A stretch of DNA of 64,000 bases from Aquaticitalea lipolytica (GTDB lineage Bacteria > Bacteroidota > Bacteroidia > Flavobacteriales > Flavobacteriaceae): NCBI RefSeq assembly GCF_014641635.1, contig NZ_BMIC01000001.1, forward strand, positions 1,308,641 to 1,372,640. Reading direction: 5' to 3'. A program made the position numbers and the translations under genes. Every line of letters starts with the position of its first letter. Position 1 is the first letter of the stretch. Under the pieces are notes generated by a model. The model was not told the origin of the DNA, made no database searches, and worked only from the letters and a program-made list of their open reading frames with translations. This document shows, in pieces, positions 1 through 64,000 of this stretch.

Positions 1-687
1 AAGTACTTAGCAGATGAAGAACCTTGGAAAGTCATCAAAGTAGATGAAGAACGCACCAAAACTATTATGTTTGTTGCTCTTCAAATTGCAAGTGCCTTAG
101 CAACTTTAAGCGAGCCTTTTTTACCGTTTACATCAGATAAATTAAAGAATATTCTATCTGTCACATCGAGCGCAATCGAGATGTCTTGGGAAGATATTAG
201 CACTAAAAATGTGTTACTCCCAACGGGTCATCAAATTGGAAAAGCTGAGTTACTTTTTTCAAAAATTGAAGATGAAGCTATCCAACAACAACTAGACAAA
301 CTTATCGCTAGTAAAAAAGCTAATGAAGCTGCAAACAAAACTGTAGAGCCTCAAAAAGACACAATAACTTACGATGACTTTTCAAAATTAGATATTAGAG
401 TTGGTACTATTTTAGAAGCTGAAAAAATGCCTAAAGCTAATAAACTGCTGGTTTTAAAAGTAGATACAGGAATAGATGTAAGAACTATTGTTTCAGGTAT
501 TGCAGAAAGTTTTTCTGCCGAAGAAGTTATTGGTAAAAAAGTAACTGTTTTGGTGAATTTAGCTCCAAGAGCTTTACGTGGTGTTGAAAGTCAAGGTATG
601 ATTTTAATGACTGAAAATGCTGAAGGCAAATTAGTATTTGTAAATCCTGATGACAAATCTGTTGCTAACGGATTACATATAAGTTAG
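1..687 (+). CDS. metG: Methionine--tRNA ligase, C-terminal part (5' end outside window)
   Basis: This is the last 228 codons of methionyl-tRNA synthetase, which charges tRNA-Met in the cytoplasm. The frame is open from base 1, so the gene begins upstream of the window. The first residues (ADEEPWK, then DEERTKTIM) match the anticodon-binding helical domain typical of MetG. From about residue 125 of the visible part (DDFSKLDIRVGTI) a C-terminal tRNA-binding OB-fold domain runs to the stop, as in the long dimeric MetG forms; the Lys-rich linker ASKKANEAANK precedes it. The catalytic HIGH and KMSKS motifs would lie outside the window. Identification is firm. Confidence 0.96.
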   Translation, partial: KYLADEEPWKVIKVDEERTKTIMFVALQIASALATLSEPFLPFTSDKLKNILSVTSSAIEMSWEDISTKNVLLPTGHQIGKAELLFSKIEDEAIQQQLDKLIASKKANEAANKTVEPQKDTITYDDFSKLDIRVGTILEAEKMPKANKLLVLKVDTGIDVRTIVSGIAESFSAEEVIGKKVTVLVNLAPRALRGVESQGMILMTENAEGKLVFVNPDDKSVANGLHIS

Positions 688-721
688 TAATTATTTAAAA
701 ATAGAAACTTATCTTTTCCTT

Positions 722-1333
722 GTGGTAAACAAAAAGCATAAGATACTTGGTGAATACTTATCATTAATTGTAATGACTTGTATTACCATTATGGCTATTT
801 ATAGTAAACAAATTACTGTATTTTATATTATTTATTTGTTTTGGTGTGATGAGTTTTTAAAAACGATTTTTGATGGTTTTCGATATCGATTTAAAAAAGA
901 GCAAATACAAAACCCAACAAACTATATTTTAAATATTAAAAACAGATTTTTTATGCTTTTAATTTATTTAGTATTTATTATAGTCTGTTTTGGTTTAATA
1001 CTAGACTGGAACAATACTGATTTAATTTTAGGCAATTTTGAAGTATTCTTTTTTAAGAATACTCTTTTTAATATTAGCTTAATTACATTCTTGTTACGTG
1101 AAATTTATTTGTACAAAAACAATCAGTTAATTTTAAATTCTCATCACCTACTTTCAAGTGGTATTATTACACTTCATATATCGCTTATTTTAGGAATAAT
1201 GCTCTCTTTTTTAATTAAAAAGGAATTTGTTGTTTTTGAAAATTATGCAGCTGTATTTGCTATTATCCCTTTTTTATTGTTAAAGTTGTATTTTGAGATA
1301 CAAGAAATAAAATACAATTCAAAAGAGGCTTAA
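722..1333 (+). CDS. Hypothetical integral membrane protein
   Basis: A 203-residue protein starting with GTG, 34 bases after metG and probably transcribed with it. I see about five to six hydrophobic helices: roughly residues 10-45, 74-96, 112-125, 143-165 and 172-190. Charged loops rich in Lys and Arg lie between them (for example RYRFKKEQ). No catalytic or transport motif is evident and I do not recognise the family with confidence. An alternative start would remove part of the first helix, so the GTG is kept. The coding frame is clean and the composition matches its neighbours. Confidence 0.72.
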   Translation: MVNKKHKILGEYLSLIVMTCITIMAIYSKQITVFYIIYLFWCDEFLKTIFDGFRYRFKKEQIQNPTNYILNIKNRFFMLLIYLVFIIVCFGLILDWNNTDLILGNFEVFFFKNTLFNISLITFLLREIYLYKNNQLILNSHHLLSSGIITLHISLILGIMLSFLIKKEFVVFENYAAVFAIIPFLLLKLYFEIQEIKYNSKEA

Positions 1334-1342
1334 AAATAAGTT

Positions 1343-3409
1343 TTAATTGGTGGTTTTTAGTTCTCCAATTTCCCAATAACCTTTACTTTGTATTGCTCCA
1401 GATTTATTAAAGTAAGCTCCTAAACCATGTCGTTTACCGTTTGAAAACGCACCTCTATAAATAGTGCCAGAAGAACCGTAATACTCTTCACCTTGGCCAT
1501 TTCCTAAATTGTTATAATACTCACCAGTATATATATTTCCTGAAGCCCAAGTATAACCACCAACATAGTTTCTATTATTGTTTGAAAAAAATCCAGTGTA
1601 AATATCACCATTAGAATATTTATAAGAACCAAAACCATTAACACAATCACCAATACAATTGCCAATTAATTTTTGATCCTTAAAATCTTGAGTAAGCATA
1701 TTTCTTGTTTGTTTTCCATTTTCGTAATATCCAGCTTGAAACACTATTCCTTTTTCAATATAATAGCCATAGCCATGTTGATAACCTGATTTCCAAAAAC
1801 CAATGTAGCTTTGCTTTAATTTTAACCATTCATAGTAACCATATCCATCTCTAAATCCATCTTTAAATGTGCCTTGATAATATCCAGATCCATCATTAAA
1901 TACTTCTTTTCCGTAACCATTGGCTTTCCCGTTTTTAAAAAACCCAACAATATTAGATTTTGACAATTTTAGTTCGCCATAGCCATCAGTGCAATTGCCC
2001 GAAACGCAATAAGAATCTGGAGTTATTGGTGCTTTTACATTAGTTTCTGTTACATTATTTTGATTAGAGTTTGATTGCTCTAATGTGTAAGTATCTGTTT
2101 TATTATTATAAGCTCTTCCTGGATATACAGTTGCATCAAGTGCATTTTTATAATTAGGAAAATAATATTTAGGCTCATTGTTTTTAAAAAGAACGATATC
2201 ATTATTGTTGTAAGCAAAAGTATGTTCAGCACTTGACAAAATCTTCCCTTTTTCAACATAAAAAATGCCGTCATTACCTTTTAAGAAAAATAAATTTTCT
2301 TTGGAGTTAACCTCTTGTAAAGGATAAAAACTAAATTTTTCATTAGGATTGAATTTACAAAACAATGTTTTATCAATAAACTCATCATAACATATGTAGT
2401 TATTATATTGATTATAAACTATTAGGCTGCTTTTTCTTAAATATAATGCATTTACAAGCGATGTGCCTTTGTAACATAGTTGCTCAAAAGATTCTGAGAA
2501 ATCCAAAAATGAATGTGCATCTATATAAACTTTTGAGAATACTTGTTTTTTTCCTGACTTTGTATCGTTAAATGCATCTTCTATAATTAAGTATTTTTCT
2601 TTAAAAGGATCATAAATCATTAAATCTTTTCGGTTAATCACTTTTGTAAACAAAATCCCTACACGTTTATTATTAATGTAAAACTTGCAATCATAAAGAA
2701 AATTAATTGAGCCATAGCTTGGCTTTTCATAAACTAGAGAAATTTCATTTGTCTTGTTTTCAACTTCACTATAAAACAAAGTTTCTCCCTGAAAAGGAGC
2801 TATTAAGTTGTTAAATTTATCATGGTCGTTATTAAACCTATAATCATCTTTCCCTATACAATGTCCATTCTTATAAATTAAGATTGATTGTGTTATTGGT
2901 GATTTTGATAAATCTTTTTCTGTAATAAGCAACTCTTCTCCTTTTTTCTGATAACTATACTCTTTAGTTACTCCGCTTACCACACTTTTAATGAGTCTAT
3001 TATTAGTATCATAATCATAAACCGCATTATAGCCTTTGGTATTTGTAACATTAGTTAGTAATCCTTTATTGTTATATGTATATGATTGTGTATGCACACC
3101 TGATGAAGCATATGTCATCTTTGAAATATAGCCTTGGCTATTAAACTCAAACAATCTACCAGACGTATCTGCATAAAGCTGATTGTTTTTATATAAAAAC
3201 CTATCTGTACTAAATTGATTTTCAAAAATCATTAACCCATCTTTAGAAAACATTTGCTTCCCATATGAATAAACATCCCCTTTTAAGTTAAAATGTTCAA
3301 GTTTATATTTAAATGCTATTGGGTTTAAAGGAGCATTAACCCAATCTGTTTTTTGGGAATATATACTCATAGAAATAAAAAGTCCGATTAAAGTAAGAAT
3401 AGCTTTCAT
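1343..3409 (-). CDS. Secreted MORN-repeat protein with YD-like N-terminal region
   Basis: A large exported protein of unknown role. The frame is open to 3448, but the ATG at 3409 begins a clear signal peptide (MKAILTLIGLFISMSIYSQ), so the shorter 688-residue form is preferred. The N-terminal third has short repeats of the kind YDYDTNNRLIKSV and YTYNNKGLLTNV, reminiscent of YD/RHS repeats. The C-terminal third (about residues 475-675) has tandem MORN repeats, for example GYGYYEWLKLKQSYIGFWKSG. MORN repeats in bacteria are usually surface or scaffold modules; no enzymatic domain is visible. It faces the preceding gene and has no obvious operon partner. Confidence 0.85.
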   Translation of the reverse strand: MKAILTLIGLFISMSIYSQKTDWVNAPLNPIAFKYKLEHFNLKGDVYSYGKQMFSKDGLMIFENQFSTDRFLYKNNQLYADTSGRLFEFNSQGYISKMTYASSGVHTQSYTYNNKGLLTNVTNTKGYNAVYDYDTNNRLIKSVVSGVTKEYSYQKKGEELLITEKDLSKSPITQSILIYKNGHCIGKDDYRFNNDHDKFNNLIAPFQGETLFYSEVENKTNEISLVYEKPSYGSINFLYDCKFYINNKRVGILFTKVINRKDLMIYDPFKEKYLIIEDAFNDTKSGKKQVFSKVYIDAHSFLDFSESFEQLCYKGTSLVNALYLRKSSLIVYNQYNNYICYDEFIDKTLFCKFNPNEKFSFYPLQEVNSKENLFFLKGNDGIFYVEKGKILSSAEHTFAYNNNDIVLFKNNEPKYYFPNYKNALDATVYPGRAYNNKTDTYTLEQSNSNQNNVTETNVKAPITPDSYCVSGNCTDGYGELKLSKSNIVGFFKNGKANGYGKEVFNDGSGYYQGTFKDGFRDGYGYYEWLKLKQSYIGFWKSGYQHGYGYYIEKGIVFQAGYYENGKQTRNMLTQDFKDQKLIGNCIGDCVNGFGSYKYSNGDIYTGFFSNNNRNYVGGYTWASGNIYTGEYYNNLGNGQGEEYYGSSGTIYRGAFSNGKRHGLGAYFNKSGAIQSKGYWEIGELKTTN

Positions 3410-3529
3410 AAAAATCTTATTGTTGTTTATAACAAAATTATTATTCAAACGTATTTCACACCATACGATGAATGTCGTATATTTTAAACTAACTATCTTT
3501 ACGCTTTCAATTTAAAAGTATCCCAATTA

Positions 3530-5653
3530 ATGCATTTGATTTCCTATATAAAGACTAATACACAACTTCCTGAAACGTCAATAAAAAACACTGTTGATTT
3601 ATTAAACGAAGATTGTACAATTCCTTTTATTTCTCGTTACCGAAAAGAACGTACAGGAAATTTGGACGAAGTTCAAATTGGCGAGATCGTAAAATATAAA
3701 GAGCTTTTTGAAACTTTAGAAAAGCGAAAAATTGCCATTTTAAAAGCTATTGAAGAACAAGATGCTTTAACAGATGAGTTAAAGCATAAAATAGTAGCTG
3801 CACCAGATATAACAACACTTGAAGATTTATACTTACCATTCAAAAAAAGCAGAAAAACAAAAGCAGATACTGCACGACAAAACGGATTAGAGCCATTGGC
3901 GAAAATTATTATGTCACAAAATGCAAATGATGTCGAATCAATTGCTTTTAAATATGTAAAAGGCGAAATAACTTCTGTAGTTAATGCTTTAGAAGGTGCT
4001 CGACATATTATTGCTGAATGGATTAACGAACGTACAGATATTAGAAACAATATTCGTCATCAGTTAGAACGCTTTGCAATGATATCAACCAAAGTAGTAA
4101 AATCGAAAACTGATGATGAAAATGCTCAAAAATTTAGAGATTATTTTGATTGGGAAGAATCATTAAGCCGAATTCCGTCGCATAGATTATTGGCTATTTT
4201 ACGTGCCGAAACCGAAGGATATATTAAAACAAAAATAGCTATTGACGACGAAAAAGCAATAGCAAAAATTGAAGACCGAATCATTCGTTCTAGTAATGAT
4301 TGTGCAGAACAATTAGAAATTGCTATTAAAGATGCTTATAAACGATTGTTACTTCCTGCGTTATCTAACGAAGCTCTACAAATAGCTAAAGAAAAAGCAG
4401 ATGCTTCAGCAATTACTGTGTTTGCAAAAAACCTAAAACAACTTTTACTAGGTTCGCCTTTAGGAGAAAAACGTGTTTTGGCAATCGATCCAGGATTTAG
4501 AACAGGTTGTAAAGTGGTATGTTTAGATGCTCAAGGAGGATTATTATATAACGAAACTATTTATCCGCATCCTCCAAAAAGTGACAGTGCTGGAGCCATA
4601 AAAAAAATAAGCTCGTTAACCGAAGCTTATCAAATTGAAGCTATCGCTATTGGTAACGGAACTGCTTCAAGAGAAACAGAATCGTTGATTAGACGTATTC
4701 ATTTTAAAAACGACATTCAGGTATTTGTTGTGAGCGAAGCTGGAGCAAGTATTTATTCGGCTTCAAAAATTGCACGTGATGAATTCCCTAATTATGATGT
4801 CACAGTAAGAGGTTCTGTCTCTATTGGAAGACGTTTGCAAGATCCTTTAGCAGAATTAGTAAAGATAGATGCAAAATCGATTGGCGTTGGGCAATACCAA
4901 CATGATGTGGACCAAACGAAACTTAAAAAAGAGTTAGATACTGTTGTTGAAAGTTGTGTGAATGCTGTTGGTGTTAATATTAATACTGCAAGTACTTCGT
5001 TGTTAAGTTATGTGTCTGGAATTGGGCCAAAATTAGCAGAAAACATTGTGACCTATAGAGATGAAAATGGTGCGTTTGCATCAAGAAATGATATAAAAAA
5101 TGTGCCTCGTTTGGGAGGAAAAGCTTTTGAGCAAGGCGCAGGGTTTTTAAGAATTAAATCTGCCAAAAATCCATTAGATGATTCATCAGTTCATCCTGAA
5201 AGTTATAACATCGTTGAAAAAATTGCTAAAGATATAGGTAAAAACGTATCTGATTTAATTGGTAGTAAAGAGCAACTACAGAAAATAGATTTACAAAAAT
5301 ACTGTACAGAATCAGTTGGATTACCAACACTTCAGGATATTGTAAAAGAATTAGAGAAACCAGGTTTGGACATTCGAGAACAAGCCAAAGTGTTTACTTT
5401 TAATCAGAATATAAAAAGTATAAACGACCTACAAGAAGGACAACTATTACCAGGAATCGTCAACAATGTAACCAATTTTGGGGCATTTGTAGATATTGGA
5501 ATTAAGGAAAGCGGACTAATTCACGTATCTAATTTATCTGACTCATTTGTAAGCGATGTTAATGAGCATGTAAGTTTACATCAGCAAGTGATTGTTAAAG
5601 TTTTAGAAGTCGATATTCCACGTAAGCGAATTCAGCTGAAGTTACATAAATAA
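3530..5653 (+). CDS. tex: Tex-family transcription accessory / RNA-binding protein
   Basis: A 707-residue cytoplasmic nucleic-acid-binding protein of the Tex family, bacterial relatives of eukaryotic Spt6 implicated in transcription. The domain order fits the family: an N-terminal helical region containing FISRYRKERTGNLDE, a YqgF/RNase H-like domain beginning near residue 315 (VLAIDPGFRTGCK), a helix-hairpin-helix region near residues 490-560 (TASTSLLSYVSGIGPKLAENIV) and a C-terminal S1 domain from about residue 635 (GQLLPGIVNNVTNFGAFVDIGI). The length is normal. Its stop codon directly abuts the stop of the convergent ppc gene. Monocistronic arrangement is likely. Confidence 0.95.
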   Translation: MHLISYIKTNTQLPETSIKNTVDLLNEDCTIPFISRYRKERTGNLDEVQIGEIVKYKELFETLEKRKIAILKAIEEQDALTDELKHKIVAAPDITTLEDLYLPFKKSRKTKADTARQNGLEPLAKIIMSQNANDVESIAFKYVKGEITSVVNALEGARHIIAEWINERTDIRNNIRHQLERFAMISTKVVKSKTDDENAQKFRDYFDWEESLSRIPSHRLLAILRAETEGYIKTKIAIDDEKAIAKIEDRIIRSSNDCAEQLEIAIKDAYKRLLLPALSNEALQIAKEKADASAITVFAKNLKQLLLGSPLGEKRVLAIDPGFRTGCKVVCLDAQGGLLYNETIYPHPPKSDSAGAIKKISSLTEAYQIEAIAIGNGTASRETESLIRRIHFKNDIQVFVVSEAGASIYSASKIARDEFPNYDVTVRGSVSIGRRLQDPLAELVKIDAKSIGVGQYQHDVDQTKLKKELDTVVESCVNAVGVNINTASTSLLSYVSGIGPKLAENIVTYRDENGAFASRNDIKNVPRLGGKAFEQGAGFLRIKSAKNPLDDSSVHPESYNIVEKIAKDIGKNVSDLIGSKEQLQKIDLQKYCTESVGLPTLQDIVKELEKPGLDIREQAKVFTFNQNIKSINDLQEGQLLPGIVNNVTNFGAFVDIGIKESGLIHVSNLSDSFVSDVNEHVSLHQQVIVKVLEVDIPRKRIQLKLHK

Positions 5654-8239
5654 TTACGCCGAATTACGACTCGCATTGATGTTTCCAAAGAGTGAACGTG
5701 TTACCAATTTTTCATAAATTTCAATTTGTGATTTATCTGGAGTTTTTTCTTTCTGAAGCTCTTGAATTTTCTTTAAAGCATATTGCTGAATCGTCAGTAA
5801 TGGTAAAACTATAGATTCACGAACATCAATCGAAGCTTTACCTGCTGGTTCTTCTTCCATTAAGTTTTTGTAGCCTGTTAATTTTAAAAGCAAGCGTTTA
5901 GTGGTTTCATATTCTGAATAAATAATATTCCAAAATTCACCAAATTCATCATCTTCTGACATATATTTTGTTAAATCAAAAAAGGATTTAGATAAAGACA
6001 TCATACTATTTTCAATTAAAGTTCTAAAGAAACTTGATTCTTGATATAGCTGTTTTACTTTATCAAACTGATGTTTATCTTCATAGTGTTTTAATGCTGT
6101 TCCTACACCAAAAAATCCAGGGACGTTTTGTTTTAATTGACTCCAACTGCCAACAAATGGAATAGCACGCAAATCTTCAAATACTAATGCGTCAGATTTT
6201 CCTCTTTTAGATGGACGACTACCTATATTGGTTTTAGCATAATATTTTAATGTGCTCATTCGCTCCAAATACGGCACAAACATCGGATGGCTTTTAAAGT
6301 TTACATAGGCTTCATAACTCTTATGAGCTAAATCATCCATAACCTTTACATTCTGTTTAGACATTTGTAAGTTGGTTTCATTCAATCGATTTAAAATACC
6401 AGAACTTATTAACTGTTCTAAATTATATTGAGATGAATCTAAAGTCCCAAAATTTGAGCTTATGGTTTGACCTTGTATTGTTAATTGCACTTCTTTATCT
6501 TCAATAGTTGGTCCTAAAGATGCATAAAATTGATGTGTTTTTCCGCCTCCTCTGGCTGGTGGACCACCACGACCATCAAAGAAAAGAACTGTAACACCGT
6601 ATTTTCTAGACACTTCAGTAAGGCGTTCTTTAGCCTTAAAAATGCCCCAATTTGCCATTAAATAGCCTCCATCTTTAGTACCATCACTAAATCCTAACAT
6701 AATGGTTTGTTTATTGCCTCGCTTTTTTAGATGTTTACTGTAAGTTGGATTTGTATATAATTCCTCCATAACCGCTGGTGCATTTTCCAAATCGGTTATA
6801 GTTTCAAATAAAGGTCCAATATCTACTGTCAATTCATCTTCAAAGGCAACTAATTTCAACATAGCATATAATTGCATTACATTGAGTGTAGTTTGATTAT
6901 TACTTATAATATATCGACAACATGCTTGTTCGCCATTAGATTCTTGAATGGTTTTTATGACTTTCATTGTATTAAGAGCCTTTAAAACATCGTCATCTTT
7001 TATTAAGTTTAAATCAATTTTACCCTTTACATTTGAGAGTAATTTAACCTGCTCTTTTTCTGATAATTTATGATAATTCTTTGGAAATATATGACTTCCA
7101 GAATCTATCAAAACATTAACCATTGCATTAAAAACCGAGTCATGTGCACGACTGTCTTGCCTAATATCTAGAATGGCAAAATGGTAACCAAAGAGCTTCG
7201 TTTTGTTTATTAAACTTTGAATATCATTGAGATACAATGATTGATGTTCTTTTATAATAATCGATTTTACAGCTTCGAGTTCAGCTACAAAATCATGTAA
7301 CTCTATGTAGTGTTGTGCTGTTTGACTAATACTACTTTCATAGAGTTTGGTTTCTAAATAAGATAAACGCTCTTCAACACCTCTAAAGGTTAATTTTCGT
7401 TTAAGCTGTCGAATGTCTCTATAATAGTTTTTTAAAATAGTATGCTTTAAACGCTGTGAAACCCTTAAGGTAATTTCTGGTGTTACAAACGGATTTCCGT
7501 CTCTGTCGCCACCTGGCCAAAATCCAATATTAATAATATCATTTGATAATGGTTTGTCTTCAAAAATGTTTTGTTGAATATAATCGAAAATTGTTCCAAA
7601 GGATTTATAAAATACATTTTCTAAATACCAAATGAGACTCACAGCTTCATCATAAGGCGTGGGTTTTTGATGTTTGAAAAAAGGTGTTTTCCCTAATTGT
7701 GCTAACAAATCGTTAATGGTTAACAAATCATTCTTCTTAATAGCTTCAGTTAAATCTGTAATAATTCCTAAAACAGCTCCTGGATAAAACTGTGTTGGAT
7801 GAGCAGTTAAAACAATTCTAACCTTAAATTCTTCTAAATACTGTCGCAAAATTTCAAGTTTTTGTTCGGAACTAGCAGACTCTTTTAAACTTCTTAAGGT
7901 TCCTATTCCATCCATATTATTTACGATTGGAAAAGAAGCATCTTCAATAGCATCGAACAATACTACTTGTCTTTCTATGTATTGAATAAAACGAAACAGC
8001 AAACTCAATTGACTTTCTTTGCTTCGTCGTGCTTGGTATTTCTTGAAAAACGTATCTACTATTGTTGTTGGGTTGTCACCTTGTGTAAACCCTTTTTGAC
8101 AAGTTTCATGAAACAATGGCAATAACACTCCAGTTTTTGTAATCGTATCGAATGGAAGTGTCATAAAGATACTGTTATAAATTTGGTATCTTGATAATAC
8201 ATTTTGTTGAAACCTTACTAGCTTTGGTTGAGTAGACAT
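5654..8239 (-). CDS. ppc: Phosphoenolpyruvate carboxylase
   Basis: This 861-residue enzyme carboxylates phosphoenolpyruvate with bicarbonate to give oxaloacetate, replenishing the TCA cycle. The catalytic histidine lies in LTAHPTQ near residue 146. GFWPGGDRDGNPFVTPE is the conserved substrate region. FFDGRGGPPARGGGK near residue 555 is the family's glycine-rich catalytic loop, and MLGFSDGTKDGGY precedes it. The protein is slightly shorter than the enterobacterial enzyme (about 880 residues) and ends RNSA rather than in the usual RNTG, a small deviation at the normally conserved C-terminus. It is convergent with tex and has no co-directional close neighbour. Confidence 0.96.
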   Translation of the reverse strand: MSTQPKLVRFQQNVLSRYQIYNSIFMTLPFDTITKTGVLLPLFHETCQKGFTQGDNPTTIVDTFFKKYQARRSKESQLSLLFRFIQYIERQVVLFDAIEDASFPIVNNMDGIGTLRSLKESASSEQKLEILRQYLEEFKVRIVLTAHPTQFYPGAVLGIITDLTEAIKKNDLLTINDLLAQLGKTPFFKHQKPTPYDEAVSLIWYLENVFYKSFGTIFDYIQQNIFEDKPLSNDIINIGFWPGGDRDGNPFVTPEITLRVSQRLKHTILKNYYRDIRQLKRKLTFRGVEERLSYLETKLYESSISQTAQHYIELHDFVAELEAVKSIIIKEHQSLYLNDIQSLINKTKLFGYHFAILDIRQDSRAHDSVFNAMVNVLIDSGSHIFPKNYHKLSEKEQVKLLSNVKGKIDLNLIKDDDVLKALNTMKVIKTIQESNGEQACCRYIISNNQTTLNVMQLYAMLKLVAFEDELTVDIGPLFETITDLENAPAVMEELYTNPTYSKHLKKRGNKQTIMLGFSDGTKDGGYLMANWGIFKAKERLTEVSRKYGVTVLFFDGRGGPPARGGGKTHQFYASLGPTIEDKEVQLTIQGQTISSNFGTLDSSQYNLEQLISSGILNRLNETNLQMSKQNVKVMDDLAHKSYEAYVNFKSHPMFVPYLERMSTLKYYAKTNIGSRPSKRGKSDALVFEDLRAIPFVGSWSQLKQNVPGFFGVGTALKHYEDKHQFDKVKQLYQESSFFRTLIENSMMSLSKSFFDLTKYMSEDDEFGEFWNIIYSEYETTKRLLLKLTGYKNLMEEEPAGKASIDVRESIVLPLLTIQQYALKKIQELQKEKTPDKSQIEIYEKLVTRSLFGNINASRNSA

Positions 8240-8316
8240 ATAATTTTATTTACTTATAAAAGTACTAATTAATGTTATTATGAAGTATATGATTATTTTC
8301 TGATTTGTAATTAAAT

Positions 8317-8343
8317 AAAAAAGGCTCACAATTGTGAGCCTTT
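8317..8343 (-). terminator. Rho-independent terminator after ssb
   Basis: The perfect palindrome GGCTCACAATTGTGAGCC (8323-8340), extended by A-T pairs, is followed on the minus strand by a run of six T. It lies 19 bases after the ssb stop codon and before ppc, so it should end the ssb transcript and isolate the two genes. Confidence 0.85.
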
Positions 8344-8361
8344 ACCAAATAATCAAAATGA

Positions 8362-8694
8362 TTATTTACTTAACATAAGCAATTCGTTGCAAACAACTTC
8401 GGTTGTATATCGTTTCATACCTTCTTTATCTTCCCAAGAACGCGTAGTTAATTTCCCTTCTATGGCAATTTCTTTACCTTTTTGTAAATATTTCTCAACT
8501 AAACTAGCTGTCTTTCCCCAGGCAACTACATTATGCCATTGAGTGTCTGTTACCTTTTCTCCTTGTGCATTTTTATAGCTTTCATTTGTAGCTATAGAAA
8601 ATTTTGCAAGCATTTTTCCTGATTCTAAATTGATAATTTCTGGATCGTTTCCTAGATTTCCAATCAACTGTACTTTGTTTTTTAGCGTGTTCAT
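8362..8694 (-). CDS. ssb: Single-stranded DNA-binding protein, short form
   Basis: A 110-residue OB-fold protein that binds single-stranded DNA. Family signatures are the opening NTLKNKVQLIGNLGNDPEI, then FSIATNESYKN, TQWHNVVAWGKTA and YLQKGKEIAIEGKLTTRSWEDKEG. It ends shortly after the last strand (ELLMLSK). It therefore has no linker and no acidic C-terminal tip, which in replicative SSBs recruits partner proteins. That suggests a second, specialised SSB rather than the main replicative one, although the other copy is not in this window. It is monocistronic, with its own terminator. Confidence 0.93.
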   Translation of the reverse strand: MNTLKNKVQLIGNLGNDPEIINLESGKMLAKFSIATNESYKNAQGEKVTDTQWHNVVAWGKTASLVEKYLQKGKEIAIEGKLTTRSWEDKEGMKRYTTEVVCNELLMLSK

Positions 8695-8802
8695 AATTAT
8701 AAATTTTAATGTTAAACAGTTAATACTATTGAACCTTCATCGATTCAACACTGCAAATATGAAACAGCCACCAAATTTTATTCGGTTATTAACTATTTAA
8801 AC

Positions 8803-8835
8803 TCGTTTGTAAATGTTTGTAGTCGTTTGTAAACG
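8803..8835. repeat. Direct repeats TCGTTTGTAAA upstream of ssb
   Basis: TCGTTTGTAAA occurs at 8803-8813 and again at 8823-8833, exactly 20 bases apart, with a third partial copy TGTTTGTAG between them. The second copy is also part of the inverted repeat CGTTTGTAAACG (8824-8835). The spacing of about two helical turns in a divergent intergenic region suggests a protein-binding site, but no regulator is known. Confidence 0.45.
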
Positions 8836-8964
8836 AATATTTTGTATATTACAAGTGAAATGCATTTGTCTAAATGAGATAACTGAATTACTAATTGAAT
8901 TAATTACTATACTCATTAATACTTTTTTACCGAAATAAAAATTAATAGATTAACCAAAAAAACA

Positions 8965-10098
8965 ATGAACAAAGCCAACCTAATTTTATCTGTTTCATTT
9001 TTGCTGCTTTCATTTTCCTATGGACAACAAAAAGATACAATTTATGGAAAGGTCAAATCTATTAGAGAAAAAGTTATATTTCTAACAGAAAGAGATAATC
9101 CTAAATTGAATGAAATTGACAGTGACTATGGGCACTCTGGATTTATAGGGCCTGAATCTACAATTTCTCAATTTAAGGATATATGGTACTCAACTAATTT
9201 TTGTTACTACATCAATTATGAAAGACATTTTAATGAAAATGGATTTTTGATTGAAGATATTTGGTACAACAAAAAAGACTCGCTTGAAAACTATTATAGA
9301 TATGAGTATGATAATAAAGATAGACTAATTAGAAAAATTGATTCCATTTACGATTTAGTTTACATTGACACACATTACTATGAAAGCGATAGGCACGAAA
9401 CTATCATAAGTCAAAACTCGGGTTTAGATTTTTATAATTATCAATATAAAAGATATGACGAAAACGGAAAATTAATTAGGCAAAAAAGTATTGACGAATA
9501 CGGAACAATAGATGAGTATATTTTCAAATACAATGATAGAGGTAAACTACTTTACCGAATTTATAAAAACCCTAATAGCTATAGAAAAGTTGGAGAAAGA
9601 ACTTGGTCTTGGGGTATACAAGACACAATAGGTAATATTTATAAAGATTTGGTAAATAAATATGATGAATCGAATAAACTCATAGAGAGAAAACGCTATG
9701 GATTAAATTCGGATGGTGACCATAAAGGAATAAAATTAAACGAACACACGATTTTCAAATACAAAAACCATAATTTAATTCAAGAGATAAAAGGCTACTC
9801 AAGCGATAGACCTTACTACACTAATTACGAATATGATAAAGAAAATAGATTAACGAAAAAATATTACTATACCGAAAAAGATTCAAATACAAGAAGAATT
9901 GAAAAGTATGATTATGAAAATGTTGAATTAAAGTTTTTAGAATATACAGAAGAAGATTGGTCTTCCAAAGAATTAAGACCTTATAAAATTGAATTTAAAT
10001 ACAATTATGATAAGAAGGGAAATTGGAACGAAATAGTTAAAAAAGTAGATGGAATTGAATTGTATAAATGGATTAGAAAAATTGAATACTATAAATAA
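8965..10098 (+). CDS. Secreted YD/RHS-like repeat protein, function unknown
   Basis: A 377-residue exported protein with signal peptide MNKANLILSVSFLLLSFSYG. The mature part has irregular tyrosine-rich repeats of about 20 residues, such as YRYEYDNKDRLIRKI, YQYKRYDENGKLIRQ, TNYEYDKENRLTKKY and IEFKYNYDKKGNWNE, resembling the YD repeats of RHS-type proteins but in a short stand-alone form. No toxin, peptidase or C-terminal sorting domain is visible. It follows a 270-base divergent region with ssb and may be monocistronic. A surface or periplasmic role is plausible, but nothing more specific can be supported. Confidence 0.82.
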   Translation: MNKANLILSVSFLLLSFSYGQQKDTIYGKVKSIREKVIFLTERDNPKLNEIDSDYGHSGFIGPESTISQFKDIWYSTNFCYYINYERHFNENGFLIEDIWYNKKDSLENYYRYEYDNKDRLIRKIDSIYDLVYIDTHYYESDRHETIISQNSGLDFYNYQYKRYDENGKLIRQKSIDEYGTIDEYIFKYNDRGKLLYRIYKNPNSYRKVGERTWSWGIQDTIGNIYKDLVNKYDESNKLIERKRYGLNSDGDHKGIKLNEHTIFKYKNHNLIQEIKGYSSDRPYYTNYEYDKENRLTKKYYYTEKDSNTRRIEKYDYENVELKFLEYTEEDWSSKELRPYKIEFKYNYDKKGNWNEIVKKVDGIELYKWIRKIEYYK

Positions 10099-10139
10099 TA
10101 AACGAAACCTTATAACAGGTACACCATAAACAAACCTCT

Positions 10140-10664
10140 ATGGAATATAGCATTGAGAAAAGTCTTGAGATTTTAAAACAAACTCCCAAAACATTAAATT
10201 CATTTTTGTCTAATTTATCTGATGAATGGATTTTTTGTACTGAAGGTGATAATACTTGGAGTGCTTTTGATATTGTTGGACATTTAATTCATGGCGAAAA
10301 AACAGATTGGATTCCTAGAATGAATATTATATTAAGTCATTCAGAAAATAAAACGTTTCAACCCTATGATAGATTTGCTCAATTTGAAAACTCAAAAGGT
10401 AAACATCTAAAACAATTGCTAAACGAATTTTCAGATTTAAGACATAAAAATATAGAATACTTAAAGTCCCTAGCTATAACAGAAGCGCAATTAAACCTAA
10501 AAGGGAAACATCCTGAATTAGGCGAAGTAACCTTAAAGGAATTATTGGCTTGTTGGGTAGCACACGATTTAGGTCATATTGCACAAATAGCCAGAGTCAT
10601 GGCAAAACAATATAAAAATGAAGTTGGACCTTGGGTAGAATTTCTTCCTATTTTAACAAAATGA
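10140..10664 (+). CDS. DinB-like (YfiT/DinB superfamily) protein
   Basis: A 174-residue protein of the DinB four-helix-bundle superfamily. These are putative metal-dependent enzymes, often tied to thiol chemistry or stress, mostly uncharacterised. The first metal histidine is in DIVGHLIHGEKTD near residue 50, and the other two are in WVAHDLGHIAQIARVMAKQY near residues 139-143, the usual three-His arrangement. It is followed after 6 bases by the zinc-ribbon gene and the two are probably cotranscribed. The biochemical substrate cannot be read from sequence. Confidence 0.87.
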   Translation: MEYSIEKSLEILKQTPKTLNSFLSNLSDEWIFCTEGDNTWSAFDIVGHLIHGEKTDWIPRMNIILSHSENKTFQPYDRFAQFENSKGKHLKQLLNEFSDLRHKNIEYLKSLAITEAQLNLKGKHPELGEVTLKELLACWVAHDLGHIAQIARVMAKQYKNEVGPWVEFLPILTK

Positions 10665-10670
10665 TAAATC

Positions 10671-11018
10671 ATGAAAAAAGAATGTCCAGAATGCGGTGAA
10701 AAAATTGTTGGCAGAATTGATAAAAAATTCTGTAGTGATGCTTGCCGAAACTCTTACAACAATCGAGTAAATAAAGACAGTAAAAACTTAATTAGAAACA
10801 CTAATAATAGATTACGCAAAAATTACAGAATATTAGAAGATTTAAATCCTGATAAAAAAACAAAAACATCAAGATCAAAACTAATTGAAAAGGGTTTTGA
10901 CTTTAATTATTTTACAAGCATTTATACTACTAAAGCAGGAACTGTTTATTACTTCGTTTATGATCAAGGCTATTTACCTTTAGAAGATGATTATTTTGCT
11001 TTGGTTAAACGAGAATAA
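10671..11018 (+). CDS. Small zinc-ribbon protein
   Basis: A 115-residue protein with an N-terminal CxxC...CxxxC cluster (CPECGEKIVGRIDKKFCSDAC, residues 4-25) that should bind one zinc, followed by the basic stretch RNSYNNRVNKDSKNLIRNTNNRLRKNYR. The C-terminal half (FDFNYFTSIYTTKAGTVYYFVYDQGY) looks like a small beta-rich unit. Similar proteins are common and unstudied in Flavobacteria. The zinc ribbon and basic segment suggest nucleic-acid or protein binding, but this is inference. It is 6 bases after the DinB-like gene and converges on the CBS gene 2 bases later. Confidence 0.85.
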   Translation: MKKECPECGEKIVGRIDKKFCSDACRNSYNNRVNKDSKNLIRNTNNRLRKNYRILEDLNPDKKTKTSRSKLIEKGFDFNYFTSIYTTKAGTVYYFVYDQGYLPLEDDYFALVKRE

Positions 11019-11020
11019 TA

Positions 11021-11488
11021 TTATTTCCAATTCTGACCTTTAAGTTTTAAGGCGGCAATTAAAATATCTTTTTGACTAATCTGGCCAATTAATTTTCCGT
11101 TTTCAACTATTGGAAATCGTCGTCTTTTAGATTCTAAAAATTTATTTGCAGCATCAAAAACATTCATGTTTCCATCAATAGTTTCAACGTTTTTAATCAT
11201 TCTATTTTCAACATTATCTTGAGCCATAGGCATATTATAATATCTGCTATCACTAATTTGTTTCAGGCAATCTCCTTCAGATATAATTCCAACAAGCTCA
11301 TTATTTTCATTAACAACTGGTCCTCCAGAAATTTTATTTTTTATTAATCCATCAATAACTTCTTCAACAGACTGCTCTGGCTTAAATGTAATGAGGTTAG
11401 TAGTCATATAATCTCTCACCTTAAAAGGAATAGATTCTGACTCCTTTTGCTGTTGCTTTCTTGCGCCTTGAAAACTTTTAATTCCCAT
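11021..11488 (-). CDS. Tandem CBS-domain protein
   Basis: A cytoplasmic protein of about 155 residues made of two CBS domains (VRDYMTTNLITFKPEQSVEEVIDGL and VENRMIKNVETIDGNMNVFDAA), which usually bind adenosine nucleotides and act as energy sensors. The frame is open to 11497 (MFIMGIKSF); the methionine at 11488 gives a start typical of the family. A Gln-rich linker (GARKQQQKES) precedes the first domain. There is no attached enzyme or transporter, so it is a stand-alone sensor with an unknown partner. Confidence 0.88.
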   Translation of the reverse strand: MGIKSFQGARKQQQKESESIPFKVRDYMTTNLITFKPEQSVEEVIDGLIKNKISGGPVVNENNELVGIISEGDCLKQISDSRYYNMPMAQDNVENRMIKNVETIDGNMNVFDAANKFLESKRRRFPIVENGKLIGQISQKDILIAALKLKGQNWK

Positions 11489-11599
11489 AATAAACATGTT
11501 TTAGTGAACTTAAATTTACTGAAAATAAGGCAATTAAACTAACATTAATATCTATGAGATTATTTTGTATTTTTATAAAACCAACTAACACTTCCAACT

Positions 11600-13900
11600 A
11601 TGCTTAAAAAAATAACTGCTTTCCTTCTAATTATTTTAGCAATCTATTTAAGTTATTCAGCTTTAATGCCAAGTAAAATTTCTGGTTTAGATGCTCCAAA
11701 AAATTCATTTTCTACTGAAAGAGCTTTAGTTCATCTTAAAGCCATCAGTAAAAAACCACATTATATAGGTTCTCCTGAGCATGAAAATGTTAGAAACTAT
11801 ATTGTAAAATCTCTAAATGATTTAGGCTTAGAAACAGAAATACAAGATGAATATTCGTTTACCGATTGGGGAACAATTACCAAACCAAAAAATATACTAG
11901 CGAGAATAAAAGGTAGTGATAATTCTAAAGCTTTATTATTACTCACACATTACGATAGTAATCCGCATTCATCCTTTGGGGCAAGTGATGCTGGCTCTGG
12001 AGTTGTGACTATTTTAGAAGGTTTACGTGCTTTTTTAAGTGAAAATAAACAACCTAAAAATGATATTATAATTCTTATTACTGACGCCGAAGAGCTTGGT
12101 TTAAATGGCGCAGATACTTTTGTAAACAAACACCCTTGGGCTAAAGATGTAGGACTAGCTTTAAATTTTGAAGCTCGTGGAAGTGGAGGACCAAGTTATA
12201 TGCTAATTGAAACCAATGGTGGAAATCAAAATCTTGTTAATGAATTTGTAAAAGCTAATCCAGATTATCCTGTAGCTAATTCTTTAGCCTATAGTATTTA
12301 TAAAATGCTACCTAACGATACAGATTTAACTCGCTTTAGAGAAGATGGAGATATAGATGGATTTAATTTCGCTTTTATTGATGACCATTACGATTATCAT
12401 ACTGCACTAGATAATTATGATCGTTTAGATAGAAACACACTAGAACATCAAGGTTCTTATTTAATGCCATTACTTCACCATTTTTCTAATGCTAATTTAA
12501 ATAATCTAAAAAGTGATGCTGACGATGTTTACTTTAATGTGCCATTGTTTAAAACTATTAGTTATCCGTTTTCTTGGATTTTACCTATGCTTATTCTAGC
12601 AATATTAATATTTATCGCATTGGTTTTTTATGGAATTAATAAACGTACATTAGACTCAAAGCATATGGCTGCTGCGTTTCTTCCAGGAATTGCTGCGGTT
12701 TTAATTAATGGACTAGTTGGCTATTTTGGCTGGAAGGTTTTATTAGCAATCTACCCACAATATGGTGAGATTTTACATGGTTTCCCTTATAATGGACATT
12801 TATATATTTGGGCTTTTGCTTTGTTTTCAACTGGTGTTTGTATGTGGCTTTATAACAAGGTTTATAAGCCCGAAAACACTGCAAGCTTAGTTGTGCCTCC
12901 TTTATTTTTATGGTTGGTAATATGTGGTGTTATAGCTTTTAAACTTAAAGGCGCAAGCTTTTTTATTATTCCAGTATACTTTGGATTAATAAGCTTGTTT
13001 GTTTTAGTAAGACAAAAGCATCCTAACATTATACTTATGGCATTACTGCTGTTCCCTGCATTAATGATTTTATCGCCATTTATAAAAATGTTTCCTGTTG
13101 GGTTAGGCTTAAAAATGCTAATAGCAACTACACTTTTAGTTTCATTAATATTTTCTTTATGTATTTCTGTTTTTGGATTTTCTAGATATAAAAATAGATG
13201 GGCTTATGCACTATTTCTTGCCTCACTAGGCTTTTTTATAACTGCACATTTTCAGTCTGGATTTAATGAAGAAAGACCAAAACCTAACAGTTTGGTTTAT
13301 ATTTTAGATGCTGATAATGACTCTGCAATTTGGGGAACTTACGATACAATTTTAGACGATTGGACAAAAACATATTTAACAGATAATCCTGATACTTCTG
13401 ATAATATAAAGAAAACAACTTTTGGAAGTAAATATGATACAGGTTTTACATTTAGTAAAAAAGCTAACATAAAACCATTAGATCAACCTTATATAGACAA
13501 GCAAAAAGACACAATTATTGATAATGTTAGACATATAAAATTATTTATTTCACCTCAACGATATGTAAATCGTTTAGAGTTTTTTGCAGATTCAACTAAT
13601 CAATTTTTATCATTTAATATAAATGGGTTAGACGTGCAAAAAGCCAAAGGTGAAAACTCGGTATTTAAAAAGCGAAAAAGTAACAGGTTGTTTGGTTTTT
13701 ATGTGGCTGATGATAATCATTTAGAGTTAGAGTTTACAACTCCAGCTTCTCAAAAAACTGAGATAATGTTATATGAAGCTTCATTTGATATGTTAGAAAA
13801 CGACATGTTTAATGTTACTAAACGACCAAAAACAATGATTCCAAAACCATTTGTACTAAATGATGCAGTAATTATTAAAAAGAAAATTACTATTGAATAA
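11600..13900 (+). CDS. M28-family membrane metallopeptidase
   Basis: A 766-residue protein with an N-terminal membrane anchor, an extracytoplasmic M28 aminopeptidase domain and then about eight to nine membrane helices (roughly residues 320-555) and a C-terminal soluble domain. Zinc ligands of the M28 family are visible: HYDS near residue 116, GASDAGSG near 126, the catalytic DAEELGLNGAD near 162-166 and HYDYHTALDN near 263. This layout, peptidase plus polytopic C-terminus, resembles ER metallopeptidase 1-like bacterial proteins. Substrate is unknown; peptides in the periplasm are likely. It overlaps the following SDR gene by 8 bases. Confidence 0.9.
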   Translation: MLKKITAFLLIILAIYLSYSALMPSKISGLDAPKNSFSTERALVHLKAISKKPHYIGSPEHENVRNYIVKSLNDLGLETEIQDEYSFTDWGTITKPKNILARIKGSDNSKALLLLTHYDSNPHSSFGASDAGSGVVTILEGLRAFLSENKQPKNDIIILITDAEELGLNGADTFVNKHPWAKDVGLALNFEARGSGGPSYMLIETNGGNQNLVNEFVKANPDYPVANSLAYSIYKMLPNDTDLTRFREDGDIDGFNFAFIDDHYDYHTALDNYDRLDRNTLEHQGSYLMPLLHHFSNANLNNLKSDADDVYFNVPLFKTISYPFSWILPMLILAILIFIALVFYGINKRTLDSKHMAAAFLPGIAAVLINGLVGYFGWKVLLAIYPQYGEILHGFPYNGHLYIWAFALFSTGVCMWLYNKVYKPENTASLVVPPLFLWLVICGVIAFKLKGASFFIIPVYFGLISLFVLVRQKHPNIILMALLLFPALMILSPFIKMFPVGLGLKMLIATTLLVSLIFSLCISVFGFSRYKNRWAYALFLASLGFFITAHFQSGFNEERPKPNSLVYILDADNDSAIWGTYDTILDDWTKTYLTDNPDTSDNIKKTTFGSKYDTGFTFSKKANIKPLDQPYIDKQKDTIIDNVRHIKLFISPQRYVNRLEFFADSTNQFLSFNINGLDVQKAKGENSVFKKRKSNRLFGFYVADDNHLELEFTTPASQKTEIMLYEASFDMLENDMFNVTKRPKTMIPKPFVLNDAVIIKKKITIE

Positions 13901-14702
13901 ACAAATAAGTATAATTGGTTGTGGCTGGTTAGGTTTGCCTCTAGCTAAAGAATTAATAAAAGACTCATTTAAAGTAAAAGGCTCAACAACTACAACCAAT
14001 AAATTAAGCTTGTTAAAAGCAGTAAACATTGAACCTTATATTATAGAGTTTACCAAAGATGGTATTAATGGTGATATAAAAAATTGTCTTTCTGGCAGTG
14101 ATATTTTAATCTTAAATGTGCCTCCTGGATTGAGGAAACAGCCTGAGACAAATTTTGTAAACCAAATTGAATATCTAATTCCGTATATTGAAAATTCATC
14201 AATACAAAAGTTAATCTTTATAAGCTCTACCTCTGTTTATTCTGATGAAGAATCAATTCCAATAATTACTGAAAAATCAATCCCAAAACCAGAAACAGAA
14301 TCTGGAAAGCAGCTTTTAATTATAGAAAATTTGCTTCAAAATAATACGCATTTTCAAACAACTATTATCCGTTTTAGTGGTTTGTATGGTGGAGACAGAC
14401 ATCCAGCAAAATCATTATCAGGAAAAATTAATCTTAAAAATCCTGAAGCTCCAGTAAATTTAATCCACTTGAATGATTGCATAGGCATTATTAAATCGGT
14501 TATAAAAAACAATGTTTGGAACAACAAGTTTAATGCATCTACTACACCACATCCTTCAAGAAAAAATTATTATACATCAGTCTGCAATTCATTAAATTTA
14601 CCTGTTCCTAAATTTGATGAAAGTATGATAAACAAAGGAAAAATTATAAACTCAGATAAACTGGTACAACTTTTGAATTATAGCTTCAAAATAAAACTAT
14701 AA
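13893..14702 (+). CDS. NAD(P)-dependent epimerase-like SDR protein (YeeZ type)
   Basis: A 269-residue Rossmann-fold protein of the extended SDR group. It starts with TTG inside the end of the M28 gene, 8 bases of overlap, indicating translational coupling. The nucleotide-binding motif is IIGCGWLGLPLAKEL at residues 6-20. A serine-rich strand (LIFISSTSVY) and the segment RFSGLYGGDRHP follow, as in YeeZ-like proteins. The canonical YxxxK is not clear; the region near STSVYSDEES is acidic instead, so catalytic activity is uncertain. The substrate is unknown. Confidence 0.85.
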   Translation: MNKQISIIGCGWLGLPLAKELIKDSFKVKGSTTTTNKLSLLKAVNIEPYIIEFTKDGINGDIKNCLSGSDILILNVPPGLRKQPETNFVNQIEYLIPYIENSSIQKLIFISSTSVYSDEESIPIITEKSIPKPETESGKQLLIIENLLQNNTHFQTTIIRFSGLYGGDRHPAKSLSGKINLKNPEAPVNLIHLNDCIGIIKSVIKNNVWNNKFNASTTPHPSRKNYYTSVCNSLNLPVPKFDESMINKGKIINSDKLVQLLNYSFKIKL

Positions 14703-14769
14703 TATTTGCATCCTTTTATGATTTAATACTATTAATTTTTATAGTTTTAGCCCATTAAAATTTAAACAG

Positions 14770-15456
14770 ATGAAAAAGATTTTACTTTTACTTGTTGTTA
14801 TGTCTTCATTTAGCTTAACAGCACAAAACAAAACAGAGCTTAAAAAGCATTTTGAAGCTTATTATAAACAAATGAAATCTCAAGGAGACATACAAGGTGT
14901 AATAAATGCTATGACACACTTAGATGTATTAGAACCTAGTCAGGCTCGTAAAGATACTTTAGCTTACATTTATGTGTCTGAAGGAAGAAATTTAGAAGCT
15001 TTAAATACAATAGGTATTGAAAAAAAAGCTACAGATTCTAACATTAATCTCGAAGTTAAAGCTATAGCATTAAATGCGTTAAATGAACCTGCACGTGCTT
15101 TAGAATTTTATAATCTTTTATTTGAAAGAAAACCAGGACCTCAGTTAGCTTATGAAATTGCAGATTTAAGCGCTCAAACTGGAGATTTTGCTACTGCTAA
15201 AACTAAAATTGAGTATGGTTTAGCAAATGTTAAAGATGATATGAAACGTACTTTTTATGAAACACAACAACCTTATCAAACTTCATTAAAAGCGGCTTTT
15301 ATCTATTTAAAAGCGCTTGTTATCTTTAATGAAGATAAAGATGCTAATGTTGAAACTGCACTTGCTACATTAAACCATGCTTTAGTTATCGACCCTAATT
15401 TTAATATGGCTGTATTAACTAAAAACGCATTATTAGCAAGACAAAAAGGAGAATAA
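14770..15456 (+). CDS. Exported TPR-like protein
   Basis: A 228-residue protein with a signal peptide (MKKILLLLVVMSSFSLTAQ) and a helical repeat body with TPR-type spacing (for example ARKDTLAYIYVSEGRNLEAL, ALNALNEPARALEFYNLLF and ALATLNHALVIDPNFNMAV). TPR proteins in the periplasm serve as scaffolds for envelope complexes. No partner is evident from context. It ends just before a strong bidirectional terminator shared with the M13 peptidase gene. Confidence 0.87.
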   Translation: MKKILLLLVVMSSFSLTAQNKTELKKHFEAYYKQMKSQGDIQGVINAMTHLDVLEPSQARKDTLAYIYVSEGRNLEALNTIGIEKKATDSNINLEVKAIALNALNEPARALEFYNLLFERKPGPQLAYEIADLSAQTGDFATAKTKIEYGLANVKDDMKRTFYETQQPYQTSLKAAFIYLKALVIFNEDKDANVETALATLNHALVIDPNFNMAVLTKNALLARQKGE

Positions 15457-15472
15457 ATAATAGATTTTATAT

Positions 15473-15502
15473 AAAAAAAGCAGCCAATAGGCTGCTTTTT
15501 TT
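15473..15502. terminator. Bidirectional intrinsic terminator
   Basis: The stem GCAGCC / GGCTGC with loop AATA is flanked by a run of seven A on the left and seven T on the right. It can therefore terminate both the TPR gene on the plus strand and the M13 peptidase gene on the minus strand. Confidence 0.88.
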
Positions 15503-15521
15503 GTTCTCTATATTTTGGTTA

Positions 15522-17591
15522 TCACCAAATTCTAACTCGTTTTTCTGGAGCTAAATACATTTTATCTCCTTCTTTAATATCAAACGCTTCATAAAACGCA
15601 TCAATGTTTTTTAACGGTTGTGTAGCTCTATACATTCCTGGAGAATGTGGATCGGTTTTAATACGTGTTCTAAGAGCTTCTTCTCTCATTAAAGTTCTCC
15701 ATACAGTTGCCCAGCTCATAAAGAAACGTTGCTCTGCAGTAAAACCATCAATTTTTTCTGGTCTTCCATTCTCTTTAAAACTTCTTTGTAGTCCATCATA
15801 AGCACCAAGAACTCCTCCTAAATCTCCAATGTTTTCTCCAAGTGTAAACTTACCATTAATGTAAACACTATCTAAAACTTCAATTTGGCTATACTGTTCT
15901 GCTAAAGCATCACCACGTTTAGTAAACTCTTCTAAATCTTTTGGAGTCCACCAATTTTTTAAGTTTCCATTAGCATCAAAACGTGCTCCAGAATCATCAA
16001 ATGCGTGAGATATTTCATGACCAATAACGGCTCCAATTCCTCCATAATTTACAGCATCATCAGCAGTATAATTATAAAAAGGTGGTTGTAAGATTGCTGC
16101 TGGAAATACAATTTCATTATTTAATGGGTTAAAATAAGCATTCACTGTTTGTGGTGCCATTCCCCATTTCTTTTTATCAACTGGCTCGTTTATTTCAGAG
16201 TAACTCTTTTTAGTTGCCCAATCTGTTACTGCTAAAATATTTTCTGTATAGCTATTACCTTCTTTTATTTGAAGTTTAGAATAATCTTCCCATTCATCTG
16301 GGTAAGCAATTTTAACAGTGAATTTATCTAATTTTTCAACTGCTTTTTTCTTTGTTTCATCAGTCATCCAATCTAAAGCCATAATTCTATCTTGGAATGC
16401 TGCAATAATGTTTTTAATCATTTTTTCAGCTTTAGCTTTAGCTTCTGGCGGAAACTTAGCTTCAACATATAATTGCCCAATTGCTTCTCCTACAGAATTA
16501 TCAACAGTTCCTAAAGCTCTTTCTTCAGCAGGACGCATTGCTTTATCTCCATTTAAAGTTTTGCTATAAAAATCCCAGTTTGCTTTTTCAATTGGTGTAC
16601 TTAATAAGCCAGCTGCTCCATTTAAAGTAGACCAACGTGTTAATGTTTTTAAGTCTTCAACATTTGTTTCCTTTAAAAATGTTTCTAGAGCAGTCATATA
16701 TTTTGGTTGCAAAACTATAACTGTATCTAGTTGTTTTTCAACACCTAAATCTGCAATAAATTTTTTCCAATTAATACTTGAGGTCATGCTTTGCAATTCG
16801 CTCATAGATCTTGGGTTATTAAAATTACGTGCATCTCTGCTTTGTACTTTGTCTAATCTTGGGCTAGCAAGCTTAGTCTCTAATGCTAATATTTTTTGTG
16901 CATCAACACGAGCTTTAGCTTCATCAACACCAATAAACTTGAACATTCTAACAATATGATCAACATATTGCTGGCGTATTTCTTTAGATTTATCATCTTG
17001 ATCTAAGTAATAATCTCTATCAGGTAAACCTAAACCACCAGGCACTATATAAGCTGCGTTAACCTTACTATTGCTTAAGTTTGGAAATGAAGCTAATCCC
17101 ATAAATGGTGCAGAAATAGCATTACTAGATGCAATTGCTGTTTGTAAATCTGATAAGTTTTTAACAGCATTAATTCTATCTAGATAAGGTTGCAATGGAG
17201 TAATTCCTGCTTTATTTCTAGCAACAGTATCTAATTCAGATTCAAATAATAACAATGCTTTCTTTTGATCTGTACCATCAGCATATGTTCCCAACTCTTT
17301 TGAAGTCTTTACAATGTCTAATACATCTTGTCTTGTAGATTTACGTAAAACGCCAAAACCTCCCCAAGTAGATTCATCTTCTGGTATGGTAGTGTGTTTC
17401 TCCCAATTACCATTTACATACTTGTAAAAATCGTCTTTTGGACTTACCGAAGTGTCCATATTCTCTAGAATGATTCCTGGAATTTTTTCTGTCATTGCAG
17501 TATCTTTTTTTGGCTCTTCTTTACATGCAACTAAAGCAATAAAAGCAAAACCAGAAACTGCCAACATCATTTTAATATTGGTTTTATTCAT
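15522..17591 (-). CDS. pepO: M13-family metallopeptidase lipoprotein (PepO/neprilysin-like)
   Basis: A 689-residue endopeptidase of the neprilysin family that cleaves peptides outside the cytoplasm. The zinc site HEISH begins at residue 525, and the third ligand region ENIGD begins near residue 586 (GENIGDLGG). NAYFNPLNNEIVFPAAILQPP is the conserved substrate-binding segment. The N-terminus is a lipoprotein signal with lipobox ALVAC (cysteine at residue 23), so the enzyme is probably anchored in the outer or inner membrane. Length is normal for the family. It is monocistronic. Confidence 0.95.
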   Translation of the reverse strand: MNKTNIKMMLAVSGFAFIALVACKEEPKKDTAMTEKIPGIILENMDTSVSPKDDFYKYVNGNWEKHTTIPEDESTWGGFGVLRKSTRQDVLDIVKTSKELGTYADGTDQKKALLLFESELDTVARNKAGITPLQPYLDRINAVKNLSDLQTAIASSNAISAPFMGLASFPNLSNSKVNAAYIVPGGLGLPDRDYYLDQDDKSKEIRQQYVDHIVRMFKFIGVDEAKARVDAQKILALETKLASPRLDKVQSRDARNFNNPRSMSELQSMTSSINWKKFIADLGVEKQLDTVIVLQPKYMTALETFLKETNVEDLKTLTRWSTLNGAAGLLSTPIEKANWDFYSKTLNGDKAMRPAEERALGTVDNSVGEAIGQLYVEAKFPPEAKAKAEKMIKNIIAAFQDRIMALDWMTDETKKKAVEKLDKFTVKIAYPDEWEDYSKLQIKEGNSYTENILAVTDWATKKSYSEINEPVDKKKWGMAPQTVNAYFNPLNNEIVFPAAILQPPFYNYTADDAVNYGGIGAVIGHEISHAFDDSGARFDANGNLKNWWTPKDLEEFTKRGDALAEQYSQIEVLDSVYINGKFTLGENIGDLGGVLGAYDGLQRSFKENGRPEKIDGFTAEQRFFMSWATVWRTLMREEALRTRIKTDPHSPGMYRATQPLKNIDAFYEAFDIKEGDKMYLAPEKRVRIW

Positions 17592-17746
17592 AATTTATAT
17601 AGTTTAATGGATTTCATGAATGCGAAGCATTTCATAGTTATTAAATATTTGATTTATATAAAATTAGTTATTTATTAGAAGGTTAAACCTCTAAATTGTT
17701 ACATCTTAACAAAACATTAAGAAAAATGAAAATTAGAACTTACTGA

Positions 17747-18265
17747 TTAGTAAGGTTTTTCAATAACTTGAGATTCAAACTCTAGTTTTTTATTAATTTG
17801 AAGATTCAAATTAGTAAAAGCAACCAAAAGGTCTTTAATATCTTTTAACACTACCTTCTTGTCAATATTATCAAGATTTGCAGAATCATGGAGTTTTAAA
17901 AGTTTAGTTTCTAAAACTGTTATTCTAGAATCTATGGCTGGCGATTTTATTGTTGCAGGAGTTTCAGCTTTAAAATCGTTTATAAATGTTTTAAAAATTG
18001 CTTCTTCGTCTTTAAAAAAAGAGAAGTTTGCGTTTTTAAGTAAGTCAATATTTGTTGAAAGATCTTGATATTTTTGCCAAGTACTTACAGCATTTTGTGA
18101 ATCTGCACTAAGTAAATACTCAACATATTTAATTTTTTCAATATCCTCTTTGGTTATTTTCTGTTCCTCTTTGGTTGTTTCAATTATGGTAGTGTCAACA
18201 GCTTTAGGCTCTTGATTACAGCTAGAAACTAAAAAAATGAAAAAAGAAAAATAAATAAACTTCAT
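17747..18265 (-). CDS. Hypothetical lipoprotein
   Basis: A small exported protein of about 172 residues. The frame is open to 18283, but ATG at 18265 begins a lipoprotein signal (MKFIYFSFFIFLVSSC) with lipobox VSSC, so that start is preferred. The mature part is helical and Lys/Glu-rich (for example TKEEQKITKEDIEKIK) with no recognised domain. It is separated from the M13 peptidase by 155 bases on the same strand and may or may not be in one transcript. Confidence 0.75.
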   Translation of the reverse strand: MKFIYFSFFIFLVSSCNQEPKAVDTTIIETTKEEQKITKEDIEKIKYVEYLLSADSQNAVSTWQKYQDLSTNIDLLKNANFSFFKDEEAIFKTFINDFKAETPATIKSPAIDSRITVLETKLLKLHDSANLDNIDKKVVLKDIKDLLVAFTNLNLQINKKLEFESQVIEKPY

Positions 18266-18411
18266 AGGTATAATACTGTTCAATAGTTTACAAAGAGTAA
18301 TATGGTGTAAATATAATTAAACTTAATTGTTATTGCTTTAGTATAATTTGGGTTTATTATGTTTTATAAACCTTTTATTCTTTTTATTTTTGGTTAAAAT
18401 TTAAACATATA

Positions 18412-19356
18412 ATGGCGTCTAAAATATTAATTATAGGAGCATGTGGTCAAATTGGGTCGGAATTAACTTATAAATTGCGTGAAATTCATGGAGACGATAA
18501 TGTAATTGCTAGTGATATTAGTTATAATAATCTTGATGTTGTAAACTCAGGAATTTTTGAAATTGTCGATGCTCAAGATTATGCCTCAATACTTATTTGT
18601 GTTGAAAAACATAAAATAGATACCATATATTTAATGGCTGCTATGCTAAGCGCCACAGGTGAAAAGTACCCAATGAAAGCATGGGATTTAAATATGAACT
18701 CACTGTTTCATGTACTAAACCTTGCCAAAGCAAAATATATAAGTAAAATATTCTGGCCATCTAGTATTGCTGTTTTTGGGCCTACAACTCCTAAAGAAAA
18801 CACACCTCAACATACAGTTATGGAGCCCTCAACAGTTTATGGAATAACTAAACAAGTTGGTGAACGTTGGTGCGAATATTATTTTGAAAAGTATGATGTT
18901 GATGTTCGTAGTATTCGTTATCCAGGAATTATAAGCTGGAAAACATTACCAGGTGGAGGAACTACCGATTATGCTGTAGAAATATACCACAAAGCATTAA
19001 AGGATGGTACTTACGAGTCTTTTTTATCTGAAAACACCGAATTACCAATGATGTTTATGGACGATGCTATTGATGCTACTATTAAAATAATGGATGCTCA
19101 AGCAGATAATATAAGCATTAGGTCTTCATACAATTTAGCAGCAATGAGTTTTACTCCAAAAGAAATTGCCGAGTCTATTAAAAGTGAGCTAAAGGATTTT
19201 ACTATTACCTATAAACCAGATTTTAGGCAACAAATTGCTGATAGCTGGCCAAAATCTATAGACGATAGCTACGCAAGAAAAGACTGGAACTGGAATCATA
19301 ATTTTGATTTAAAACTAATGACTAAAGAGATGCTAACACAACTTAGTAAAAAATAA
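18412..19356 (+). CDS. tdh: SDR-type L-threonine 3-dehydrogenase
   Basis: A 314-residue NAD-dependent enzyme of the extended SDR/epimerase family, close in pattern to the SDR-type threonine dehydrogenases known from Flavobacterium, which oxidise L-threonine to 2-amino-3-ketobutyrate. The NAD-binding motif GACGQIGSELTYKL is at residues 8-21. The active site shows WPSSIAVFGPTTP followed by the catalytic YGITK, with the conserved RYPGIISWKTLPGGGTTDYA downstream. UDP-sugar epimerases share the fold, but these last motifs fit threonine dehydrogenase. No kbl gene is adjacent. A strong terminator follows. Confidence 0.87.
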   Translation: MASKILIIGACGQIGSELTYKLREIHGDDNVIASDISYNNLDVVNSGIFEIVDAQDYASILICVEKHKIDTIYLMAAMLSATGEKYPMKAWDLNMNSLFHVLNLAKAKYISKIFWPSSIAVFGPTTPKENTPQHTVMEPSTVYGITKQVGERWCEYYFEKYDVDVRSIRYPGIISWKTLPGGGTTDYAVEIYHKALKDGTYESFLSENTELPMMFMDDAIDATIKIMDAQADNISIRSSYNLAAMSFTPKEIAESIKSELKDFTITYKPDFRQQIADSWPKSIDDSYARKDWNWNHNFDLKLMTKEMLTQLSKK

Positions 19357-19373
19357 GTTTTTTTAAATAACAT

Positions 19374-19406
19374 AAAAAAGGCTTTACACAACGTAAAGCC
19401 TTTTTT
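19374..19406 (+). terminator. Intrinsic terminator after tdh
   Basis: GGCTTTAC and GTAAAGCC form an 8-bp stem with loop ACAAC, extended by A-T pairs and followed by six T. It starts 17 bases after the tdh stop. Confidence 0.88.
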
Positions 19407-19444
19407 ATTTCTTATCCTGTTTCTAGTTTTAAACTCATAAAATT

Positions 19445-19473
19445 AAAAAAGACCTACATTTTCATGTAAGTCT
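19445..19473 (-). terminator. Intrinsic terminator after tRNA-Asn
   Basis: On the minus strand AGACTTACAT and ATGTAGGTCT form a 10-bp stem (one G-T pair) with a four-base loop, followed by a T run. It lies 16 bases past the tRNA 3' end and should end the tRNA transcript. Confidence 0.75.
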
Positions 19474-19488
19474 TCTTTTCTCAAGTTG

Positions 19489-19562
19489 CTCCTCCTCTTG
19501 GGCTCGAACCAAGGACCCTCTGATTAACAGTCAGATGCTCTAACCAACTGAGCTAAGGAGGA
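19489..19562 (-). tRNA. tRNA-Asn (GTT)
   Basis: A 74-base cloverleaf on the minus strand. The acceptor stem is TCCTCCT paired with AGGAGGA, the D arm starts GCTCAGTTGGTTAGAGC, the anticodon loop is CTGTTAA between TCTGA and TCAGA (anticodon GTT, asparagine), and the T arm is CTTGG TTCGAGC CCAAG. The 3' CCA is not encoded, as is usual in this phylum. A terminator hairpin follows. Confidence 0.96.
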
Positions 19563-19638
19563 AGGTGTTTTACCTTTTTTGAGGTTGCAAATATATTGTA
19601 TTTTTTAATTTCAACAAATATATTTTTAAAAATTATTT

Positions 19639-20979
19639 TTATTTAAATATCGCTCTGAAAATGTCGTTACCATTAGCAAATAATACCAAAGCAATTAAAA
19701 TGAAAAATCCAACCATTTGAGCGCGTTCTAAAAACTTCTCTGATGGTTTACGACCAGAAATAATTTCATACAGTAAAAACATAACATGACCACCATCTAA
19801 AGCTGGAATAGGTAATAAATTAAGTACTCCTAACATAATAGACAAAAAGGCTGTTAAAATCCAAAATGCTTGCCAGCTCCATGTTCCTGGAAAAATATCA
19901 TAAATAGCCTTAAAGCCTCCAACACCTTTATAGGCACCTGTACTTGGTGTAAAAATAGCTTTTAACTGTTCACCATATGAAGAAATTTGCCCTGTGAATT
20001 TTGAAAAACCAGCACCAAAACTCTCTCCAAACGTATATTCAGTAGTTATTAAATCAAAATATCCTAATTCTGCAAAACGGCTTTCATCATAAGCTGGTCT
20101 AATACCTAACTCAGCTCTTTCATTAGTTTTTAAAGTTCTTTTTAAAGTGTTTTCTCCTCTAAGAATCTCTACTTCGATAGACGCATTTTTAAGATCTTTT
20201 TTTCTCGACTCTAATTGATCATAATATTTTAATTCTTCGCCATTAAAAGAAACCAAAATGTCGCCTTTCTTTAAATCTACCGATTTGTTTACAGATGAAT
20301 CTGCAACTTCACCTATCATAAAAGGTATTCTAAATTCAAATAATCCTCTTTTTTGTCTTGTAGATAATTGTCCTAAAAAGTCTTCAGGTAAGGCAATTGT
20401 TTTTTCTGCATTGTCTCTTTCAATAGTGATAGTTTTTGCACTGATAATATTTTTGCCAATATCTGAATCTTTAATTATCGGATTCTCATTTATTGCCAGA
20501 ATCTTATCTCCTGTTTTAAAACCTATATCGTTTAATGTTGGGCTCTCTATCCAATAACCATCTTTTAAGCTGTTAACATTTGTGTCTTTGTCTCCATAAG
20601 CAAATGACAAAAACACATAAATAACGTATGCTAGAATAAAATTAACGGTTACTCCACCAAGCATAATAATAAGACGTTGCCAGCTTGGCTTTGAACGAAA
20701 CTCCCATGGTTGTGGTGGCTGAGCCATTTGCTCTTTATCCATACTCTCGTCTATCATCCCAGAAATTTTTACATAACCTCCAAGTGGTAGCCAACCAATA
20801 CCATAAACTGTATCGCCAATTTTCTTTTTAAATAGTGAATATTTAATATCAAAAAACAAATAGAACTTCTCTACTCGTGTTTTAAACAACTTTGCTGGTA
20901 TAAAATGTCCTAATTCGTGTAATACGATTAGTAACGATAAACTCAATAAGAATTGCCCAATTTTTATTACAAACTCCAT
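19639..20979 (-). CDS. rseP: Site-2 protease RseP-like (M50)
   Basis: A 446-residue intramembrane zinc metalloprotease that cleaves membrane-bound substrates such as anti-sigma factors. The zinc motif HELGH is at residues 21-25 in the first membrane helix. Further helices occur near residues 105-130, 370-390 and 425-440. The second active-site motif NLLPIPALDGGHV lies near residue 390. One or two PDZ-like regions occupy the middle (for example FKTGDKILAINENPII and LKKGDILVSFNGEELKYYD). Sigma-factor partners are not in the window. Length matches the family. Confidence 0.93.
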   Translation of the reverse strand: MEFVIKIGQFLLSLSLLIVLHELGHFIPAKLFKTRVEKFYLFFDIKYSLFKKKIGDTVYGIGWLPLGGYVKISGMIDESMDKEQMAQPPQPWEFRSKPSWQRLIIMLGGVTVNFILAYVIYVFLSFAYGDKDTNVNSLKDGYWIESPTLNDIGFKTGDKILAINENPIIKDSDIGKNIISAKTITIERDNAEKTIALPEDFLGQLSTRQKRGLFEFRIPFMIGEVADSSVNKSVDLKKGDILVSFNGEELKYYDQLESRKKDLKNASIEVEILRGENTLKRTLKTNERAELGIRPAYDESRFAELGYFDLITTEYTFGESFGAGFSKFTGQISSYGEQLKAIFTPSTGAYKGVGGFKAIYDIFPGTWSWQAFWILTAFLSIMLGVLNLLPIPALDGGHVMFLLYEIISGRKPSEKFLERAQMVGFFILIALVLFANGNDIFRAIFK

Positions 20980-21057
20980 GTGTCTCTAAATCAAAAAAAT
21001 TATAAGGCACAAAAGTAATGTTTTAACACCATTTAGAAAACAATTATTAATACTCGC

Positions 21058-22995
21058 TCAATTTTTTAACAACGATTTATTAATTGTGCCTTCATTAGTT
21101 TGAAACTGAACAAACAACAAGCCTGATGCTAGTGTAGACACATCAATATTTGACGACCAAGGTGTTTGATGAAGTAATTGCCCTAATGCATTAAATATTC
21201 TTATTTCATTAACTATAAGGCTTTCTGGTTTTTGAATAGTAAAACTTTGCGATGTTGGATTTGGGTAAATGCGAAACTCTAAGTCTACTGGTGGCTCATA
21301 AAGCCCTAGCTGAACACTATTGTTTTTTGATATTAAATCGCTTTCTGGGTCGAAAACAACATTAGCAACTGTAAAATTTACAGTGTTAAAAAACTCTTCT
21401 GTATTGGTTGTGTTATTTAATGTAACATCTAAAACCTCTCCCATTGTCCCGAGAAAACGCAATGGTACTGGAGCTTCAAAATATGATACAGAAACATCAC
21501 TTTGAGTCTGAGTTATGGTTGTTTTAACCTCTGTTGGACTAATTTGATTCCACTCTATTGTGTAGCTAGGATATCCTTGGTTATATAACCAATCACTAAA
21601 AAACTCTGTTAAACTTTGACCACTCGCAGCTTCCATAATTGGAATAAAGTCTTGTGTTTTTGCGTATGCGTATGCATGATCTGTATCGCTTAAGTAATCT
21701 TTTAATCCTTGAAAAAAGTTAGCATCACCTACTTTTTTTCGCAACATATGCAAAACCATTGCGCCTTTATTGTATGAAAGTCTACCGCTAAAAATTCTAT
21801 TAACGCTTAATGTGTCTGTATCTGTTAGATATACAGCGCCACCAGGTTGAGAGGTAATTGAGTTATTGCGTTGTTGTTTCCAAGTTGTAAAGGCTGAGTT
21901 CCCATCTAAATTTTCTATTGTTAAACCTGACAGATACGTTGCAAACCCTTCATTTAGCCAAATGTCTTTCCAGCTACCACATGTAATTTTATTACCAAAC
22001 CATTGGTGTGCCAATTCGTGCGCAATCAAATTACGATCAAAACTTCCCATAAAGGAAACAGTGGTATGCTCCATACCTCCTCCCCATCCAAATTGTGCAT
22101 GACCATATTTTTCACTTGCAAACGGATATTCCTCAAACAAATTGGTAAATAAGTTCATAATATCAACTGTTACTGGCGTATTAGTTTGAGCATATCCAAG
22201 ATCTTCAGGATACACATAATTTACAATATCAAAAGGGTTTCCGTTATTAGGTACTGTATGAGAATATACTGAATAGTTAGTTACAGCTATTGCAACTAAA
22301 TAAGCTGGAATTGGATAATTATGATGGTAATGCGTGGTTTTATTAGAGCCATTTATAGTTTGGCTAACTTCCAACCCATTAGATACAGCTACATACTCGT
22401 CGCTAGTAGAGTTAAACTGAGGTGTTGTAATGTAAACATCAATTGACTCAATTTTATCTATTAAATCTTGTTTGCATGGCCACCAACCTTTTGCTCCATA
22501 AGGCTCAGAAAGTGTCCATAATACAGGTTTGCCATTATGTGTATTAACCTCAAAACTACCAAAACCAGAGCTTATTGGATTTCCGCTATATGTAATTTCT
22601 ACAATTCCTGTTTGTCCAGTATTTAAGGTTTGAAATAATGTTATAATTAATTCATCATTTGCGTTTTGAGTAAAAGATAAGCTGTTTCCATTTTGCATAA
22701 CTTGTGATACAGTCATATTATCAGCTAAATCAAAAGTCACTTCGCTCATATTTTCTTTAGCTTGAAAATGAGTGGTTACAACTCCAGAAATAAATGCTAC
22801 TGAAGGGTCAACTGTAAGCTCTAACTTGTGATAGGTAACATTATAATTTCCTGTATTTGGGTTAGCTCTAAACAACATTTGATGTAATGCTGATTTACCT
22901 TCAGCTTCTCTTATGCTATTTAGTGTTTCATTAAAATCCTGACCAAAAGTTAAGGTCGTAATAAAGCAAAAAACAAGTAGTAAAATTCTTTTCAT
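21058..22995 (-). CDS. Secreted M1-family aminopeptidase with T9SS C-terminal domain
   Basis: A 645-residue exported zinc aminopeptidase. It has a signal peptide (MKRILLLVFCFITTLTFG), the M1 beta-sandwich domain, GGMEHT near residue 305 (the exopeptidase GxMEN-type loop, here with H in place of N), the zinc motif HELAHQW near residue 325 and NEGFATY near residue 344. The last 70 residues (FRIYPNPTSQSFTIQ and onward, with ILHQTPW-like strands) form a type IX secretion sorting domain, so the enzyme is probably released or attached to the cell surface. It diverges from the SCO gene. Confidence 0.93.
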   Translation of the reverse strand: MKRILLLVFCFITTLTFGQDFNETLNSIREAEGKSALHQMLFRANPNTGNYNVTYHKLELTVDPSVAFISGVVTTHFQAKENMSEVTFDLADNMTVSQVMQNGNSLSFTQNANDELIITLFQTLNTGQTGIVEITYSGNPISSGFGSFEVNTHNGKPVLWTLSEPYGAKGWWPCKQDLIDKIESIDVYITTPQFNSTSDEYVAVSNGLEVSQTINGSNKTTHYHHNYPIPAYLVAIAVTNYSVYSHTVPNNGNPFDIVNYVYPEDLGYAQTNTPVTVDIMNLFTNLFEEYPFASEKYGHAQFGWGGGMEHTTVSFMGSFDRNLIAHELAHQWFGNKITCGSWKDIWLNEGFATYLSGLTIENLDGNSAFTTWKQQRNNSITSQPGGAVYLTDTDTLSVNRIFSGRLSYNKGAMVLHMLRKKVGDANFFQGLKDYLSDTDHAYAYAKTQDFIPIMEAASGQSLTEFFSDWLYNQGYPSYTIEWNQISPTEVKTTITQTQSDVSVSYFEAPVPLRFLGTMGEVLDVTLNNTTNTEEFFNTVNFTVANVVFDPESDLISKNNSVQLGLYEPPVDLEFRIYPNPTSQSFTIQKPESLIVNEIRIFNALGQLLHQTPWSSNIDVSTLASGLLFVQFQTNEGTINKSLLKN

Positions 22996-23045
22996 AGCAT
23001 TCCATTTAGCAGGTTAAAAATACCCATTTTTTGTATATTCTGTCG

Positions 23046-23053
23046 TATTTTTG
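23046..23053 (+). promoter_or_regulatory. Candidate -7 promoter element of SCO gene
   Basis: TATTTTTG fits the Bacteroidota -7 consensus TAnnTTTG and lies 37 bases before the chosen ATG. A good TTG at the usual -33 distance is not seen, so this is a moderate call. Confidence 0.4.
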
Positions 23054-23090
23054 CACTCAAATCTTACATAACGCCTTAAATTATAAACTA

Positions 23091-23759
23091 ATGCTATCTT
23101 TTTTTAAAGAGTATAAATTTTTCGGAATTGCTTTATTAATTCTTTCTGTAATTATAATTTCTGTTTTTTATTCAATATTAAATGTTGAAAAACCTCTTCC
23201 AGTTTATCAACCTTCAAAAGTGAATTTTGAAATGGTTGATAGTACCATTCAGCATGTAAGTAAATACCATAAAATTGCAAATTTTAGCCTCATTAATCAG
23301 AATGGAAAAACCATAACTCAAAATGATTATAAAGATAAGATTTATGTGGCAGATTTTTTCTTTACAACTTGCCAAACCATATGTCCTATAATGACTGATC
23401 ACATGGTAAAAATTCAAAAAGAGATTTTAAATGATAAAGAAGTAATGTTACTATCACACTCTGTTACTCCTAAAATTGATAGCGTTGCTCAACTAAAGCG
23501 TTATGCGATTGAAAAAGGAGTTAATGATACTAAATGGAATTTGGTAACAGGCGATAAAAAACAAATTTATGAATTAGCTCGTAAAAGTTATCTAGCTGTA
23601 AAAACTGATGGAAATGGTGATGAATATGATATGATTCATACTGAAAATTTTATGCTAATTGATAAAAAGCGTCAAATTAGAGGCTACTATGATGGCACTA
23701 AACCTGAAGATATTGAACGCTTGCTTAATGATATTAAAATTCTTAAAAAAGAAGACTAA
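23091..23759 (+). CDS. SCO1/SenC family copper-binding protein
   Basis: A membrane-anchored thioredoxin-fold protein of about 222 residues. SCO proteins deliver copper to, or reduce thiols of, cytochrome c oxidase. The frame is open to 23031, but the ATG at 23091 begins the membrane anchor (FFGIALLILSVIIISVFYSIL) and follows a candidate promoter, so it is preferred. The copper ligands are Cys94 and Cys98 (TTCQTICPIM) and His183 (MIHTENFML). It is followed by feoA 78 bases later under a separate predicted promoter. Confidence 0.92.
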   Translation: MLSFFKEYKFFGIALLILSVIIISVFYSILNVEKPLPVYQPSKVNFEMVDSTIQHVSKYHKIANFSLINQNGKTITQNDYKDKIYVADFFFTTCQTICPIMTDHMVKIQKEILNDKEVMLLSHSVTPKIDSVAQLKRYAIEKGVNDTKWNLVTGDKKQIYELARKSYLAVKTDGNGDEYDMIHTENFMLIDKKRQIRGYYDGTKPEDIERLLNDIKILKKED

Positions 23760-23803
23760 TCATACTTTTCTGCTTACAATTTTTTTACCCTAAATTTTTA
23801 CAT

Positions 23804-23811
23804 TATTTTTG
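23804..23811 (+). promoter_or_regulatory. Candidate -7 promoter element of feoAB
   Basis: TATTTTTG matches TAnnTTTG exactly, 27-34 bases before the feoA start. A TTA-type -33 sequence lies about 16 bases upstream. The transcription start would fall near 23816-23820, on top of the inverted repeat listed next. Confidence 0.5.
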
Positions 23812-23815
23812 CTTC

Positions 23816-23832
23816 TTTAAAATCAATCTAAA
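23816..23832. promoter_or_regulatory. Putative iron-responsive operator at feoAB start
   Basis: TTTAAA-ATCAA-TCTAAA is a 17-bp inverted repeat with one imperfect pair. It overlaps the predicted transcription start. It shares 14 consecutive bases (AATCAATCTAAATA and the following A) with the site upstream of the araC-hemH operon when that site is read on the minus strand. Binding by a Fur or DtxR-type metalloregulator is inferred from position and gene content. Confidence 0.5.
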
Positions 23833-23837
23833 TAAGC

Positions 23838-24071
23838 TTGGAAGTAACATTAGCACATCTTAAACGTGGAGAACGAGGAATAATCATTGATGTTTCGTCA
23901 ATTCATATTCCTTTAAAATTACTCGAAATGGGCTGTTTACCAGGCAATGAGGTAGAGCTTGTGCAAGTTGCTCCATTTGCTGACCCAATGTACCTAAATG
24001 TAAACGGAACGCATTTAGCCATAAGAAAAGAGACTGCTATTCATATTTTAATAGATATTATAAATGAGTAA
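23838..24071 (+). CDS. feoA: Ferrous iron transport protein A
   Basis: A 77-residue cytosolic SH3-like protein that assists FeoB in Fe2+ uptake. It begins with TTG (MEVTLAHLKRGERGIIID). The family pattern is clear: LLEMGCLPGNEVELVQVAPFADPMYLNVNGTHLAIRKETA. It overlaps feoB by 8 bases, indicating coupled translation. A palindromic operator candidate lies immediately upstream, so iron control is likely. Confidence 0.94.
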   Translation: MEVTLAHLKRGERGIIIDVSSIHIPLKLLEMGCLPGNEVELVQVAPFADPMYLNVNGTHLAIRKETAIHILIDIINE

Positions 24072-26163
24072 GCAGATTAATGTTGCCTTAATTGGAAATC
24101 CGAACACTGGAAAAACTTCAGTTTTTAATGCTTTAACAGGATTAAACCAAAAAGTTGGAAATTATCCTGGTATTACTGTCGAAAAAAAGGAAGGTATTTG
24201 CAAATTACCAAGAGGTGTTAAAGCTCACATAATTGATTTACCAGGAACTTATAGCCTTAATGCATCATCGCTTGATGAGAATGTAGTTATTGAACTTTTA
24301 CTAAATAAAAACGATAAAGATTTTCCTGATGTAGCTGTTGTTGTAAGTGATGTTGAAAACTTAAAACGCAACCTTTTACTGTTTACCCAAATTAAAGATT
24401 TAGAAATTCCTGTTATTCTTGTTATAAATATGGCAGATAGAATGATTAGAAAAGGAATTTCTTTAGATATTGATTATTTAGAACAGCAACTAAACACAAA
24501 AATTGCTCTAGTTAGTACTCGAAAAAGCAAAGGTATTGACGAACTAAAAGAATTAATTTCCAACTATAAAGAGTTGTCTGTTGAGCCATGTATGCATGCT
24601 TCAGAAATTGATAAAGATTATTTTGATGGCTTAAGAAAAGCATTCCCAAACCAATTATTGTACAAGCTTTGGCTGGTAATTACTCAAGATGTTAACTTCG
24701 GAAAAACTGATAGAAACGAAATAGATCCAGTTGCCAATTTTAAAACCAAATCTAAAGCCGATTTAAAACGTTTACAGCAAAAAGAAACTATTAAGCGATA
24801 TCAATTTATAAATGATACACTTAAAAAAGGTCAAACTATTGACTTAAATACAGCTACAGATTTACGTATTAAATTTGATAGAGTTCTAACACATAAAGTA
24901 TGGGGTTATGCCATTTTTCTAATCATATTACTTACAATTTTTCAAGCTATTTATGATTGGTCAAGTGTACCAATGGATTTTATCGATAGTGCATTTGCAT
25001 CATTAAGTGAATGGACTAAAAACGTGCTTCCAAGTGGTGCTTTTACAAATTTATTGGCTGAAGGTATTATTCCTGGGCTTGGTGGTATTGTTATTTTTAT
25101 ACCTCAAATCGCATTTTTATTTCTCTTTATTTCAGTTCTTGAAGAAAGTGGTTATATGAGTCGTGTTGTGTTTTTAATGGATAGAGGCATGCGTCGCTTT
25201 GGATTAAGTGGTAAAAGTGTTGTTCCTCTTATTTCAGGTACTGCTTGCGCTATTCCTGCAATTATGGCAACTCGTAATATAGAAAGTTGGAAAGAACGCC
25301 TTATTACTATTCTGGTAACACCTTTTACAACCTGTTCGGCAAGGCTTCCTGTATATTTAATAATTATATCTTTAGTAATACCTGAAGGAAGAATTTTCGG
25401 TTTGGGCTATCAAGCATTGACTTTGATGCTTTTGTATTTAATTGGGTTTGGAGCAGCCTTAATTTCGGCTATGATTTTAAATAAAGTGCTTAAAATAAAA
25501 AGCAAAACTTTTTTTGTGGTTGAAATGCCAAATTATAAATGGCCAATGCTTAAAAATGTTGCATTAACAGTTCTAGAAAAGACAAAGTCATTTGTTTTTG
25601 GTGCTGGAAAAATCATTTTGGCTATTTCAATTGTATTGTGGTTTTTGGCTTCTTATGGTCCTGGTGATGACTTTAATAAAGCTGAAGATATTGTAGCTAA
25701 AGAATATGCTTCTCAAAATTTATCAGAAGAAGAACTACAACAACATATTGCATCATACAAATTAGAACATTCATTTATTGGTATCACTGGTAGAGCTATC
25801 GAGCCAGCAATTAGACCTTTAGGTTATGATTGGAAAATAGGAATCGCTATAGTAAGTTCGTTTGCTGCTCGCGAAGTATTTGTGGGCACTTTAGCTACTA
25901 TTTATAGCGTAGGAAATGATGATGAAGATACTATTAAAAACAGAATGGCTGGAGAGGTAAATCCTATTTTAGGAGGCCCTTTATTTAACTTTGCCTCAGG
26001 TATATCATTGTTGCTATTTTATGCTTTTGCAATGCAATGTATGAGTACTTTAGCAATTGTAAAGCGAGAAACCAATAGCTGGAAATGGCCAATTTTGCAA
26101 TTAACTATTATGAGTGCTTTTGCATATATTGTTGCTTTAATTGCGTATCAGGTTTTAACATAA
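24064..26163 (+). CDS. feoB: Ferrous iron transporter FeoB
   Basis: A 699-residue inner-membrane Fe2+ importer with an N-terminal G domain. Motifs are G1 GNPNTGKT (residues 11-18), G3 DLPGT, and G4 as NMAD in the segment ILVINMADRMIRKG. The membrane part has two Gate regions, seen as VPLISGTACAIPAIMATRNIESWKERLITILVTPFTTCSARLP and later IVSSFAAREVFVGTLATIY, which carry the conserved cysteines and the pore segment. Length is slightly below the enteric protein (about 770). It is followed by the Cys-rich small protein 17 bases later. Confidence 0.96.
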   Translation: MSKQINVALIGNPNTGKTSVFNALTGLNQKVGNYPGITVEKKEGICKLPRGVKAHIIDLPGTYSLNASSLDENVVIELLLNKNDKDFPDVAVVVSDVENLKRNLLLFTQIKDLEIPVILVINMADRMIRKGISLDIDYLEQQLNTKIALVSTRKSKGIDELKELISNYKELSVEPCMHASEIDKDYFDGLRKAFPNQLLYKLWLVITQDVNFGKTDRNEIDPVANFKTKSKADLKRLQQKETIKRYQFINDTLKKGQTIDLNTATDLRIKFDRVLTHKVWGYAIFLIILLTIFQAIYDWSSVPMDFIDSAFASLSEWTKNVLPSGAFTNLLAEGIIPGLGGIVIFIPQIAFLFLFISVLEESGYMSRVVFLMDRGMRRFGLSGKSVVPLISGTACAIPAIMATRNIESWKERLITILVTPFTTCSARLPVYLIIISLVIPEGRIFGLGYQALTLMLLYLIGFGAALISAMILNKVLKIKSKTFFVVEMPNYKWPMLKNVALTVLEKTKSFVFGAGKIILAISIVLWFLASYGPGDDFNKAEDIVAKEYASQNLSEEELQQHIASYKLEHSFIGITGRAIEPAIRPLGYDWKIGIAIVSSFAAREVFVGTLATIYSVGNDDEDTIKNRMAGEVNPILGGPLFNFASGISLLLFYAFAMQCMSTLAIVKRETNSWKWPILQLTIMSAFAYIVALIAYQVLT

Positions 26164-26180
26164 TTTTCGACTAAGACTCT

Positions 26181-26321
26181 ATGAATACTCTACTTCAAAA
26201 TATACTTGTTTTTTCTGCTCTCGTATTAGCTGTTGGTTTCTTAGTAAAAAAGTACTTTTTTAAAAAAACAAAAGCAGATAAAAGTTGTGGTAGCAAAGAA
26301 GGCGATTGTGGATGCCATTAA
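26181..26321 (+). CDS. FeoB-associated Cys-rich membrane protein
   Basis: A 46-residue protein starting at ATG 26181. It has one N-terminal membrane helix (QNILVFSALVLAVGFLVKKYF) and a cytosolic or periplasmic tail with KSCGSKEGDCGC, i.e. three cysteines plus a final His. Small proteins of this type follow feoB in many Bacteroidota and other phyla and are thought to assist Fe2+ uptake. It is 17 bases after feoB and converges with kup two bases later. Confidence 0.85.
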   Translation: MNTLLQNILVFSALVLAVGFLVKKYFFKKTKADKSCGSKEGDCGCH

Positions 26322-26323
26322 TA

Positions 26324-28237
26324 CTACTCTATTTTAGACACATTAATAGGGATTTTTTCTTCAATGGTATTGGTAACATCTAGCCCAAAGTCTTCAATTG
26401 CACTTAAACCTACAGATTTTAAAAATCTATAAATTCTTACTGTAAACATATCAATTACTGAAAGTTTATTATCAGATGCTACTCTAGAGTTTATAAGTAT
26501 ATATTTAAAATCTGGTGGTACTTGAATATTAGAATTTTCATAAAAAACATTTACGCCTTCTATATCTCCAGATTCTTTTAAATCAGCATGAATTTTTTTG
26601 ATTGCCTGATCGATTAAATGAGGTTCTTTAAACCCTAATTTTAAATTTACAAAAAAGCAATTTTTAGGTATTATAGTACAAACACTATAATCCATACCAT
26701 AAGGTTTATCAGTGATATCAATATGCAAAAACCAATATACTTCGGCTTTTTTGGGCTGCATATAAAACAATGAATGTACTATTGTTTTATCTATAAAATT
26801 AATTCGCCTTGATCTTGCTGGATATACTAAATTGGTAGATGTATATGGTAATTTTTTATTCGCAATAACACTTTCTAACATTGGTTTTATGTGGTCAATG
26901 TCTTCATATTCGGCTACACTATTTCTCAATAATTTTGCTTTATGATGAAAATACAAAAGCGTAAAGAAAATAATTGCTAGTAAAAGTGTAAACCAACCAC
27001 CATGTACGATTTTGTTTAGATTTGATGTTAGGAAAGTAAATTCAATTACAAAAAAGATGACAAATAAAATCACTATCAAAACTCTTGCCTTCTTATGTCT
27101 TATCAACATTAAATAACCTAACAATAAGCTTGTCATTAACATATCAATAGTTATTGCTAATCCATAAGCGGCTTCCATATTTGAGGCCTTTTGAAAAATA
27201 ACTATAACTAGTAAACAACCAGCTAATAGGAAATAATTAATAAACGGAATATAAATTTGTCCTTTATGCGTTGATGGATACTTAACTTTAAGATTGGTCC
27301 ATAATTTAAGTTTTATGGCTTCATTAACTAGTGTAAAAATTCCTGTAATTAAAGCTTGACTTGCAATTATGGTAGCCAAAGTTGCAATGCCAATAATATA
27401 AGGTAAAATAGATTTTGGAACAGTTTCGTAGAAAACAGATTCTACTGTTACATTTGGCTGAAGAGATAAGCAAAATGCGGCTTGCCCAAAATAACTAAGT
27501 AATAACATACTTAATACAAACACCCAAGTGATTCTTATATTTCGTTTACCACAGTGTCCTAAATCTGAATATAAAGCTTCTGCTCCTGTTATACATAAAA
27601 AAACTGCTCCTAAAACCCAAAGTGCTTCTGGATATGTTTTTAGAAATGATAATGCATACATTGGATTAACTGCAGCTAATACATCTGGGTTTTTTATTAT
27701 TAGATTTAGCCCTAAAACACCTAAGGTTAAAAACCAAATAAGCATTACTGGGCCAAAAAAACCTCCAATTTTTTTGGTTCCAAATTGCTGAATTGAAAAC
27801 AGCATAATCACAATAACACAAACTATTGGTAGCGTTGGTAACTCTGGATAAATTAAACTTAATCCTTCAACAGCAGAAGAAATTGAAATTGCAGGTGTAA
27901 TAAATCCGTCACTTAATAATGTTGCACAACCTATGAGTGCTGGAATTATTATCCATTTAGACTTCGTTTTTCTTAACAATGCATATAATGAGAATATTCC
28001 TCCTTCTCCATGATTATCTGCATTTAAAGCTAAAAACAAATACTTAAGAGTAGCTATTAGTATTAACGACCAAAATATACACGACATACTTCCCATTATA
28101 AGTATGTGGTCAAAAATTTTGCCTTGTGATATTGCTGTAAATACGTATAATGGCGAGGTACCAATATCACCAAATACAATCCCTAAAGTCATTAATAATG
28201 ACGCTAATGATACTTTATTGATACCTGATTTGTCCAT
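26324..28237 (-). CDS. kup: Kup-type potassium transporter
   Basis: A 637-residue K+ symporter of the KUP/HAK family. It has the signature GDIGTSPLYVF near residue 23 and about twelve membrane helices (residues 10-430), followed by a cytosolic C-terminal domain of roughly 200 residues. It drives K+ uptake with the proton gradient. Its ATG overlaps the last base of the upstream nhaD stop (TAATG), so the pair is translationally coupled. Confidence 0.95.
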   Translation of the reverse strand: MDKSGINKVSLASLLMTLGIVFGDIGTSPLYVFTAISQGKIFDHILIMGSMSCIFWSLILIATLKYLFLALNADNHGEGGIFSLYALLRKTKSKWIIIPALIGCATLLSDGFITPAISISSAVEGLSLIYPELPTLPIVCVIVIMLFSIQQFGTKKIGGFFGPVMLIWFLTLGVLGLNLIIKNPDVLAAVNPMYALSFLKTYPEALWVLGAVFLCITGAEALYSDLGHCGKRNIRITWVFVLSMLLLSYFGQAAFCLSLQPNVTVESVFYETVPKSILPYIIGIATLATIIASQALITGIFTLVNEAIKLKLWTNLKVKYPSTHKGQIYIPFINYFLLAGCLLVIVIFQKASNMEAAYGLAITIDMLMTSLLLGYLMLIRHKKARVLIVILFVIFFVIEFTFLTSNLNKIVHGGWFTLLLAIIFFTLLYFHHKAKLLRNSVAEYEDIDHIKPMLESVIANKKLPYTSTNLVYPARSRRINFIDKTIVHSLFYMQPKKAEVYWFLHIDITDKPYGMDYSVCTIIPKNCFFVNLKLGFKEPHLIDQAIKKIHADLKESGDIEGVNVFYENSNIQVPPDFKYILINSRVASDNKLSVIDMFTVRIYRFLKSVGLSAIEDFGLDVTNTIEEKIPINVSKIE

Positions 28238-29502
28238 TATTTCATTATTAAATAGCTAACAATTCCTGCGAAATATCCTAGCAAAGCTAACCATGACATT
28301 TTCTTTAAATACCATAAAAAATCTATTTTAAGTATTCCCATTGCAGCAACTCCAGCAGCTGAGCCAATAATTAGAACACTACCTCCAGTACCAGCGCAAT
28401 ACGCTAAAAATGTCCAGAAATTATGGTCTTGAGGAAATATATCTAAAGGATACATTCCCATTGCTCCTGCTACTAAAGGTACATTATCAACAATAGAAGA
28501 TAGCAATCCTAAAACAATATTTATAATATATATATTACTGAAAGAGTTTTCTAATGTTGTTCCTAATAATGTTAATGTTCCGTTAGACTGAAGCGAGGCA
28601 ACAGCTAGTAATATCCCTAAAAAGAAAAGTACACTTGGCGTATCTATCTTTTGAATAGTTCTTGCTACAGAAAACGAATGTCTTACATCTTCTGGTTTTT
28701 TTCTATGCAATATTTCGGTTACAATCCACAAAACACTTAAGCTAAACAGCATTCCAACAAATGGAGGTAAATGTGTAATGGTTTTAAAAACAGGAACAAA
28801 CAATAACAATCCAACTCCTAAAGCTAAAATAAAATAACTCTCTTTTGTACTTATTTGAGAGTGATTGTTATCAGTTTGCTCTGCATTATTATCTATATTT
28901 CCTTTTATATAAAAAGAAACAACAGTTAATGGAACTAACAAACACATTAAACTTGGTATAAAAAGACCAAGAATTATAGCGTTAGTTGAAACTTGCCCTC
29001 CGTTCCACAGCATAATTGTAGTCACATCTCCTATTGGCGACCATGCGCCTCCAGCATTTGCTGCTATTATAATAAAACCAGCAAAATACCAAAGGTCAGA
29101 TTTGTCGTCGAAGAATTTTTTTATTAATGCAACCATAACAATGGTTGTTGTTAAATTATCTAGTACAGCTGATAAAAAAAATGTGAGAATCGATAACAAC
29201 CATAATAGTTTTATCTTTTTTGTTGTGGTAATAACCTTGTTAATAATACTAAACCCATTATGAGAATCAATCAGCTCTACAATGGTCATAGCTGCTAAAA
29301 GAAAAAATAATATTTCAGCAATTTCTTCAAAATGCTCAGACAGATGTAGCTTTGTTTCAATAGCGTCATGTCCTATAAAAATTAATATAGCCCACAACGT
29401 AACTCCAGTAAACAAGGCTGTTGCTGCTTTATCTATTTTAACTACATGCTCTAATGCAATAAATAAATATCCAACAACAAAAAAAATGATCATTAGTTCC
29501 AT
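28237..29502 (-). CDS. nhaD: Na+/H+ antiporter NhaD-type
   Basis: A 421-residue polytopic transporter with about eleven to twelve hydrophobic segments, of the ArsB/NhaD ion-transporter superfamily. Motifs include FLSAVLDNLTTTIVMVALIKKF, IIAANAGGAWSPIGDVTTIMLWNGG and the later LLSSIVDNVPLVAGAMGMYPL, all typical of NhaD. It exports Na+ in exchange for H+, which suits a marine organism. It is coupled to kup downstream, joining sodium export and potassium uptake. A small membrane protein gene lies 8 bases upstream on the same strand. Confidence 0.93.
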   Translation of the reverse strand: MELMIIFFVVGYLFIALEHVVKIDKAATALFTGVTLWAILIFIGHDAIETKLHLSEHFEEIAEILFFLLAAMTIVELIDSHNGFSIINKVITTTKKIKLLWLLSILTFFLSAVLDNLTTTIVMVALIKKFFDDKSDLWYFAGFIIIAANAGGAWSPIGDVTTIMLWNGGQVSTNAIILGLFIPSLMCLLVPLTVVSFYIKGNIDNNAEQTDNNHSQISTKESYFILALGVGLLLFVPVFKTITHLPPFVGMLFSLSVLWIVTEILHRKKPEDVRHSFSVARTIQKIDTPSVLFFLGILLAVASLQSNGTLTLLGTTLENSFSNIYIINIVLGLLSSIVDNVPLVAGAMGMYPLDIFPQDHNFWTFLAYCAGTGGSVLIIGSAAGVAAMGILKIDFLWYLKKMSWLALLGYFAGIVSYLIMK

Positions 29503-29510
29503 TATAACCT

Positions 29511-30011
29511 TTAAGCTGCTTTTTTCTTGGCTACTGAAGCCAAGTTATTGTTAATAATTTGAGCCCATTTCTCGGCTCTTTTGTATTCAAAATCCTCTCT
29601 ATAATCATTATCAATATTATAAAAATTAAAAAGATAAGAAGATTTATTTGTTGTAGAAGTTAACCTTAAATCTATAGTATCTAAAATATTAACAACCACT
29701 TTATCAATTCGTTTTTGCGAAACATTTTTTAAAATTTCACATTGATTAATTCCACTTAAATTTACAATATTAAAATCATCACTATCAAACCCTTTTTTAT
29801 ATAAAAGTATTTGTTGTGACTCATCTATCCCAATAAAAGTATTTCCCCAAAACTCTTTCTGATTGATTTTTAAATTATTTTTAATAGCAACACTATTAAA
29901 AAGTTTAATTGTTTTATTAAAATCTGTGTTTCCAGATTTAATCATTAAAAATATTGGTAAAAAGATGCTAATAAAAATTATAGCAGTTATGATAGCTACT
30001 TGTGTATTCAT
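29511..30011 (-). CDS. Hypothetical protein with N-terminal membrane anchor
   Basis: A 166-residue protein with one membrane helix near its start (VAIITAIIFISIFLPIFLMI) and a soluble part with no recognised domain (for example GNTFIGIDESQQILLYKKGFDSDDF). It is 8 bases upstream of nhaD on the same strand and so may belong to the nhaD-kup operon. Confidence 0.72.
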   Translation of the reverse strand: MNTQVAIITAIIFISIFLPIFLMIKSGNTDFNKTIKLFNSVAIKNNLKINQKEFWGNTFIGIDESQQILLYKKGFDSDDFNIVNLSGINQCEILKNVSQKRIDKVVVNILDTIDLRLTSTTNKSSYLFNFYNIDNDYREDFEYKRAEKWAQIINNNLASVAKKKAA

Positions 30012-30092
30012 TTTTTTATGTTTTAAATTATTTTATATTAAAAATCCTAATGACTAAAACTTAGTCAAAGTCTTACTAAAAAAATAAAACGT

Positions 30093-30455
30093 TTAATAAA
30101 ATGAATGGAATGGAAAGATCATTTTAGTACTCTCTAGACTAGGAGTTACTAAATGAATAAAATTATAGGTAAGCTTATTTGTTTTATTATTATGCTTAAG
30201 AATTGAATTAACTCTAAGGCAATAAATACTACTTGTTTTCTTAAATCCAGAAATTAAAACAGTATTAACATCTAGCTCTGACTCAACTAATAAAAAAGTA
30301 GAATGATTAGCGTTTTTGAATACTAAATCCTGTTTTTCGCTTTTAATTTGAGATTGAGTCTTTATCTCAGAATTAGCAAAACTAATAGAGCTTATACTAA
30401 ATAATAAGACGCAAAATATAACTTTTAAATAAGCAAAAAACACTTCTTTTTTCAT
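30093..30455 (-). CDS. Hypothetical exported protein
   Basis: A 120-residue protein with a plausible signal peptide (KVIFCVLLFSISSISFAN). The mature part has no recognised domain and carries one cysteine (SIYCLRV). The reading frame is clean and AT-rich like its neighbours, but coding support is limited to frame length and signal. It lies divergent to the DtxR operon, with a 232-base spacer. Confidence 0.5.
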   Translation of the reverse strand: MKKEVFFAYLKVIFCVLLFSISSISFANSEIKTQSQIKSEKQDLVFKNANHSTFLLVESELDVNTVLISGFKKTSSIYCLRVNSILKHNNKTNKLTYNFIHLVTPSLESTKMIFPFHSFY

Positions 30456-30635
30456 TAACGCAGAAGTAACTATTGATAAATAAATTAAAGATTTTACATC
30501 AATAGAATGCTTAAAGCAACATTGAATAAATCTTGGTAAAAGTATATATAAATTCGTTAACGTAATGTTAAATTAATTAAGCACTGGCTATTATCTAAAA
30601 TTAATAAAATCACTTTCAAAATTCAATATTTTAGT

Positions 30636-30643
30636 TATCTTTG
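30636..30643 (+). promoter_or_regulatory. Candidate -7 promoter element of the DtxR-TroABCD operon
   Basis: TATCTTTG matches TAnnTTTG. A TTTC sequence about 18 bases upstream (30614-30617) could serve as a weak -33 element. The predicted start falls near 30650, beside the inverted repeat at 30651-30666. Confidence 0.5.
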
Positions 30644-30650
30644 AAAAATA

Positions 30651-30666
30651 TTTAAGTAAGCTTAAA
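30651..30666. promoter_or_regulatory. Putative metalloregulator operator, inverted repeat
   Basis: TTTAAGTAAGCTTAAA is a perfect 6-4-6 inverted repeat placed at the predicted transcription start, 22 bases before the regulator's ATG. The position suits repression by the DtxR-family protein encoded immediately downstream (autoregulation). No binding data are available. Confidence 0.55.
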
Positions 30667-30687
30667 AATTAATTAAAGTAATAAAAA

Positions 30688-31344
30688 ATGTCAGTAGCAA
30701 TTGAAAACTTTGTAAAGGCCATTTACAAAAACGACATACAAGATAATAATGACACCAAGCCTGGTAACATTGCCAAAAAGCTGGGTATTTCTAATGCTGC
30801 AGCAACAGATATGGCAAAGAAATTAGCGACAAAAGATTTGTTACATTATGAAAAATATCAAGCACTTCAGTTAACAGAAAAAGGCACAAAAATGGCACTA
30901 AATGTTGTGCGTAAACATCGCCTTTGGGAAGCTTTACTATTCAAAATGTTTGATATGAGCTTACATGAAATTCATCGTGAAGCTGAACTGTTAGAACATG
31001 AAACTTCAGATTTTTTGGCTAATAAAATAAGTGAGTATTTAGGAAATCCAAAATTTGATCCTCATGGAGACCCAATTCCAAATGCTGATGGCGAAATCAC
31101 TACTGAAGATATATCTATTGCTTTGTCACAATCTAAAGAAGGCAAAACATACATTATATCTAGATTAATGAGTGATGATAAAGAGTTTTTCGATTTCTGT
31201 GCACAAAATGGATTGAAATATGGAAACACTATTACTATTACAAAGCAATTCAGTAAAAACAAAATGACACAAATCTCAATTAATAATAACACTATTCTTC
31301 TTAATGAAGATTTTACAAACATTATCTATGTCAACGAAATTTAA
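30688..31344 (+). CDS. DtxR/MntR-family metal-dependent regulator
   Basis: A 218-residue metalloregulator. The N-terminal winged helix-turn-helix is residues 1-65 (NIAKKLGISNAAATDMAKKLATKDLLHYEKYQALQLTEKG). The helical dimerisation and metal domain follows (HRLWEALLFKMFDMSLHEIHREAELLEHETSDFL, with His and Glu ligands). A FeoA-type SH3 domain ends the protein from about residue 150. This three-domain form resembles DtxR/IdeR and TroR. It heads the TroABCD operon, whose permeases resemble manganese or zinc importers; Mn2+ or Fe2+ sensing is the likeliest role. Confidence 0.92.
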   Translation: MSVAIENFVKAIYKNDIQDNNDTKPGNIAKKLGISNAAATDMAKKLATKDLLHYEKYQALQLTEKGTKMALNVVRKHRLWEALLFKMFDMSLHEIHREAELLEHETSDFLANKISEYLGNPKFDPHGDPIPNADGEITTEDISIALSQSKEGKTYIISRLMSDDKEFFDFCAQNGLKYGNTITITKQFSKNKMTQISINNNTILLNEDFTNIIYVNEI

Positions 31345-32134
31345 CAAGAACATATTTGCGCTTTTTTTAAGTCTAATTTCTGCTTCGGCATTTGCTCAAG
31401 AAGATGAATCTCTTGAAGCGCTAATAACAGACAGACCAGATGCAACAGAATCTCCAACACCAATGCCAAAAGGTTTCCTTCAAGTAGAAACAGGATCATT
31501 TTACGAATCTTTTGAAGACAATAACATTAAAAATGAAAACTATACTTACAATACTACTTTGGTTCGTTACGGTTTATTAAATAATCTCGAACTTCGATTA
31601 GGATGGGATTTTGTTGAGGGCAAAACAAAAGTAAATGGTACAACTTTAGACGATGTCACCAGTGGCTTTAATCCTTTGCTATTTGGTTTTAAAACAAGTA
31701 TAGCACAAGAAAATGGTTGCTTCCCAGAAATTGGATTTCTTGGTCATTTATACCTGCCATTTACTGCAAGTAACGATTACAAACCAGAAACCACAGGAGT
31801 AGACTTTAGATTTTCATTTGCACACACCTTAAGTGAAAACTCTAGCTTATCATATAATCTTGGTGCAGCTTGGGGAGACGATTCACCAGAAGCATCGTAT
31901 GTTTACACTATAGCATATGGTCACAGTATTACTGATAAATTAGGTGCTTACGCAGAACTTTATGGTGATTTACCAGAAAACAGTAAAGCAAATCATCTTT
32001 GGGATGCTGGTCTTACTTATTTAGTCTCAAACAATGTGCAATTAGATGCTACAGTTGGTTCAAGCATTACCAAGGGACAAGATATATTAATTAGCGCTGG
32101 AGTTAGTTTCAGATTACCTACTAAAAACAATTAA
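31328..32134 (+). CDS. Outer-membrane transporter-like protein (phenol MetA-pathway family)
   Basis: A protein of about 268 residues with signal peptide MSTKFNKNIFALFLSLISASAFA and a beta-rich body, typical of a family described as transporters or MetA-pathway phenol degradation proteins (TDRPDATESPTPMPKGFLQVETGSFYES). The frame is open to 31304, but ATG 31328 fits the signal peptide and overlaps the regulator by 17 bases. Its placement between a metalloregulator and the metal-binding lipoprotein suggests it helps metal cross the outer membrane, but this is inference. Confidence 0.82.
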   Translation: MSTKFNKNIFALFLSLISASAFAQEDESLEALITDRPDATESPTPMPKGFLQVETGSFYESFEDNNIKNENYTYNTTLVRYGLLNNLELRLGWDFVEGKTKVNGTTLDDVTSGFNPLLFGFKTSIAQENGCFPEIGFLGHLYLPFTASNDYKPETTGVDFRFSFAHTLSENSSLSYNLGAAWGDDSPEASYVYTIAYGHSITDKLGAYAELYGDLPENSKANHLWDAGLTYLVSNNVQLDATVGSSITKGQDILISAGVSFRLPTKNN

Positions 32135-32138
32135 TACA

Positions 32139-33050
32139 ATGAAAAAACACATACTAATATTCTCAATTATATCAGTTTTTTTTGGCTGTAAAAATGACAA
32201 GAAAGATAACGGAAAACTAAACATTGTTACCACTACAACTATGATTACCGATTTGGCAAAAAACATAGGTGGTGATTATGTAAATGTTCAAGGTTTAATG
32301 GGAAGTGGTGTTGATCCGCATTTATATAAAGCCAGTGAAGGAGACGTATCTAAACTTGTAAACGCAGACATTATTTTCTATAACGGATTGCATTTGGAAG
32401 GTAAATTGGTTGAAGTCTTTGAAAAAATGGAAAAGAGCAATAAAACACCAATTGCTTTAGCTGAAGAAATTGACAAAAGCACCTTAATAGGTTCAGACTA
32501 TTTTGCATCAAATTACGATCCTCACGTATGGTTTAATATCGAATACTTCAAACTATTTGCTAATAAAGTAACTAAAGTACTTTCAGAAAAAGATCCTGAA
32601 AATGCTGCAAATTATATTGAAAACGAGAAGATTTTCTTATCTAAATTAGATGCTTTACAAGAACAAATAAAAGCGACTATTGAAACACTCCCACAAGAAA
32701 AAAGAATATTAGTTACAGCACATGATGCTTTTAATTACTTTGGGAAAAATTATGGTTTTGAGGTGGTTGGATTACAAGGATTATCAACAGCAACTGAGGC
32801 TGGAGTACAAGACGTACAAAAATTGGCAGCATTTATTATTGAAAAAAATGTAAAAGCCATTTTTGTAGAAAGTTCTGTTCCAAAACGTACTATTGAAGCC
32901 TTACAAGCCGCTGTAAAATCTAAAGGTCATGAAGTTACAATTGGAGGCACATTATATTCAGATGCTTTAGGAAATGCAGGAACCATTGAAGGCACTTATA
33001 TTGGTATGTTTGAATACAATGTAAACACAATTGTAAACGCACTTAAATAA
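32139..33050 (+). CDS. troA: Metal ABC transporter substrate-binding lipoprotein (TroA/ZnuA)
   Basis: A 303-residue cluster-9 metal-binding protein, periplasmic and lipid-anchored (lipobox VFFGC, cysteine 17). Metal ligands are visible in GVDPHLYKASEGD (His near residue 61) and YDPHVWFN (His near residue 128), with a Glu/His region in VESSVPKRT and a distal Asp in LYSDALG. There is no His-rich loop as in many zinc-specific ZnuA proteins, which fits manganese or iron better than zinc. It is second in the transport operon after the outer-membrane protein. Confidence 0.93.
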   Translation: MKKHILIFSIISVFFGCKNDKKDNGKLNIVTTTTMITDLAKNIGGDYVNVQGLMGSGVDPHLYKASEGDVSKLVNADIIFYNGLHLEGKLVEVFEKMEKSNKTPIALAEEIDKSTLIGSDYFASNYDPHVWFNIEYFKLFANKVTKVLSEKDPENAANYIENEKIFLSKLDALQEQIKATIETLPQEKRILVTAHDAFNYFGKNYGFEVVGLQGLSTATEAGVQDVQKLAAFIIEKNVKAIFVESSVPKRTIEALQAAVKSKGHEVTIGGTLYSDALGNAGTIEGTYIGMFEYNVNTIVNALK

Positions 33051-33060
33051 AGAACTCATT

Positions 33061-33127
33061 TGTCATTCTGCGCTACGACGCAGAATTCGATTAAAATAAT
33101 AGATTCCGCATCAAGTGCGGAATGACA
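33061..33127. repeat. 67-bp nested palindromic repeat
   Basis: The element is bounded by 8-bp inverted ends TGTCATTC (33061-33068) and GAATGACA (33120-33127). Inside, ATTCTGCG / CGCAGAAT (33065-33072, 33079-33086) and ATTCCGCA / TGCGGAAT (33103-33110, 33116-33123) form two perfect 8-bp hairpins with loops of 6 and 5 bases. Similar REP/MITE-like repeats are known in Flavobacteria. It sits between troA and the ATPase gene and may alter expression across the operon. Confidence 0.75.
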
Positions 33128-33134
33128 GAAAATT

Positions 33135-33872
33135 ATGAAACAAAAAATAGCAGTAAAAGTTGACGATTTAACGGTTGCTTACAACTACAAGCCTGTGCTT
33201 TGGGATATCGATTTAGAAATTCCAGAAGGCGTGCTTATGGCTATTGTTGGACCAAATGGCGCAGGAAAATCTACCCTTATAAAAGCTATATTAGGTATTT
33301 TAAAACCTATTGCTGGCAGTGTTAGTATTTACGAAAAGCCTTATGAAAAACAACGCTCACTTGTTGCTTACGTCCCACAAAAAGGAAGTGTAGATTGGGA
33401 TTTTCCAACTACAGCTTTAGATGTTGTTATGATGGGAACTTATGGAAGTTTGGGTTGGATTAAACGTCCTGGTCAAAAAGAGAAAAAAGCAGCACTCGAA
33501 GCTTTAGAAAAAGTAGGAATGTTGCCTTTTAAGAGCAGACAAATTAGTCAGCTTTCTGGCGGACAACAACAGCGCATTTTTTTAGCCAGGGCCTTGGTTC
33601 AAGATGCATCCATATACTTTATGGACGAACCGTTTCAAGGTGTAGATGCTACAACCGAAATTGCCATCATTAATATTTTAAAAGAATTAAGAAAAGCAGG
33701 AAAAACAGTTATCGTTGTTCATCATGATTTGCAAACCGTTCCAGAATATTTTGATTGGGTAACGTTTTTAAACGTGAAAAAAATTGCAACTGGTCCTGTT
33801 AAAGACATTTTTAATGATGATAATCTAACCAAAACCTACGGAATTAACTATAAAGTGAGTATTCAAGAGTAA
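33135..33872 (+). CDS. troB: Metal ABC transporter ATP-binding protein
   Basis: A 245-residue ABC ATPase that powers metal import. Walker A is GPNGAGKST near residue 39, the signature is LSGGQQQR, Walker B is [10 protein letters not shown] and the H-loop is VVHHDL. The Q-loop is VPQKGSVDW. It overlaps the first permease by one base (TAATG). The gap to troA carries the palindromic repeat. Confidence 0.94.
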
Positions 33873-34999
33873 TGGATTTACAAGAGTATTTTTCTTTAGT
33901 ATTTAGTGATTACACGCTTCGTACCATCACATTAGGAACTGCTATTTTAGGAGCAGTTACTGGTATGCTTGGTAGCTTTGCTGTGCTTCGTAAACAAAGT
34001 TTACTAGGTGATGCTATTTCGCATGCTGCATTACCTGGAATTGCTATTGCATTTTTAATTACTGGAGCAAAAGACAGTAATACATTGCTATTAGGCGCTT
34101 TAGTTAGTGGACTTTTAGGCACGTTTTGGATTAGAGGTATTATTACCAAAACACACTTAAAATCAGATACTGCTTTAGGATTAATTCTTTCGTTGTTTTT
34201 TGGTTTTGGAATGCTTTTACTCACTTTTATTCAAAAGCAACCAAACGCAAATCAAGCAGGATTAGATAAATATTTATTTGGACAAGCTGCAACATTAGTT
34301 GAAAGTGACGTCTGGTTAATGGCAATTGTTACAGGGCTTTGTTTGTTTGTACTACTACTCTTTTGGAAAGAATTTAAAATATTATTGTTTGATAAAGATT
34401 ACGCTAAAACCCTTGGTTTTAATACCAAAACCATTGATATTTTAATAACAAGCTTTATTGTTTTGGCTATTGTTTTAGGCTTACAAACAGTAGGTGTTGT
34501 GCTTATGAGTGCTATGCTTTTAGCTCCTGCTGCTGCTGCAAGACAATGGACTAACAGTTTGAGCAAAATGGTGTTTTTAGCTGCAGTTTTTGGAGCATTT
34601 TCTGGTGTATTTGGAACAGCAATAAGCTCTAGCCAAAATAATTTATCTACTGGTCCTGTAATTGTTTTGGTGGCTTCAGTATTTGTCATATTCTCCTTTA
34701 TATTTTCGCCTAGTCGAGGCTTACTATTCCGTCAAATCAGATTTATTGCCAACAGACGTGATTTAGAGCAGCAAAAAACGTTAGCGTTTATGTATCACAT
34801 TGCAGAAACACACGACAATATTTCGCATCCTCATACTATTAAAATATTAAACAATTTTCAAGGGTTTACTCGAAAAACGCTTCAAAAATTAGTAGATAAA
34901 GAATATGTGGTACTAGATGGAACTATGTGGAGTTTAACTCAAAAAGGCTTTGACAAAGCTTCAAATTTGTATAACCAACAAGCAAAAGAAGATGAGTAA
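33872..34999 (+). CDS. troC: Metal ABC transporter permease with C-terminal winged-helix-like tail
   Basis: A 375-residue permease of the ABC-3 family. The first 290 residues contain about eight helices, with family motifs SLLGDAISHAALPGIAIAF and VGVVLMSAMLLAPAAAARQW. The last 85 residues are soluble and resemble a DtxR-type winged helix (ETHDNISHPHTIKILNNFQGFTRKTLQKLVDKEYVVLDGTMWSLTQKGFDKA). It begins at the TAATG overlap with the ATPase gene. The tail could sense metal or nucleic acid, but no such function is shown here. Confidence 0.92.
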   Translation: MDLQEYFSLVFSDYTLRTITLGTAILGAVTGMLGSFAVLRKQSLLGDAISHAALPGIAIAFLITGAKDSNTLLLGALVSGLLGTFWIRGIITKTHLKSDTALGLILSLFFGFGMLLLTFIQKQPNANQAGLDKYLFGQAATLVESDVWLMAIVTGLCLFVLLLFWKEFKILLFDKDYAKTLGFNTKTIDILITSFIVLAIVLGLQTVGVVLMSAMLLAPAAAARQWTNSLSKMVFLAAVFGAFSGVFGTAISSSQNNLSTGPVIVLVASVFVIFSFIFSPSRGLLFRQIRFIANRRDLEQQKTLAFMYHIAETHDNISHPHTIKILNNFQGFTRKTLQKLVDKEYVVLDGTMWSLTQKGFDKASNLYNQQAKEDE

Positions 35000-36152
35000 T
35001 GCTCAAATAGAAATACAGCTTATTGCAAGTTTAGTTGCCATTGCTTGTGCTATTCCAGGTACATTTTTAGTACTTCGTAAAATGGCAATGATTAGTGATG
35101 CTATTAGTCATTCTATATTACCAGGAATTGTTGTTGGGTTTTTTATCACACAAGACCTCAACTCACCTTTACTTATTTTATTAGCAGCTTTAACTGGAGT
35201 TATAACAGTAGTTTTAGTTGAACGAATTCAGAAAACAGGATTAGTAAAGGAAGACACAGCTATCGGTTTAGTGTTTCCTGCATTGTTTAGTATTGGTGTG
35301 ATTATGATTGCTAAAAATGCCAATGATGTGCATCTAGATGTAGATGCGGTTTTATTAGGTGAATTGGCTTTTGCGCCTTTTGATAGACTCTTTATTTCTG
35401 GAACTGATGTTGGTCCAAAATCATTATGGATTATAGGTTCTATTTTAGTTATTACTGTTGGATTATTAATTGCCTTTTTTAAAGAGTTAAAAGTAAGTAC
35501 GTTTGATGCTGGACTTGCGGCTTCACTTGGTTTTTCACCTGCTTTAATTCATTATGGATTAATGACAGTATCATCTGTCACAACGGTTGGTGCTTTTGAT
35601 GCTGTTGGTGCTATTTTAGTCGTCGCTTTAATGATTGCGCCTGCTGCAAGTGCCTATTTATTGACTACAGATTTAAAGAAAATGCTAGGACTTGCTATTG
35701 TTTTTGGTGTTTTGAGTGCTATTTCTGGCTATTGGTTTGCGCATTGGCTTGATGCATCTATTGCTGGTTCAATTACTACCATGCTTGGTGTGTTGTTTTT
35801 GTTAGTGTATTTGTTTGCACCAAGTAAAGGACTCATTGCAGTAATGTACAGAGAAAAACAGCAACGTATAGAAGTGTCATTACTAACGTTTTTATTGCAT
35901 TTAAAAAATCATAATGAAGAAACTGAACGTCATGTTAATCACCTTAACGAACATATTAATTGGCAAAAAGTACGTAGTAAAACAGTTCTTGATTTAGCGC
36001 TTAAAAACAACATGATTGTAATTGATAATAAAATTGTCTCACTCACCGAAAAAGGTGATGAATTTACATCTCAAGCTATCGATTATATTATCACTAATGA
36101 AGACGCACAAATTGAAGACATGAAAGACGATTTCTTTTTGTTTAGAGGGTAA
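34992..36152 (+). CDS. troD: Second metal ABC transporter permease with C-terminal tail
   Basis: A permease of about 386 residues. The frame is open to 34950, but ATG 34992 (MSNAQIEIQLIASLVAIAC) gives a normal N-terminus, with 8 bases overlapping the previous gene. Motifs are MAMISDAISHSILPGIVVGFF and VGAILVVALMIAPAASAYLL. As in its partner, the C-terminus carries an extra domain with HLNEHINWQKVRSKTVLDLALKNNMIVIDNKIVSLTEKGDEF, similar to a winged helix. Two different permeases imply a heterodimeric channel, as in TroCD. Confidence 0.92.
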   Translation: MSNAQIEIQLIASLVAIACAIPGTFLVLRKMAMISDAISHSILPGIVVGFFITQDLNSPLLILLAALTGVITVVLVERIQKTGLVKEDTAIGLVFPALFSIGVIMIAKNANDVHLDVDAVLLGELAFAPFDRLFISGTDVGPKSLWIIGSILVITVGLLIAFFKELKVSTFDAGLAASLGFSPALIHYGLMTVSSVTTVGAFDAVGAILVVALMIAPAASAYLLTTDLKKMLGLAIVFGVLSAISGYWFAHWLDASIAGSITTMLGVLFLLVYLFAPSKGLIAVMYREKQQRIEVSLLTFLLHLKNHNEETERHVNHLNEHINWQKVRSKTVLDLALKNNMIVIDNKIVSLTEKGDEFTSQAIDYIITNEDAQIEDMKDDFFLFRG

Positions 36153-36195
36153 CTTTGGTATCTTTATATGGCTATTGTCTTAAATATTGGTCTTT

Positions 36196-37386
36196 ATGAA
36201 AAACCTATTTCCGTTATTTATTTTATTTATAATCATTTATTCTTGTGAGAATAAAGAGAAGTATCAAGGAAGATGGACAAATAGTATGTTAAAGTACAGT
36301 GGTTATAATGAGGCGAGAAACCTTGTCATTGAAAACGATTCTATAAAAATTTGTTATCCTTATTTTGAATATTGGCACAAGTATCCTTTATCCATTAAAA
36401 ACAATAATTTAAATTTCAATGGCTTAACATTAAAAAGTATAATTGACAGAGATACTTTGACCTTAAACGATTCTATCTATTTCATAAGAGATAAAGCTGA
36501 TACTTTATATGGAGCTAAAATATTATTATCTATCGATTTGCCAAAAACTTCACATTTGTTAAATCCATCCAAACAAGATAACAATGCAACCATTTATATA
36601 AACTATGGAAAGCGATTAGATAATGGAGAATTTAGTCTACAATTGAATGATAGCTATGCTGACTTTAATGATATTCCAAGTTTCCTTGCCATTGGACATC
36701 GTAGTGGACATTTACCTTTACCTGTTTCATTACTTTTTATTGATAAGTCAGCAAAATTAAATGATATAGAAAAGCTGTTTTTCGAACATCAAAAAATTAA
36801 CTTTTTACAAATTGAATTAGTAATTGATATTAATTTAAATTATTCAGATTCATTAGGCTTCCATTATGAGTATGTAACATTAAATAAAAAGCTTCCACCA
36901 TTTCAAATAAACAAAGATTATGTTGATTTAGTTTTTGACTATTCAACTCCACCTCTACCACCATTTTCCCCTTGGTTTGAAAATGATAATTCAAAACTCA
37001 ACTATATCTTACTTATTGAAAATCAGTTTTATTATAAAAATCAAATAATAGAAAAAGAAGAATTGTTCTCAATAGTTAAAAGTTTTATCGAGGAAAATCA
37101 AATTATATTAAGTTTATATGATTTAAACTCAAATTATGGTTCCTTTATTGAAATGAATGCCACAATCAACTCTGTTTATATGAAAGTAAGAGAAGAAAAA
37201 TCACAACTTAAATATGGGAAATCGTATGTTAAATTAACAAAAAGTGAGTCTGATTCTATAAAAAATGCTACTCCAATGAAACATATATGGAGTTACTCAA
37301 TCCCACATTATAATTCGGTTATTAAAAAAGATAAAACGTTTTTTGGTTTAAAAGTAAAACTAATTGATTCATTGCTTGCAGATTAA
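36196..37386 (+). CDS. Hypothetical lipoprotein
   Basis: A protein of about 396 residues starting at ATG 36196, which begins a lipoprotein signal (MKNLFPLFILFIIIYSC) with lipobox IYSC. The frame extends upstream to a TTG at 36187. The body has no recognised domain. Its last four bases overlap the convergent DnaJ/TerB gene. It begins 43 bases after the transporter operon on the same strand and could be cotranscribed. Confidence 0.78.
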   Translation: MKNLFPLFILFIIIYSCENKEKYQGRWTNSMLKYSGYNEARNLVIENDSIKICYPYFEYWHKYPLSIKNNNLNFNGLTLKSIIDRDTLTLNDSIYFIRDKADTLYGAKILLSIDLPKTSHLLNPSKQDNNATIYINYGKRLDNGEFSLQLNDSYADFNDIPSFLAIGHRSGHLPLPVSLLFIDKSAKLNDIEKLFFEHQKINFLQIELVIDINLNYSDSLGFHYEYVTLNKKLPPFQINKDYVDLVFDYSTPPLPPFSPWFENDNSKLNYILLIENQFYYKNQIIEKEELFSIVKSFIEENQIILSLYDLNSNYGSFIEMNATINSVYMKVREEKSQLKYGKSYVKLTKSESDSIKNATPMKHIWSYSIPHYNSVIKKDKTFFGLKVKLIDSLLAD

Positions 37387-38162
37387 AACCCTCTCTCTTT
37401 CTGCAATTGCTCGTAAGCTTGTTGTACTTGTCTGAATTTTTCTTCCGCTCCTTTTTGATGTTCTTCACCTAAGTGAATCACTTTATCAGGATGGTATTTT
37501 TTTGCCATTTTTCGGTAAGCAGCTTTAATTTCATCTACTGTTGCAGCTTTAGTAATCTCTAAAATCTTATAGGCATTATCGCTACTATTATAAAACATAG
37601 CTTTAATACTTTCAAAATCACGAGAACTAATACCTAAATAACCAGAAATTGTATAAATCTGTGTTACTTCGTTTTCAGTAACCATAGTATCTGCTTTAGC
37701 TATTCCGAAAAGAAAATGAAGCAATTGTAAACGCGATGGATGATCCATCATTTGCTGTATTTGCATACAAACCTGACGCGTTGGTATTTGTTGCTGATTA
37801 ATATTTTTAAACAATTTAAAAGCATGATCTGCACGCTCTTTTCCGTACATGTTAATAAACTGTTGACGTACAAAATCTAATTCTCGTTGATCTTGTTTTC
37901 CATCTGCTTTAATTACAATAGAAGCTAATATAAGTAGGCTCACTTCAAAATCGCCAGACTGAGTTTTTGGGCGCTCTTGTGGTCTTGTTCTATAAGTTGT
38001 TTGTCGTCTTTGTTGCTTAGTATTGCCTTGTCCTAAAAAAGGGCTTCTATTACCATCAGACATTGCATCTATAACACTACCTAATGCCAATCCTATAATT
38101 GCACCAATTGGTCCACCAACCGACCAACCTAACGATGCTCCTATCCATTTTGAAAAACTCAT
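37383..38162 (-). CDS. djlA: DjlA-like TerB/DnaJ co-chaperone
   Basis: A 259-residue protein with three parts: an N-terminal glycine-rich membrane segment (GWSVGGPIGAIIGLALGSVID), a TerB-like helical domain (about residues 70-180, LLILASIVIKADGKQDQRELDFVRQQF) and a C-terminal J domain (about residues 195-255) with the HPDK motif. This order matches DjlA, a membrane-attached Hsp70 co-chaperone. It overlaps the convergent lipoprotein gene by 4 bases. Confidence 0.9.
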   Translation of the reverse strand: MSFSKWIGASLGWSVGGPIGAIIGLALGSVIDAMSDGNRSPFLGQGNTKQQRRQTTYRTRPQERPKTQSGDFEVSLLILASIVIKADGKQDQRELDFVRQQFINMYGKERADHAFKLFKNINQQQIPTRQVCMQIQQMMDHPSRLQLLHFLFGIAKADTMVTENEVTQIYTISGYLGISSRDFESIKAMFYNSSDNAYKILEITKAATVDEIKAAYRKMAKKYHPDKVIHLGEEHQKGAEEKFRQVQQAYEQLQKERGF

Positions 38163-38238
38163 GTAAACTATTGATTTTATTTATGGGTAAATATACTATT
38201 TGTTAGTAGATTACATAGGTACTTTGTTACACAATTGG

Positions 38239-38246
38239 TATCTTTG
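38239..38246 (+). promoter_or_regulatory. Candidate -7 promoter element of bacilliredoxin gene
   Basis: TATCTTTG matches TAnnTTTG exactly and lies about 34 bases before the ATG. A -33 TTG at the standard distance is not clear. Confidence 0.45.
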
Positions 38247-38279
38247 CAGTCTAAATATTAATTATAAAATTTAAAATAT

Positions 38280-38690
38280 ATGTATCCAGCAGAATTAGTA
38301 AAACCAATGCGTGAAGATTTAACCAAAGTTGGTTTTGAAGAATTACATACTGCAGAAGCTGTAAATGCTGCTTTAGCAAAAGAAGGCACTACTTTAGTAG
38401 TTGTAAATTCTGTTTGTGGTTGCGCAGCTGCAAATGCTCGTCCAGGAGCTAGAATAAGTTTACAAAATGCAAAACGTCCTGATCATATTGTTACTGTTTT
38501 TGCAGGTGTAGATAAAGAAGCTGTTGACCAAGCAAGACAACACATGATTCCTTTTCCTCCAAGCTCACCAAGTATGGCTTTATTTAAAAATGGAGAATTA
38601 GTACACATGCTAGAGCGTCATCATATTGAAGGTCGTCCAGCTGAAATGATTGCAGAAAACCTTGTAGATGCTTACAACGAATATTGCTAA
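38280..38690 (+). CDS. BrxA/BrxB-type bacilliredoxin (YphP/YqiW family)
   Basis: A 136-residue thioredoxin-fold protein. The active-site CxC is CGC in VVNSVCGCAAANARPG, and SSPSMALFKNGELVHMLERHHIEGR is the family signature. In Firmicutes this family removes bacillithiol from proteins; many Bacteroidota also carry it and are thought to use bacillithiol. The length is typical. A strong terminator follows, so it is likely monocistronic. Confidence 0.93.
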   Translation: MYPAELVKPMREDLTKVGFEELHTAEAVNAALAKEGTTLVVVNSVCGCAAANARPGARISLQNAKRPDHIVTVFAGVDKEAVDQARQHMIPFPPSSPSMALFKNGELVHMLERHHIEGRPAEMIAENLVDAYNEYC

Positions 38691-38710
38691 AAAGTATTAA
38701 GTTGATAACT

Positions 38711-38740
38711 AAAAGCCACATAAATGTATGTGGCTTTTTT
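38711..38740 (+). terminator. Intrinsic terminator after bacilliredoxin
   Basis: AAAAGCCACAT and ATGTGGCTTTT form an 11-bp stem with loop AAATGT and a following T tract. It lies 20 bases after the stop codon. Confidence 0.88.
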
Positions 38741-38795
38741 TGTGTTTAAACGCAACCTTTTTTGCAAACACGCATCTACTGTAAAAACTCTTGCT

Positions 38796-39191
38796 ATGAA
38801 AACATTTAATCTATTTTTAGTACTTACTCTAATTCTATCTTTAACTACATCTAGCTGTATTGAAGACGATTCTGATTCATTTTGTGATAGCCAACTTATT
38901 TATTTAAGCTCACTTAAGGCCAATATTGAAGGTCTTGCTGCAACTTCTATTTGTAACGAAAATTTTGAATGTCGTTACATTGCTTTTGGAAGTAAACCAT
39001 GTGGTGGACCATGGGAATTTTTGTTTTATACAACATCAATAGACACAATGGAGTTAGAAAATCTTGTTGCTTCATACAATGCTCTTGAAGCAGACTATAA
39101 CGAAAATTGTGACGCAGTTTCAGACTGTTCTACACCAATTCCTCCAATAGATTTTAGTTGCGAAAACAATCAATGTATTCCTATATATTAA
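38796..39191 (+). CDS. Hypothetical Cys-rich lipoprotein
   Basis: A protein of about 131 residues starting at ATG 38796, with lipoprotein signal MKTFNLFLVLTLILSLTTSSC. The frame is open to 38724, but that earlier ATG lies inside the terminator hairpin and is rejected. The mature part is acidic, with several cysteines (CDSQLIYL, TSICNENFECRYIAFGSKPCGG, NCDAVSDC, CENNQC) that could form disulfides. No family is recognised. Confidence 0.78.
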   Translation: MKTFNLFLVLTLILSLTTSSCIEDDSDSFCDSQLIYLSSLKANIEGLAATSICNENFECRYIAFGSKPCGGPWEFLFYTTSIDTMELENLVASYNALEADYNENCDAVSDCSTPIPPIDFSCENNQCIPIY

Positions 39192-39193
39192 TA

Positions 39194-39201
39194 TAGTTTT
39201 G
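39194..39201 (+). promoter_or_regulatory. Candidate -7 promoter element of plsC
   Basis: TAGTTTTG fits TAnnTTTG 27 bases before the plsC ATG and gives a leader of about 20 bases. A second match, TACTTTTG (39216-39223), lies too close to the ATG to be the main element. Confidence 0.4.
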
Positions 39202-39227
39202 CATTAAGTTTTTATTACTTTTGGGCT

Positions 39228-39965
39228 ATGAATAAAATCTTAGCTTACCCTTTAACTGTTATCTATTTGCTTTGTTTTGGATTAACACTTGTTGTGTTTC
39301 ATCCCATACAGTGGTTTTGCTTTAATGTGCTAGGTTATAAGGCACACAAAACTAGCGTCGATTGGTTACAGTTTTTTATCATGCGCTCAACAAATATATT
39401 GGGAACTCGTTATACGTTTACTAACCCTTACCAAATAGATACAGACCAACCTTTAATAATTGTAGCCAATCATCAAAGTATGTACGACATTTCGCCAATA
39501 ATGTGGTACATGCGTAAGCATCATCCAAAATTTATTAGCAAACAAGAACTAGGCAAAGGAATTCCTAGTGTTTCTTACAATTTACGTCATGGAGGTTCTG
39601 TTTTAATTGATAGAAAAAATCCGAGGCAGTCATTACCAGCTATTATGAAATTTGGAGAATATATTGAAGAAACAAAAAGAGCTGCTGTTATTTTTCCTGA
39701 AGGCACACGTAGTAAAAATGGAGAGCCTAAACCGTTTCAAACTAAAGGGCTAGAGGTTTTATTTAAAAAAATTCCGTCTGCTACAATTGTTCCAATAAGT
39801 ATTAATAACTCATGGAAAATGTTAAGATATGGTAAATTTCCTATGGGAATTGGAAATCATTTGAAGTTTACAGTGCATCAGCCTATCAAATTAGCTACCT
39901 TTACAAATAGAGAAGAATTAATACGTACTATTGAACATACTATTTCTTCAAATATTAATCCCTAA
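39228..39965 (+). CDS. plsC: 1-acyl-sn-glycerol-3-phosphate acyltransferase
   Basis: A 245-residue membrane acyltransferase that makes phosphatidic acid from lysophosphatidic acid. The catalytic HX4D box is NHQSMYD near residue 83, and the substrate motif is FPEGTRS near residue 156. One N-terminal hydrophobic segment anchors it. It lies 9 bases before the desaturase gene, placing lipid assembly and fatty-acid desaturation in one operon. Confidence 0.94.
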   Translation: MNKILAYPLTVIYLLCFGLTLVVFHPIQWFCFNVLGYKAHKTSVDWLQFFIMRSTNILGTRYTFTNPYQIDTDQPLIIVANHQSMYDISPIMWYMRKHHPKFISKQELGKGIPSVSYNLRHGGSVLIDRKNPRQSLPAIMKFGEYIEETKRAAVIFPEGTRSKNGEPKPFQTKGLEVLFKKIPSATIVPISINNSWKMLRYGKFPMGIGNHLKFTVHQPIKLATFTNREELIRTIEHTISSNINP

Positions 39966-39974
39966 AAATAAATT

Positions 39975-40964
39975 ATGTCTTTAAAAAATGTACGATTGGA
40001 GGTAATGCAGCATCTGGAAAAAGACGTCGATTCCTTAATAGAAAAATATCTTATTCCTGTAGATAAAATATGGCAACCAACCGATTTTTTGCCTAATTCG
40101 GAAGGTGATAATTTTTTTGAAGAAGTTGCCGAAATTAGAGAATTAGCCAAAGAATTGCCTTATGATTTTTGGGTGGTTTTAGTTGGTGATATGATAACTG
40201 AAGAGGCCTTACCAACATACGAATCTTGGTTAATGGATGTTGAAGGTGTCGATCAAGTAGGTGGAAACTCTTGGGGAAAATGGGTTAGGCATTGGACTGC
40301 GGAAGAAAACAGACATGGAGATGTACTAAATAAATATTTGTACTTATCTGGTCGTGTTAATATGAGAGAAATTGAAAAAACTACGCAGCATTTAATTGCT
40401 GATGGTTTTGATATAGGCACAGATAGAGATCCTTATAAAAACTTTATTTACACTAGTTTTCAAGAGTTGGCAACTTATATTTCTCATAATAGAGTTGCAA
40501 AGATGGCTAAAGAGAGAGGCAACAAACAACTCTTTAAAATGTGTAATATAATTTCTGGAGACGAGATGCGCCATCATCATGCATATTCAGAGTTTGTGGA
40601 ACGTATTTTTACAGTCGATCCTAGTCAGATGATGTTGGCTTTTCAATACATGATGAAACAAAAAATTACCATGCCAGCACATTTTTTAAGAGAATCTGGA
40701 GATAAAATAAGTACTGCTTTTGAAGAATTTTCTAATACAGCACAGCGCATTGGTGTTTACACATCAATGGATTATGTTGATATTTTAGAAAAGCTTGTTA
40801 AACGATGGGAAATAGGTAACATCACAAACCTATCTGATGAAGCAGAAAAAGCACGCGATTATTTAATGAAATTACCTGATCGTATGAGACGTTTATCAGA
40901 ACGAATGAAAATTCCTGAAAACTCATACCAGTTTAAATGGGTTGAGCCTGCTGTTTTAAGGTAG
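39975..40964 (+). CDS. Acyl-ACP desaturase (stearoyl-ACP type)
   Basis: A 329-residue soluble diiron enzyme that introduces a double bond into acyl-ACP. The two iron-binding helices are TAEENRHGD near residue 115 and SGDEMRHH near residue 197, giving the paired ExxH pattern of the ferritin-like desaturases. It lies 9 bases after plsC. Unsaturated fatty acids would help membrane fluidity in cold water, though that link is inference. A terminator hairpin follows. Confidence 0.93.
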   Translation: MSLKNVRLEVMQHLEKDVDSLIEKYLIPVDKIWQPTDFLPNSEGDNFFEEVAEIRELAKELPYDFWVVLVGDMITEEALPTYESWLMDVEGVDQVGGNSWGKWVRHWTAEENRHGDVLNKYLYLSGRVNMREIEKTTQHLIADGFDIGTDRDPYKNFIYTSFQELATYISHNRVAKMAKERGNKQLFKMCNIISGDEMRHHHAYSEFVERIFTVDPSQMMLAFQYMMKQKITMPAHFLRESGDKISTAFEEFSNTAQRIGVYTSMDYVDILEKLVKRWEIGNITNLSDEAEKARDYLMKLPDRMRRLSERMKIPENSYQFKWVEPAVLR

Positions 40965-40986
40965 AACTCTTTTAATATTTATAAGT

Positions 40987-41018
40987 AAATTCCTTTCGAT
41001 TATTTGAAAGGAATTTTT
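40987..41018 (+). terminator. Intrinsic terminator after acyl-ACP desaturase
   Basis: AAATTCCTTTC and GAAAGGAATTT form an 11-bp stem with an 8-base loop and a following T tract. It lies 22 bases after the desaturase stop and ends the plsC-desaturase unit. Confidence 0.82.
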
Positions 41019-41029
41019 ATTTTTAAACT

Positions 41030-41683
41030 ATGACTTCAAAAGAACAAATTAATAAAACCATAGCTTTTGTAAAAGAACAACTTACTAATGCCGAAGGTGG
41101 ACACGATTGGTTTCATATTGAAAGAGTGTATAAAAACTCATTACTCATTTCAAAAAATGAAAATGTAGATGTTTTTATTGTTCAACTAGGTGCTTTATTA
41201 CATGATATTGCTGATAGTAAATTTCATAATGGAGACGAAACTGTTGGTCCAAAAGTAGCTCGTGAGTTTTTATTCAATATTAATGTAGATAGTAAAGCTA
41301 TTGAGCATGTTATAAAAATCATTGAAAACATTTCTTTTAAAGGAGGAAACGAAATTCAAAAATTTAAGTCTCCAGAACTTGATGTTGTACAAGATGCAGA
41401 CCGATTAGATGCGCTTGGTGCTATTGGTATTGCAAGAACATTTAATTATGGTGGATTTAAAAACAGAACACTATTTAATCCAGATATTAAGCCCAACCTA
41501 AATATGAGCAAAGAAGAATACAAAGCTTCATCTGCTCCTACAATTAATCATTTTTATGAGAAGTTATTATTGTTAAAAGATAAAATGAACACAAAAACTG
41601 GAAAACGAATTGCTGAAAAACGACATAAGTTTATGGAATTGTATTTAGAACAATTTTATGCTGAATGGGATGGGAAACGTTAA
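41030..41683 (+). CDS. HD-domain phosphohydrolase
   Basis: A 217-residue metal-dependent phosphohydrolase. The HD motif set is visible as HDWFHIERVYKN near residue 24, LLHDIADSKFHNGDE near residue 60 and the distal VVQDADRLDALGAIGIARTF near residue 122. This pattern matches the YedJ/YpgQ group, which acts on nucleotides; the exact substrate is unknown. It overlaps the following GNAT gene by 14 bases. Confidence 0.92.
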   Translation: MTSKEQINKTIAFVKEQLTNAEGGHDWFHIERVYKNSLLISKNENVDVFIVQLGALLHDIADSKFHNGDETVGPKVAREFLFNINVDSKAIEHVIKIIENISFKGGNEIQKFKSPELDVVQDADRLDALGAIGIARTFNYGGFKNRTLFNPDIKPNLNMSKEEYKASSAPTINHFYEKLLLLKDKMNTKTGKRIAEKRHKFMELYLEQFYAEWDGKR

Positions 41684-42134
41684 TATATCATATAACATTT
41701 TTGAAGGTGATTTAAGCAACAATCTTTTCACAGAATTACTTCATCTTTATAATCAACTTTTTGAAGATGCCGATTTAGAATTTTTTAAAACTCGCTTTAC
41801 AACACAAGCAAACATTTGTTCTGTTTTAGCTTTTAAAAAAACGCAGCTTATTGGATTTAAAATTGGATATCCTATTGAAAACAATACTTTTTATAGTTGG
41901 ATTGGAGGCGTAAACTCTGAATTTAGAAATATTGGAATAGGAAAACAGCTTGCTACTTTGCAAGAAAATTATGCTATTCAAAAAGGATTTTCAGTATTAA
42001 AAACCAAGTCCATGAATAGGTTTAAACCAATGATGATTTTAAACTTAAAAAACGGATTTAATATTACTAAAGTCTACACCAATACAAAAGGGCAAACAAA
42101 AATTGTATTTGAAAAACAATTAAAACAGCTTTAA
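41670..42134 (+). CDS. GNAT-family N-acetyltransferase
   Basis: A protein of about 154 residues of the GNAT fold, transferring an acetyl group from acetyl-CoA. The acetyl-CoA-binding turn is RNIGIGKQLATLQENYA. The reading frame is open to 41658; ATG 41670 is chosen because it keeps the overlap with the HD gene short. Its end overlaps the convergent radical SAM gene by 15 bases. Substrate is unknown. Confidence 0.87.
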   Translation: MGNVNISYNIFEGDLSNNLFTELLHLYNQLFEDADLEFFKTRFTTQANICSVLAFKKTQLIGFKIGYPIENNTFYSWIGGVNSEFRNIGIGKQLATLQENYAIQKGFSVLKTKSMNRFKPMMILNLKNGFNITKVYTNTKGQTKIVFEKQLKQL

Positions 42135-43193
42135 CTGCCCAACTTTGTATTGCTCGTGAAGAGTAGTATTTAGTTTAGGCATTGACTTACCTTTAAAATA
42201 TTTCAGTCTGGCCAATTTTACTAAATCATTAATTTGTTTAGCTATTTCACCTTCACCACGCATTCGTGTTCCGTAACGAGAATCGTTTAAATTCCCTCCA
42301 TGGCAGCTTTCTATTTGGTGCAATACTTTATCTGCTCTATCTGGCATAGTTTTCTTAATCCAATCGGTAAATATTTCTCCTATTGCACCATTAAGTCTCA
42401 CAATAGTGTGAGCAATACCCAAGGCTCCAGCTTCAGAAACGGTCTTTGCCAATGGTAATATTTCATGGCTATTAATTGATGGAATTATTGGAGCTAACAT
42501 TACATTTACTGGTATTCCGTTTTCGCTTAATATTTTTACGGTTTCTAATCTTTTTTTTATGGTTGCAGTACGAGGCTCTAAAACTCGACGAGTATCTTCA
42601 GAAAGCGAAGTAATAGACACATTTACATTTATTAAATTGTCCTTGGCAAGCTCTTTTAAAATATCTAAATCTCGAAGAATTAATGCGTTTTTTGTAATTA
42701 TAGCAACTGGGTGTTTATATTTTAAAAACACCTCTAAACATTGTCTTGTTATTTTAAATTGTTGTTCGGCTGGTTGGTAACAATCTGTATTACCAGACAT
42801 CACAATTGGATGTGCTTGCCAACTTTTCTTTTTTAATAATTCTTCGAGTAATTTTGGAGCATCTTTTTTAACCAAAATACGTCGCTCAAAATCCAAGCCT
42901 GCACTATAACCCCAAAACTCATGACTATTGCGTGCATAACAATATATACAACCATGCTCGCAGCCTTGATACATATTCATAGAATACATCATACCAACAT
43001 CTGGACTATCAACTTTATTGACGATGGTTTTAGGAAACACTTCCAGATAAAGCGTTTTGTTTTTATCGGCTTCTTCACCTTCTTTAGCACAAAATTCGAG
43101 GAAATCGTCACGCATTTCATGACTTAATTGGAAAAATCGATTAGGAGTGTTGAGTTGTGCTCCACGACCTTTTATGGCAGGATTTGGGTTCAT
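42120..43193 (-). CDS. PA0069-type radical SAM protein (SplB-like)
   Basis: A 357-residue radical SAM protein. The iron-sulfur cluster motif is CEHGCIYCYARNSHEF (CxxxCxxC) near residue 74, with the SAM-binding GNTDCYQPAEQ further on. The family is a distant relative of spore photoproduct lyase, but most members lie in non-sporulating bacteria and have no known substrate. It is monocistronic and converges with the GNAT gene. Confidence 0.9.
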   Translation of the reverse strand: MNPNPAIKGRGAQLNTPNRFFQLSHEMRDDFLEFCAKEGEEADKNKTLYLEVFPKTIVNKVDSPDVGMMYSMNMYQGCEHGCIYCYARNSHEFWGYSAGLDFERRILVKKDAPKLLEELLKKKSWQAHPIVMSGNTDCYQPAEQQFKITRQCLEVFLKYKHPVAIITKNALILRDLDILKELAKDNLINVNVSITSLSEDTRRVLEPRTATIKKRLETVKILSENGIPVNVMLAPIIPSINSHEILPLAKTVSEAGALGIAHTIVRLNGAIGEIFTDWIKKTMPDRADKVLHQIESCHGGNLNDSRYGTRMRGEGEIAKQINDLVKLARLKYFKGKSMPKLNTTLHEQYKVGQLKLF

Positions 43194-43331
43194 AATACTA
43201 AAATTAAAAGGTGGTTATTTGAAAAACTACTCTTTAAAATTAATTAATTATAAGTTTTAATACTGTTAAATTGAAAACTGGTTATAAACAAATTGTGTAG
43301 GAATTACTTTAGTAAATTTGTTGTGAGCGAT

Positions 43332-44498
43332 TTATTCTTTACAATACTTTTCTAAGGCATCTAAAACCATATGATTATCATCACCTAGTGAAACAGCTTT
43401 ATTTAGATCTTGACATATTTTAGTCATTTCTGATTTTGGAATTTCTACTTCCTTTGTGGCTAATATTTGAAAATCATTTGATTTAGATATAGTTCTACTA
43501 TCACTAAATTCATGTTTTCTAATTATTGTAAACGCTCTATTAGAATATGCATTAGTAAAATAAGGTTCAATTTCTAATGCTTTATTAAAATCTGATAAAG
43601 CTTCATCAAATTGAAAATCATTTAATTTCATTGTTCCCCTTGCAAAATAACCATCAGCCCAAGTCGAATCTAACTCAATAGCCTTGGTTAGTTTTTTTAT
43701 TGCTGCTTTATAATTAACCTGTTTGTATAGTTCTTGTGATTCATTATAATAATCAAATAACTTTTCACTTAATTTATCTTTAATAAAAACTCCATTTTCA
43801 TAATAACTTGTTCCTTTAATTTTACCTGTTGAATAATATGAAACTACTTCTCCATCCATTTTTCCTTCGTCTGTAAAATGAGCTTTTTGTTTCAATTGTC
43901 CATTAGGATGATACATCTCCCAATCACCAACTTCTTTCCCATTCTTTAGAACCCCTTTTTGCATTAAAGTGCCATCAGCATAAAATCTTTGCTCAAGCCC
44001 ATTAGAAATTCCGTTATCATATTCGATTTCGTCTGAAACCTTTCCCGAAAGATGGTATTTTAATCGTTTTCCTTTCAGTTTTCCATTAAATAGCACTCCT
44101 TCTCCCTGAATTTTTCCATTTAAATAATAATCTATAAATTTTCCCGAATAAGGAGTTGCATTTTTAAGACACCAAACACCATTTATTTTGGTCATCTTAT
44201 TAGTTGTTGGAATAGCTTTAATACTATCAGGCCTTTGAATATAATCTTTAGTAAAAACATAAATAATTCCATCTAAATTTTTATAACCGATTGAATCAAT
44301 TGTCTTTTTATTTTTAATAACAACAACATTATCAATATCATTTTCAGTTAAAATTCCAAACCCTTTTTTTGGCTCTTCAATTATAGGAATAGAATCTACT
44401 ATATAGAGTACATTCTCGTTTTGAGATACAACATTAAATATTCTAAAAATAATTAGAAGAAATAGAACCGTTTTTTTCAATTGATTATTTGTTTTCAT
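43332..44498 (-). CDS. Exported YwqK-repeat plus TPR protein
   Basis: A 388-residue secreted or periplasmic protein with a signal peptide near the N-terminus (TVLFLLIIFRIFNVVSQ). The middle, about residues 115-230, has tandem MORN-variant (YwqK-type) repeats such as GKFIDYYLNGKIQGEGVLFNG and DWEMYHPNGQLKQKAHF. The C-terminal third is TPR (KAIELDSTWADGYFARGTMKLNDFQFDEALSDFNKALEI). This pairing is common in Bacteroidota and has no known function. YwqK 'antitoxin' names are based on homology only. Confidence 0.87.
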   Translation of the reverse strand: MKTNNQLKKTVLFLLIIFRIFNVVSQNENVLYIVDSIPIIEEPKKGFGILTENDIDNVVVIKNKKTIDSIGYKNLDGIIYVFTKDYIQRPDSIKAIPTTNKMTKINGVWCLKNATPYSGKFIDYYLNGKIQGEGVLFNGKLKGKRLKYHLSGKVSDEIEYDNGISNGLEQRFYADGTLMQKGVLKNGKEVGDWEMYHPNGQLKQKAHFTDEGKMDGEVVSYYSTGKIKGTSYYENGVFIKDKLSEKLFDYYNESQELYKQVNYKAAIKKLTKAIELDSTWADGYFARGTMKLNDFQFDEALSDFNKALEIEPYFTNAYSNRAFTIIRKHEFSDSRTISKSNDFQILATKEVEIPKSEMTKICQDLNKAVSLGDDNHMVLDALEKYCKE

Positions 44499-44518
44499 TT
44501 AATTGTTGGTCCTTAAGA

Positions 44519-45301
44519 TTATTTTCCAGGAAATTCTGCTTTACGTTTTTCTAAAAATGCTGTGGTGCCTTCGGTAAAATCTTCAGTTCCAAAACACTTC
44601 CCAAATTGTTTTATTTCAACTTTGTAACCATCAACACCATCTTTAAAATTAGCATTAATTGCTTTTATGGCGCCTTTAATAGCAACTGGAGAATTACGCA
44701 TAATTTTGCTGGCTATTTTTTCGCAGAATTCTAATAAGTCTTCTTGTGTAGTTACATGATTTACCAAACCATATTCTTTTGCTGTATTGGCATCAATCAT
44801 ACCAGCCGTCATAACCATTTCCATGGCTATCCCTTTACCAACTAATTGAGGTAAACGTTGTGTGCCACCATAACCTGGTATAACTCCAAGTGATACTTCT
44901 GGTAATCCCATTTTAGCGTTATCACTTGCTACTCTAAAATGGCAAGCCATTGCTAACTCTAAACCTCCACCTAGAGCAAAACCATTTACAGCAGCTATAA
45001 CAGGAGTTGATAAATTTTCAACAAAGTCGAATAATAATTCTTGTCCTTTAGCTGCTAATTTAGCTCCGTTTTCAACATCAAAATCAGCAAATTCGCTAAT
45101 ATCTGCTCCTGCAACAAAAGCTTTTTCGCCACTTCCTGTAACAATAATAACTCGAGTATTTGTATCGTTATCAGCTTCTTCAAATGCATCATGCAGTTCT
45201 TCAATTGTTGCTTTATTTAGTGCATTAAGCTTACTTGGACGATTAATTGTTATGGTTGTAATACCATTATTTTCTTTAACTAAAATATTGTTGTAACTCA
45301 T
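44519..45301 (-). CDS. Enoyl-CoA hydratase/isomerase family protein
   Basis: A 260-residue crotonase-fold enzyme, probably an enoyl-CoA hydratase of beta-oxidation or a related pathway. The oxyanion-hole region is AFVAGADISEFADFD near residue 62, and NGFALGGGLELAMACHFRVA precedes the catalytic glutamate region LPEVSLGVIPGYGGTQRLP. The usual second Glu lies in this last segment. It is 18 bases downstream of a small exported protein on the same strand and could be cotranscribed with it. Confidence 0.93.
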   Translation of the reverse strand: MSYNNILVKENNGITTITINRPSKLNALNKATIEELHDAFEEADNDTNTRVIIVTGSGEKAFVAGADISEFADFDVENGAKLAAKGQELLFDFVENLSTPVIAAVNGFALGGGLELAMACHFRVASDNAKMGLPEVSLGVIPGYGGTQRLPQLVGKGIAMEMVMTAGMIDANTAKEYGLVNHVTTQEDLLEFCEKIASKIMRNSPVAIKGAIKAINANFKDGVDGYKVEIKQFGKCFGTEDFTEGTTAFLEKRKAEFPGK

Positions 45302-45319
45302 TTTGTAAATTAATTTGTA

Positions 45320-45739
45320 TTATTCTTTATATAACTCTAATCCTTTAATATAAGATGTTTCAGATTCATAAAAACGCAATGCTGTTTTAACAATTTTATC
45401 TGATTTATCTCTAGGTGATTTGGTAATATATCTTGCTTTGGAATTGTTTAAATTTACAGTGTAATGTTCGTTTAAATCTTCATTTTCAGATAATAAAGTG
45501 ACAATTTTTCCTTCTAAAATCCAAGTTCCTTTTCCATAAAAATTTTCTTCTTTATTTGGTTTTGAAATGGCTGAAAGATCTCTTAAAAAATGATATAAAA
45601 AAGTCCCATCTTCTTCTAAAGTAAGTGTCCATTTTATTTTTGTTCCATCGGAATTTTTAGGTTCGTTTACATACACTCCAGATTGAGCAATCATATTACC
45701 ACAAATAAAAAACAATAAAACAAAAAATAGCTTTTTCAT
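45320..45739 (-). CDS. Hypothetical exported protein
   Basis: A 139-residue protein with signal peptide MKKLFFVLLFFICGNMIAQ. The mature part resembles a small beta-rich domain found in Bacteroidota lipocalin-like or copper-resistance-like proteins (GTWILEGKIVTLLSENEDLN), but I cannot assign it. It lies between the histidine kinase gene (6 bases) and the enoyl-CoA hydratase gene, all on the minus strand, suggesting one transcript. Confidence 0.8.
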   Translation of the reverse strand: MKKLFFVLLFFICGNMIAQSGVYVNEPKNSDGTKIKWTLTLEEDGTFLYHFLRDLSAISKPNKEENFYGKGTWILEGKIVTLLSENEDLNEHYTVNLNNSKARYITKSPRDKSDKIVKTALRFYESETSYIKGLELYKE

Positions 45740-45745
45740 AAGTGT

Positions 45746-47200
45746 TTAATTTTCTTTTGGGAAAGTAACTTTAAAAACAGTTCCTGTATCTTTATCTGAA
45801 GTAAAAGTAATGCTTCCATTATACGTTTCAACAATATTTTTAACCATTGCAAGACCAAGTCCCATACCACTTGTTTTTGTGGTAAATTTAGGCTCGAAAA
45901 CTTTGTTTTTGTTTTCTTCAGAAATACCATTACCATTATCTACAACAATAATGCTAACATTGTCTTTTTCTGATTTAACATTGACCATAATCTTAGGTTC
46001 TCTATCATCAGGAATCGCCTGAATGGCATTTTTAACTAAGTTGGTGACTACACGAATAAGTTGAGTTCTATCAAATTTAGCAATTATCTTTTCTTCATCA
46101 GCTAAAAAGAAAATATAATCTTCGCTAAAAATATCTAAAGCAAGCTTAACAATGTTAACCACATTAAGCGTTTCGTTTTGTTGAGCAGGCATTTTAGCAA
46201 AGTTTGAAAACGCTGATGCAATAGAGCTCATCGTATCGATTTGCTGAATTAATGTTTTGGTATATTCATCTACTTTTTGATGAATATTGGGATCATCGGG
46301 ATTGAATTTACGTTGAAAATTTTGCACACTTAAACGCATTGGTGTTAATGGGTTTTTTATTTCGTGTGCAACTTGTTTTGCCATTTCTCGCCAAGCTTGT
46401 TCACGCTCACTTGTTGCTAGTTTAACAGCACTTTCTTCGAGCTCGTCTATCATGCTGTTATATGAGGTAACCAAAGTTGCAATTTCTTCGCTTGAAGACT
46501 CTATATCAATTTTTTGGTTGCGCTTTTCTAATCTTGTAGCATTAATTTTATCGCTTATTGTTTTAAGAGATTTTGTAATATATTTTGATAAAAGATATGC
46601 TAATGCAATAGCAATGAACAACATGAAAACATAGGCATAACTTAAACGCTCTAGAAACTCTTTAAGTTCTTTATTTAAAAAGTCATCGTCTTCGAGATAA
46701 GGTAAATTTAAAATAGCAATAGGCTTAAACTTTGTGTCTGTGATATAAGTATAAGAAGATTGAAACGTTTCTTCATTAACCTGAGTTTTCTTTACATACC
46801 TATGTTCGGCAGTATTGTATAATGCATTAAGTATTTCTGCATCTAAACATTTAGTAATTGAATCTGCTTCAATTGTTGCTCTAGAGGATTTTAATAATCC
46901 ACCTTCTAAATCATATAAGTTAATTTGAAGTTGGTGAATATCTGCGATTTTGTATATCTCATCCTTGAAAATTAAAGGGACTTTTTCAGTTTTAACTTCC
47001 CAAGTTGTTTCTCTTATTACAAAATCTATACTTCTACGAATGTTTTCTTCTTTACGTTCTAAACGTTCTTTATGATAATCGTGAGCTTCTTCATTGTATT
47101 GATAGATGGTGACTCCTGCAATTAATATTGATGCAATTAATACCAATAGTATCATTGCTATAAAAATTCGAACTCTTAAAGACAGTTTGTTTAACTTCAT
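45746..47200 (-). CDS. NtrY-like sensor histidine kinase
   Basis: A 484-residue membrane sensor kinase. Two membrane helices (near residues 8-30 and 185-205) enclose a periplasmic domain of about 150 residues with no clear homology. A HAMP region follows (ITKSLKTISDKINATRL), then the H box HEIKNPLTPMRLS near residue 280, the N box NLVKNAIQAIP and G boxes DNGNGIS and TTKTSGMGLGLAMV. The LTPMRLS extension is typical of NtrY-type kinases. No response regulator is adjacent, so it is an orphan here. Confidence 0.93.
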   Translation of the reverse strand: MKLNKLSLRVRIFIAMILLVLIASILIAGVTIYQYNEEAHDYHKERLERKEENIRRSIDFVIRETTWEVKTEKVPLIFKDEIYKIADIHQLQINLYDLEGGLLKSSRATIEADSITKCLDAEILNALYNTAEHRYVKKTQVNEETFQSSYTYITDTKFKPIAILNLPYLEDDDFLNKELKEFLERLSYAYVFMLFIAIALAYLLSKYITKSLKTISDKINATRLEKRNQKIDIESSSEEIATLVTSYNSMIDELEESAVKLATSEREQAWREMAKQVAHEIKNPLTPMRLSVQNFQRKFNPDDPNIHQKVDEYTKTLIQQIDTMSSIASAFSNFAKMPAQQNETLNVVNIVKLALDIFSEDYIFFLADEEKIIAKFDRTQLIRVVTNLVKNAIQAIPDDREPKIMVNVKSEKDNVSIIVVDNGNGISEENKNKVFEPKFTTKTSGMGLGLAMVKNIVETYNGSITFTSDKDTGTVFKVTFPKEN

Positions 47201-47248
47201 GAAGTGATTTAAAAACGATTAAATATAACAATAATCACGCCAAGTCAT

Positions 47249-47797
47249 TTACGCGTCTGGATTTTTAGCTCTGATGTTTTTATATATTTTAAAACCAAGC
47301 ATTAATAATAGTCCTAAAACTACAATTCCTATAACACCAAACACCCAATTTATAGCACTTTTTAATATCACTAAAAAAACAACTGCAAAAAGTATAAATG
47401 TTGCGCCTTCGTTCCAAAGTCGCATAAAATTTGAGGTCTTAGTAACCTCATCTCTTTGTAACTGTTTGTAAAATTGATGTGTTTTAAGATGATATAGTAT
47501 TAGGAGTACAACAAAAGTTAACTTAACGTGCATCCAAGGTTGATGTAACCAAAATGGTTGCAAAACAAGTAACCATACAGCAAAAACAGTGGCAAGAATT
47601 GCCGATGGCCATGTGATGATATTCCACAAACGTTTAGCCATGAGTTTTAACTGAGCACCTAAAATTTCTTTATCAGGAGACGGTTTATGAAACGCCTCTA
47701 TTTGATAAACAAATAACCTAGGAATATAAAACAATCCTGCAAACCATGTTATAACAAAAATGAGATGCAAAGATTTTATATAGTTGTAATACTCCAT
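47249..47797 (-). CDS. hemJ: Protoporphyrinogen oxidase HemJ
   Basis: A 182-residue four-to-five-helix membrane protein of the UPF0093/HemJ family, which oxidises protoporphyrinogen IX to protoporphyrin IX. The N-terminal SLHLIFVITWFAGLFYIPRLFVYQ carries the conserved histidine (residue 11), and KLMAKRLWNIITWPS follows. CopD proteins share the fold, but this motif and the nearby heme genes favour HemJ. Its start codon overlaps the stop of the preceding large gene (TAATG). Confidence 0.9.
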   Translation of the reverse strand: MEYYNYIKSLHLIFVITWFAGLFYIPRLFVYQIEAFHKPSPDKEILGAQLKLMAKRLWNIITWPSAILATVFAVWLLVLQPFWLHQPWMHVKLTFVVLLILYHLKTHQFYKQLQRDEVTKTSNFMRLWNEGATFILFAVVFLVILKSAINWVFGVIGIVVLGLLLMLGFKIYKNIRAKNPDA

Positions 47798-50700
47798 TAA
47801 TCTTCGATAAATAAATAATTCAGGCTTTTAGAGTTGAATGCTGCATTAAACGCTATAATTTCATCACTTATTAGTTTATTAAAGGCGTCTAATTGTGTTT
47901 TTATTTGAGTAGTCAATTCATCTTTAACAGCAATATCTTGGTCTGTTGGCGCGAAATCTCCCATACCTACTAATGCATTTAAATGTCCTAATTTATTAGT
48001 TAAACGTATTGGGAAGTTTAAAGGATCTTGACCACTTCTGTTTTGTGTTTGATATAAAGCCTCTTCAATTTTTGTAAACTCTTCTTTTAGGGTTTTAGAT
48101 TTTTCAAGAAGATCTTTTACGCTTTCGTTGTCTTTATATTGGGTTTCAAAAGCAGTTAATTGTTCTCTAATATTTCTGATTTTTTTAATGGATTTGTGTG
48201 CGTCATCCATAGTTTTATTAACATCTGTAATAAACTTAAATTGCTTTTCCATATCAGCTTGAGTGCTTTCGGCTCTTGGATCTGCGACTATAGTAAATGA
48301 TTGTGATTTTATATCATCATTAACTTTAAGATTAACTTTATATACTCCAGGAATAGCTTGCGGACCATCTAAACTTGCCCACCATAAAATCATTCCATCT
48401 AATTCCTCAGCACCATCATAAGTCATATCCCAAACAAATTGGTTCATTCCTTTTTTTACTTCTAATTTATCTTTCTTTTTGTTTTTTGTACTAAACGTTT
48501 TTATTGTATCTCCTTGTCTATCAAAATATGTTAAAGAAATAACATCTTTCTTTTCATCGTACTCTTTTAAATTGAAATAGGTAATTACACCACTTGGATG
48601 ATTTGTTCCAGAAGTTTTACTTCCAGCTCTTCCACCTCCATCCATACGATAGGTGTCTTTTGGTTTAAATAACATTGTTTCGTTAGCGTTAGCTTTGTAA
48701 AGTTGGTGTAAAACAGTTAAATCATCAATAATCCATAGGCTTCGCCCTTGTGTTGCAACAATTAAATTATTGTCTTTAATAGCTAAATCTGTAATTGGAA
48801 CAATTGGTAAATTCAACTGAAAAGGTTGCCAGTTTTTACCGTCGTTAAATGAAATATACATTCCTGTTTCTGTTCCTGCATATAGTAATCCTTTTTGTTT
48901 TGGGTCTTCTCTAACTACTCTTGTAAAATGCTCTGGGTTAATTCCGTTTGTAATTTTAGTCCAAGTTTTACCATAGTCTGTAGTTTTATACAAGTAAGGT
49001 TCAAAATCTCCTGTTTTATATTTTGTTCCAGCCACATAACATGTTCCTGCATCAAAAGCACTTGGCTCTACGCTATTTATCATCATCCATTCTGGCATTC
49101 CTTTAGGTGTTACATTATCCCAAGTTTTACCTCCATTTTGGGTAACGTGGATTAATCCGTCATCACTACCAACCCAAAGTAAGCCTTCTTTTAAAGGTGA
49201 TTCTTGAGCGGCAAAAATGGTACAATAATATTCAACAGATGTGTTATCTTGTGTTATTGGTCCTCCTGAAGATTTTAATTTTTCAGGATCATTACGAGTT
49301 AAGTCTGGACTTACGATTGTCCAAGATTGACCTTCATTTTCTGTAACATGTACATTTTGTGAAAATGTGTACAACCTGTTTGGATTATGTTTAGAAAATA
49401 TAATAGGGAAATTCCACTGAAAACGATATTTCATCCCTTCAGCTCCATGACCCATTGGATTGTCTGGCCAAACATTAATAGCTCTAACAGTTCCTCTTTT
49501 ATGGTTTACACGAGTTAAAAAACCGTCGTAACTTCCTCCGTAAATAATATCATTATCTTTAGGATCGACAGCAATATGAGCTGATTCTCCTCCAGCTGTG
49601 CTTTCCCAATCATCTTCTGAAATTGACCATCCATCAGTACGATGCGAAATCCTTATTGTTGAATTATCTTGTTGAGCTGCATATATACGATACGGGAAAT
49701 GATTATCTGTTGTTACACGATAAAACTGTGAAGTTGGTTGATTATGATATGTACTCCATGTTTCTCCACCATCATAGGTAACCTGTGCGCCACCATCGTC
49801 TCCAATAATCATTCTATCTGGATTTTCTGGTGCTATCCATAAATCGTGATGGTCTCCATGAGGAGCGTTATAGGTATCAAATGTTTTACCTCCATCAGTA
49901 CTTTTATGATAACGTACATTTAGTACGTAAACAACATCTACATTTTTAGTATCAGCATAAACACGAGTATAATACCAAGCGCGTTGACGTAAATTGCGTT
50001 CACTGTTAACTTGCTTCCAAGTATCTCCACCATCATCACTACGATATAAACCTCCTTTATCTTTGTGTTCTACAATTGCCCAAACACGTTGATTATTTAC
50101 TGGAGAAACTGTTACTCCTATAATTCCTAAAGTACCTTCAGGAAATCCTTTTTTAGTTGAAATTTCAGTCCAAGTTTCACCTCTATCTGTACTTCTCCAA
50201 AGAGCAGAGCCTTCGCCACCAGAACTTAAACTATAAGGCGTACGTTGTACTCTCCAAGTTGAAGCATATAAAATTCTTGGGTTTGTTGGGTCTATTAATA
50301 AATCAACAACACCTGCGTTTTCATTTGCAAAAAGAGTTTTTCTCCACGTTTTCCCACCATCAGTGCTTTTATATACACCTCTATCTTGAGTTGGTTTATA
50401 AATATTACCTAAAACACCTGCGTAAACTACATCATGATTAGTTGGGTCTACAGCTATACGTGGTACATGACGTGAGTTTTTAAGTCCTGCTTCTGTCCAG
50501 GTTTTTCCTGCGTCAACGCTTTTCCAAATCCCATATCCAGATGAAACATTCCCTCTAACGGTTTTTTCTCCTCCTCCAACATATATAACATTCGGGTCGC
50601 TTTTAGATACTGTAATCGCACCTATACTTCCTCCAAAAAAACCATCAGAAATGTTTTCCCATGATCGACCTCCATCATTAGTCTTCCAAATACCTCCTCC

Positions 50701-50892
50701 AGTTGATCCAAAATAAAATAAATTAGGTTGATTTGGTACTCCTGTTACTGCTGCACTTCTTCCTCCTCTAAAAGGCCCAAGAAGTCTATATTCTAAGGCA
50801 TTGTATTGATTTTCACTGAAGGTTTGCGCATTGGTTTCTGATATAGAAAAAGAAAATAGAAAACACGCTAAAGCGATGATTGAAAATTTCAT
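47797..50892 (-). CDS. Secreted BNR/sortilin-like beta-propeller protein
   Basis: A protein of about 1031 residues, exported by a signal peptide at ATG 50892 (MKFSIIALACFLFSFS; the frame is open to 50919). It contains many Asp-box repeats of the form STDGGKTW, DRGETW and DDGGDTW, spread over residues 60-690, typical of VPS10/sortilin-like ten-bladed propellers. The C-terminal part, about residues 690-1030, is a different beta-rich and then coiled-coil region (KSIKKIRNIREQLTAFE). Despite glycosyl hydrolase labels common in this family, no catalytic residues can be named. It is coupled to hemJ. Confidence 0.88.
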   Translation of the reverse strand: MKFSIIALACFLFSFSISETNAQTFSENQYNALEYRLLGPFRGGRSAAVTGVPNQPNLFYFGSTGGGIWKTNDGGRSWENISDGFFGGSIGAITVSKSDPNVIYVGGGEKTVRGNVSSGYGIWKSVDAGKTWTEAGLKNSRHVPRIAVDPTNHDVVYAGVLGNIYKPTQDRGVYKSTDGGKTWRKTLFANENAGVVDLLIDPTNPRILYASTWRVQRTPYSLSSGGEGSALWRSTDRGETWTEISTKKGFPEGTLGIIGVTVSPVNNQRVWAIVEHKDKGGLYRSDDGGDTWKQVNSERNLRQRAWYYTRVYADTKNVDVVYVLNVRYHKSTDGGKTFDTYNAPHGDHHDLWIAPENPDRMIIGDDGGAQVTYDGGETWSTYHNQPTSQFYRVTTDNHFPYRIYAAQQDNSTIRISHRTDGWSISEDDWESTAGGESAHIAVDPKDNDIIYGGSYDGFLTRVNHKRGTVRAINVWPDNPMGHGAEGMKYRFQWNFPIIFSKHNPNRLYTFSQNVHVTENEGQSWTIVSPDLTRNDPEKLKSSGGPITQDNTSVEYYCTIFAAQESPLKEGLLWVGSDDGLIHVTQNGGKTWDNVTPKGMPEWMMINSVEPSAFDAGTCYVAGTKYKTGDFEPYLYKTTDYGKTWTKITNGINPEHFTRVVREDPKQKGLLYAGTETGMYISFNDGKNWQPFQLNLPIVPITDLAIKDNNLIVATQGRSLWIIDDLTVLHQLYKANANETMLFKPKDTYRMDGGGRAGSKTSGTNHPSGVITYFNLKEYDEKKDVISLTYFDRQGDTIKTFSTKNKKKDKLEVKKGMNQFVWDMTYDGAEELDGMILWWASLDGPQAIPGVYKVNLKVNDDIKSQSFTIVADPRAESTQADMEKQFKFITDVNKTMDDAHKSIKKIRNIREQLTAFETQYKDNESVKDLLEKSKTLKEEFTKIEEALYQTQNRSGQDPLNFPIRLTNKLGHLNALVGMGDFAPTDQDIAVKDELTTQIKTQLDAFNKLISDEIIAFNAAFNSKSLNYLFIED

Positions 50893-50985
50893 ATCGATTG
50901 TGGTTTGGTTATAGAGCAATAAAAATAGTCATAATATCTTTTAGATTTAACTCTTTGATAAATTTAACTAAACTAAAAACAACTA

Positions 50986-52002
50986 TTAATTACTCCACTT
51001 TTTTATCCATTTTGCAAGTAAGGCTACCCATTCTTCATCATCATTTAGACAAGGAACAGTTGTAAATTCTTTTCCTCCCATTTCATGAAAAATTTCTTCA
51101 CCTTCCATAGCAATTTCTTCTAATGTTTCTAGACAATCACTAACAAATGCAGGTGTTGCAATTGCCATATTTTTTAAACCCTCTTTACCTAATCTCTCAA
51201 TAGTTCTGTCTGTATATGGAAGCAACCAAGGATCAAATCCTAATCTAGATTGAAACGATGAAGAGTAAGTGTCATCTTTTAAACTTAATTTTTTAGCCAC
51301 CAACCTAGTGACTTCTAAACATTGATGTCTGTAACAAAATTCATGAGCTGGTGAAGGTATTACACAGCAACTCCCATCAATTTTACAGTGTGATTTTGTA
51401 ATATCTCTTTTTCTAATATGTCGCTCAGGAACACCATGATATGAAAACAATAAGTGGTCGTAGTTTTTACCTTCAAGATTCTTTTTTATAGAGTTTGATA
51501 GCACTTCTATGTAATCATCATCATTATAAAAGGCAGGCAAATCTGAAATTTTTAAATCAGGAAAATGCTCTTTTCTTATGTCTTCAGCTAGAACTAAAAT
51601 AGTTTCAGTTGTTGCCATTGCAAATTGAGGGTATAGTGGAATTAAAAACACCTCGTCAACACCTTTATCAACTAGCTCTTGTAAACCTTTTTTAATTGTC
51701 ATACTTCCATATCGCATAGCTAATGCTACAGGAAAGTCTACTTGCTCTTGAACCTTACTTTTTAAACGTTCTGAAATTACTATTAAAGGAGAACCCTCTT
51801 CCCACCATATTTTTTTGTAAGCTGCCGCAGAAGCTTTTGGTCGAGTATTTAAAATAATTCCTTTAACTAATAGGTTTCTTGCCCACAATGGAACGTCAAT
51901 GACACGTTCATCCATTAAAAATTCGCCTAAATATTTTTTTACATCTTTTGGTTCAGGACTATCTGGTGAACCAAGATTTACTAATAATACGCCTTTACTC
52001 AT
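50986..52002 (-). CDS. hemH: Ferrochelatase
   Basis: A 338-residue enzyme that inserts Fe2+ into protoporphyrin IX, the last step of heme synthesis. Family motifs are VNLGSPDSPEPKDVKKYL at the N-terminus, FSYHGVPERHIRK near residue 195 (catalytic His) and SRLGFDPWLLPYTD further on, plus FVSDCLETLEEI. The length is normal. It is only 9 bases downstream of the AraC-family gene, on the same strand, so the two form an operon. Confidence 0.95.
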   Translation of the reverse strand: MSKGVLLVNLGSPDSPEPKDVKKYLGEFLMDERVIDVPLWARNLLVKGIILNTRPKASAAAYKKIWWEEGSPLIVISERLKSKVQEQVDFPVALAMRYGSMTIKKGLQELVDKGVDEVFLIPLYPQFAMATTETILVLAEDIRKEHFPDLKISDLPAFYNDDDYIEVLSNSIKKNLEGKNYDHLLFSYHGVPERHIRKRDITKSHCKIDGSCCVIPSPAHEFCYRHQCLEVTRLVAKKLSLKDDTYSSSFQSRLGFDPWLLPYTDRTIERLGKEGLKNMAIATPAFVSDCLETLEEIAMEGEEIFHEMGGKEFTTVPCLNDDEEWVALLAKWIKKWSN

Positions 52003-52011
52003 ATATATAAA

Positions 52012-52905
52012 TTATGATGTCAGTGACATTAAATATTTTTTTGGTGTTGTACCATATTTCTTTTTAAATGCTGCAATAAAATGACTTGATGTACTATAGC
52101 CAACTTTTAATCCAACTTCATTAACATTATGTTCGCCAGACTCTAATAATTTTCTAGCAACTTCCATTTTATAGTCAAACAAAAAACTAAACACTGAATC
52201 GCCATAAATTTGTTTAAAGCCTTCTTTTAGCTTTTTTAAATTTAATCCAATCTCATCAGCCAATTCTTGAAGACTTGGAGGCTCTGCCATGCGAGCAATA
52301 ATAATATCTTTAGCCTTCCTGATTTTTATCACATTAGTTTCATCAACCAAAAAAGGGCAATGCTCAATATTAGCATCTTCACTTCTATTAAAATACAAGC
52401 TTAAAAGTTCGTATGCCTTGCCTTTAAAGTATAGATTTTTAATTGACTGATTAAGATTATAGTGAATAAGTTGTGTAAGTACTATAGCCATTGAAGGCGA
52501 AATTTTTCCGTCTTTATAATACTTCTTATCCTTATTATCGTCACTTAAAAAGGTGATATAATCTGCTTCTTGTGAAAATAAGCTATGGAATTTTTTAATA
52601 GAAATTAATACAGAAACTAGCCATGAATTAGGATTTAGTTCTAAATGGATTGGTAAATCTCGTTGAGGATTATAAAGTAGTAATGAATTTTCTTCAAGAA
52701 TATCTAAAGCATAACGTCCTTCATTAAAAATAAATTTACTTGATCCCTTTAAACAAAAATGAAACTGAATAAAACTACTATCTATCGCTCTTTCAATGAC
52801 TTCTGTATAAATATTTTCATTTTGATAGGTTAATACAAAAAACCCATCATCAATTTTTGTTTCACTAAAAGTACCTCTAGCGACATTTTTTACATCTGAA
52901 TTCAT
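52012..52905 (-). CDS. AraC-family transcriptional regulator next to hemH
   Basis: A protein of about 297 residues. The C-terminal HTH pair is visible (LQELADEIGLNLKKLKEGFKQIYGDS and the second NVNEVGLKVGYSTSSHFIAAFKKKYGTTPKKYL). The N-terminal 190 residues form a ligand or dimerisation domain. The frame is open to a TTG at 52944, but that region is the operator-like palindrome, so ATG 52905 is chosen. It is coupled with hemH and diverges from hemA, so it is a likely regulator of heme synthesis; ligand unknown. Confidence 0.88.
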   Translation of the reverse strand: MNSDVKNVARGTFSETKIDDGFFVLTYQNENIYTEVIERAIDSSFIQFHFCLKGSSKFIFNEGRYALDILEENSLLLYNPQRDLPIHLELNPNSWLVSVLISIKKFHSLFSQEADYITFLSDDNKDKKYYKDGKISPSMAIVLTQLIHYNLNQSIKNLYFKGKAYELLSLYFNRSEDANIEHCPFLVDETNVIKIRKAKDIIIARMAEPPSLQELADEIGLNLKKLKEGFKQIYGDSVFSFLFDYKMEVARKLLESGEHNVNEVGLKVGYSTSSHFIAAFKKKYGTTPKKYLMSLTS

Positions 52906-52924
52906 AAGAATATTTTTGCTGTTA

Positions 52925-52941
52925 TTTAGATTGATTCTAAA
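52925..52941. promoter_or_regulatory. Putative operator TTTAGA-N5-TCTAAA upstream of araC-hemH
   Basis: TTTAGATTGATTCTAAA is a 17-bp inverted repeat with perfect 6-bp arms, 20 bases before the araC ATG. A one-mismatch version lies at the feoA start. A metalloregulator of the Fur or DtxR class is the likely binder, by inference. Confidence 0.55.
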
Positions 52942-52971
52942 CAAATGTTCTCAAAAGCATTACTATACCTG

Positions 52972-52979
52972 CAAAAGTA
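52972..52979 (-). promoter_or_regulatory. Candidate -7 promoter element of araC-hemH
   Basis: Read on the minus strand, TACTTTTG fits TAnnTTTG. Transcription would start near 52965, upstream of the TTTAGA repeat, and the element overlaps the next palindrome. A clear -33 is lacking. Confidence 0.42.
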
Positions 52980-52993
52980 TGATATTTATCATA
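52978..52993. promoter_or_regulatory. Perfect palindrome TATGATA-TT-TATCATA, FNR/CRP-like
   Basis: TATGATATTTATCATA has perfect 7-bp arms and a 2-base centre; the flanking AAAA and TTTT extend pairing after one mismatch. Its core TGAT-N4-ATCA resembles the FNR/CRP-family box. It overlaps the predicted araC promoter and is 112 bases before hemA. The binder is unknown. Confidence 0.5.
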
Positions 52994-53073
52994 GTTTTTA
53001 AAAATAAACATATAAAAAACCAATAGCGACACTTAAAGTTCTTTTAGCGTTACTTTTTTACGATTAACCTACA

Positions 53074-53081
53074 TATTTTTG
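53074..53081 (+). promoter_or_regulatory. Candidate -7 promoter element of the hemA operon
   Basis: TATTTTTG matches TAnnTTTG exactly, 24-31 bases before the hemA ATG. A TTAC at 53050-53053, 20 bases upstream, could act as an imperfect -33. Confidence 0.5.
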
Positions 53082-53104
53082 TTTTCGAATTTCCAAATCA
53101 GGTA

Positions 53105-54367
53105 ATGGAGCAATATCATATTTCTAAAGGAACTTACTTTTATGCCATTGGTTTAAGCTATAAAAAGGCTGATGCCGAGATAAGAGGTCATTTTAGTTTA
53201 GACGAAAATGCTAAGCTAGCACTACTAAAACAAGCCAAAGAAAGCAATATTGAAAGTTTATTGGTTACCTCTACTTGTAACAGAACAGAACTTTATGGCT
53301 TTGCTGAGCATCCTTACCAACTTATAAAACTGCTTTGTGATAACACAAAAGGAACAGTTGAAGAATTCCAAGAAGTAGCTTATATATATAAAAACAGAGA
53401 GGCAATTGCACACATGTTTAGAGTTGGCTCTGGATTGGATAGCCAAATTTTAGGTGACTTTGAAATTATAAGTCAGCTAAAAAACAGTGCAAGAGTTTCA
53501 AAAAAGTTTGCTTTATTAAATCCGTTTATCGAACGCTTAGTAAACTCAGTAATACAAGCTAGCAAGCGAATAAAGACTGAAACAAATATATCATCAGGAG
53601 CAACATCTGTATCTTTTGCTTCAGTTCAATACATTTTGAATACTGTAGAAGATGTTACCAACAAAAATATTTTGCTTTTCGGAACAGGAAAAATAGGCAG
53701 AAATACTTGTGAAAATTTGGTAAAACACACCAAAAACGAACATATTACTCTTATAAATAGAACCAAAGATAAAGCTGAGGCTATTGCTGGAAAGTTTAAC
53801 CTGTTGGTTAAAGACTATTCAAATCTTCAAGAAGAAATTAATAACTCTGATATATTAATTGTTGCTACTGGAGCACAAAATCCAACTGTTGACAAACATT
53901 GTATACAAACTAAAAAACCGTTGTTAATTTTAGATTTATCTATACCAAAAAATGTTAATGATAATGTTACCGAATTAGATAATGTATCTCTAATTCATTT
54001 GGACGATTTATCTCAAATTACAGATAAAACTTTAGAAAAACGTAAACAACATATTCCTGTTGCAGAGCAAATTATTAAAGAAGTAAACACCGAATTTAAT
54101 GATTGGTTAGAAACCAGAAAATTTGCTCCAACTATTAAAGCTTTAAAGCTAAAGTTAAATGATTTTAAAATTGCCGAATTAGATACTCAACGCAAAAAAA
54201 TCAGTAATTTTAACGAAGAACAGGCAGAAATAATTAGTAATAATATCATTCAAAAAATTACAAATCACTTTGCTCATCATTTAAAAGATGACGATATTTC
54301 TACTGACGAAAGTCTTGAACTCATAAAAAAAGTGTTTCAATTAGAAACAACTACAAAGCATGTCTAA
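53105..54367 (+). CDS. hemA: Glutamyl-tRNA reductase
   Basis: A 420-residue enzyme that reduces glutamyl-tRNA to glutamate-1-semialdehyde, the first committed step of heme synthesis by the C5 route. The catalytic cysteine is Cys58 in TSTCNRTELYGF. The NADPH-binding Rossmann region is NILLFGTGKIGRNTCENL near residue 195. A C-terminal helical dimerisation region follows. It heads the main heme operon and overlaps hemCD by 8 bases. HemL, the next enzyme, is not in the window. Confidence 0.95.
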   Translation: MEQYHISKGTYFYAIGLSYKKADAEIRGHFSLDENAKLALLKQAKESNIESLLVTSTCNRTELYGFAEHPYQLIKLLCDNTKGTVEEFQEVAYIYKNREAIAHMFRVGSGLDSQILGDFEIISQLKNSARVSKKFALLNPFIERLVNSVIQASKRIKTETNISSGATSVSFASVQYILNTVEDVTNKNILLFGTGKIGRNTCENLVKHTKNEHITLINRTKDKAEAIAGKFNLLVKDYSNLQEEINNSDILIVATGAQNPTVDKHCIQTKKPLLILDLSIPKNVNDNVTELDNVSLIHLDDLSQITDKTLEKRKQHIPVAEQIIKEVNTEFNDWLETRKFAPTIKALKLKLNDFKIAELDTQRKKISNFNEEQAEIISNNIIQKITNHFAHHLKDDDISTDESLELIKKVFQLETTTKHV

Positions 54368-55931
54368 AATAATAAGAATTGGTACGCGCGATAGTGAATT
54401 AGCATTATGGCAAGCCAAAACTGTACAAAGCCAGTTAGAGCATCTTGGTCACAAAACTCAATTAGTCCCTGTAAAATCGGATGGCGATTTAAAACTCGAC
54501 AAACCTATTTATGAACTTGGTATTACAGGAGTTTTTACTAAAATTCTTGATGTTGCTATGCTTAATAATGAAATTGACATTGCTGTACATTCCCTCAAAG
54601 ATGTGCCCACATTATTACCAAAGGGCATTGTACAAGCTGCTGTGCTAAAACGTGGTAATGTTAGAGACACATTGGTTTATAAAAATAACGAAGAGTTTTT
54701 ATCACAAAAACATGCGGTTATTGCCACAGGAAGTTTGCGCAGAAAAGCACAATGGCTCAATCGCTACCCAACTCATACTGTAGTTGGCTTGCGAGGAAAC
54801 GTAAACACAAGGCTTCAAAAATTAGAAGAAAGCGATTGGAATGGTGCCATTTTCGCAGCAGCTGGAATTGGAAGAATTGGTCTTACACCAGAGGAAGCTA
54901 TAAATTTAGAATGGATGATTCCCGCTCCAGCTCAAGGTGCAATTATGATAACAGCTCGCGAAGAAGATGAAGATTTTAGAGCTATTTGTAGCGAAATAAA
55001 TCATGAAGAAACCGAAATTTGTACCACAATTGAGCGTCAGTTTTTAAACCTTTTAGAAGGTGGCTGTTCTGCTCCAATTGGAGCTCTTGCATTTATAAAA
55101 AATGAAGAGGTGACATTTCAAGGTGTGTTATTAAGTTTAGATGGATCTAAAAAAATAGAAGTTAATCGAAAAGAAAAATTAGGAAGCCACCATAACATTG
55201 CTCAATTTGCTGCCAATTATATTTTAGATAGAGGTGGTAATCGCTTAATGGATGATTTAAAAAATGTTGATAAGCAAACTCAAATCTATTCTACCAAAAC
55301 TCTTACTGAAGCACAGCGTCATTTATTCAAAAACATAAAGGTTGATAGTTCTGATTTTTTAAAAATTAGTTTAAACCGAATCCCTAAACCAGTTCTGAAA
55401 TCGAAAATCGATAATGTTATTATCACAAGTCAGAATGCAGTTGAAGCCATTACAAGAGTATTTCCAAAAGAAGAGTTACAATTCAAAAACATTTATTGTG
55501 TAGGAAGACGTACTAAAAAATTGATTGAAAGTAAAATCGGAAAAGTGAAACATTCTGAAAACAATGCTAAAGCTTTGGCAGATTATTTAGTTGACTTTAT
55601 AGATGGTACTGAAGTCACTTACTTTTGTAGCGATATTCGTTTAGACGAATTACCAGCTATTCTTGAAGAAAACAATATAAAAGTTAATGAAGTTGAAGCA
55701 TACAAAACCATTTTAGATGCTGCAAAAATAGATGCAACTGTAGAAGGTGTTATGTTTTATAGTCCATCAACGGTTGAAAGTTATATGCAAAATAATAAAG
55801 CTGATAAAATTGCGTATTGCATTGGCGACACTACAGCAACAGAAGCTAAAAAATATTTTAAAGACGTAAGAGTTGCAAAAATACCAACTGTAGAAAGTGT
55901 TATTGAGTTGGTTAATGAAAATTATAAGTAA
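54360..55931 (+). CDS. hemCD: Fused porphobilinogen deaminase and uroporphyrinogen-III synthase (HemC-HemD)
   Basis: A 523-residue fusion. Residues 1-305 are HemC, which joins four porphobilinogens into hydroxymethylbilane. Its dipyrromethane cofactor is attached to Cys236 in [10 protein letters not shown], and [14 protein letters not shown] and HSLKDVPT are family motifs. Residues about 310-523 are HemD ([30 protein letters not shown]), which closes the ring. Such fusions occur in Bacteroidota. It overlaps hemA and is followed by hemE after 2 bases. Confidence 0.93.
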
Positions 55932-55933
55932 AA

Positions 55934-56959
55934 ATGATTAAGAACGATTTATATTTAAGAGCATTAAAAGGCGAAACTGTTGAGCGTCCACCCGTTTGGA
56001 TGATGCGTCAAGCAGGTCGTTATTTACCAGAATTTCAAGAGATAAAAGCAAAATACGATTTCTTTACACGCTGTCGCACTCCAGAGTTGGCAAGTGAAAT
56101 TACAGTACAACCTATTCGTCGTTATGGTATGGATGCTGCAATATTATTTAGTGATATTTTGGTAATTCCTCAAGCTATGAATATTGAGGTAGAAATGAAA
56201 CCAAATTTTGGTCCATATTTACCAAATCCAGTACGTGATCAAAAGGGAGTAGATAATGTTATTGTCCCAGATGTACATGTTGAATTAGATTATGTGATGC
56301 AAGCCATTAAAGCAACTAAAGAATTGCTAAATGATGAAGTTCCATTAATTGGTTTTGCAGGTTCACCATGGACAATTTTATGTTATGTTGTACAAGGTCA
56401 AGGCAGTAAAAATTTTGATAAAGCCAAAGAATTTTGTTTTACAAACCCAATTGCTGCTCATCAATTATTACAAAAAATAACAGATACGACAATTGCATAT
56501 TTAAAAGCAAAAGTTGTTGCTGGTGTAAATGCTGTACAAATTTTCGATTCTTGGGGAGGCATGTTGTCTCCAACTGATTATCAAGAATTTTCATGGCAAT
56601 ATATTAATCAAATTATTGAAGCTTTAAAAGACGATACTCCTGTTATTGCTTTTGGTAAAGGTTGTTGGTTTGCTCTTGGTGATATGGCAAAATCTAACGC
56701 ATCTGCTTTAGGAATAGATTGGACATGTTCTGCGCGTAATGCTCGTTATTTAACTGGCGGAAATATAACACTTCAAGGTAATTTTGATCCATCAAGATTA
56801 TTATCTCCACCTGCAGAAATCAAAAAAATGGTACACCAAATGATTAACGAGTTTGGGAAAGACAAATATATCGTAAATTTAGGTCATGGAATTTTACCAA
56901 ACATTCCACTAGATAACGCAAAAGCATTTATAGACGCAGTAAAAGAATATCATGTTTAA
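55934..56959 (+). CDS. hemE: Uroporphyrinogen decarboxylase
   Basis: A 341-residue enzyme that decarboxylates uroporphyrinogen III to coproporphyrinogen III. The N-terminal signature is [18 protein letters not shown] (residues 18-35) and the second is [34 protein letters not shown] also fits the family. Length is normal. It lies 2 bases after hemCD and before a lipoprotein gene. Confidence 0.95.
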
Positions 56960-56961
56960 TT

Positions 56962-57675
56962 ATGAAATACTCTTTATTAATTGTTTTTTTCATATTAATT
57001 GGTTGTAAAGAAAAAGTTATCCCTCAATTAGAATATGCACAATTAATAATTACCGCTTCATATTGTAAGTATGATAATGATATTAGAAAATTGAGCCCAA
57101 ATTTTAAGTTATTTAAAGACGGTTTAATGATTATGGATGTTAAAGAAGGATTTGAACATATTAATACAATTTCTAATTTAAAAGTAGGTTCTTACATTAT
57201 TGAATATAACACCATCTACAATCATAAGAACGAAATTGAAATTAATTTATCAAAAGATGAGCATAAAACAGTATCGCTATGTTTTGACTTTTTAGATTAT
57301 GAATCTAACAAAAATGTGCTCCTTATTGATGAGTTAAAAAATGATGAATCATTAATGATTTATTTCCAATCAATGGCCTGCTTTAGTGGTTCAGAGAAAG
57401 AATTATTGATTTCTAAAATTGATAATAATTTTATATGTAAGTTTGATGGAATTGAATATAATTTAAACAATGCTCAAGTTAAATTAATAAGAGAATTTGA
57501 AATAGAATTAAGAAGCAATCATTCATATGATTGTTCTACTTTAGATAATTATGAGCTTGTAAACGAAAATTTAAAACAATCCTATCATTTTAAAGATGGA
57601 AGTTGTGTTTGGAAAGGATTTGAGAACTTATTAAAAGTATTAGAAATAAATGTACAGAGTGATGTTAAATATTAA
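56962..57675 (+). CDS. Hypothetical lipoprotein inside the heme operon
   Basis: A 237-residue protein with lipoprotein signal MKYSLLIVFFILIGC. The mature part has no recognised domain; it carries four cysteines after the lipid-modified one (CKYDN, MACFSG, YDCSTL, SCVWKG and others). It lies 2 bases after hemE and 5 before the next gene, so it is part of the operon by position. A role in heme is not supported by sequence. Confidence 0.78.
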   Translation: MKYSLLIVFFILIGCKEKVIPQLEYAQLIITASYCKYDNDIRKLSPNFKLFKDGLMIMDVKEGFEHINTISNLKVGSYIIEYNTIYNHKNEIEINLSKDEHKTVSLCFDFLDYESNKNVLLIDELKNDESLMIYFQSMACFSGSEKELLISKIDNNFICKFDGIEYNLNNAQVKLIREFEIELRSNHSYDCSTLDNYELVNENLKQSYHFKDGSCVWKGFENLLKVLEINVQSDVKY

Positions 57676-57680
57676 ATTTT

Positions 57681-58442
57681 ATGTTTAAAGACATTTTTAA
57701 AGGCATTAAAGCCTACGCAGGATCTCTTCAATTAATTTCAAAACTTGGTCTTTGGAAGTATTTTGGAATTCCTATCTTAATTAGTATTGTTGTTGCAGCA
57801 CTTGTGCTGATTTCTGCTTATGCATTGGCAGATGATTTTGGCTATTATTTCTCAAAACTTTGGATTTGGGATTGGGGAAAAGAGACTTTCTTCTTTTTAA
57901 GTAAGATATTGAGTGGTATTTTGATTTTACTTGTTGGTATTTCTATTTATAAACACGTCGTTATGGCGTTATCTGCTCCTTTTATGGCTCCTGTTTCAGA
58001 AAAAATAGAGGCTTATATTCTTGGTGAAGATAATCATAAACATAGAGTGACTAGTTTTAGCGAACAATTAATGAGAGGTGTTCGTATTAATATGAGAAAT
58101 TTAGGAATGGAAATCCTATTAACTATTCCTATTTTAATTATTGGGTTTGTACCAATTTTAGGGTTTGTTTCAACCGTATTACTAATTCTAACTCAAGGTT
58201 ATTATGCTGGTTTTGGAAACATGGACTATACATTAGAGCGTCACTTTAATTATAGTGATAGCATTAAGTTTGTTAAACAACATCGTGGTTTGGCAATAGG
58301 AAATGGTATTGTATTTATCTTGTTTTTATTAATTCCTGTTATTGGGATTATCCTTGTCTTGCCACTATCAGTAACAGCATCAACAACTGAAACTATTGAA
58401 TTGCTAAAAGAGCAAAACAAACTAAAAACCTATGACGTATAG
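57681..58442 (+). CDS. EI24-domain membrane protein (CysZ-like)
   Basis: A 253-residue polytopic membrane protein with about four to five helices (near residues 28-50, 75-95, 140-165 and 205-230), of the EI24/CysZ family. CysZ imports sulfate, but this family is broad and no substrate can be assigned. It overlaps the following GNAT gene by 11 bases and belongs to the heme operon by position. Confidence 0.85.
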   Translation: MFKDIFKGIKAYAGSLQLISKLGLWKYFGIPILISIVVAALVLISAYALADDFGYYFSKLWIWDWGKETFFFLSKILSGILILLVGISIYKHVVMALSAPFMAPVSEKIEAYILGEDNHKHRVTSFSEQLMRGVRINMRNLGMEILLTIPILIIGFVPILGFVSTVLLILTQGYYAGFGNMDYTLERHFNYSDSIKFVKQHRGLAIGNGIVFILFLLIPVIGIILVLPLSVTASTTETIELLKEQNKLKTYDV

Positions 58443-58971
58443 TTCAGATACATTTTATATTGAGCACTTACAATATGACGATGCACTTCATCTGAACAAA
58501 CTATTAGTATCAAATACCGAGCGTTTAAAGCGATTTTTACCAAAAACATTAGCGGCAAACAGAACTTTAGAAAGCACTAAATCTTACATCATAAGTAAAA
58601 TTGAAGCCATGCAATCTAACACAGAATTTGTCTTTACAATTAAAGATAAATACACCCGAAATATTGCTGGATTAGTTATTCTTAAAAACCTCGATTGGGA
58701 TAAAAAACAAGGCGAGTTCGCCTATTGCATAGGTGAAAAATTTGAAGGTAAAGGCTGGATGAGTGAGGCTGTAAAAGCAACCTCTAAATATGCAATTCAT
58801 ACTTTAGGTTTAACACACCTTCAAATAATTGCACACAAAAAAAATTATAGTAGTGTAAAAGTTGCCGAAAAATCGGGCTTCTCATGGCGAAAAACTTTGA
58901 AATCGGTTTTTACACCAATTAATGAATCTCCAATAGATATGGAGCTTTATGAATTAAGAAATGAAGGATAA
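58432..58971 (+). CDS. RimJ/RimL-type GNAT acetyltransferase
   Basis: A 179-residue acetyltransferase of the RimJ/RimL group. The CoA-binding region is GEKFEGKGWMSEAVKATSKYA, and NYSSVKVAEKSGF is the conserved C-terminal segment. It overlaps both the EI24 gene and hemF (11 bases each). The substrate is unknown; ribosomal-protein or small-molecule acetylation is possible. Confidence 0.88.
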   Translation: MTYSSDTFYIEHLQYDDALHLNKLLVSNTERLKRFLPKTLAANRTLESTKSYIISKIEAMQSNTEFVFTIKDKYTRNIAGLVILKNLDWDKKQGEFAYCIGEKFEGKGWMSEAVKATSKYAIHTLGLTHLQIIAHKKNYSSVKVAEKSGFSWRKTLKSVFTPINESPIDMELYELRNEG

Positions 58972-59869
58972 ATTTTATCAATATATACAACAATTACAAG
59001 GTACAATTACATCAAAACTTGAAGCTGTTGATGGTTTAGCAACGTTTAAAGAAGATCTTTGGACACGTCCTGAAGGTGGTGGCGGAAGAACTAGAGTGAT
59101 TGAAAATGGTAATGTTTTTGAAAAAGGAGGTGTAAACATTTCTGCTGTTCATGGTAAGTTACCAGAAACTATGCAAGCGTATTTCGGAGTTAAAGATGCA
59201 TACTTTTTTGCCTGCGGATTAAGTTTAGTATTGCATCCTAAAAATCCAATGGTTCCAACTGTTCATGCAAATTGGCGCTATTTCGAAATGTATAATAATC
59301 AAGGAGAAATTGTAGATAGTTGGTTTGGAGGCGGACAAGATTTAACTCCTTATTACCTGTTTGAAGAAGATGTTATTCATTTTCACAAAACTTGTAAAAT
59401 ATCTTGCGATAAACATCATCCAACATTTTATGACACATATAAAAAGAAATGTGATGAGTATTTCTGGAATACACATCGTAATGAAGCACGAGGTGTAGGT
59501 GGATTATTTTTCGATTATTGTAAAGCTACCAACGAAATGACAATGGAAAATTGGTATGATTTTGTAACTGAAGTTGGCAATAGCTTTTTAGAAGGTTATG
59601 TTCCAATTGTTGAAAAACGTAAACTTTTACCATTTACTGAAGCACAACGCGATTGGCAAGAAATTCGTCGAGGTCGTTACGTAGAATTTAATTTAGTACA
59701 TGATAAAGGCACTTTATTTGGGCTCAAAACCAATGGTCGAATAGAAAGTATTTTAATGAGTTTACCTCCACATGTACAATGGGTTTATGACCATCAACCA
59801 GAAATTGGAAGTGAAGAAGAAAAACTTTTAAATGTATTAAAGAACCCTATAGATTGGATTAATAAATAA
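58961..59869 (+). CDS. hemF: Oxygen-dependent coproporphyrinogen III oxidase
   Basis: A 302-residue cytosolic enzyme that decarboxylates coproporphyrinogen III to protoporphyrinogen IX using O2. Motifs are RPEGGGGRTRVIENGNVFEKGGVN (residues 27-50), VHANWRYFE and GGGQDLTPYYLFEED, and WQEIRRGRYVEFNLVHDKGT near the end. Its presence indicates aerobic heme synthesis; the anaerobic HemN is not seen here. It overlaps the GNAT gene and is followed by hemB after 19 bases. Confidence 0.95.
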   Translation: MKDKFYQYIQQLQGTITSKLEAVDGLATFKEDLWTRPEGGGGRTRVIENGNVFEKGGVNISAVHGKLPETMQAYFGVKDAYFFACGLSLVLHPKNPMVPTVHANWRYFEMYNNQGEIVDSWFGGGQDLTPYYLFEEDVIHFHKTCKISCDKHHPTFYDTYKKKCDEYFWNTHRNEARGVGGLFFDYCKATNEMTMENWYDFVTEVGNSFLEGYVPIVEKRKLLPFTEAQRDWQEIRRGRYVEFNLVHDKGTLFGLKTNGRIESILMSLPPHVQWVYDHQPEIGSEEEKLLNVLKNPIDWINK

Positions 59870-59888
59870 AAACTAAAACATTTTCATA

Positions 59889-60878
59889 ATGTATCCATTA
59901 AGAAGAAATAGACGATTAAGAACTAATGAAGCAATTCGTTCACTAGTAAGGGAAACAATCATAACACCAAACGACTTTTTAGTACCATTATTTGTAGTAG
60001 AAGGCAAAGGTGTAAAAGAAGAAATTGCTTCAATGCCTAATTACTACAGGTATAGTTTAGACTTGCTAGAAAAAGAAGTGAAAGAACTATGGAAACTTGG
60101 TTTAAAATCGGTGTTACTTTTTGTAAAAGTGCCAGGTAATTTAAAAGATAATAAAGGTACTGAAGCTTTAAACCCAAACGGATTAATGCAACGTGCTATA
60201 AAAACTGTGAAAAATGTATGTCCAGATATGCTTGTGATGACTGATGTAGCACTTGACCCTTATTCTTCTTATGGACACGATGGTATTATAGAAAATGGCA
60301 TTATCCTTAATGATGAAACAGCAGACATTTTAGCCGAAATGAGTGTCTCTCACGCTAAAGCAGGAGCTAATTTTGTAGCACCAAGCGATATGATGGATGG
60401 ACGTATTTTAACCATTCGTGAAGCTTTGGAAGACGAAGGTTTTATCGATACAGGAATTATGAGTTACTCAGCAAAATATGCATCTGCTTTTTATGGCCCT
60501 TTTCGTGATGCTTTAGATTCTGCTCCTGTGAATATGAAAAACATTCCGAAGGATAAAAAAACATATCAAATGGATTATGCCAACCGTTTTGAAGCCATCA
60601 GAGAAACCGAAATGGATATTGATGAAGGTGCAGATATCGTAATGGTAAAACCAGGATTATGCTACTTAGATATTGTTCGCGAAATTAAAAACGAAGTTGA
60701 TGTTCCTGTGGCTGTATATCAAGTTTCTGGAGAATATGCAATGCTTAAAGCTGCAGCCGAAAAAGGTTGGTTAGACCACGATGCTGTTATGATGGAGCAA
60801 ATCACTGCAATTAAACGTGCTGGTGCAGATGTTATTGCAAGTTATTTTGCTAAAGATGTTGTGAAATTGATTTCGTAA
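59889..60878 (+). CDS. hemB: Delta-aminolevulinic acid dehydratase (porphobilinogen synthase)
   Basis: A 329-residue enzyme that condenses two 5-aminolevulinates to porphobilinogen. The two active-site lysines are Lys196 in YSAKYASAFYGPFRDA and Lys254 in VMVKPGLCYLDIV. The metal region DVALDPYSSYGHDG shows only Asp and Ser residues where zinc-type enzymes have cysteines, so it is probably the Mg2+ or alternative-metal form. Ends the main run of heme genes; the cytochrome gene follows after 4 bases. Confidence 0.95.
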   Translation: MYPLRRNRRLRTNEAIRSLVRETIITPNDFLVPLFVVEGKGVKEEIASMPNYYRYSLDLLEKEVKELWKLGLKSVLLFVKVPGNLKDNKGTEALNPNGLMQRAIKTVKNVCPDMLVMTDVALDPYSSYGHDGIIENGIILNDETADILAEMSVSHAKAGANFVAPSDMMDGRILTIREALEDEGFIDTGIMSYSAKYASAFYGPFRDALDSAPVNMKNIPKDKKTYQMDYANRFEAIRETEMDIDEGADIVMVKPGLCYLDIVREIKNEVDVPVAVYQVSGEYAMLKAAAEKGWLDHDAVMMEQITAIKRAGADVIASYFAKDVVKLIS

Positions 60879-60882
60879 ATCA

Positions 60883-61278
60883 ATGAAAAAAGTACTATTC
60901 ATATCAAGTCTGATTATTGTTTTGGGTAGTGCGTTGACTTATTTTGTTTTAAAAGAAAATCAACAGTTAAGTTCTAATATGAAGAATCCAGAGTTTTTTT
61001 GTGGTACAGAAGACTCATTCCCTGAAGAATTATCAGAGGGGAAAAATTTATTCAATATAAATTGTGCTGCTTGTCATAAATTGAATAAAATTTCAGACCC
61101 TCCGATTCTTGAGAATAACATCAAAAATTATTCACTTGAAAGTTTTCAAAAATTCGTTCATAATGAAGAACGAAATAGAGAAAATATATTTGAGCCAACA
61201 GAATGTATGCCTTTTCCTAATCTAAAACAGGAAGAATTAGAAAACATATATAACTATATCATATATTCCGTAAATTAG
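60883..61278 (+). CDS. Membrane-anchored c-type cytochrome
   Basis: A 131-residue protein with an N-terminal helix (VLFISSLIIVLGSALTYFVL) that is either a signal or an anchor, and a class I cytochrome c domain. The heme motif is Cys61-Ala-Ala-Cys64-His65 (NCAACHK). Met109 in ECMPFPNLKQEEL is the likely sixth ligand. It lies 4 bases after hemB, so a heme consumer is encoded at the end of the heme operon. Electron-transfer partner unknown. Confidence 0.9.
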   Translation: MKKVLFISSLIIVLGSALTYFVLKENQQLSSNMKNPEFFCGTEDSFPEELSEGKNLFNINCAACHKLNKISDPPILENNIKNYSLESFQKFVHNEERNRENIFEPTECMPFPNLKQEELENIYNYIIYSVN

Positions 61279-61297
61279 CATCAAACGAAACAATCTA

Positions 61298-62380
61298 ATG
61301 ACGCTACTTATATTTTACGCTTTTATTTCTATATTTTTTTCTTTTCTCTGCTCCATTCTTGAAGCAGTACTTTTAAGTGTTACATCAACATTTATCAACC
61401 TCAAAAAAAAAGAAGGAATGCGCTATGCTTCAACCCTTGAAGCTCTTAAAAAAGATGTTGACAAACCACTAATTGCTATTCTTACACTAAACACCATTGC
61501 TCATACAGTTGGTGCCATTTTAGTTGGTGTACAGGCAGAAAAAGTTTTTGGTACTGGAGATAATTCTATAATGATAGTCTCTGCAATAATGACCTTTTTA
61601 ATATTGGTACTTTCTGAAATCATTCCAAAAACCATTGGAGCTACCTACTGGAAAAGTTTAGCCGGTTTTTCATCAACAGCACTAAATGTTCTTATTTTTC
61701 CTTTAAAATACACAGGAATACTCTGGTTATTACAGCTTACCACTAAACTAATTGGAGGTAAAGGACATGCAAGCGGTTTAAGTCGTGAAGGTTTTATTGC
61801 TATGACAGATATTGCTCACGAAGAAGGTGTTTTTCATGAATCAGAAAGTAAGGTCATAAAAAACCTACTAAATTTTAAAGAGGTTTTGGCAAAAGACATC
61901 ATGACACCTCGTACGATGATGATTACCGAAAACGAAACCCAAACCATTGAAAAGTTTTTTTTAGAACATCCTAACCTTAGAGTATCCAGAATTCCAGTAT
62001 ATTCAGAACATATTGATAACGTAACAGGATTGGTCTTAAAAGATGATGTTTTTAAAGAAATGGCCTATAAAAATGGTAAAAAAACATTATCAGATATTAA
62101 AAGAGACATCATTATTGTTAGCAGACGTATTGCAATTCCAAAATTGTTTGAAAAACTTGTTGATAGTAAAAACCACATGGCTTTGGTAGTTGACGAATTT
62201 GGTTCTGTTAGTGGTCTTGTTACAATGGAAGATGTTATAGAAACACTTTTAGGTTTAGAGATAATGGACGAAAGCGATAGTGTTGCCGATTTACAATCGC
62301 TTGCAAGGCAAAACTGGGAAGCAAGAGCCAAACGATTGGGAATGATTGATGATGACATCAAATCGAAAACTAAAAAGTAA
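61298..62380 (+). CDS. CNNM/DUF21-CBS membrane protein (CorB-like)
   Basis: A 360-residue protein with three to four helices in the DUF21 domain (residues 1-150; for example PLIAILTLNTIAHTVGAILVG and LSEIIPKTIGATYW), followed by paired CBS domains (DIMTPRTMMITENETQ and SGLVTMEDVIETLLGLEIMDE). The family includes magnesium/cobalt efflux proteins. The C-terminal CorC/HlyC domain of longer members is absent. It overlaps ogt by one base and so may be coexpressed. Confidence 0.9.
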   Translation: MTLLIFYAFISIFFSFLCSILEAVLLSVTSTFINLKKKEGMRYASTLEALKKDVDKPLIAILTLNTIAHTVGAILVGVQAEKVFGTGDNSIMIVSAIMTFLILVLSEIIPKTIGATYWKSLAGFSSTALNVLIFPLKYTGILWLLQLTTKLIGGKGHASGLSREGFIAMTDIAHEEGVFHESESKVIKNLLNFKEVLAKDIMTPRTMMITENETQTIEKFFLEHPNLRVSRIPVYSEHIDNVTGLVLKDDVFKEMAYKNGKKTLSDIKRDIIIVSRRIAIPKLFEKLVDSKNHMALVVDEFGSVSGLVTMEDVIETLLGLEIMDESDSVADLQSLARQNWEARAKRLGMIDDDIKSKTKK

Positions 62381-62853
62381 TGGTAGAATGCATTATCAAA
62401 TCGCCATTAGGATACACTAAAATTGTCGGTGATGAAGAAGGTGTTTCTTCTGTTGTTGTTTTAAATTCTGAAGAAAAAGAAACTGATATTATTCCTGTAG
62501 AATTAGAAGATTGTGTCATTCAACTTAATGAATATTTTGCAGGAGACCGAACACTTTTCGATCTTAAACTCAATCCTGAAGGGACTACATTTCAAAAACA
62601 AGTTTGGAATGCACTTCAAACCATCCCTTATGGAAAAACATTGTCTTATTTAGAACTATCAAAACAACTTGGTGATGTTAAAGCTATAAGAGCTGTTGCC
62701 AATGCTAATGGTAAAAACCCTCTTTGGATTATAGTGCCTTGCCACAGAGTCATTGGTAGTGATGGGAGTCTTACTGGCTATGCTGGAGGATTGCATCGCA
62801 AACAATGGCTATTAGAACACGAGAGTCCTTATAAGCAACAATCTTTATTTTAA
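62380..62853 (+). CDS. ogt: Methylated-DNA--protein-cysteine S-methyltransferase
   Basis: A 157-residue DNA-repair enzyme that removes alkyl groups from O6-alkylguanine by transferring them to its own cysteine. The active-site motif is PCHRVIG with Cys121, after the helix-turn-helix region IPYGKTLSYLELSKQLGDVKAIRAVANANGKNP. Each molecule works once. Length is normal for Ogt. It starts on the last base of the CNNM gene. Confidence 0.94.
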   Translation: MVECIIKSPLGYTKIVGDEEGVSSVVVLNSEEKETDIIPVELEDCVIQLNEYFAGDRTLFDLKLNPEGTTFQKQVWNALQTIPYGKTLSYLELSKQLGDVKAIRAVANANGKNPLWIIVPCHRVIGSDGSLTGYAGGLHRKQWLLEHESPYKQQSLF

Positions 62854-62885
62854 TTTCTTATATTTAATTCCTTAAAATAAATGAA

Positions 62886-64000
62886 ATGAAATTCTTCAAA
62901 AAATTCTTGAAATGGACCATAATTATAGTAGGTCTAATAGTAGCAACATTATACATTACAGATACAGATTATTTGCTTAAAGCGGTTAGAACCATTTATC
63001 TTAAAGGTTATACTACTGCATATTTAGAAGATTATAAAGAGTTTGATAATGAAGTTGTCAATAACGGAACGCCTCAACCTTGGCCTAATCATAAAAATTA
63101 TAACTCAGTTAAAGAAACTGATAAGCTAAACGAGATTAATAAAGCCAACGGAACCATAGCATACGTCATTATCAAAAACGATAGTATTTGGTTTGAAAAC
63201 TATTATGATGGATTTGGTGAAGACTCAAAAAGCAACTCTTTTTCCATGGCAAAAAGTTATGTCTCTGGATTAATGGGAAAAGCAATAGAGCAAGGATATA
63301 TTAAAAGTCTTGATCAACCTGTTGGCGATTTCTTTCCAGAATTTAGTGAAGGTTTGGCAGCAAAAATGACTGTTGGCGATTTATCGTCAATGGCTTCTGG
63401 CACTAATTGGGATGAAGCCTATTACTCACCACTATCAATTACTACTAGAGCTTATTTTGATGATGATTTAGAAAAAGTAATTCTTGGGCTTAAAGTTGTT
63501 AATGAGCCAGGAACAGCTTACAAATATGCTAGTGGTGATACTCAATTACTAGCTATGGTAATAGAAAAAGCGACAGGTAAAAAACTATACGATTACTTAA
63601 CTGAAAGTTTCTGGAAACCTCTTGGTTCTGAAAACTCTACTTTATGGCAGGTTGATAGCGAAGCACATGATTTAGTAAAAGCTTATTGCTGTATTGCAAG
63701 TAATGCAAAAGATTTTGCGCGTTTTGGAAAACTTTATAAAGATCATGGAAAATGGAATGGCATACAGGTTTTAGATTCTGCTTTTATAGCTAAATCTGTT
63801 ACGCCTCGTTTTGCTGCAAGTCCAGAATATGGATATGGTTGGTGGCTTAAAAATGTTGGTGATAAACAATTTTTTATGATGCGTGGTCATCTTGGACAAT
63901 ACGTTATTGTTGAGCCAAATGACAATGTAATTATTGTTAGACTTGGACATTCTAAAGGCGCTGGTGACGCTATTGCAACGTTTACAGATGATATAACTAC
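62886..64000 (+). CDS. Beta-lactamase-family serine hydrolase, 3' end outside window
   Basis: An exported serine hydrolase of the class C beta-lactamase fold, truncated by the window at about residue 371. It starts at ATG 62886 with a membrane segment (FLKWTIIIVGLIVATLYI). The SxxK motif is Ser120-Met-Ala-Lys123, and the Tyr motif (YxN-like) is probably in YKYASGDTQLLAM. Proteins of this kind include esterases and D-aminopeptidases; beta-lactam hydrolysis cannot be inferred. It lies 32 bases after ogt. Confidence 0.9.
   Translation, partial: MKFFKKFLKWTIIIVGLIVATLYITDTDYLLKAVRTIYLKGYTTAYLEDYKEFDNEVVNNGTPQPWPNHKNYNSVKETDKLNEINKANGTIAYVIIKNDSIWFENYYDGFGEDSKSNSFSMAKSYVSGLMGKAIEQGYIKSLDQPVGDFFPEFSEGLAAKMTVGDLSSMASGTNWDEAYYSPLSITTRAYFDDDLEKVILGLKVVNEPGTAYKYASGDTQLLAMVIEKATGKKLYDYLTESFWKPLGSENSTLWQVDSEAHDLVKAYCCIASNAKDFARFGKLYKDHGKWNGIQVLDSAFIAKSVTPRFAASPEYGYGWWLKNVGDKQFFMMRGHLGQYVIVEPNDNVIIVRLGHSKGAGDAIATFTDDIT

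Follow-up and report, generated by a model that had tools for sequence, protein, structure and literature searches.

Does one iron-responsive repressor govern both the import of ferrous iron and the last step of heme synthesis in Aquaticitalea lipolytica? The question is raised by a 64,000-nucleotide stretch of its genome (the window), for which an earlier note had described a repeat, TTTAGA-N5-TCTAAA, upstream of the araC-hemH operon and a copy with one changed arm base, TTTAAA-N5-TCTAAA, at feoAB. The first of these is found exactly at 52925–52941, and the longer 20-base pattern is matched at 52922–52941 without a mismatch. The feoAB copy has the described sequence at 23816–23832, but it ends before the TTG codon at 23838 and does not overlap the coding start, as had been thought. 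AATCAATCTAAATAA is indeed common to the two sites, each read on the strand of the gene that it precedes. Three strand-matches occur in the window, compared with 0.36 ± 0.59 over 100 shuffles, none of which reached three, and in a window-wide position-weight scan (matrix built from 77 araC loci) a score of at least 8 is attained at two places, the araC-hemH and feoAB sites, in agreement with the statement that the window holds no third copy.

Table 1. Features of the two operons and their control regions in the window; the -7 elements of araC-hemH, feoAB, and hemA were assigned by what we take to be the consensus, TAnnTTTG
Feature	Position	Strand	Basis or remark
Predicted Fur box of araC-hemH, TTTAGAATCAATCTAAATAA	52922..52941	-	Pattern match; 50/56 family genomes
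Predicted Fur box of feoAB, TTTAAAATCAATCTAAATAA	23816..23835	+	30/30 plus 22/27 family genomes
Presumed -7 element of araC-hemH, TACTTTTG	52972..52979	-	30 nt upstream of box
Presumed -7 element of feoAB, TATTTTTG	23804..23811	+	4 nt upstream of box
Presumed -7 element of hemA, TATTTTTG	53074..53081	+	By consensus
16-bp palindrome, candidate FNR-type operator; TATGATAAATATCATA on araC strand	52978..52993	.	Pattern in relatives
Direct repeat AACGCT...GTCGCT, 21-bp period, probable AraC operator	53025..53051	-	Conserved
araC, AraC-family regulator, invariant Cys183-Pro184	52012..52905	-	
hemH, ferrochelatase	50986..52002	-	TIGR00109 above cut-off
hemA, glutamyl-tRNA reductase, divergent from araC	53105..54367	+	TIGR01035 above cut-off
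feoA, TTG start	23838..24071	+	Named by sequence and place
feoB	24064..26163	+	TIGR00437 above cut-off
DtxR/MntR-type gene, FeoA domain in product	30688-31344		~4.5 kb beyond feoB
TTTAAG-N4-CTTAAA, likely operator of DtxR/MntR-type gene	30651-30666		After that gene's -7 element

With two mismatches permitted, the window holds 12 matches to the arms alone where 16.8 would be expected, and because there is no excess at this level the informative motif has to be longer, namely TTTARAAYNAATCTAAATAA. In the whole genome (3.14 Mb in 36 contigs, 99.99% complete), loose-arm matches number 39 per strand against 22 in the control, and as these matches are mostly TTTAAA...TTTAAA, the arms-only pattern was discarded as uninformative. 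Judged from these counts, the signal is carried by the inner bases and the TAA tail. Weak sites of the 20-base form are not above chance either: with up to three mismatches, there are 37 matches in this genome and 34 in the reversed control, so that weight can be given here only to the six best sites (i.e., those with at most two mismatches).

Conservation and position of the box

For comparison within the family, we used a set of 60 genomes, one per genus. An AraC match at E 1e-20 is present in 58 of them, and exclusion of G020 (partial, distant) and G007 (no upstream sequence available) leaves 56, in 50 of which a box scoring at least 13 lies upstream of araC. The six loci without a good box are those of G006, G018, G022, G028, G034, and G055; weak remnants are seen in G018 (score 5.4) and G034 (3.2), the best coding-sequence control being 2.7. 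Of the 50 boxes, 41 are in forward orientation, and those of G002, G014, and G044, oriented as for hemA, lie 178–224 nt upstream of where araC starts in the alignment. Among the 44 genomes with a forward box in the range examined, pairwise identity within it is 84.9%, versus 34%–48% in the adjoining 20-nt blocks. In a second sample, of 80 named loci, araC has a box no more than 90 nt upstream and with no more than one mismatch in the arms in 77, the exceptions being L075, L091, and L093. The nearest named AraC relatives belong to the Flavobacteriaceae (Bizionia, Gelidibacter, and Confluentibacter, among others). Three metagenome-assembled genomes, titled Deltaproteobacteria, Chlorobiota, and Rhodobacteraceae (L053, L075, and L086), carry a flavobacterial araC-hemH locus; these are probably mis-binned contigs, and L053 matches L055 in box and leader.

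The feoAB site is kept as widely. FeoB is encoded in 57 of the 60 family genomes (G003, G038, and G039 give only weak matches), and a box is present in 52 of the 57. In the 30 genomes closest to A. lipolytica it lies a few bases past the -7 element in every case, as the same 20-mer in 24, and the A that had been read as a changed arm base is present in all 30. In 22 of the remaining 27 genomes the box scores at least 11 (the highest coding-sequence control being 6.4), three of these boxes, in G002, G009, and G057, being on the opposite strand; G014, G020, G051, G053, and G058 have no good box. Pairwise identity over the 30 closest loci is 96.6% in the box and 40%–69% in the adjoining 20-nt blocks. 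The comparison with related genomes thus finds the box kept at both operons while its flanks have diverged. Chance together with shared ancestry of A+T-rich DNA would account for loose arm matches that are about as frequent as in shuffles and for weak sites in this genome that are about as frequent as in the control, but not for a box identity of 85%–97% between flanks of 34%–69%, nor for the near absence of full-box matches in the reversed-pattern controls, and we regard this explanation as practically negligible.

At feoAB, the predicted transcription start falls inside the box, which has the -7 element (23804–23811) on one side and the TTG start (23838) on the other. At araC, the 20-base box ends 16 nt upstream of the ATG at 52905, inside the predicted leader. 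Its spacing from the -7 element is exactly 30 nt in 63 of the 78 loci and 29–33 nt in 69, whereas its distance to the aligned AraC start varies between 26 and 53 nt. The spacer itself (52942–52971, with its counterparts in relatives) thus has the same length in those 63 loci, although it varies in much of its sequence. From these positions, at a start site or in an early leader, a bound protein could block initiation or early elongation.

The two arms can pair with each other, and a repeat so placed might instead act in the RNA, as a 5'-leader hairpin; at both feoA and araC the message starts close to the box or before it, and one orientation prevails (the 41 of 50 at araC). Both orientations do occur, however, and the fixed distance is that to the -7 element and not that to the aligned AraC start. 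Further, in G032 and G044 the feo box comes before the -7 element, as it does in G030 (there further off, 629 nt before feoB), so that it is not always transcribed; at such sites a DNA operator is possible and an RNA element is not, and on this ground the hairpin was rejected as extremely improbable.

Genes that carry the box

Loose arms in the window and weak sites in the genome are about as frequent as in controls, but matches to the full box outnumber those in its reversed-pattern controls. Exact TTTAGAAYNNNTCTAAATAA has 39 matches in the 60 family genomes, against 2 in the reversed-pattern controls, and among the matches listed 27 of 30 loci are the araC/hemA intergenic region, that of A. 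lipolytica included. With one mismatch permitted, 15 relatives yield 104 matches versus 12 in the control. In the class Bacteroidia, exact TTTAGAAYNNNTCTAAATAA is found in 82 of 197 genomes (168 strand-matches, none in the reversed control); by these counts the box is enriched across the class.

The earlier note had proposed a test for enrichment near iron genes; in A. lipolytica, genes of iron uptake and iron use are among those preceded by a box, weak sites being about as frequent as in the control. Sites with two mismatches precede the Fe-S carrier gene apbC/mrp, a porin gene (two sites), and a TonB receptor/DUF6607 pair; iscA-sufB is preceded by a box with three mismatches. At the class level, we annotated 29 new loci from among the matches listed, which are no random sample. 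In 16 of these the box has an iron, Fe-S, or heme gene no more than 330 nt away, to the left or to the right: IscA or SufB in seven, a TonB receptor in three, a heme oxygenase in two (one assigned by its likeness to the other, no NCBIfam model having matched), and a porin, succinate dehydrogenase (SDH) cytochrome b, HemA, and an HmuY-like protein in one each. The other 13 have no such gene, or no gene was picked. By sequence, a box thus stands at more genes than those of the two operons first described. In other genera, multiheme cytochrome c genes adjoin a Fur-type box at L318, L346, and L377. Genes for DUF4856 proteins stand beside at least one box at L333, L356, and L382; DUF4856 is possibly an unrecognised iron-related family.

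The protein that binds the box

The repeat is very probably a Fur box, through which iron-loaded Fur would repress both feoAB and araC-hemH. The earlier proposal of an iron-responsive repressor acting on both operons gains support from identity with a published Fur box, from conservation in about 50 genera, and from the position of the sites relative to promoter and start site. Each of the 60 family genomes encodes one strong Fur ortholog (61%–95% identity outside A. lipolytica itself, where the gene adjoins purA and, as identified by eye, a RelA/SpoT-like gene). The nearest solved relatives of this protein are Fur proteins (3e-21), with PerR at 2e-13, and the NCBIfam models for Fur (6e-19), PerR (2e-16), and Irr (2e-10) score in the same order, none at its cut-off.

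Fur and DtxR had both been left open as binders; the data favour Fur. The DtxR/MntR-family protein of Table 1 commends itself in that it has a FeoA domain, belongs to the iron/manganese-type repressors, and is encoded close to feoB, and some DtxR-type boxes are similar A+T-rich palindromes. However, the promoter of its own gene lacks the box and has TTTAAG-N4-CTTAAA instead in 14 of 14 orthologs examined, and on this separate operator the protein was rejected as the binder. A close ortholog (at least 66%) is present in 14 of the 60 family genomes and missing from 46, three genomes (G018, G032, and G051) have no DtxR-type match and yet keep a box at feo or araC, and the nearest NCBIfam model, MntR, falls below its cut-off. 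Repression by this protein through the box is very unlikely. Fur, in turn, would bind without need of AraC, since G032 keeps its feo box and has no AraC match.

In Riemerella anatipestifer, also of the order Flavobacteriales, the Fur box is reported to be a 19-bp palindrome, ATTTAGAATTATTCTAAAT, within ~100 bp of start codons, and purified Fur is reported to bind four chosen promoters (PMC5609570) and rhuB (PMC10986502); feoAB is described there as iron- and Fur-regulated and as having a Fur box (PMC10434265). The palindrome is the same as that in A. lipolytica, and feoAB is a target there and a predicted one here (PMC5609570, PMC10434265). In the 2017 table, several boxes fit poorly, including that of sprT, one of the four shifted promoters, whose shift was reported with up to 10 µg Fur (PMC5609570); a different, E. 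coli-like Fur box has been quoted in a later paper on the same species (PMC7976709). SDH of R. anatipestifer is reported to decrease under iron restriction in the wild type and the fur mutant alike, so that a box at SDH need not signal Fur control. Two differences stand out. The Fur targets described in the passages and table of that study include no hemH, araC, or hemA (PMC5609570), and the main text of the R. anatipestifer iron papers searched makes no mention of hemH, ferrochelatase, or AraC, whereas in the present family nearly all perfect copies lie at araC-hemH (the 27 of 30 among the matches listed). Also, the box here is one-sided: the TCTAAATAA half is nearly invariant and the other half less so, the araC site being near-palindromic and the feo site and the TCTAAATAA tail asymmetric, for which a symmetric Fur dimer offers no explanation.

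A different member of the Fur family might bind the box, either a second one or one whose iron logic is reversed, as in Irr. A second Fur-family gene (L127) is present in A. lipolytica, the genes with a box include iron-using ones, and the Irr boxes of alphaproteobacteria, TTTAGAA-N3-TTCTAAA, look alike. Yet L127 lies between genes that by eye resemble metal efflux genes and scores 39 bits versus 93 for the conserved Fur; the conserved protein scores higher with Fur models than with PerR and well above Irr, although no cut-off is reached; and the reports on R. anatipestifer describe repression by iron and Fur (PMC10434265, PMC10986502). We give this alternative as little credence as DtxR/MntR. 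Irr is a Fur-superfamily protein that likewise ties iron to heme synthesis in some species, but it represses at low iron (PMC3413700), whereas the protein here scores as Fur and the flavobacterial reports are of repression by iron.

We infer that A. lipolytica's own Fur most likely binds the two sites, that it represses, and that iron is the signal. Under iron-replete conditions, iron-loaded Fur would block transcription by sitting on TTTARAAYNAATCTAAATAA, which at feoAB lies over the region of the start site and at araC-hemH early in the leader; under iron-poor conditions, both operons would be released, giving Fe2+ import, more of the AraC regulator, and, where the operon includes hemH, more ferrochelatase. 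Iron repression of ferrochelatase is counter-intuitive. In Bacillus thuringiensis, Fur is reported to bind the hemH1 and hemH2 promoters, likewise linking iron to the last heme step, although this is another phylum and Fur activates one hemH and represses the other (PMC11988928). In Bizionia argentinensis, a related flavobacterium, the iron regulator MliR is described, which unlike Fur is a MerR-like activator; that 2022 study calls its own species' Fur untested (PMC9478572). In the literature found, the flavobacterial Fur regulon is described mainly for one duck pathogen.

The araC/hemA control region

The box belongs to araC first, and hemH is its frequent but inconstant partner. hemA is divergent from araC in 80 of 80 loci. 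A search of the ~3 kb behind araC finds hemH, on the same strand, in 62 of them, no more than 105 nt away in 33, and does not find it in 18. Two further elements recur in the 63 loci with 30-nt spacing. The palindrome ATGAYAAATRTCAT adjoins the araC -7 element in most of them, and in A. lipolytica a perfect 16-bp copy, TATGATATTTATCATA, abuts that element at 52978–52993. This pattern has 30 matches in 23 of the 60 genomes, compared with 5 in the control: 10 at araC/hemA, three at genes for an Fnr-like regulator and a CcoI-like ATPase, two at HemN, one at CcoN, and 14 elsewhere. The matches at the Fnr-like/CcoI-like, HemN, and CcoN genes suggest that the palindrome is an FNR-type oxygen operator.

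Further upstream there is a block with the direct repeat AACGCT-N15-RTCGNT, which at 53025–53051 is nearly invariant and lies between the hemA and araC promoters. The repeat has at most six mismatches to the near-relative consensus in 47 of 56 genera, and at least seven in every coding control; of 413 loci examined, 91 have the 25-base pattern exactly, and every one of these is an araC/hemA locus. AraC-family operators usually have a 21-bp period, and this repeat is probably the operator of AraC itself.

The predicted AraC model (mean pLDDT 85.9, pTM 0.57) has a beta-rich N-domain, which we take for a cupin, and an AraC-type helix-turn-helix. A fold search returned ToxT and Rns first, with a whole-chain TM of ~0.3, and AraC-type DNA-binding domains with a target TM of 0.77–0.86; these AraC-type matches support the fold and point to no ligand. 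Cys183-Pro184, in a low-confidence linker of the model, is invariant in 42 of 42 chosen orthologs and missing at this place in 10 of 10 paralogs compared. We take this Cys-Pro to be a heme-regulatory-type motif, and the pattern, together with the gene neighbours, leads us to the hypothesis that AraC may sense heme.

It is possible, although we would sooner expect otherwise, that a switch devoted to heme synthesis receives its iron signal through the box. AraC, sensing heme through Cys-Pro, would act at the 21-bp direct repeat to set both hemA and its own operon, and the amount of AraC would be set by Fur in response to iron and by an FNR-type protein in response to oxygen. We recognised no description of an araC/hemA/hemH switch in the literature searched, a scope outside which most subscription journals lie.

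These results give a predicted Fur box usable across a class, with candidate targets in feo, SUF, an Fe-S carrier, SDH, heme oxygenase, and hemA/araC-hemH. What stands out most is that araC, hemA, and hemH have a conserved control region with three predicted inputs. The box is kept in most genera compared, and marine flavobacteria appear to tie heme making to iron supply; if the proposed switch is true, a single promoter region would let flavobacteria adjust the flow of porphyrins to iron, heme, and oxygen.
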